Source: a virus. Taken from it: DNA of 22,587 bases. The notes below the pieces were generated by a model. That model was not told the origin of the DNA, did not search any database, and was given only the letters and a program-made list of their open reading frames with translations. The DNA lies in IMG/VR virus record IMGVR_UViG_3300027754_003625, positions 1-22,587 of that record; one strand, 5' to 3'. This document shows, in pieces, positions 1-22,587 of this stretch (the first letter of the stretch is position 1; each line of letters begins with the position of its first letter). The translations under genes were made by a program, and so were the position numbers.

Positions 1-24
1 ACCTGATTCTAATAATGCTCCCAT
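1..24 (-). CDS. 5' end of the next head gene, possibly the major capsid protein (partial)
   Basis: Only eight codons are visible, reading MGALLESG from an ATG at 22-24, and the frame runs off the window edge. The position is the reason to call it: in T4-like phages the major capsid gene (gp23) directly follows the protease and scaffold genes, and this start lies 46 nt beyond the scaffold stop codon. The spacer is T-rich on the plus strand and contains no strong hairpin, so read-through from the scaffold gene is plausible. Eight residues cannot identify a family, so the capsid identity is inferred from gene order alone. Confidence 0.45.
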
Positions 25-69
25 TTTAGTTTTTTTTTGTTTTTTTTTTGTTTAGTTTATTTTTATGTT

Positions 70-1518
70 TTATTTCATTTTAGACATTAAGTCTTTCATT
101 CTAAGGAATTGAGGATTTTCATAAGTTTTGTTCTCAATTAAGTTAATCGCTGAACCTGTCGTTGGTGCGTTTTCAATTTTACGCTCAAATGATTCATTCA
201 TTGATTGACTTGTTGTAGGTGAAAGTTCGTCTTTAATGGTTTTGTACAAACCTTTAGATTCTTTGATTGATTCTACACCATCAAATCTTCTTAAAATATT
301 GATTTTTTCTTGTTTTGATGTTGAGTGTTCAGTGAACAAACGTGTAGCGTATGCTAAGTTTGAGTTGAATACCGCAACTTCATTCAATTTATTTCTGAAG
401 ATGTTTAATGCTTTTCTGTATTCTTCATTCTTTTCTCTAAGAACTTGTACTTCTTTTGTGTTACTTTCTTTAAGTGCCATGTTAAATGCTGAGTGAGCTC
501 TTGGTTTTGGTAAACCACCTTTTCTACCCGCAATACTACCTGTACCTAATGTCCGTACACCTTCTTTGGTTTCCGCTTTTTTGACCATCTTGTTTTTTCC
601 AAGTTTGTCACCTAAGTTTTCACCTTCCTTATATTCAAATTTTGCTTTACCCGTACCAACCGCTCTAGGACCTTGTTTCATTTTTGTTTTGAAACCTGTT
701 CCTTGATTTGGATTTTTAGAGTAAACTTTTACGTTAGGACCTTTTCCCATTCCAACTCCTTTTGGTTTGATAGTTTTCTTACCTGACTTAGATTCGTACA
801 TATTCATTTCATCCATGTCGTATTCTTCTTCCATGTCGTATTCTTCTTCCATGTCATCATCAAATGAGATTTCATAAACAACTTCAGATTCACCATCCAT
901 TTCGTCTTCTTCACCAAATTCAGATGAACTAAATTCATCGTCTTCAGAATCTCCAAAAGAGTCATCCTCGTTAAAAACTTTTTCAACGATTTCATCGATA
1001 GATTCAAATTCGTCAGAATATTCTTCGTCCTCATCAACCTCCATGTTGTCATCGTCGCCAAACATTTCATTAAACTCCATGCCTTCCTCTTCAACTCCTT
1101 CACCAACAATCATATATTCTTTGTTTGCTTGGGTATCCTTAAGATTGATATTACCGCCAGCGTCTTTCGTTACTACGATATTATCATCAGGTCCCATCAA
1201 TTGGAATACACGAAGAACTTCTTCGTCTGATTTGTCAGTTAAGTCGATAGGTTCTGCCATGTCATCATCTGACATGTCTTCGTCTTCAACGTCTGTATCT
1301 TGGTTATCAACATCCATGTCCATGTCATCCATGTCCATATCCGCATCGTCTTCAACCTCGTCATCTGATTCTTGTTCAAATAGAGATTCTTTTACCAATT
1401 CTTTGATTTCTTGCGACATTGTTGAAGCAAGTATTCCTTTTGCGTTTTCGGCAACCGCTTCTTCCAAATTTTTCATTTGAATGATTGCATCTTCTACTAA
1501 TGATTTTTCTTTTGCCAT
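70..1518 (-). CDS. Acidic prohead core / scaffolding protein (T4 gp22-like position)
   Basis: A 482-residue protein. The N-terminal half is extremely rich in Asp, Glu and Met, with tandem runs such as MDMDDMDMD and the repeated block EEEYDM. The middle (about residues 240-340) is basic and Gly/Lys-rich, and the C-terminal 120 residues are predicted helical or coiled coil (around EKNEEYRKALNIFRNKLNEV). Scaffolding core proteins of T4-like phages (gp22) fill the prohead, are acidic and helical, and are degraded by the gp21 protease. This gene sits just after a gp21-like protease and before the presumed capsid gene, so the role is inferred from position and composition. The open frame extends to a TTG at 1554, but the ATG at 1518 is preferred because an ATATTTATA promoter-like motif lies 22 nt upstream of it. 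No catalytic motif is visible. Confidence 0.6.
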   Translation of the reverse strand: MAKEKSLVEDAIIQMKNLEEAVAENAKGILASTMSQEIKELVKESLFEQESDDEVEDDADMDMDDMDMDVDNQDTDVEDEDMSDDDMAEPIDLTDKSDEEVLRVFQLMGPDDNIVVTKDAGGNINLKDTQANKEYMIVGEGVEEEGMEFNEMFGDDDNMEVDEDEEYSDEFESIDEIVEKVFNEDDSFGDSEDDEFSSSEFGEEDEMDGESEVVYEISFDDDMEEEYDMEEEYDMDEMNMYESKSGKKTIKPKGVGMGKGPNVKVYSKNPNQGTGFKTKMKQGPRAVGTGKAKFEYKEGENLGDKLGKNKMVKKAETKEGVRTLGTGSIAGRKGGLPKPRAHSAFNMALKESNTKEVQVLREKNEEYRKALNIFRNKLNEVAVFNSNLAYATRLFTEHSTSKQEKINILRRFDGVESIKESKGLYKTIKDELSPTTSQSMNESFERKIENAPTTGSAINLIENKTYENPQFLRMKDLMSKMK

Positions 1519-1539
1519 TGTGAGTTTTATATTTTTATA

Positions 1540-1548
1540 TATAAATAT
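1540..1548 (-). promoter_or_regulatory. ATATTTATA motif upstream of the scaffold gene
   Basis: ATATTTATA on the sense strand, 22 nt before the preferred ATG and followed by an A-rich leader. It belongs to a recurrent set of sites in this window just upstream of start codons; a phage-specific promoter is inferred. Confidence 0.5.
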
Positions 1549-1606
1549 TACCAATTGTGAAAAAAGTTTAATTTAACTCAATTCCAATCCGTTTATTTAT
1601 TAATTA

Positions 1607-1615
1607 ATAAATATC
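1607..1615 (-). promoter_or_regulatory. Second ATATTTATT motif, after the terminator of the small upstream gene
   Basis: GATATTTATT on the sense strand lies between the terminator at 1628-1662 and the scaffold gene, 89 nt before its ATG. A variant of the recurrent motif; it may be a second start point for the scaffold and capsid transcript. Confidence 0.35.
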
Positions 1616-1627
1616 ACCCATTTGACA

Positions 1628-1662
1628 AAAAATAAAAAAGGAGACCTTTTGGGTCTCCTTTT
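1628..1662 (-). terminator. Rho-independent terminator after the 71-residue gene
   Basis: Perfect 11-bp stem AAAAGGAGACC / GGTCTCCTTTT with a 5-nt loop. On the minus strand it is followed by a T-rich run (TTTTTTATTTTTTG). It lies 22 nt after the stop codon of the 71-residue gene and separates it from the scaffold gene. The symmetrical A/T flanks could also stop plus-strand transcripts. Confidence 0.85.
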
Positions 1663-1683
1663 AATTTATTATTGAAATTTAAT

Positions 1684-1899
1684 TTACTCTATTACTTCAT
1701 TAATTTTACTTTCAACAATTGCCGTAATTCTCCAATCTTGGGTATACGACCCGAAAATCTTAGTTACTTTTGCCTCAACATCAGTTGGGGTGAATCCGTT
1801 CACTAATTTTTCTTCTCTTAATTTTTTAATTTTTCCTGATTCAGAATCTACTGAATCAATTGTAACTTTTGCTACGAAATACTTTTCTCCTTGTTCCAT
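1684..1899 (-). CDS. Small DUF4494-like protein
   Basis: A 71-residue protein with an alternating beta-rich N-terminal half (KYFVAKVTIDSVD, then KKLREEKLVNGFTPTDVEAKV) and a second beta segment (DWRITAIVESKINEVIE). The layout 'aromatic-x-x-K-V, charged linker, E-x-L-V-x-x-x-x-x-T-x-x-E-A' resembles the DUF4494 family of short proteins common in Bacteroidota. That is recognition by pattern and not verified. It lies 16 nt after the protease stop, so it is probably co-transcribed with the protease, and it is closed off by the terminator at 1628-1662. Function unknown; a DUF4494 relative in the head operon may have come from the host. Confidence 0.65.
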   Translation of the reverse strand: MEQGEKYFVAKVTIDSVDSESGKIKKLREEKLVNGFTPTDVEAKVTKIFGSYTQDWRITAIVESKINEVIE

Positions 1900-1915
1900 G
1901 TTTAATAATTTTTTT

Positions 1916-2638
1916 TTATCTGTTTCCTAAATAATCGTTCAATTTTTTCATTAAGTCAAGCGATTTGTTTCCTGAATCCCCAACATGTCTTTCTACCGAC
2001 ATTCTTTTTTCTTCTTCAATGTTCTCTTCAAAATTACCTTTATCTTCTTTATTTAAGAAAAGATACGCTCCTGGTGTTGATGGAGAAGAAACTAAGTCAA
2101 AACAGATTAACTCAAAATCGTCTTGTACTTCATTCTGTTCACCAATCTTTTTTAAAGACCCAACACCTCTTGATGAGATACCAAGGGTTACACCTTGTCT
2201 TAAGTAGTTTGCCGCCATATCTCCTTTAGTCGATACAATTCCTCTTTCGTGGAATCCTGGACTTGTCAATAATTTTAATTTACCCATTAAGGTTGGTCCT
2301 TCCCACCAAACATCTGTAATTAAATGAGACACTCGGTCTAAATCAATTAGTGATGATTCGGGGTGATTTAACTCAGATAAAGAGGTTCCCTTTTGGATTA
2401 GTTTTTTATAATTGTCCGCTTCTCTTTTAAGGATACGTTCAGGATATATTCTACCGTTTCTATTAGGTGTATTATATTTTTGTAAAACCGCATAAAACTC
2501 AAATGGTTTAGAATGGTCCAACATATTCGTTGATTCTAATATGTAAGAATTTTGTTCACTTTTTGGTGAAATATACCCAGCATCGTATTCAACAAGAATT
2601 AATTTTTTATTTATTTCATTTTTAATATTAATATACAT
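1916..2638 (-). CDS. Prohead core protease, T4 gp21-like serine protease
   Basis: A 240-residue protease of the T4 gp21 type, which matures the prohead by cleaving scaffold and capsid proteins. Diagnostic segments are FYAVLQKYNTPNRNGRIYP near the N-terminus, SELNHPES carrying the candidate catalytic His (residue 92 from this start), and TLGISSRGVGSL carrying the candidate catalytic Ser (155 or 156), then LVSSPSTPGAYLF. This order matches the His-Ser arrangement known for these proteases. The frame also opens at a GTG (2677), but the first ATG at 2638 is preferred; it overlaps the end of the homing endonuclease gene by 11 nt. Gene order (portal upstream, acidic scaffold downstream) agrees with the assignment. 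The C-terminal 35 residues are charged and poorly conserved-looking. Confidence 0.92.
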   Translation of the reverse strand: MYINIKNEINKKLILVEYDAGYISPKSEQNSYILESTNMLDHSKPFEFYAVLQKYNTPNRNGRIYPERILKREADNYKKLIQKGTSLSELNHPESSLIDLDRVSHLITDVWWEGPTLMGKLKLLTSPGFHERGIVSTKGDMAANYLRQGVTLGISSRGVGSLKKIGEQNEVQDDFELICFDLVSSPSTPGAYLFLNKEDKGNFEENIEEEKRMSVERHVGDSGNKSLDLMKKLNDYLGNR

Positions 2639-3314
2639 TGTCGTTTTGTTTAAATTTCCATTTATAACCTCCAGCACTTTTTCTTTGATTATTACAAACC
2701 ATTCTGATTGTGTTTCGATTTATTAATAAATACTCGGAAACTTCCTTTAATGATTTCCATTCTTTTAATATGTTACCATCTAACGAATATTGGATAACTG
2801 GTTTATATTTAGATTCAATACAGTACTTGGATTGTTTTTTACCAAACATAGAATTATTTTTGCCTTTTCTTTTTTCGGATAACAATTTTCTACCCTCATC
2901 AGACATTTTTCTTTTTTTTGCCGATTCGCTCATTAATTTTATCGTTTTACTACTAAAAACTCTATTTTTTAATTTTTGAGAAATTAACTTATTAACCTCA
3001 TCTCCAAAATTACCTCCATCCCCACCATCTGTTAAATTTGTTAATTTACACCCAAGTTTTTTATAATGAGAAATCCATTTTTTTTCAGAATCACTCCATT
3101 CATTTTTTTCAACAATATCAATAATTTCCATGATTGGTAGGTTTCCTGATTTAAGTAGACCATTAATCCAATTATTTTTATAGGTGTTTTTGTATTTAGA
3201 CTTACGAATATGTTCCGTTAATCTATTATTTGGGTCATCTGATTTACCAATGTATTTAATATCTAAAGTTATTGGGTCCTTTAATAAATAAATAAAAGTT
3301 ACTGTATTATTCAT
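2628..3314 (-). CDS. GIY-YIG homing endonuclease, free-standing, with NUMOD domains
   Basis: A 228-residue protein. The GIY-YIG nuclease domain is at the N-terminus: FIYLL at about residues 7-11 and KYIG at 20-23, followed by the Arg of NNRLTEHIRKSK. The middle has an NUMOD3-like motif (GKNNSMFGKKQS), and the C-terminus has an NUMOD1-like DNA-binding helix-turn-helix (PVIQYSLDGNILKEW, then SEYLLINRNTIRMVC). Such enzymes cut intron-less or gene-less alleles and spread themselves. It sits between two head genes, and its last 11 nt overlap the protease start, so it has been fitted tightly into the operon. The frame opens upstream at a TTG (3329), but the ATG at 3314 follows an ATATTTATT motif by 13 nt and gives the usual N-terminus for the domain. 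Confidence 0.92.
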   Translation of the reverse strand: MNNTVTFIYLLKDPITLDIKYIGKSDDPNNRLTEHIRKSKYKNTYKNNWINGLLKSGNLPIMEIIDIVEKNEWSDSEKKWISHYKKLGCKLTNLTDGGDGGNFGDEVNKLISQKLKNRVFSSKTIKLMSESAKKRKMSDEGRKLLSEKRKGKNNSMFGKKQSKYCIESKYKPVIQYSLDGNILKEWKSLKEVSEYLLINRNTIRMVCNNQRKSAGGYKWKFKQNDNVY

Positions 3315-3327
3315 TTGTTTATTTAAC

Positions 3328-3336
3328 AATAAATAT
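3328..3336 (-). promoter_or_regulatory. ATATTTATT motif upstream of the homing endonuclease
   Basis: TAATATTTATTG on the sense strand, ending 13 nt before the preferred ATG and overlapping the stop codon of the preceding gene. One-base variant of the recurrent ATATTTATA motif. Confidence 0.4.
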
Positions 3337-3806
3337 TAAAGATTATCTATTTGTGTTACTAATTCTTTTCTTTTACCATTTTTAGTTGGGTAAAACTTAA
3401 AGTATTCGTGTTCATTAAAACTTCGTTGTAGAATGTCTTTTGTCATTTTTTTCAGAGAATCTCGTAATCTAATTGATTTGAAGTCTGTTTCTTGTTCTTT
3501 TAGGTAAATGTTAATTTCTAAATTTAAGAATGATTTTTTTCCTGTAGACAATCCACTTGACCGTAAATCTAAATCAACAATAAAGTTATCGTCAAATAAG
3601 TGTCTATCAATACTACCATGTACAATGTGTCTTATTTCCCGACTTAGATTTAAAACAACCCTGTTCCAATTCTCTGTGTCTTTTATTGGTTCTACCCATG
3701 TTTGAAGATTTAAATAAAGTGATTTAAAGTTTATTGAGTCTACCGTGCCATACACGACTTTTGTAGACTTGAATCCTTGGATTTGTGAGGTTTTCCCCTT
3801 TTTCAT
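3336..3806 (-). CDS. Uncharacterised head-module protein (156 aa)
   Basis: Not recognised. It is a compact, mixed alpha/beta protein with a basic N-terminus (MKKGKTSQIQGFKSTKV) and regular hydrophobic spacing (SLYLNLQTWVEPI, FIVDLDLRSSGL, SFLNLEINIYLKE), which suggests a globular beta-containing fold. There is no signal peptide or membrane segment. It lies in the head operon between the portal-proximal genes and the prohead protease, where T4 carries small core genes (gp67, gp68). Composition does not resemble those proteins, so no equivalence is claimed. Its stop overlaps the motif in front of the endonuclease gene, and its start is preceded on the minus strand by the bS21 gene on the opposite strand. 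The start is the only ATG near the frame's beginning and is preceded by an AT-rich leader. Confidence 0.75.
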   Translation of the reverse strand: MKKGKTSQIQGFKSTKVVYGTVDSINFKSLYLNLQTWVEPIKDTENWNRVVLNLSREIRHIVHGSIDRHLFDDNFIVDLDLRSSGLSTGKKSFLNLEINIYLKEQETDFKSIRLRDSLKKMTKDILQRSFNEHEYFKFYPTKNGKRKELVTQIDNL

Positions 3807-3886
3807 TAATTTCCATATTTTTATAGTTTATTTTCCAAAAAAATAGGTATTATTGTTCCAATAGTCAAAATAAATTAAAATGGAAA

Positions 3887-3898
3887 GATATTTGTAAT
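3887..3898 (+). promoter_or_regulatory. GATATTTGTAAT motif abutting the bS21 start
   Basis: One base different from GATATTTATAAT, the form of the phage motif found before the 238-residue gene at 4089-4805. It ends 2 nt before the bS21 ATG, so if it acts as a -10 element the mRNA would be leaderless or nearly so. It also resembles the host -7 box (TAnnTTTG) except for its first base, without a convincing -33 box. Confidence 0.4.
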
Positions 3899-3900
3899 AT

Positions 3901-4092
3901 ATGCTAATAATCAAAGTGGAAAAGGGTAATCTTGAAAGAGCCCTAAAAATGTACAAAAGTAAGGTCATTAAAACAAGACAAATGTCTGAATTAAATGGAC
4001 GTAAAACATTCGTTAAAAATTCTGTGAAAAATAGAGAAATAATGAAGAAATCAAAATACGTTCAACAAAAGTTTAAATCTAACGAAGATTAA
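3901..4092 (+). CDS. rpsU: Phage-encoded small-subunit ribosomal protein bS21
   Basis: A 63-residue basic protein that reads as bS21. It starts with MLII, then GNLERALKMYKSKVIKT (the conserved ERALK..K.K..KT block), then GRKTFVKNSVKNRE (the R-F-x-K-x-S-x-x-x-R block), and ends in a Lys-rich helix with Tyr53. bS21 binds the 30S platform next to the 16S rRNA 3' tail. In Flavobacterium ribosomes it helps sequester the anti-Shine-Dalgarno sequence, so a phage copy could change initiation on host ribosomes. It is the only plus-strand gene in the head region. Its stop codon overlaps that of the opposing gene tail to tail (4 nt shared). No Shine-Dalgarno is seen; GGAAAG lies too far upstream at 3882-3887. 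Phage bS21 homologues are known from metagenomic phages. Confidence 0.9.
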   Translation: MLIIKVEKGNLERALKMYKSKVIKTRQMSELNGRKTFVKNSVKNREIMKKSKYVQQKFKSNED

Positions 4093-4805
4093 AGAGTTTC
4101 TTTAAGATTTTTTAATTTAAAATAAGATAGTTTGTCATACTTTTCTGATTCAACTTTTTCAATTGTTTCGGTAATCGTATTTAATGTACCGATATCAGAA
4201 TCTTCTTGCAACGCTTTTAATTTTACAATTACCTCTCCTTTAATTGAATCAAAATTTTCTTTTAAGACAGAATCGTCTGTAGATAAAAATTTCATTAAAT
4301 CTTTCTTTTCAGATTCATTTAATCCATTAATATAACTTGAGATTGTTTTATTTGCAACACTCACCATGGTAGTTAGTGGTAATTGTATAATTTCTTTATT
4401 AATTGGTTTGGGAACCATTAAAGATTCTTTAATCAATTTTTTACTTTTGATTTTAGATTCGATAGTTAATACGTCAGTTGAAAATAATCCATCAACAGTT
4501 TCGTATAGGTTTTCTGATTTAACATTACCAACCCAAGTCTTTAGATTATTTAACTCAGAAGATTTAATTTTGTTAATGGTATTTTCATACATGGTAATAC
4601 ACTCATGTATATAATCATTAACCGTATTTTCCTTTAAACCTTTCTTAGAACTTAATTCATCGTATAGATAAAATATCTTACTGATATTTTTATTCTCTAA
4701 TACTAATTTTTTAAAATTTTTTAATTCATCTTTAAAAGTATCGTTAGAATATGATTCTAATAAAACTTTTTCTATCTTAGATTTTAATATACCAAACTTA
4801 ATCAT
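4089..4805 (-). CDS. Uncharacterised, mostly helical head-module protein (238 aa)
   Basis: Not recognised. Sequence is Lys/Glu/Leu/Ser-rich and looks almost entirely alpha-helical, with amphipathic stretches (ILKSKIEKVLLESYS at the start, KSKIKSKKLIKESLMVPK in the middle, TITETIEKVESEKYDKL near the end). There are no cysteines and no membrane segment. It follows the portal gene by 22 nt and precedes the protease, the place held by prohead core proteins in T4-like phages, so a core or assembly role is a reasonable guess only. Motifs of the type LLES and IKES resemble the sites favoured by T4-type prohead proteases (small or acidic residues after Leu-x-Glu), but this was not tested. The ATG is 14 nt downstream of an ATATTTATA motif. 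Confidence 0.72.
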   Translation of the reverse strand: MIKFGILKSKIEKVLLESYSNDTFKDELKNFKKLVLENKNISKIFYLYDELSSKKGLKENTVNDYIHECITMYENTINKIKSSELNNLKTWVGNVKSENLYETVDGLFSTDVLTIESKIKSKKLIKESLMVPKPINKEIIQLPLTTMVSVANKTISSYINGLNESEKKDLMKFLSTDDSVLKENFDSIKGEVIVKLKALQEDSDIGTLNTITETIEKVESEKYDKLSYFKLKNLKETL

Positions 4806-4819
4806 TTTCGTTTTTTTAT

Positions 4820-4828
4820 TATAAATAT
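4820..4828 (-). promoter_or_regulatory. ATATTTATA motif upstream of the 238-residue gene
   Basis: GATATTTATAATAAAA on the sense strand, one of the clearest copies, 14 nt before the ATG and touching the portal stop codon. Confidence 0.5.
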
Positions 4829-6645
4829 CAATCTTTTAGAAGTTTACTCAGTTGAGCCTCCATTTCTCCTAAAGAATTTTTTCCCTTGGATAAATCAATA
4901 TATGAATCCTCATCCGTTAATGAGTTTGATTCTAATAGAATTTTTAAGTTATCTCGTTTAAAAGATTCTGGTGTCATTCCCGCACCTTCACCTGGCTCAG
5001 GTGGGGGTGGTGGTGGCATTGATTCTCCTCCCCCTTCATCACCTCCTGGAGGTGGTGGAGCTCCTCCAGCATTTGCGGTTGACCCTGATTTATTACCGTA
5101 TAGTTTGTCAACGTTATCAAATATTCCTGAATGAGTAATGATTGTTGCGGTGTTTGTTAACTCAGCACCAACCGCTTTCTCAATACGTTGTTGTTGTAAA
5201 TCAAGTTTAATTTCTTCATCAGAGAACCCTAATACATGTTTTTTGGCCCATGATACTGATACAGGGGCGATACCTTCGATAGCGGTAACCGCGTCTTTAT
5301 AAAGTATAATCTTCTCTTTCCACAAATCAACTTTTAATAAGTCCGCTTGAGATGATGGGTTAGTTAAACCTAATGTAAAGTTTGATAACTCGTCCTCAAA
5401 CCCTAATAGGAATAAGTGAATGATTGCAATTTTATTCATTTCAGCAATCATACATTTTTGAATTCTATTAATGGTTCTTGCAAAACGAATATCCATTAAC
5501 GATAGATTTTTACCGTCACCAACAATTTCTTCAAAACCTAAAAAAGCTTTAGGAACACGTAGTGCGGTTAATAATTTCTTTTGGATGTATTCTATATCGG
5601 CGATTTCCGATAAGTTCTGTGCCCCTGGTAATGTATCGATAGGATTTGCTTGTGCGGGGTCACGAACAGGAATAAAGTAATCTTGGTCAACCGCCATTTG
5701 GTTGAATCGTAAATCTACGTTTCCTGTATTTTTATCAACAACTTGGTCTCTTTTAAATTTGTTTGCAACACGTTGTACATATGCCTCAACATCTTTATCA
5801 TCCATGTTACCGACAAATACTTTAAATACTCTTCTTTCAGGAGCTCTTGATGTTCTATAAATTAACATCGCGTCTTCAGATAACAATAACTGTTTCCAAA
5901 TACGTCTTGCCTTTTCTAACATGGAAGTACCGTAGGGAAGTTTTCTATCATCACCTAATAATCTAAAGTGAGCAATCTCCCATGAATTGAACTCCATGTC
6001 CTTAGCCTTCCATTTAAATCTTAAACCTTTGTTTTCAATAGGTTCATCAATGTTTTGTTTTGCCGCTTGAGCTGGCATTCCCCTCTCCAAACGTTCAATT
6101 TCGATGTTTGGAAGTTGCATACAACCAACAATACCTTTATCCGAATCTAATTTTAGGTAGACAAAGTTATCGCCATATTTACATGTATTTCTTACCCACA
6201 TAGGTAAGTTTGTATTAATATCTAACACATTATTAAATAAATCGGCTAGTATTGATTTGATTCTTTTTGATTCAGAATAGATTTGTAACATATATCCGTT
6301 CTCATCAACCGTTGTTGATTCTTCACCATAAATGTCTAACGCCGCAGAAATTTCAGGAGTATACTCCATAGATTCGTAATCGTAAAATGATGACAATCTT
6401 GTTGGTTCATAATAAATCGATTGGGTATACATGTTACTCTCAATCTTTGTCCATTGATTTGCTAAGTAATATGTTTGTTGAGCTTGTAATAACTCTTTAT
6501 CGTATTCTTGTTTAGAAGTAGTCTTTAATAAGTCTTTTCTGTCAAACTTATATGTTGGGTAATCCTGATTTAACAGGGCGTTAGGTCCAAATGCGTGGGA
6601 TAACCTTTGCCATACTGTTAAATTTCCATTGTCGTTATTTTCCAT
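4828..6645 (-). CDS. Portal vertex protein, T4 gp20-like
   Basis: A 605-residue portal of the T4 gp20 family, the dodecameric ring at one capsid vertex through which DNA is packaged and where neck and tail attach. The clearest signature is LIYRTSRAPERRVFKVFVGNM (RAPERR at residues 267-272), which is highly conserved in gp20 proteins. Supporting segments are EISAALDIYGEES near residue 100, VRNTCKYGDNFVYLKL near 151, and YIQKKLLTALRVPKAFLGFEE further on. The C-terminal region carries a flexible Gly/Pro stretch (GGAPPPPGG and PPPPPPEPGEG) before a final helical segment (LKILLESNSLTDEDSYIDL), an addition not typical of T4 itself. The start is the ATG at 6643-6645, with an AT-rich leader; the 56-residue gene ends 37 nt upstream. 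Confidence 0.95.
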   Translation of the reverse strand: MENNDNGNLTVWQRLSHAFGPNALLNQDYPTYKFDRKDLLKTTSKQEYDKELLQAQQTYYLANQWTKIESNMYTQSIYYEPTRLSSFYDYESMEYTPEISAALDIYGEESTTVDENGYMLQIYSESKRIKSILADLFNNVLDINTNLPMWVRNTCKYGDNFVYLKLDSDKGIVGCMQLPNIEIERLERGMPAQAAKQNIDEPIENKGLRFKWKAKDMEFNSWEIAHFRLLGDDRKLPYGTSMLEKARRIWKQLLLSEDAMLIYRTSRAPERRVFKVFVGNMDDKDVEAYVQRVANKFKRDQVVDKNTGNVDLRFNQMAVDQDYFIPVRDPAQANPIDTLPGAQNLSEIADIEYIQKKLLTALRVPKAFLGFEEIVGDGKNLSLMDIRFARTINRIQKCMIAEMNKIAIIHLFLLGFEDELSNFTLGLTNPSSQADLLKVDLWKEKIILYKDAVTAIEGIAPVSVSWAKKHVLGFSDEEIKLDLQQQRIEKAVGAELTNTATIITHSGIFDNVDKLYGNKSGSTANAGGAPPPPGGDEGGGESMPPPPPPEPGEGAGMTPESFKRDNLKILLESNSLTDEDSYIDLSKGKNSLGEMEAQLSKLLKD

Positions 6646-6682
6646 ATTCTAAATTTAATTCTTATTAGGGATAACTAAATAG

Positions 6683-6853
6683 TTATGAATTCCCTTTGTT
6701 TTTGGTATTATTATTTGCGTTGTTGTCAGACCCCCCCTGTCGATTAATATTGTTATCTCCACCGGGTTTTACTGAACTTATACCTTGACCAGGAACATTC
6801 AATTTACTTCCATTGAATTTTCTACCTGATTTTTTTCTTCCTACTAATCCCAT
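6683..6853 (-). CDS. Small basic, Gly/Asn-rich protein between terminase and portal (56 aa)
   Basis: A 56-codon frame beginning MGLVGRKKSGRKFNGSKLN and ending in an Asn/Gly/Lys-rich low-complexity tail. The product is basic and probably disordered. No family is recognised. The case for a real gene is its ATATTTATA motif 14 nt upstream with an A-rich leader, its placement in the only substantial gap between terminase and portal, and the same strand as its neighbours. The codons for residues 39-42 include seven consecutive G (C7 on the plus strand at 6731-6737), a possible slippage or sequencing-error site; a shift there would change the last 15 or so residues. It could instead be a conserved leader region, but that seems less likely. 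Confidence 0.62.
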   Translation of the reverse strand: MGLVGRKKSGRKFNGSKLNVPGQGISSVKPGGDNNINRQGGSDNNANNNTKNKGNS

Positions 6854-6866
6854 TGTTTTGTTTTAT

Positions 6867-6875
6867 TATAAATAT
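6867..6875 (-). promoter_or_regulatory. ATATTTATA motif upstream of the 56-residue gene
   Basis: AATATTTATAATAAAA on the sense strand, 14 nt before the ATG and overlapping the last base of the terminase gene. May also drive the portal gene downstream. Confidence 0.5.
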
Positions 6876-8641
6876 TAACGACCACCAAATAACCAACCGT
6901 ATTTCGCATATTCCTCACGACCAACATTAGTATTTGAGAATTGGTTAATTCTGTCTCCACCATAAGGCATTACAGGATTGAATTCAATTTGTTTACTGGC
7001 GGAGTGGTTATTATTAACCGACCAAGAATCTAACATAGCCTTAGTATGTTCAGTTACTTTAGTTAAATTACTAAAAGATGATTCGGCAACATATGTCGCC
7101 ATAGCAATAGACATAATTAAATCATCATGGTGACCCTTTTGGTGGTCAGGTCTACCACTGATATAAATAAACGTATTCATCTCATTATAGAGTCTTGCAC
7201 TATATATTTTAAAATCGTGTCTCATAACCTCTTCAAAAGACGCAATTATTTGAACTCGTTTATTGTTAAAATTTATTCCAGGAATTTTTTCTAAGGCTTT
7301 AGGGTCGTATTTCCATTTGTTTGCACTATCCACACCGTCAACATAAAGATTCTTGTAACCCATTTCCTGCATCTTTCTTGCAGTTGAGACTCCCATACCC
7401 CCTGTGATATCTATCACAACAAAACAAGAATACATATTAGCCCATTTATAACAAATCTCGGCCATTGTGTCAGGAGGTAATTTACCAACATATTCGGCAA
7501 CTTGTTCTCTCGTATCAAAATCAATTATTTGGAACGAACTAAAATCCTCACTATCTCCACGACTGACATCGACACCCATAACATACTTGTGACCAATAAC
7601 AGGTTCTTTCCATATCCATAAAGCATTCCCCATCATTTTAGTTTGGGGTTCAGTTATCATATTTTCACGAATCTTTTGTAATAATACCGAATCAAATACG
7701 TTATCACCTGACCCCAAAAAATTACACTCCAACTCTTGTGATACTTTTCTCTTATCGTATTTAAGTTTTTTAACCATCCCCTCAAACCAAGAAGAACAAG
7801 GTTTATATCCCTCGTCCATAATTTCTCTAAGTTTAATGTAGTCTCTGTCATCAAATGAAATATCACCCCAACTTATAATATTATCTTTATCGTATTCTTC
7901 TTTGTTTAATAAATAATGAATAACATTATCTGTCTTAACAAGATATAAATCTTTAGTATATCTTGGGTCTCTATACCAAAACATTTCAGTGATTTTAAAA
8001 TCGTTCATGTTTCTTAATGCTTGGTCATAGATTTCGTAATAAATTGCATCATAACCATTCGGTGTTGAAACGACAATCACTTTACCCCCTGTAGATAGGG
8101 ACGCCATACAAGCAGACCAAAAATCACTGTCGGCTTCGATAAAGGCCGCCTCATCAAATATTAATATTGTCGGTGTAAATCCACGTAAAGCATCCTTTGA
8201 TGTTGCAACCGCTTTAACTTCACATCCGTTAGTTAATTTATAATGTTTCTGTGAGTTCTTATCAAGTGAAAACCCTGCATTAGTCCATGACGGCCATTGA
8301 GACACAAATGCCTTAATTTTATTCGCCATCTCAACAGAAGTATCCAACTTATTTGCAATAATTAGAATTTTTTCAGGTCGTTCTTTTTTAGCGAAAACTA
8401 ATTTTTTTGATGCCCATCCTGCGGTTACTGTGGTTACTCCAGCCTGTCGGTATTTTAAAGCAATGTTTTCATTATAGTTCTCATAATCCTCTAGCAATGA
8501 AATTTGGTCAGGAAATAATTCCAATGGGACATATTTTGACACAGTGTTATCATATGTTTGTAAGTATGTTCTTAACGCATAAGGTGTGTCCCTCATACAT
8601 TTTACATACTCCATTAATAACTGTTCTTTTGTTAAAGTCAT
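6875..8641 (-). CDS. Terminase large subunit, T4 gp17-like
   Basis: A 588-residue DNA-packaging motor. The N-terminal ATPase has a variant Walker A (KYRQAGVTT, R65-Q66), typical of phage terminases that use R-Q-x-G-x-[ST]-T instead of GKT, and a Walker B ILIFDEAAF (D163, E164). The coupling motif VSTPNG follows at about residue 191. The C-terminal RNase H-like nuclease has three acidic sites: VMGVDVSRGD (D358), FVVIDITGG (D411) and GHHDDLIMS (D506/D507). It cuts concatemeric DNA and pumps it through the portal encoded downstream. Length is close to T4 gp17 (610). A terminator separates it from the upstream gene, and an ATATTTATA motif lies 13 nt before the ATG, so it probably begins its own transcript. 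No small terminase is recognised in the window. Confidence 0.96.
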   Translation of the reverse strand: MTLTKEQLLMEYVKCMRDTPYALRTYLQTYDNTVSKYVPLELFPDQISLLEDYENYNENIALKYRQAGVTTVTAGWASKKLVFAKKERPEKILIIANKLDTSVEMANKIKAFVSQWPSWTNAGFSLDKNSQKHYKLTNGCEVKAVATSKDALRGFTPTILIFDEAAFIEADSDFWSACMASLSTGGKVIVVSTPNGYDAIYYEIYDQALRNMNDFKITEMFWYRDPRYTKDLYLVKTDNVIHYLLNKEEYDKDNIISWGDISFDDRDYIKLREIMDEGYKPCSSWFEGMVKKLKYDKRKVSQELECNFLGSGDNVFDSVLLQKIRENMITEPQTKMMGNALWIWKEPVIGHKYVMGVDVSRGDSEDFSSFQIIDFDTREQVAEYVGKLPPDTMAEICYKWANMYSCFVVIDITGGMGVSTARKMQEMGYKNLYVDGVDSANKWKYDPKALEKIPGINFNNKRVQIIASFEEVMRHDFKIYSARLYNEMNTFIYISGRPDHQKGHHDDLIMSIAMATYVAESSFSNLTKVTEHTKAMLDSWSVNNNHSASKQIEFNPVMPYGGDRINQFSNTNVGREEYAKYGWLFGGR

Positions 8642-8654
8642 AAAACCATTTTTA

Positions 8655-8663
8655 TATAAATAT
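8655..8663 (-). promoter_or_regulatory. ATATTTATA motif upstream of the large terminase
   Basis: GATATTTATATAAAAA on the sense strand, 13 nt before the terminase ATG and just after the preceding gene's terminator hairpin, the arrangement expected of a promoter starting a new unit. Confidence 0.55.
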
Positions 8664-8664
8664 C

Positions 8665-8700
8665 AAAACCCCCATTTAAATTAATAAATGAGGGTTTATA
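8665..8700 (-). terminator. Terminator hairpin after the 447-residue gene
   Basis: Stem AAACCCcCATTT / AAATGaGGGTTT with one C-A mismatch and an 8-nt AT loop, located 20 nt after the stop codon at 8718. The minus-strand T run is short (GGGGGTTTT), so strength is uncertain. Confidence 0.7.
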
Positions 8701-8717
8701 TAAATTTAATCTTTATT

Positions 8718-10061
8718 TTAAAAACCTAAAGAAGATAAATCAATGTCATCTAAGTCATCATCTTCATCATCGTCATTATTCATACTATCTTCGTAATCTT
8801 GTTTCTTCAAATCCTTAACAATTTCGTCAACCATTCTTTGGATAAATTGAGTTCCTTGTGGGTCACCATTTAAAATCAATTTTGCAACTCTAAAAAATTC
8901 TTTAGCATCTAACTTAGAGAATCTCATGAAAAGATAATGTTGGATATGTTTCATATCATCTTCGAATAATTCCGCAGGATATGTGTCAATAAATTTCTCC
9001 CAAAATACAGGGCCTAATCTTGAATCCCAAATCTCAGCAGGTAACGTATCTTCAGCGTTCATAACCAATTCTTGTTGTTTCGGGTCGTCAGGTAAACCAT
9101 GGGTACCAAATACCTCATAAACACCTTTTACTAACTCGTGAATAAGTAATGGGAATGTTGCCGCTCTTGCTTTAACTGTTGGTGGGTCGGTTTGTTCGTC
9201 AACTTCACTTTGACCCATTTGTCCACCGCCTCCACCAGCCATTCCTTCCATATCAGGATATATCCAATACATATGTTCCATCAATGATTGTGTCACACCA
9301 TAAAGGTTTAATAATTGTGGGTCTAATCTATTTAATTCTTCACCAACCAAAACATACATATGACCACCTTTAAATGCTGCCCCTTGTATTAATGAGTTAA
9401 TAAATCTTCTTTTTGCCTTTTCTAAATTGAATTGTTCAAACGCATCTGCAAAATTTAATAAATCTTCAGTGTGTTCTTCCGCCTCTTTAAACGCATCTTC
9501 AACTTCTTCTTCTTCAGGTTCTTGAGGTTCTGTTCTCATACCTTTGGCGGCACTCATACCACCATGAACTAATTTGGCGTCAAATTGTAACGAACCTTTA
9601 GGAATTCCAAGTTCTTTCTTAACCAAATCAATTGCCAAATTTTCAAGATATTCTTTGTTTTGACTTTCTATTCTTGAGATTTGTTGTAAACCTCCCATAG
9701 CCATACCCATAAGGTTCATTAAAGGATTTGCACCTTGTAGTGGAGCCGTATTACCTAAATAACGTCTAACCTTTTCCACAGAGTCTTTAAATCGTTTAGA
9801 CGAAACCACCTCAATAAAATCTCTATCTCCACCTGGCATCGCAGGATGTTTGTGATACGGAGTTTCTTTAGAAGTAATTTTCCTTTCAATCCCGGGTTCC
9901 ATTCTTTCAGGTCCTTCGTAATCAATCGGAGCCTCTCTTAAACTTGATTTAATTTCGGTTAAAAGAGAACGTTCTCTATTTGTTAAACCTTCAGATAAAG
10001 ATTTTTTCTCTAATTGTCTTTTAGTTCTTAGTATTTTTTCCATTTTTAAATTCAAGCTCAT
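8718..10061 (-). CDS. Uncharacterised probable virion protein (447 aa)
   Basis: No family recognised. The protein starts with a charged helical segment (KILRTKRQLEKKSLSEGLTNRERSLL), has a Gly/Met-rich hydrophobic stretch (MNLMGMAMGGLQQ near residue 115), an acidic linker (EPEEEEVEDAF near 185), a conserved-looking globular core around ELVKGVYEVFGTHGLPDDPKQQE, and an Asp-rich tail (NNDDDEDDDLDDIDL). A Gly-rich insert (MAGGGGGQMGQ) lies near residue 275. It lacks a signal peptide or transmembrane helix. It lies directly upstream of the terminase and starts 1 nt after the stop of the 320-residue gene, implying translational coupling. A structural or assembly role is inferred only from location and the abundance of such acidic-tailed proteins in this operon. 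Confidence 0.75.
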   Translation of the reverse strand: MSLNLKMEKILRTKRQLEKKSLSEGLTNRERSLLTEIKSSLREAPIDYEGPERMEPGIERKITSKETPYHKHPAMPGGDRDFIEVVSSKRFKDSVEKVRRYLGNTAPLQGANPLMNLMGMAMGGLQQISRIESQNKEYLENLAIDLVKKELGIPKGSLQFDAKLVHGGMSAAKGMRTEPQEPEEEEVEDAFKEAEEHTEDLLNFADAFEQFNLEKAKRRFINSLIQGAAFKGGHMYVLVGEELNRLDPQLLNLYGVTQSLMEHMYWIYPDMEGMAGGGGGQMGQSEVDEQTDPPTVKARAATFPLLIHELVKGVYEVFGTHGLPDDPKQQELVMNAEDTLPAEIWDSRLGPVFWEKFIDTYPAELFEDDMKHIQHYLFMRFSKLDAKEFFRVAKLILNGDPQGTQFIQRMVDEIVKDLKKQDYEDSMNNDDDEDDDLDDIDLSSLGF

Positions 10062-10062
10062 A

Positions 10063-11025
10063 TTATTTTAATTTAATTCCTATTGATTTAAATGACAACC
10101 AACTTGGTAATTTTCCTTTAGATGCCTTAGGTGCCTTCTCAGGTCCTGGTTTAGGACGATAAGGAGTTGAAGGTTCATTTGGTTTTGTTATTGGTTCTTT
10201 AATCTTTGGTTTAGATGGTGCTACATCTTGTTCATCAACCTCACGTTTGTGTGCCTTTGGAGCCTTTTTAGGTCCTGGTTTAGGACTATAAGGAGTTGAA
10301 GGTTCATTTGGTTTCGTTATTGGTTCTTTAATCTTTGGTTTAGTTTCTTGTTCAGACACTAAAGATAAGAAATCTTTTTTAGACATTTTAGGGGTAATAT
10401 GTTTTTCGACTAATCTCATGATTCTTTTCTCAAGTTCACTTTCACCCATACTAACACTTGGTGAAATTTGGTTTAAGTTCTTTTTAGTCAATCCTGCGGC
10501 AGTGCTTGCAACTTTTTTATAATAGTCTCCCATATCAAATGTTTCTTTTGTTTCTTTTTTCTTTTCAGGTAATTTTTTAAAATTTGTTTTTTCTGCAAAT
10601 TCTTCGGCCATTTTACACCATTTTTTTTGTTCTTTGGTTTTACCATCACCACATTTTGCAAAGAAATATTTTTGTTGTTTTTTTGATTCGAATTTTTCTT
10701 GGAGTTCTTTATCTTCAAACATTCCCATCCCATCAGCGCTTGCGTCAGGGTCATTAACAACATCTAATGTCGAATCTTCTTCCATAGGTGTTGCAGTTAC
10801 TGAATTATCACTAGGATTTTTTTTAATTGCGTAACCTTTATCACTTGGTGGTAATGCCCCCCCTTTATCACCAACTTTATAAGATGGTTTTGCCGGTAAT
10901 GGAGTTACTTGTTCTGATAATCTACTATGTAAAGCATTTATTTGTCCCTCATTCAAATCAGAAAGAAGTGAACCACTAAATCCGTGGTTAATTAATTGAA
11001 GTATTTTTCTATTATTAGTTTTCAT
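10063..11025 (-). CDS. Uncharacterised Lys/Pro-rich protein with an internal duplication (320 aa)
   Basis: No family recognised. Three zones are visible. The N-terminal 100 residues are polar. A short central segment contains two Cys (FFAKCGDGKTKEQKKWCKMAEEF) that look like a small folded motif, possibly metal- or disulfide-linked. The C-terminal third is Pro/Lys-rich with two copies of a block (KPKIKEPITKPNEPSTPY, then PKPGP and KAPKA) about 43 residues apart. The duplicate is almost identical at DNA level (10141-10214 and 10270-10343), so it arose recently or is kept uniform by recombination. Such Pro/Lys blocks are normally flexible linkers. The ATG overlaps the end of the 136-residue gene by 11 nt, so the genes are an operon. 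The segment ENKSLPE-like sites are not claimed as cleavage sites. Confidence 0.75.
   Translation of the reverse strand: MKTNNRKILQLINHGFSGSLLSDLNEGQINALHSRLSEQVTPLPAKPSYKVGDKGGALPPSDKGYAIKKNPSDNSVTATPMEEDSTLDVVNDPDASADGMGMFEDKELQEKFESKKQQKYFFAKCGDGKTKEQKKWCKMAEEFAEKTNFKKLPEKKKETKETFDMGDYYKKVASTAAGLTKKNLNQISPSVSMGESELEKRIMRLVEKHITPKMSKKDFLSLVSEQETKPKIKEPITKPNEPSTPYSPKPGPKKAPKAHKREVDEQDVAPSKPKIKEPITKPNEPSTPYRPKPGPEKAPKASKGKLPSWLSFKSIGIKLK
10141..10214 (-). repeat. 74-nt direct repeat, copy 1 (inside the 320-residue gene)
   Basis: Almost identical to 10270-10343 (about 2-3 differences). Encodes the KPKIKEPITKPNEPSTPY-type block; centre-to-centre spacing is 129 nt, so unequal recombination between copies would stay in frame. 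Confidence 0.85.
10270..10343 (-). repeat. 74-nt direct repeat, copy 2 (inside the 320-residue gene)
   Basis: Partner of 10141-10214; same reading frame, 129 nt apart. Confidence 0.85.
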
Positions 11026-11425
11026 AAACTACTTTTTTTTCGAATTCAAGAACTATGTCCCTTTCATACAATTTATTTTTAACCGATTCCTCAGTTTCTC
11101 CGAATCTAAACACTAATCTTTTGTTTACCTCAAAATTAGTTGTTTCGGTTTCGTTCTCCCAAGATAAAGCAATTACACCATCAATTGCATCCATCATTGA
11201 AAAATAATCAGAATTTTGTATTACCGATAAAGTTATTTTATCGTTTTTTAAAACCCCAACTTTATTTATGTGTTCCAAATCAGGTGGTGATGGATATCCG
11301 TTAGATGGTTTAGATTCCCAAGAGTCTCCCCAAATACTTTCCAAATCTACAGAGAAAATAAATTCGTAAATATTATCTCCTTTATAGTTTGGTCCTAATT
11401 CATTTACATAAATTAAATAACTCAT
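11015..11425 (-). CDS. Uncharacterised protein (136 aa) in the virion-gene operon
   Basis: Not recognised. The N-terminus is beta-like and aromatic-rich (MSYLIYVNELGPNYKGDNIYEFIF), followed by a Trp-containing loop (DSWESKPSNGYPSPPDLEHI) and further beta strands ending in a charged tail. It looks like a compact globular domain without signal peptide or membrane helix. The ATG overlaps the stop codon of the 544-residue gene in an ATGA arrangement, and its own end overlaps the next gene by 11 nt, so all three are probably translated from one message by coupling. The context between a cell-wall hydrolase gene and the terminase suggests a virion or assembly protein, without firmer support. Confidence 0.75.
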   Translation of the reverse strand: MSYLIYVNELGPNYKGDNIYEFIFSVDLESIWGDSWESKPSNGYPSPPDLEHINKVGVLKNDKITLSVIQNSDYFSMMDAIDGVIALSWENETETTNFEVNKRLVFRFGETEESVKNKLYERDIVLEFEKKVVYEN

Positions 11426-13056
11426 AGAATACTACCTTTAGGTGTTACTCTAAGTGTTTTATTATTATATTCAAATACTAAGTTATTATTTTTATTCTTT
11501 CCTAAAAGTTTCGCTTTTGGGTATTTTGTGATAATTTTTGTTGAAGATATCTCTTGAGAGATACTTTCCGATAAACTTTTAATTCTTTGAGCGGTTTTTT
11601 TGTTTTTTTCTGACTCAGTTAATTGTTTTTTCTTTTTTTGTTCAGTTAAAACTCTTTCTCTTTCGTCAATTTTAAAATATTTTTTTAAAATATTATCTAC
11701 TTTAGATTCTGAGAACATTCCCTCAATCATCTCTTCCATGTGACTTGCGTGGTCATCTGATATTCTATGGTCATTAATTTTTCTAGGTCCTCTTGGTCTG
11801 TGTCTTGGATACTCTTCAACATCATCATCAATATCACTTACTTCATTTGTAAATAAACGTTTAACAAAGGCTTCAGGGTCCTTAATCTTATCTTTATCGT
11901 CACTCATAAAATCTTCTCCCATTTCAGATTTTTTGGTTTTCACTTTAAATGGTCTACCAGTTTTTTCTTTATAGAGATTAAACATTTTTTCTCCGTCATT
12001 ATTACTAAACCACTTTTGTTTATCTCCGTATTTATCTTGTAACTTTTGAAAACTATCAAATTCTTCAGTATCAAAATCATCATAATTACCTACACCGTAG
12101 ATTTCAGAATCTTTAGCCATTCTGTCATTTTCATCATAATAGGTGTCACCTTTATAGTCATTTCTTCTCATATTACCGAATGACCCATACATACTTTCAC
12201 CCATTTCACCTTCAGGTTCTGCAGGTGGTTCGGTTTCTATTCCTTCTTCACCCATTCCTTCTTCACCCATTCCTTCTTCACCCATTCCTTCTTCACCCTC
12301 AAATTTAGACATAATTTCTTCTTTGTCCTCTTCTTCTAATGAATTTAAATCAAGTGCCGATAATACCGAATTAATCACGTATTTTGTATCGTTAGAGGTC
12401 ATTTTGTTTTCTTCATCAGATGAAAAAGCTCTTAATTTTTGTGCTAATTTACCTGTTAATTTTTGAATAGTTTTTAATGTTACTGGACCATCTTCTTGTC
12501 CTTCTTCAGTTCCCATCTCATCTTCCATTCCCATATCGTCTTCCATTCCCATATCGTCTTCGGGTGAAGGTGTTGGAGCGGGAGCAGGTGCTGGTTCAGG
12601 TGCGGGAGCTGGTGCTGGTTCAGGTGCTGGTGCGGGAGATGGTGCGGGTGCCGCTTGTTCGTCAGTTGGCATTTTTAAAGTGTATCTGTCACTATGGTCT
12701 TCACTTTCGGCGAATAACGATAAATTTTTAGTATAACCTTCAGAAACATTAATTTCTTTGGTAATTAGATTTAATCTTTTTAATGCCTGAGAGTATGATG
12801 AATAATATTTTCTATTTTTCATAGGCTCAATATATTCTTGAGTTGACTCATTAATACCTTTTTTAATTACGTATCCACTTTTTTCTTTAACAATATTATA
12901 TGTGTTACCATCGGATAATACTTTATTATACTCGTTTGATTTGTCTTCATTAACAGGTTGCGGGATATTTTCTTTATATCTTGCAATCTCAATCATGCGA
13001 TTAATCTTATCCATACCCTGTAGTTTTTCACTACCAATCGGTCTTAAATTTCCCAT
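11422..13056 (-). CDS. Uncharacterised acidic, repeat-containing probable virion protein (544 aa)
   Basis: No family recognised. It has a folded-looking N-terminal 120 residues, then an Ala-Pro linker of repeated (AP)n with EPAPAP units (about residues 133-163). Next come an acidic Met/Asp block with repeats (EDDMGM), a helical region (TLKTIQKLTGKLAQKLRAF), and four tandem GEEGM units near residue 255. A charged C-terminal half ends with a Lys-rich helix and a small beta unit (YPKAKLLGKNKNNNLVFEY). The Ala-Pro linker and repeats are typical of flexible connectors in virion or cell-surface proteins. It begins the cluster upstream of the terminase; an ATATTTATA motif lies 34 nt before the ATG. 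The next gene starts within its stop codon. Confidence 0.72.
   Translation of the reverse strand: MGNLRPIGSEKLQGMDKINRMIEIARYKENIPQPVNEDKSNEYNKVLSDGNTYNIVKEKSGYVIKKGINESTQEYIEPMKNRKYYSSYSQALKRLNLITKEINVSEGYTKNLSLFAESEDHSDRYTLKMPTDEQAAPAPSPAPAPEPAPAPAPEPAPAPAPTPSPEDDMGMEDDMGMEDEMGTEEGQEDGPVTLKTIQKLTGKLAQKLRAFSSDEENKMTSNDTKYVINSVLSALDLNSLEEEDKEEIMSKFEGEEGMGEEGMGEEGMGEEGIETEPPAEPEGEMGESMYGSFGNMRRNDYKGDTYYDENDRMAKDSEIYGVGNYDDFDTEEFDSFQKLQDKYGDKQKWFSNNDGEKMFNLYKEKTGRPFKVKTKKSEMGEDFMSDDKDKIKDPEAFVKRLFTNEVSDIDDDVEEYPRHRPRGPRKINDHRISDDHASHMEEMIEGMFSESKVDNILKKYFKIDERERVLTEQKKKKQLTESEKNKKTAQRIKSLSESISQEISSTKIITKYPKAKLLGKNKNNNLVFEYNNKTLRVTPKGSIL
12236..12299 (-). repeat. 15-nt tandem repeats encoding EEGMG
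   Basis: Four near-perfect tandem copies of CCTTCTTCACCCATT (plus-strand reading) give the GEEGM units of the 544-residue protein. A site prone to slipped-strand copy-number change in 5-residue steps. Confidence 0.85.
12560..12656 (-). repeat. Ala-Pro coding repeat tract
   Basis: Imperfect tandem GCACCTGC/GCTCCCGC-type units encode the (AP)n and EPAPAP linker of the 544-residue protein. It is markedly more GC-rich than the surrounding sequence because of Ala and Pro codons. Confidence 0.75.
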
Positions 13057-13089
13057 TTTAATGTTTTTTGTTTTTTAAATTATTTTATA

Positions 13090-13098
13090 TATAAATAT
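13090..13098 (-). promoter_or_regulatory. ATATTTATA motif upstream of the 544-residue gene
   Basis: GTATATTTATATATAAAA on the sense strand, 34 nt before the ATG and within the 85-nt gap after the hydrolase gene. Confidence 0.5.
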
Positions 13099-13141
13099 AC
13101 CGATTAACCCAAATTATCTTTTATTAATTCTAAAAATAAAC

Positions 13142-14644
13142 TTAGGCATATATTTTAGGTGGTGTTATATCATCCTTCGATAAAACTTTTGCAACTAAAT
13201 CTCCAGTACCCCAAGTTTTTAAGGACGGACATTTACTTAATTTATCAGAACCAATATCGGACTTTAAACCATCAACTATACATGTATAATAAGGTAATAA
13301 TAGTGATTTAACGGTTGCCTCAATACCATAGTTAGGTGTTGAATAGTTTTTAACTCCAGCACTATTGTAGTTACTAATTCCTGAATCTTTACTTAACTTA
13401 AATGTCGTATTAAATGGATTGTTAGTAGCCTTACCACCCTCACCCTTTCTCCAAGCGTAAAAGAATTTTAAATTTTCATCGGTAATTGGAGCACCAACAC
13501 CCGTTAATATTTCAGTATAAAAATCTTTGTCATTTCCAACATTAATATTTTTAAAATTGGACTTAGTTTGGATTTTACTTAAGTCGGAGTCTTTAAAATT
13601 TTTCGAGATTAATAACTCAATTAATTTAGTAATATCTTCTTCAGATAATTTACCATCAGGATTTATACCATTACCCAATTCAAATAACACAACAGCCGAT
13701 TCCGTTTCAGGACCATATAAACCATCAACACCCCATTTTGGTAATGAATATCCTAAAAACTGTAACGCAATTTGTATCTTTTCAACGTCTTTATCATAAG
13801 AAATTTTTGATTTACGGTTTTTTAGATTCATATATTCTTTTCCTGATTTTGAAATTTTTTCTAAATCGGATAAAAATGTTCCACCAATATTTGTGGTAGA
13901 TTCCTTCAATGAAAGTTTTTTATCGATTAATTTGTCTTTCATTTCCTTAATCTTTTCTAAGTACCCGTTTCTTCTTAATATTTTAAATACAAGATTTTCA
14001 TCGGAGTATTCTCCACCTTTTTCTAAACCACATTCCCTAAACTTTCTAATTTTTGTTGTGTATTTCTTTATTAGTTTTTTAGCGGTTTCTATGTCTTCAT
14101 CTTGTATGTTCTCTTCAACACCGTCTATAATTGACATCCATTTTTGAACCTTTTCTCGAATCTCACTTATTTTAATATCAACGGATTCTTTTGATGGTAC
14201 TACAACCCATTCATCCATTAGGATTGAGTATCTACCAGCACTTTGTACTTCTTTTCTAATTGATTCGTCCTCAACATATAATTCCACATCATAACCAAAA
14301 ATAGTAATCTTATGTTTAAGACCATAAACAGTTTTCTTTAAATGAAATAAATCACTATATAATTCTTGAGTATTTTTAGGGAATTGTTGGTAATCGGCAA
14401 TAATATGAATATCGACATCTGAATAATTGGACCAATTGTAGTTTGCTAATGACCCCGTCATTATGATATCACTAATAATAATATCAACATCTAATGACTC
14501 GATAAAATCATAGGCAATTTCTAATAGATGAGTCCTAACTTTAGGGTTCATCGTTTTTTCGTCATTTCCTGACGATTTCCATATCTTTGGATTTAATTCA
14601 TCCTTTAAATGAAAACTGTTTAAAATGTTTTTTAGGTTACTCAT
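13142..14644 (-). CDS. Nucleotidyltransferase-like domain fused to a peptidoglycan-binding and lysozyme-like hydrolase
   Basis: A 500-residue protein with three visible parts. Residues 40-125 resemble the nucleotidyltransferase superfamily: IMTGSLANYNWSNYSDVDIHII has the GS motif (64-65) and the paired acids D76 and D78, with a possible third acid near D119 (GYDVELYV). Residues about 285-345 look like a PG_binding_1 repeat (KIQIALQFLGYSLPKWGVDG, then YGPETESAV). Residues about 375-500 look like a phage glycan hydrolase (FFYAWRKGEGGKATNNPFNTT, then VKNYSTPNYGIEATVKSLL), with E402 a candidate catalytic acid. The C-terminal two-thirds fits an endolysin or virion lysozyme cutting the host wall; no signal peptide or transmembrane helix is seen. 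The N-terminal transferase is unexpected. The first ATG at 14644 is used, preceded by a TTG codon in frame. Confidence 0.82.
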   Translation of the reverse strand: MSNLKNILNSFHLKDELNPKIWKSSGNDEKTMNPKVRTHLLEIAYDFIESLDVDIIISDIIMTGSLANYNWSNYSDVDIHIIADYQQFPKNTQELYSDLFHLKKTVYGLKHKITIFGYDVELYVEDESIRKEVQSAGRYSILMDEWVVVPSKESVDIKISEIREKVQKWMSIIDGVEENIQDEDIETAKKLIKKYTTKIRKFRECGLEKGGEYSDENLVFKILRRNGYLEKIKEMKDKLIDKKLSLKESTTNIGGTFLSDLEKISKSGKEYMNLKNRKSKISYDKDVEKIQIALQFLGYSLPKWGVDGLYGPETESAVVLFELGNGINPDGKLSEEDITKLIELLISKNFKDSDLSKIQTKSNFKNINVGNDKDFYTEILTGVGAPITDENLKFFYAWRKGEGGKATNNPFNTTFKLSKDSGISNYNSAGVKNYSTPNYGIEATVKSLLLPYYTCIVDGLKSDIGSDKLSKCPSLKTWGTGDLVAKVLSKDDITPPKIYA

Positions 14645-14648
14645 CAAA

Positions 14649-14657
14649 AATAAATAT
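14649..14657 (-). promoter_or_regulatory. ATATTTATT motif upstream of the hydrolase fusion gene
   Basis: AAATATTTATTTTTG on the sense strand, only 4 nt before the ATG, in the short gap after the KTSC gene. A one-base variant of the recurrent motif; the very short leader makes it less certain. Confidence 0.35.
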
Positions 14658-14674
14658 TTGAGTAATTCAATTTG

Positions 14675-14917
14675 TTACAATTTTTTATATTTAAATGTTT
14701 TTGCAATCTTAGTGCTGAAAAACTTTCCTTGAGATTCGGACATTCTAAACTGAGTGTATAATTGATGAGGGACTTCATCATATTCGTATTTCATACCGTT
14801 TTTAAACTCAATTATTAGTTTTTTACTTTCGGTATCATATTCTGTTTTTGTTAGATTACTTGAATCTATCTCATTAATAATCTTCGTTCCGATTATCTGT
14901 TCTTTTTTTATCGCCAT
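14675..14917 (-). CDS. KTSC domain protein
   Basis: An 80-residue protein matching the KTSC domain pattern: EIDSSNLTKTEYDTESKKLIIEF, then KYEYDEVPHQLYTQFRMSESQGKFF, ending in a Tyr/Lys-rich KIAKTFKYKKL. The recognisable features are the SSN start, the G-x-x-Y-x-Y-x-x-V-P core, and S-x-G-K-F-F. KTSC domains occur in phage and bacterial small proteins, often next to nucleic-acid enzymes, but their biochemical role is not established, so no function is assigned. It overlaps the end of the preceding 113-residue gene by 44 nt, in a different frame, which implies coupled expression. The hydrolase fusion begins 31 nt after its stop codon. Confidence 0.9.
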   Translation of the reverse strand: MAIKKEQIIGTKIINEIDSSNLTKTEYDTESKKLIIEFKNGMKYEYDEVPHQLYTQFRMSESQGKFFSTKIAKTFKYKKL

Positions 14918-15215
14918 TTTTTAAAGGTATTTCTAAATCAATTAATGCCATTTTATTTTTAAGATACTCAACAAATTCATTATGGTCAATATCTGGAAAG
15001 AAACCTTTTAATTCTTCAAATAATTTTGAATGTAAAGAACTAAATTTTTGAAAATTTTTCATAATATCATTTGGGTAGTAAGGTGGTTTCTCCAAGTCTT
15101 TTTCAGTCCATCCTTCTCTTCGGAACGCTCGTCTTAATTCTCTATATGTTTCTAAAATATCTTCATCGGCCTTTAAAGTTGTGATATATTTTGTATAATG
15201 TTTTATCATATCCAT
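14874..15215 (-). CDS. Uncharacterised protein (113 aa), first gene of the long minus-strand run
   Basis: Not recognised. The sequence is charged and helical (DILETYRELRRAFRREGWTEKDLEKPPYYPNDIMK, then SSLHSKLFEELKGFFPDIDHNEFVEYLKNKMALID), with a basic C-terminal tail, and no membrane segment. Its start lies in a divergent region shared with the clp-like gene, where ATATTTATA occurs in both orientations as a palindrome at 15214-15227. The ATG at 15215 is only 3 nt from the minus-strand copy; a second ATG two codons later would give a slightly longer leader. The frame continues 44 nt into the KTSC gene. Confidence 0.75.
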   Translation of the reverse strand: MDMIKHYTKYITTLKADEDILETYRELRRAFRREGWTEKDLEKPPYYPNDIMKNFQKFSSLHSKLFEELKGFFPDIDHNEFVEYLKNKMALIDLEIPLKNGDKKRTDNRNEDY

Positions 15216-15227
15216 ATTTATAAATAT
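15214..15227. promoter_or_regulatory. Palindromic divergent ATATTTATA/TATAAATAT motif
   Basis: ATATTTATA reads at 15214-15222 on the plus strand and at 15219-15227 on the minus strand, sharing a TATTTATAAATA core. It lies between the divergent 113-residue gene (start 15215) and the clp-like gene (start 15285). Confidence 0.5.
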
Positions 15228-15284
15228 AACGTTGTTTGAGTTGAAATTACCAAATTAAAGATTATATTTAAAAAAAACACTTAC

Positions 15285-17324
15285 ATGATAGAATCAAAAG
15301 ATGGTAACGAACCTATTAAAGATAAAAGAAGTAGTGGTGATTCTGCCACACCTGTTTTAGACAACTTTAGTAGAGACCTAATTAAATTAGCTGAAGAAGG
15401 TAAATTAGACCCTGTAATCGGTCGAGAGAGAGAAATAACAAGAATTGCTCAAATCCTTTCAAGACGGAAGAAAAATAATCCAATCATTATCGGTGAACCA
15501 GGTTGTGGTAAAACCGCAATTGCCGAAGGATTGGCAATTAAAATTTTTAACGGAGATTGTCCAAGAAATTTAATGGATAAACGAATATTATCTTTAGATA
15601 TGACTTCAATAGTTGCTGGAACAAAATATCGTGGACAATTTGAGGAACGTATGAAGGTAATCATTGAAGAACTTCAAAACGCACCAAGTATTATTATTTT
15701 TATCGATGAAATACACACAATTGTTGGTGCAGGTAATTCATCTGGTTCAATGGACGCATCAAATATCTTTAAACCCGCACTTGCAAGGGGAGAAATCCAA
15801 TGTATTGGGGCAACAACTTTAGATGAGTATCGTAAGAATTTTGAAAAAGACGGAGCCTTAGAAAGACGATTCCAAAAGGTAATTGTCGATTCCGCAACAA
15901 AAGAGGAAACAATCCAAATCCTACAACACAGTAAAGAGAGATACGAAAATTATCATAAAGTAAAATATTCTGACGAAATCTTATCACTATGTGTTGATTT
16001 AGCTGAACGATATATCACAGATAGAGAATTTCCAGATAAGGCGTTCGATATTATTGATGAGGTTGGAGCTAGAAGTCAAGTTGAGGTGAAGATGCCCGAA
16101 ATTATTGAGAAGTTAAAAGAACAGGCTCAGGACATTAAACAAGAAAAACTTAATGTTGTTAAAAAACAAAACTATGAAGAGGCCGCAAGTCTAAGAGATA
16201 AGGAAAGACGAATTTTAGATAAGTTAGATTCAGAAAAGAAAAAATTTGAGTCTGAATTACAAACACAAAAGAAAGAGGTCACTGTCGAATTGGTATACGA
16301 AGTTGTTTCAAATATGACTAAGATTCCACTATCTAAATTAAATGCTAATGAGACTCAATTATTGGCCAAATTAGACGAAAGATTAGGTAGTAAAGTTATT
16401 GGTCAATCTGAAGCGGTGTCAAGAATTGCAAAGTCTATTAGAAGAAATAGATTGGGTATTAAAGACCCTAACAAACCAATTGGGTCTTTTATTTTCTTGG
16501 GGTCAACAGGTGTTGGTAAAACACATTTGGCAAAACAATTGGCTAAAGAAATGTTTGGTAGTGAGGAGAATTTGATTAGAATGGATATGTCAGAATTCCA
16601 AGAAAAACATACCATATCTCGTTTAATTGGCGCTCCTCCAGGATATGTTGGTTATGATGAAGGAGGACAATTAACCGAACAGGTTAAAAACAAACCTTAT
16701 TCTGTAATCTTATTTGATGAGATTGAAAAAGCAAACAAAGACATCTTTTCAACATTGTTACAAGTATTAGACGATGGTCATATCACTGACGGATTAGGTA
16801 GAAAAATTAATTTCAAAAATTGTGTCATCATTATGACTTCAAATATTGGAGTTAAAAAACTACAAGATTTTGGAACAGGAGTTGGTTTTAAAACTTCATC
16901 AAACACTTACGTTAAGGAAGAACATAAACGAGACATGTTGAAAAAAGAACTTCAAAAATTCTTTGCTCCTGAATTTTTAAACAGAATTGACGAGGTCGTT
17001 ATTTTTAACACATTAAAACGAGATGAAGTTAAACAAATCGTTAAATTAGAAATGGATAAACTTTGTGAAAGATTAGTTAAATTAAAATATAATATAACTT
17101 ATGATGAATCCGTATTGGATTTAATTTCAGAAGTTGGTTTTGATGAAACCTATGGTGCAAGACCATTAAAGAGAGCTATCCAAGACAAAGTTGAGGATTT
17201 TATTTCTGAAGAAGTTTTAAAAGGAGTTATTTTTGAAGACCTTAGTTATATTCTATATGTCGATAACACCGATGTTAAACTAAAGATAGTTAAAAAGACT
17301 AAAAAGAAAAAAGGGGAAAATTAA
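15285..17324 (+). CDS. ClpC-like AAA+ unfoldase lacking the N-terminal domain
   Basis: A 679-residue protein with two AAA+ modules as in ClpA/ClpB/ClpC. Module 1 has Walker A GEPGCGKTA (70-78) and Walker B IIIFIDEIH. A UVR-like helical insert, QNYEEAASLRDKERR (about 290-325), typifies ClpC rather than the long ClpB coiled coil. Module 2 has Walker A GSTGVGKTH (406-414), Walker B VILFDEIEK and the pore-loop motif GYVGYDE. VGF at 533-535, in SNIGVKKLQDFGTGVGF, sits where ClpC carries its ClpP-docking loop. The usual N-terminal Clp_N repeats (about 150 residues) are absent; only 25 polar residues precede the first module. It could dock on host ClpP without host adaptor control. The ATG has an AT-rich leader and no Shine-Dalgarno; a strong terminator follows. 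Confidence 0.95.
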   Translation: MIESKDGNEPIKDKRSSGDSATPVLDNFSRDLIKLAEEGKLDPVIGREREITRIAQILSRRKKNNPIIIGEPGCGKTAIAEGLAIKIFNGDCPRNLMDKRILSLDMTSIVAGTKYRGQFEERMKVIIEELQNAPSIIIFIDEIHTIVGAGNSSGSMDASNIFKPALARGEIQCIGATTLDEYRKNFEKDGALERRFQKVIVDSATKEETIQILQHSKERYENYHKVKYSDEILSLCVDLAERYITDREFPDKAFDIIDEVGARSQVEVKMPEIIEKLKEQAQDIKQEKLNVVKKQNYEEAASLRDKERRILDKLDSEKKKFESELQTQKKEVTVELVYEVVSNMTKIPLSKLNANETQLLAKLDERLGSKVIGQSEAVSRIAKSIRRNRLGIKDPNKPIGSFIFLGSTGVGKTHLAKQLAKEMFGSEENLIRMDMSEFQEKHTISRLIGAPPGYVGYDEGGQLTEQVKNKPYSVILFDEIEKANKDIFSTLLQVLDDGHITDGLGRKINFKNCVIIMTSNIGVKKLQDFGTGVGFKTSSNTYVKEEHKRDMLKKELQKFFAPEFLNRIDEVVIFNTLKRDEVKQIVKLEMDKLCERLVKLKYNITYDESVLDLISEVGFDETYGARPLKRAIQDKVEDFISEEVLKGVIFEDLSYILYVDNTDVKLKIVKKTKKKKGEN

Positions 17325-17340
17325 TTCCCCTTTTTTTTTT
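17307..17340. terminator. Bidirectional terminator between the clp-like and peptidase genes
   Basis: Stem AAAAAAGGGGAA / TTCCCC followed by T10, with a 6-nt loop containing the clp stop codon. Read on the minus strand it is followed by a T-rich run as well, so it can end both convergent genes. Confidence 0.9.
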
Positions 17341-18166
17341 AATCAAATAGTATGTAATTATTTTTTGGTTTAGGGGTAAAGGAATGTTTTGTATACCCCA
17401 ATTTCTCAATCATTTTTTTACCTGTTTCGATTCCACTATAAACATCTTCGATTACAACATATTCGTTTGGTGTGTGATAATTGTAATACCCGATTGCAAA
17501 ATTAATACATGAAAAATCAAAAAGTTGTTTTAACGCATATACGTCAGTATAGGGGTGAGATTGGTATTTTTGTCTTTTCTCAAATCCCTCTGTCAACACC
17601 TCATCACAAGATGTAAAAAATTCAGTATCTCTATCAAATAATTGAACCCCCATACAAAATTCGGAAACCATCCAATTACCAGGAGCATCGAATTCAATTG
17701 CATAACCAACATTTTTAAAGAAATTTTTATCGGCCTTTCTTGAGCCATGACAACCTGTTTCTTCAGATACAAAGAACGCAGCCTTTAAGTTAGGAAGTTC
17801 TTTTAATAACTCCAAACAAGCATAAATTCCACATTTGTCATCACCACCAATACCTGTTGGATTACCCTTATCATTATACGCCTTTAAGGACGGTTTCATT
17901 TGATTCTGAGCGTTTGGTAATAACCCCTCACGAATATTGATTGTATCGATGTTATGGACGGTATCAGTATGTGCAACAACACATGGAAAATATTCAATAT
18001 TTTCATCGGTTTGTTTTGTTGCGTAAATGTTAGACATTCCATCAACAAAAAACGGGATATTGTTTTCAGATAACCAATTGGTTATAAACTTAACCATTTG
18101 TTCTTCTTGGTACGTTTTGGATGGAACGGACAAAACACTCTTTAAAAGTTCGTAGTCTCTTTGCAT
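17339..18166 (-). CDS. Zinc metallopeptidase, M20/PepT-like
   Basis: A 275-residue member of the M20-type (M20/M28/M42 fold) di-zinc aminopeptidase/carboxypeptidase group. Metal-site segments are in the expected order: VVAHTDTVH (H66, D68), GIGGDDKCGIYA (D109 or D110), FFVSEETGCHGS (E135 catalytic base, E136 metal), AIEFDAPG (D160), and NYHTPNEYV (H231). Spacing and the SEETG motif resemble PepT-type tripeptidases, but the protein is shorter than PepT (about 410), and no dimerisation domain of normal size is evident between E136 and H231. It may degrade peptides released by Clp-type proteolysis and supply amino acids; that is inference from its neighbour. The ATG is 9 nt beyond the stop of the upstream 467-residue gene, so they are co-transcribed, and the terminator at 17307-17340 follows. 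Confidence 0.9.
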   Translation of the reverse strand: MQRDYELLKSVLSVPSKTYQEEQMVKFITNWLSENNIPFFVDGMSNIYATKQTDENIEYFPCVVAHTDTVHNIDTINIREGLLPNAQNQMKPSLKAYNDKGNPTGIGGDDKCGIYACLELLKELPNLKAAFFVSEETGCHGSRKADKNFFKNVGYAIEFDAPGNWMVSEFCMGVQLFDRDTEFFTSCDEVLTEGFEKRQKYQSHPYTDVYALKQLFDFSCINFAIGYYNYHTPNEYVVIEDVYSGIETGKKMIEKLGYTKHSFTPKPKNNYILFD

Positions 18167-18175
18167 AACACAAAG

Positions 18176-19579
18176 TTAAACCCTTTTTCGGAAATTCAAT
18201 ATTTTATTTTCAAATAATTCAGGATTATGTAGGAAATCTTGGAATTCCTCAAGAGTATAACTTCTTGGTTCACCTTTACCATTTCTTATCTTATAGTAAG
18301 TTAAAAATATTTTATTAGTTAATGGGTCTAATTTTGTAACTTTAAATCCTTCATTATTATCCCCTCTTTTTAAACCATAATATCTATTTAAATCGTATTG
18401 TGATAAAACTTTATCAATTATTTCTCTAAATTTAGTTAGATTTGGATACTTATTACTATCCTCAATTTCTTCTAATATTTTTTCTAATTCATACTTTGCG
18501 TTTCTATTAACAGAATCGATATCTAAATTTCCACTACCATACTCGTACATAGAGTCCTCATAAGGACCTACCGACAATGTATGGCCAATCGTTGATAACA
18601 TCTCTGTTAAGTCCACATGTCTTTCTTTTGAAATATTATACATTGCCAATAAGACATTAACGGTTGTTACATATGAGTAGAAACACCCTGACTTGTTAAA
18701 TAACCCGTAATTTTGAAATGGGTCACATAAATCTTCTCGTATTTCCTCCTCAGCCGCTTCTTGCATTGCGGAATCTTTTTCATGAGAGTAGTCATCAATA
18801 ATGTTGTCAATTTGTCTATTAAAAGCGTCTCTCAATAATTCTGAAGCATCCTTATATTGGTCGTCATCCTTAAGTTCTGCAATGTCAGGTTTAATATAAA
18901 TTAAGATTTGTTTAATTATCTCAATGTTTTCCTCATTAAGCTCCTGCATTAAATAACCCTCATCCCAATCTTGATATCCCATATCACTTTGGTAAAACAT
19001 TGAGTCGTAATGGTATGATGAACTAAATAACGATTTTAAAAACCATATATCCCCCTCACCTAAATCAAATAATTTAAAATAGTCCTCATAGTCGTCAAAT
19101 TTAAGTGTAATCATACTTTTACCAGGAGTGTTCTTGTTAAATTTGAATCCCCCAATTAATCCATCAATATCAGATAACTTATATACATCAATTTCTTCCC
19201 CACCACTAATTCTCTTTAATGCCCCATAAATGTTACTAACACCAATCAAGTCGTAAATTTTGTCAGTAATCTCAGGAAATTTATCAAGAATATCAGTAAT
19301 TGTTAAACTATTGTTGTCATAACCAATATATTCAATTAATCCTTGATGTGGTTTGTGAATTAAATACGATAATGTCGGAGTAAGATAATCACCTTCTTTA
19401 TCAACAATAATATAATTATCGGCATCAAGATATCTTTTATAATATTTAGAAAAAAATGGAGGCCCAAAATATTTTGCGGACTCCAAAGTGTTACATTTTA
19501 ATAACATAACCTTATCATCTTCATAGAAGATTTGACTACCGTCATAAGCTTCGTTTTTGTTTTCCTCTGTCTCTGCCAT
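18176..19579 (-). CDS. Uncharacterised large acidic protein (467 aa)
   Basis: Not recognised. It is an acidic, Tyr-rich globular-looking protein (KYYKRYLDADNYIIVDKEGDYL near the N-terminus, DYEDYFKLFDLGEGDIWFLK in the middle, a long acidic helix at KDSAMQEAAEEEIREDL, and a C-terminal segment EGFKVTKLDPLTNKIFLTYYKI). No catalytic motif, signal peptide or membrane helix is seen. The frame extends 22 codons further to a TTG at 19645, which would run through the tmRNA promoter. The first ATG at 19579 is preferred, directly preceded by an AT-rich stretch (GATATAAAT). The extension (KFSKYLFDIN) reads plausibly as protein, so the start is not settled. The peptidase gene follows after 9 nt. Confidence 0.75.
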   Translation of the reverse strand: MAETEENKNEAYDGSQIFYEDDKVMLLKCNTLESAKYFGPPFFSKYYKRYLDADNYIIVDKEGDYLTPTLSYLIHKPHQGLIEYIGYDNNSLTITDILDKFPEITDKIYDLIGVSNIYGALKRISGGEEIDVYKLSDIDGLIGGFKFNKNTPGKSMITLKFDDYEDYFKLFDLGEGDIWFLKSLFSSSYHYDSMFYQSDMGYQDWDEGYLMQELNEENIEIIKQILIYIKPDIAELKDDDQYKDASELLRDAFNRQIDNIIDDYSHEKDSAMQEAAEEEIREDLCDPFQNYGLFNKSGCFYSYVTTVNVLLAMYNISKERHVDLTEMLSTIGHTLSVGPYEDSMYEYGSGNLDIDSVNRNAKYELEKILEEIEDSNKYPNLTKFREIIDKVLSQYDLNRYYGLKRGDNNEGFKVTKLDPLTNKIFLTYYKIRNGKGEPRSYTLEEFQDFLHNPELFENKILNFRKRV

Positions 19580-19606
19580 ATTTATATCAAATAAATACTT
19601 TGAAAA

Positions 19607-19637
19607 TTTGTTATCGTCAGATTTATTCGTATATTTG
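19607..19637 (+). promoter_or_regulatory. Host-type (Bacteroidota) promoter of the tmRNA gene
   Basis: TTTG at 19607-19610, a 19-nt spacer, and TATATTTG at 19630-19637 match the Bacteroidota consensus TTTG / TAnnTTTG exactly. Transcription would start near 19644, about 19 nt before the mature tmRNA 5' end. Confidence 0.8.
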
Positions 19638-19647
19638 TAAAACAATA

Positions 19648-19658
19648 GTTCTTTAACA
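19648..19658 (+). promoter_or_regulatory. boxA-like antitermination element in the tmRNA leader
   Basis: GTTCTTTAACA in the leader, close to the E. coli rRNA boxA (TGCTCTTTAACA). Comparable GTTCTTTGAA sites follow two promoters in the 22-kb region. Role inferred. Confidence 0.55.
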
Positions 19659-19662
19659 TCAT

Positions 19663-20078
19663 GGGGGTAAATTGGAATTGACTGGCATAGTTGGTTGTTC
19701 GGGGCATGTCAAGGCTGAGCTAACCTTGTAAAACTGGTTTAAATCGATACACGGCAACGTTATCAACAAACTTTCTGCAGTAGGATTAATCCGCACTGAA
19801 GAAAATGTTTCAGTAGCCTAAGGCGAAAAAAACAACGGGTAGATAGACCTATACCTAGGAACAGAACGGTCTTCATGGTGTGACATCTACCATAAAAGAT
19901 GTAAACTCTATCCAATCAGAGGATAATCAGATGGCAGAGGATAAGTTCTCAGTAAACCGAACTGTATAATAAGGGAACTGTGGGATTTCGGATTGTTAGA
20001 TTAAACAATGACCTAAACATGTAGTCCTTAATAATCGTTATGAACAACTACGAGGGTTCGAGTCCCTCTATCTCCGCA
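19663..20078 (+). ncRNA. ssrA: tmRNA (ssrA), transfer-messenger RNA
   Basis: About 415 nt, with tmRNA hallmarks. Its 7-bp acceptor GGGGGTA (19663-19669) pairs with TATCTCC (20069-20075), two pairs being G-U. The D-like start is GGAATTGACTGG. Helix 2 pairs GGTTGTTC (19693-19700) with GAACAACT (20042-20049). The 3' domain has ACCTAAACATGTAGT, matching the conserved tmRNA ACTAAGCATGTAGT, and a T arm GAGGG-TTCGAGT-CCCTC. A full CCA is not encoded (ends GCA). tmRNA rescues stalled ribosomes and appends a degradation tag. The tag frame is ambiguous: a 22-codon frame from GGC at 19753 begins GNVINK and ends ENVSVA before TAA (19819-19821); a GCA frame from 19754 gives ATLSTNFLQ before TAG at 19781. 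Hairpin 19773-19803 may be helix 5. Confidence 0.93.
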
Positions 20079-20086
20079 TTTAACAT

Positions 20087-20134
20087 TTTTGTTCTTTTAC
20101 TATATTTTGAAATATTTATAGTAAAAGAACAAAA
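20087..20134 (+). promoter_or_regulatory. 18-bp inverted repeat enclosing an ATATTTATA motif before the GIY-YIG remnant
   Basis: TTTTGTTCTTTTACTATA (20087-20104) is an exact inverted repeat of 20117-20134; the loop is 12 nt. The right arm ends in the A of the remnant's ATG, and the candidate promoter motif lies across the loop and right arm. No T-run follows, so it is not a classical terminator. Long transcripts from the tmRNA promoter would form the hairpin and hide the start codon; transcripts starting at the motif would not. Confidence 0.7.
20112..20120 (+). promoter_or_regulatory. ATATTTATA motif upstream of the GIY-YIG remnant
   Basis: AAATATTTATAGTAAAA on the plus strand, 13 nt before the ATG at 20134. 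The motif follows gene orientation here too, although the strand is opposite to most other copies. Confidence 0.5.
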
Positions 20135-20232
20135 TGCCAAGAAAAAAACCTAATTTCCACTATATCTATAAAACCATTTGTAATTTTAATCAAAAATACT
20201 ATATCGGAATGCACAGCACATCTAATTTATAG
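20134..20232 (+). pseudogene. Truncated GIY-YIG homing endonuclease remnant
   Basis: A 32-codon frame beginning MPRKKPNFHYIYKTIC and continuing to YYIGMHSTSNL before TAG. This is the N-terminus of a GIY-YIG nuclease of the SegA/SegE-like phage group (HYIYKTxC ... YYIGMHSTxNL). After the stop the sequence GATGGGTGGGTTAGAGG still resembles the next expected residues (D-G-W), then runs into a terminator, so the rest of the enzyme has been lost. The remaining fragment keeps the GIY-YIG half-motifs but not the catalytic Arg or Glu, so it should be inactive as a nuclease. It lies about 55 nt after the tmRNA gene, which was probably its past target or neighbour. It could still be expressed as a short peptide. 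Confidence 0.85.
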
Positions 20233-20276
20233 GATGGGTGGGTTAGAGGTAGAAATGTTGGTATAATCAAATAAAT

Positions 20277-20308
20277 AAAAAACCCCATCCTAATAAGGTG
20301 GGGTTTTT
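20277..20308. terminator. Bidirectional terminator
   Basis: Stem AACCCCA / TGGGGTT (plus inner CCT/AGG) followed by T7 on the plus strand; the minus-strand copy also ends in a T-rich run. It ends the tmRNA/remnant transcript and the minus-strand membrane protein gene, whose stop is at 20312. Confidence 0.88.
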
Positions 20309-20311
20309 TTG

Positions 20312-20611
20312 TTAGGATTTAAATCCCTCAATGATTTGTAATAGTTTGTCAGCTCGTTTGTCAGTATGACTTTTAGATTCTTGATGAAGTTCATTGATAC
20401 GTCTATAGATGTGGTCAACAGTAACGTCTAACTCACGTTTATTTTCGTCTAAAATTCTTTGGTCGTAATCAACATCTCTTTCATAAGATATTCTGAAATC
20501 TTCCAAATCTTTTTTTGTTCTAACAACCTTAACTAACCCCCAAACAAGAGCAACAATAAAAATTATTGCAATAATCGAAAGGACACCTAAAGTAAAATAA
20601 AATGTTTCCAT
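20312..20611 (-). CDS. Small single-pass membrane protein with a coiled-coil tail (99 aa)
   Basis: Not assigned to a family. From the ATG at 20611 the protein reads METFYFTLGVLSIIAIIFIVALVWGL, one strong transmembrane helix with a short N-terminal segment. It is then followed by KVVRTKKDLEDFR and a charged helix (ISYERDVDYDQRILDENKREL, VDHIYRRINELHQESKSHTDKRADKLLQIIEGF) predicted to be coiled coil. This resembles small phage proteins that sit in the inner membrane with a cytoplasmic rod, including some superinfection or spanin-like proteins, but no motif decides. The frame extends 10 codons upstream to a TTG, but that extension is not needed. It is flanked by terminators and therefore is probably a single-gene unit with its own promoter, none of which was clearly recognised. 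Confidence 0.72.
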   Translation of the reverse strand: METFYFTLGVLSIIAIIFIVALVWGLVKVVRTKKDLEDFRISYERDVDYDQRILDENKRELDVTVDHIYRRINELHQESKSHTDKRADKLLQIIEGFKS

Positions 20612-20680
20612 TATTTTAAGATTTTGTTTTTTATACCTCAAGGGTAATAAAATATAATGGAGAGTGTAGAAAAAGGAAAT

Positions 20681-20723
20681 AAAAAAAAGGGAGATAATGA
20701 TGGCTAGTCAAAATCTCCCTTTT
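20681..20723 (-). terminator. Strong terminator ending the RNA-gene transcript
   Basis: Perfect 11-bp stem AAAAGGGAGAT / ATCTCCCTTTT with a 17-nt loop, followed on the minus strand by T8. It is the natural end of the transcript that starts at the promoters near 22.1-22.5 kb and includes the tRNA. Confidence 0.9.
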
Positions 20724-21110
20724 AGCCTAAACATTGTCACTCGGTAAGTTCAACCCGAGGTAGTGATTAGTGAAACCTCTACCTAACTTCTATCGTGAGT
20801 TGTGATTGGTGTACAACCTAAACGTTTGTATGTTTATTTCCCTTTATTAATTTTAAGACTTAAAGGGAACGTGGTTATAACAAAATCCACATCCTATAAA
20901 AAAAGTCCTGACAATTTTTACCACTATATCACCTCAGGTTGTCGTGTCAAAGACAGATTGGTACTTATTACTTTTTATATTTTCTATGAGGTAGAATCGT
21001 GAAGTCACAAGATAAAACAAACACGCAAAGACCCAAATCATTATGTTTTCCTTCAGTTTAAACTCGTGGTGGGTGTTATGATTTAAAAAAACACGTACGG
21101 AGTCACTTAG
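20724..21110 (-). other. 387-nt tail between tRNA-Met and the terminator, no protein gene seen
   Basis: No convincing open frame on either strand. On the minus strand it contains several hairpins: TTCCCTTT/AAAGGGAA, CTCGG/CCGAG near the 3' end, and a weak CCTGA/TCAGG stem followed by T7 at about 20898-20938 that may act as an early terminator. It may be part of a further structured RNA or just the 3' trailer of the tRNA transcript. Confidence 0.5.
20898..20938 (-). terminator. Possible weak terminator after tRNA-Met
   Basis: CCTGA / TCAGG stem with a long loop, then ACTTTTTTTAT on the minus strand, about 180 nt after the tRNA. Stem is only 5 bp. Confidence 0.3.
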
Positions 21111-21183
21111 TTGCGGGAGAAGGATTCGAACCTCCGACCTAAAGGTTATGAGCCTTTCGAGCTACCAACTGCTCTATCCCACT
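21111..21183 (-). tRNA. tRNA-Met (anticodon CAT)
   Basis: Read on the minus strand the 73-nt sequence folds as a tRNA. The acceptor is AGTGGGA with TCCCGCA and discriminator A. The D arm is GAGC/GCTC with loop AGTTGGTA, the anticodon arm is AAAGG-CTCATAA-CCTTT, and the T arm is GGAGG-TTCGAAT-CCTTC. The anticodon CAT fits Met, or Ile2 if C34 is modified to lysidine. The acceptor has an unpaired 1-72 (A-A) and a G-U-type pair at 3-70. An unpaired 1-72 is a feature of initiator tRNA, but the anticodon stem lacks the three G-C pairs of initiators. CCA is not encoded. It directly follows the candidate large RNA; RNase P cleavage at its 5' end would also set that RNA's 3' end. Confidence 0.9.
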
Positions 21184-22067
21184 ATATTTGGCTATAAATA
21201 AGGCTGAGATTACACCTGTTTATGAGAAACTTTAGTAGGATTATTGATTCCCCACATATCCACTTCCTTTTGAGAAGTATTCCTCAGTGACGATTGGTTA
21301 GACCAATCACTTCTTGAGATATCAGTTACTCTCTTATTACTTAACTCTCTTCGAAGATGCCTCTCCGACTCTTCCTTATGGGAATAGAGGTTTTTGGTAA
21401 GAATACAGTCAGACTTGCGGTCTTCATGTGCAATGAACGGCTCATTACTATGTAGTCACCTTTCACTGATACCTAACGGACACTTTTGCTTATTTTTAGT
21501 TAATTTTACTTAATTTAGTATAAGTTACGTGTTGTGGATGAATCAAAGTAGCGGTCCGTTGAAGGATTCGTTCTCTTTTGGAAAACGAAATACCAAACTA
21601 CTCCGTGAGATGTCCCCATCTCCATATTTTAAGATTACTTCGTACCAAGACTTTGGTAAGTCTTTGATAAGGACAGTAGCGACACCACTCGTTCTCTATC
21701 TTACCTTTCGGTTTTAAGTCCCCTCTTATATTGGTAACCGCAATCATGTAGTTGGAGACCACATTTTTTGCTTGATACCTATGGGTTATTCTTATTGGAG
21801 TTCCCTCCTCAGACTGACAATCCACATTGCCGTTCCACCCAACCACTTTCCCTAAAGCGTTGCCCTCAGTACTAAAGGTCGGATGATATCCCACTTGTGT
21901 ACTCGACCTCGGTTTCCCAAGACGCGAACCTACTAACACTTGAAGATTCACTTTATCCCACTTTCGTGGTTTATTTAACGACCATACACGGCCGATTATC
22001 TTTTTTCAGTTATCTCAGAATCAACCCGAAGGTCTCATCATAAACATCCTGATGGATAATACAATAA

Positions 22068-22077
22068 TTCAAAGAAC
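22068..22077 (-). promoter_or_regulatory. boxA-like element in the large-RNA leader
   Basis: GTTCTTTGAA on the minus strand, just after the 5' hairpin, as boxA follows boxB in rRNA leaders. Identical to 22381-22390. Confidence 0.55.
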
Positions 22078-22079
22078 AT

Positions 22080-22095
22080 ATCGGACGTTTCCGAT
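22080..22095 (-). promoter_or_regulatory. 5' leader hairpin (boxB-like position)
   Basis: Perfect ATCGGA-AACG-TCCGAT stem loop at the very start of the predicted transcript, directly before boxA. Confidence 0.6.
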
Positions 22096-22104
22096 TTTGT
22101 TTTA

Positions 22105-22135
22105 CAAAGATAGTAAACTTTTTTGATTTACCAAA
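22105..22135 (-). promoter_or_regulatory. Host-type promoter P1 for the large RNA
   Basis: Minus strand TTTG (22132-22135), 19-nt spacer, TATCTTTG (22105-22112): a full Bacteroidota consensus match. Start predicted near 22098. Confidence 0.82.
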
Positions 22136-22210
22136 TCTTTTTTTGTTTTTTTTTGACAACCTTACTCTATAACTACCGATAGTGAGATTTGTTTTCGGTG
22201 ATTGTCAAAT
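22136..22210 (-). other. Short leader region of P2, structured
   Basis: Between P2 and P1 on the minus strand, ending in an A-rich tract. TTGACAA pairs with TTGTCAA across about 45 nt, enclosing ACTA-TCGG-TAGT. No boxA and no T-run. Could be a small RNA or an upstream leader for the large RNA. Confidence 0.4.
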
Positions 22211-22216
22211 GTTTTA

Positions 22217-22248
22217 CAAAGATAAGACATTTTTTTCAATCTGTCAAA
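22217..22248 (-). promoter_or_regulatory. Host-type promoter P2
   Basis: Minus strand TTTG (22245-22248), 20-nt spacer, TATCTTTG (22217-22224). Full consensus. Confidence 0.78.
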
Positions 22249-22410
22249 TCTTTTTATGGTTATTATAACTGATGCGGTAACATATTTCATTTACACTTTA
22301 AATGCGAAGGAGTCCCGTAGTCACTTTCCTCACATACAACAGTAGCCCTACGGACCTAGACTGTTTCTATAACCAATTTCTTCAAAGAACTAAATCAGAC
22401 GTTCCCGATT
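22249..22410 (-). ncRNA. Candidate small structured RNA from promoter P3
   Basis: About 160 nt on the minus strand between P3 and P2. After the hairpin and boxA, GTCCGTAG pairs with CTACGGGAC (one G bulged), enclosing GGCTACTGTTGTATGTGAGGAAAGTGA. No start codon with a useful frame was found. It could equally be the 5' part of one long transcript reading through P2 and P1. Confidence 0.5.
22381..22390 (-). promoter_or_regulatory. boxA-like element in the P3 leader
   Basis: GTTCTTTGAA on the minus strand, same placement as in the P1 leader. Confidence 0.55.
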
Positions 22411-22411
22411 T
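22392..22411 (-). promoter_or_regulatory. 5' leader hairpin of the P3 transcript
   Basis: AAATCGG pairs with TCTGATTT around GAACG. Compared with the P1 copy the stem bases differ but still pair, partly through G-U. Confidence 0.55.
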
Positions 22412-22417
22412 GTTTTA

Positions 22418-22448
22418 CAAAGATAGTAAACTTTTTTGATTTACCAAA
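22418..22448 (-). promoter_or_regulatory. Host-type promoter P3
   Basis: Minus strand TTTG (22445-22448), 19-nt spacer, TATCTTTG (22418-22425). Confidence 0.82.
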
Positions 22449-22498
22449 TTTTTTTTTGTTTTTTTTTAAAAGAACTTTTTTAAATAAAAAAGGTATTG

Positions 22499-22507
22499 TA
22501 TAAATAT
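22499..22507 (-). promoter_or_regulatory. ATATTTATA motif inside the promoter array
   Basis: GATATTTATAC on the minus strand between P4 and P3, with no start codon following. The only clear motif copy here not next to an open frame; it could give late expression of the RNA region. Confidence 0.35.
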
Positions 22508-22530
22508 CACCACTTCTTTCAAATGTTTTA

Positions 22531-22560
22531 CAAAGGTAATAAAAAATTTTTATCTGACAA
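22531..22560 (-). promoter_or_regulatory. Host-type promoter P4
   Basis: Minus strand TTG (22558-22560), 19-nt spacer, TACCTTTG (22531-22538). The -33 box is CTTG rather than TTTG, so somewhat weaker. No boxA follows at the usual place; a looser GTTCTTTTAAA lies further on, near 22465-22475. Confidence 0.6.
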
Positions 22561-22587
22561 GACCTGTAGGTTATTTTTTTATAAAAA

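Follow-up and report, generated by a model that had tools for sequence, protein, structure and literature searches.

How do phages make and fold near-kilobase RNAs without translation, and what does the class of such RNAs known as GOLLD do? Both open questions bear on a locus in a 22.6-kb IMG/VR fragment of 22,587 nucleotides (the window), whose minus strand carries an RNA gene some 900 nt long between a promoter (22135-22105) and a tRNA-Met gene (21183-21110). The window encodes a portal, a terminase large subunit, a prohead protease and a ClpB-like ATPase, and its source is a T4-like phage. A Bacteroidota host is plausible, judging from the promoter type, the boxA type and the terminase, whose better relatives include some from Flavobacterium phages at about 27% identity. 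The features of the locus are collected in Table 1.

Table 1. Features at and around the RNA gene, with positions in the window and the basis of each assignment.
Feature	Position	Strand	Basis
Phage tmRNA	19663..20079	+	Rfam, 71.9 bits; missed by ARAGORN
Probable intrinsic terminator for the GOLLD-tRNA unit, AGGGAGAT...ATCTCCCT followed by a run of T	20684..20720	-	Visual reading; its loop exceeds the length that the scanner accepts, and the scanner did not report it
tRNA-Met (CAT)	21110..21183	-	Starts 17 nt after the GOLLD Rfam 3' end (21201)
GOLLD 3' domain	21201..21605	-	Full-length match to Rfam RF02032
GOLLD 5' domain, beyond the Rfam model	21606..22067	-	25-sequence alignment
boxA, GTTCTTTGAA	22068..22077	-	Match to Bacteroidota 16S leaders; GOLLD clusters
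Leader hairpin ATCGGA-AACG-TCCGAT, 6 bp, directly 5' of boxA (boxB-like position)	22080..22095	-	Covariation
GOLLD promoter, Bacteroidota type: TTTG (22135-22132), 19 nt, TATCTTTG (22112-22105)	22105..22135	-	Sequence reading; duplicated upstream
Unlisted small structured RNA, outer stem GGTTAT/ATAACC, ends approximate	22258..22374	-	Conservation
Second boxA, GTTCTTTGAA	22381..22390	-	Exact copy
Duplicated leader hairpin ATCGGG-AACG-TCTGAT, pairing kept through G-U	22394..22409	-	Sequence reading
Duplicated promoter of the upstream small RNA	22418..22448	-	66-nt direct repeat, 94%

The preliminary description had read 21184-22098 as a structured RNA devoid of a protein gene. The sole sizeable open reading frame on the RNA strand (21598-21951, 117 aa) is broken by stops in 24 of 24 aligned homologues, mostly within 40 codons, which rules out a protein gene there and bears that reading out. 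Protein-type conservation was absent and covariation was present. The more balanced base composition that had been claimed was also recovered, with a G+C of 0.39-0.42 in the RNA region as compared with about 0.25-0.40, mostly near 0.32, in the rest of the window. Hairpins with GNRA or UUCG loops on stems of 4 bp or more were enriched as described (five seen versus 0.87 expected in shuffles), although the count of six given earlier fell to five. The promoter with a leader hairpin at the start and the tRNA at the end were both found where they had been placed. Overlooked were the GTTCTTTGAA motif (22077-22068) and a duplication of promoter, hairpin and motif 313 nt upstream.

Earlier, the RNA had been proposed to belong to GOLLD, to ROOL or to a new class. 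An Rfam search with the models of both classes returned GOLLD (RF02032) with 322.1 bits against a gathering score of 150 and an E value of about 1e-91, covering model positions 1-416 of 416. ROOL, which like GOLLD is a giant cage-forming phage RNA often found near tRNAs, had no match at the gathering score in the whole window, nor at E up to 1 in 19500-22587, and was thereby ruled out. Judged by the Rfam match, the RNA is a member of the known class GOLLD. Besides the 3'-domain score, it has the other features of the class, namely an extra structured 5' domain, a length of about 900 nt (over 800 nt), a phage location and a tRNA nearby. Self-assembly into a 14-mer cage by kissing loops and A-minor contacts is a feature of GOLLD, and a cage is seen in the cryo-EM structure of GOLLD env-38 (PMC12286853). 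The window RNA and env-38 are alike in a full-length 3' domain, a total of about 900 nt, a more variable 5' domain and a phage genome; env-38 is located downstream of a Met-tRNA, and the window GOLLD also has an adjacent tRNA-Met. A cage-like role of the window RNA would fit the published structure (PMC12286853).

The Rfam model covers the 3' domain only and ends at 21605, leaving the other roughly 500 nt unmodelled. Additional GOLLD loci were gathered from viral contigs by 3'-domain patterns only (GCAAAAGT-N-GAAAGGTGACTA and TNGNCTAACNANNCGTCACTGA), with the leader ignored, and from phage records, among them LR745206.1, GOLLD being confirmed by Rfam in these records; a scan of genome contigs with a GOLLD pattern gave no match. 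Leader and 5' domain from 25 phage loci were aligned without prior fitting to any structure. In this alignment, whose columns include the leader, RNAalifold predicted 101 consensus pairs, and compensatory changes were seen at 71 of these. The 635-kb phage LR745206.1 has the 5' domain too (70.6% over 208 nt), and the domain is also recognisable by eye in Acinetobacter phages.

The promoter was typed against the Bacteroidota consensus, and transcription is expected to start near 22098. Its -7 box TANNTTTG recurs in most homologous GOLLD leaders. The leader hairpin is conserved as a structure: among 13 distinct leaders, 94.9% of cells were paired as compared with 64.1% in shuffles, with the limit that the 16-mers were hand-picked and set in register around the hairpin, which favours structure, but slid versions dropped to 17-50% pairing. 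Double changes occurred at all six pairs, and the covariation score was reached by none of 500 shuffles.

Directly after the hairpin, 28 nt past the -7 box and inside the leader of the untranslated transcript, stands GTTCTTTGAA. Its general form GTTCTTT[GA]A was found 540-720 nt before the 3'-domain anchor, a zone of 180 nt, in 28 of the 30 sequence clusters formed by the 68 GOLLD loci that have 760 nt or more of upstream sequence. The two clusters lacking it are L083, which has GTTCTTAGAA, and LR756502.1, which has none. Altogether 84 copies of GTTCTTTGAA occur in 1.55 Mb (both strands), 65 of them in the leader zone, where the background expectation is about 0.008 copies per 180-nt zone. In a few cases (L016, L058) the copy stands ahead of a small reading frame, which counts against an antitermination reading. 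In the dialects searched, no boxA was found at GOLLD of Acinetobacter, Streptococcus and Mycobacterium phages or of LR756502.1. The absence of these dialects from the GOLLD of those three phage groups rules boxA out as a general GOLLD feature and makes the leader a lineage-specific mode of expressing GOLLD.

What kind of element is this 10-mer? Since 16S starts were absent from the viral contigs, Bacteroidota 16S leaders were taken from plasmid-borne rRNA operons. In the leaders of Segatella copri and S. hominis, GAGTTCTTTGAAAGATT is preceded by a hairpin and a TAnnTTTG-type promoter (TANNTTTG-type); those of Aureibacter and Persicobacter carry AAAGTTCTTTGAATGAATG. GTTCTTTGAA is identical in the 16S leaders of Segatella, Aureibacter and Persicobacter; the Flammeovirga leader has a variant of the motif only. 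By this identity, GTTCTTTGAA is boxA of the rrn antitermination system. In the rrn leader (boxB-boxA-boxC; NusA, NusB, NusE, NusG, SuhB, S4) the promoter of a long untranslated RNA is closely followed by a hairpin and then boxA. The window shares this arrangement, and its 10-mer is that of Bacteroidota 16S leaders, but the RNA that it transcribes is a phage RNA.

A second case comes from phage DSS3_MAL1, whose host, Ruegeria, was deduced from the phage name (Ruegeria DSS-3). Its GOLLD (160.5 bits) lies within a tRNA-GOLLD-tmRNA array that opens with a sigma-70-like promoter and GCTCTTTGACAATTTGG, which contains GCTCTTTGACA. The 16S leader of Ruegeria TM1040 reads GCTCTTTGACATTGTTGG and shares GCTCTTTGACA with the array start; the leader of Sulfitobacter, a relative of Ruegeria, has no exact copy of the motif. 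In DSS3_MAL1 some 1.5 kb separate the motif from the GOLLD 3' domain. A motif that varies with the presumed host and stands this far from GOLLD argues against a fixed piece of the GOLLD fold. The same locus (L089 2570-3033) has a tRNA-Arg (2629-2704) inside the GOLLD 3' domain match and the tmRNA directly after GOLLD.

NusB-S10 on boxA, together with NusA, NusG, SuhB and S4, forms a complex with RNA polymerase that blocks Rho-dependent termination and aids rRNA folding (PMC10931766). As cited in PMC7862264, Stringer et al. found boxA upstream of CRISPR arrays, and in Legionella a long CRISPR array given a boxA (GTTCTTTAAAA) made about 10-fold more precursor crRNA (PMC7862264). Like GOLLD, such arrays give a long non-coding, non-rRNA transcript, the one from a host defence locus and the other a phage giant RNA. 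Because a 900-nt untranslated RNA would be exposed to Rho and would need ordered folding, we infer antitermination for GOLLD as well. The window thus holds a GOLLD some 900 nt long from a T4-like phage, whose host is probably a member of the Bacteroidota, and the boxA leader of this GOLLD probably recruits the host rRNA antitermination complex.

The proposed course of events is as follows. A host-type promoter of its own would transcribe GOLLD, and the hairpin and boxA would emerge as the first structured part, as in the host rRNA leader. NusB and S10 (NusE) would bind boxA and, with NusA, NusG and SuhB, convert RNA polymerase to the processive rRNA form. Rho would thereby be prevented from terminating the untranslated RNA, whose co-transcriptional folding could also be helped. 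RNase P, in cutting the 5' end of tRNA-Met, would release GOLLD at its 3' end, and the freed RNA may assemble into cages, as published for env-38.

The leader may be read in two other ways. According to the first, which we consider unlikely, the promoter is simply strong, and the hairpin and boxA serve only in stabilisation or processing of the 5' end, say as an RNase III site or a stability hairpin, with termination unaffected. Transcripts are commonly stabilised by a 5' hairpin near their start, and the upstream unit has the whole promoter-hairpin-boxA cassette, as expected if a promoter cassette had been copied. This reading leaves the near-invariant 10-mer and its match to rRNA leaders unexplained, however, and in L077, L080 and L002 boxA follows a tRNA at a distance of 24-28 nt instead of opening a transcript. 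In these three loci the tRNA-Met is upstream of GOLLD with boxA in between, whereas the window has its tRNA-Met downstream.

The second, the main rival but likewise unlikely, is that GTTCTTTGAA forms the 5' strand of a helix closing the GOLLD 5' domain (CUUUG with CGAAG, which lies where that domain ends) and resembles boxA by coincidence. RNAalifold does predict the five pairs (columns 52-56 with 599-603), most of them kept in 23 to 25 of 25 sequences and one showing A-U in L017 where others have G-C or G-U, so that structure may account for part of the conservation. But GTT on the 5' side of the helix and AA on its 3' side vary no more than the helix does, the partner strand changes without compensation (column 603, two sequences) while boxA stays fixed, the motif also leads non-GOLLD RNAs, DSS3_MAL1 has its host-type variant far from GOLLD, and the motif exactly matches host-type rRNA leaders. 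The helix and the antitermination reading could also be true in sequence, if boxA were bound during transcription and then paired with CGAAG.

At the other end of the gene, the tRNA directly past GOLLD suggests that RNase P cleavage would define the GOLLD 3' end. A tRNA also starts about 10 nt after GOLLD in Acinetobacter phages, LR756502.1 and Streptococcus phage Javan636. As a general rule, a 3' tRNA was ruled out, being present within 800 nt downstream at only about 20 of some 80 GOLLD loci and upstream in some; most boxA-led GOLLD loci have no tRNA in the 800 nt downstream. The tmRNA of the window is convergent with the GOLLD-tRNA unit, and a tmRNA opposite the GOLLD strand is also found in L075, L076 and L083.

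The duplicated cassette, 313 nt upstream of the GOLLD copy (66-nt direct repeat, 94%), leads a small RNA with the core GTCCGTAG...GTGAGGAAAGTGACTACGGGAC...CCTTCGCATTTAAAGTGTAAATG. This RNA is kept in 18 viral loci, nearly all GOLLD-adjacent and boxA-led. It had no Rfam match, and a relationship to RNase P RNA (GAGGAAAG) was thus unsupported. A second unlisted small RNA (GGAGGTCTGGTGTGAACCYGAC...GTCRGTAGCAT) lies beside boxA near GOLLD in L017, L097 and L098.

In relatives, two tRNA-like genes in permuted order stand ahead of GOLLD (L083, revcomp 2940-3230; L105, L106 and L107; also L108-L130). In these genes the T-arm half comes before the D-arm half, and the ends pair as an extended anticodon stem. 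Both were missed by ARAGORN in native order and gave full cloverleafs once rotated. The first type was seen in 27 contigs, which give 13 distinct sequences; nearly all have a boxA-like motif immediately ahead of the gene, and its end helix is found in two compensated versions, GTGGGTGT/ACACCCAC and GTGGACGT/ACGTCCAC. U33 was not evident at the joined ends, which suggests that the permuted gene may be a tRNA mimic and not a decoding tRNA. Our literature search found no report of permuted tRNA genes in phages. The occurrence of boxA or a boxA-like motif before other small RNAs and tRNA-like genes suggests that, in these phages, boxA is a mark of transcription units for stable RNAs.

As far as the GOLLD papers examined go, which do not mention it, the boxA-plus-hairpin leader sets the window GOLLD apart from env-38. 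No paper linking GOLLD with boxA or describing the leader was found in a literature search that did not extend to key reviews, and it is not certain that such a leader at phage GOLLD genes is new.

A conserved antitermination signal of the host-rRNA kind, placed where the gene begins, offers a concrete, testable route for GOLLD synthesis, and boxA at GOLLD would add a non-rRNA use besides CRISPR arrays. The clustering of GOLLD, tRNAs and small RNAs would be explained as well, in that the clusters would be stable-RNA operons. Promoter, hairpin and boxA together may serve as a marker for further structured phage RNAs; here they led to the small RNA and the permuted tRNA-like genes. More broadly, and here we lean only slightly in favour, the giant GOLLD, the small RNAs and the tRNA-like RNAs of many phages, probably of Bacteroidota, may be rRNA mimics, in which a hairpin and a host-type boxA would recruit the host complex for rRNA transcription and folding, so that the ribosome-assembly line would build RNA cages.
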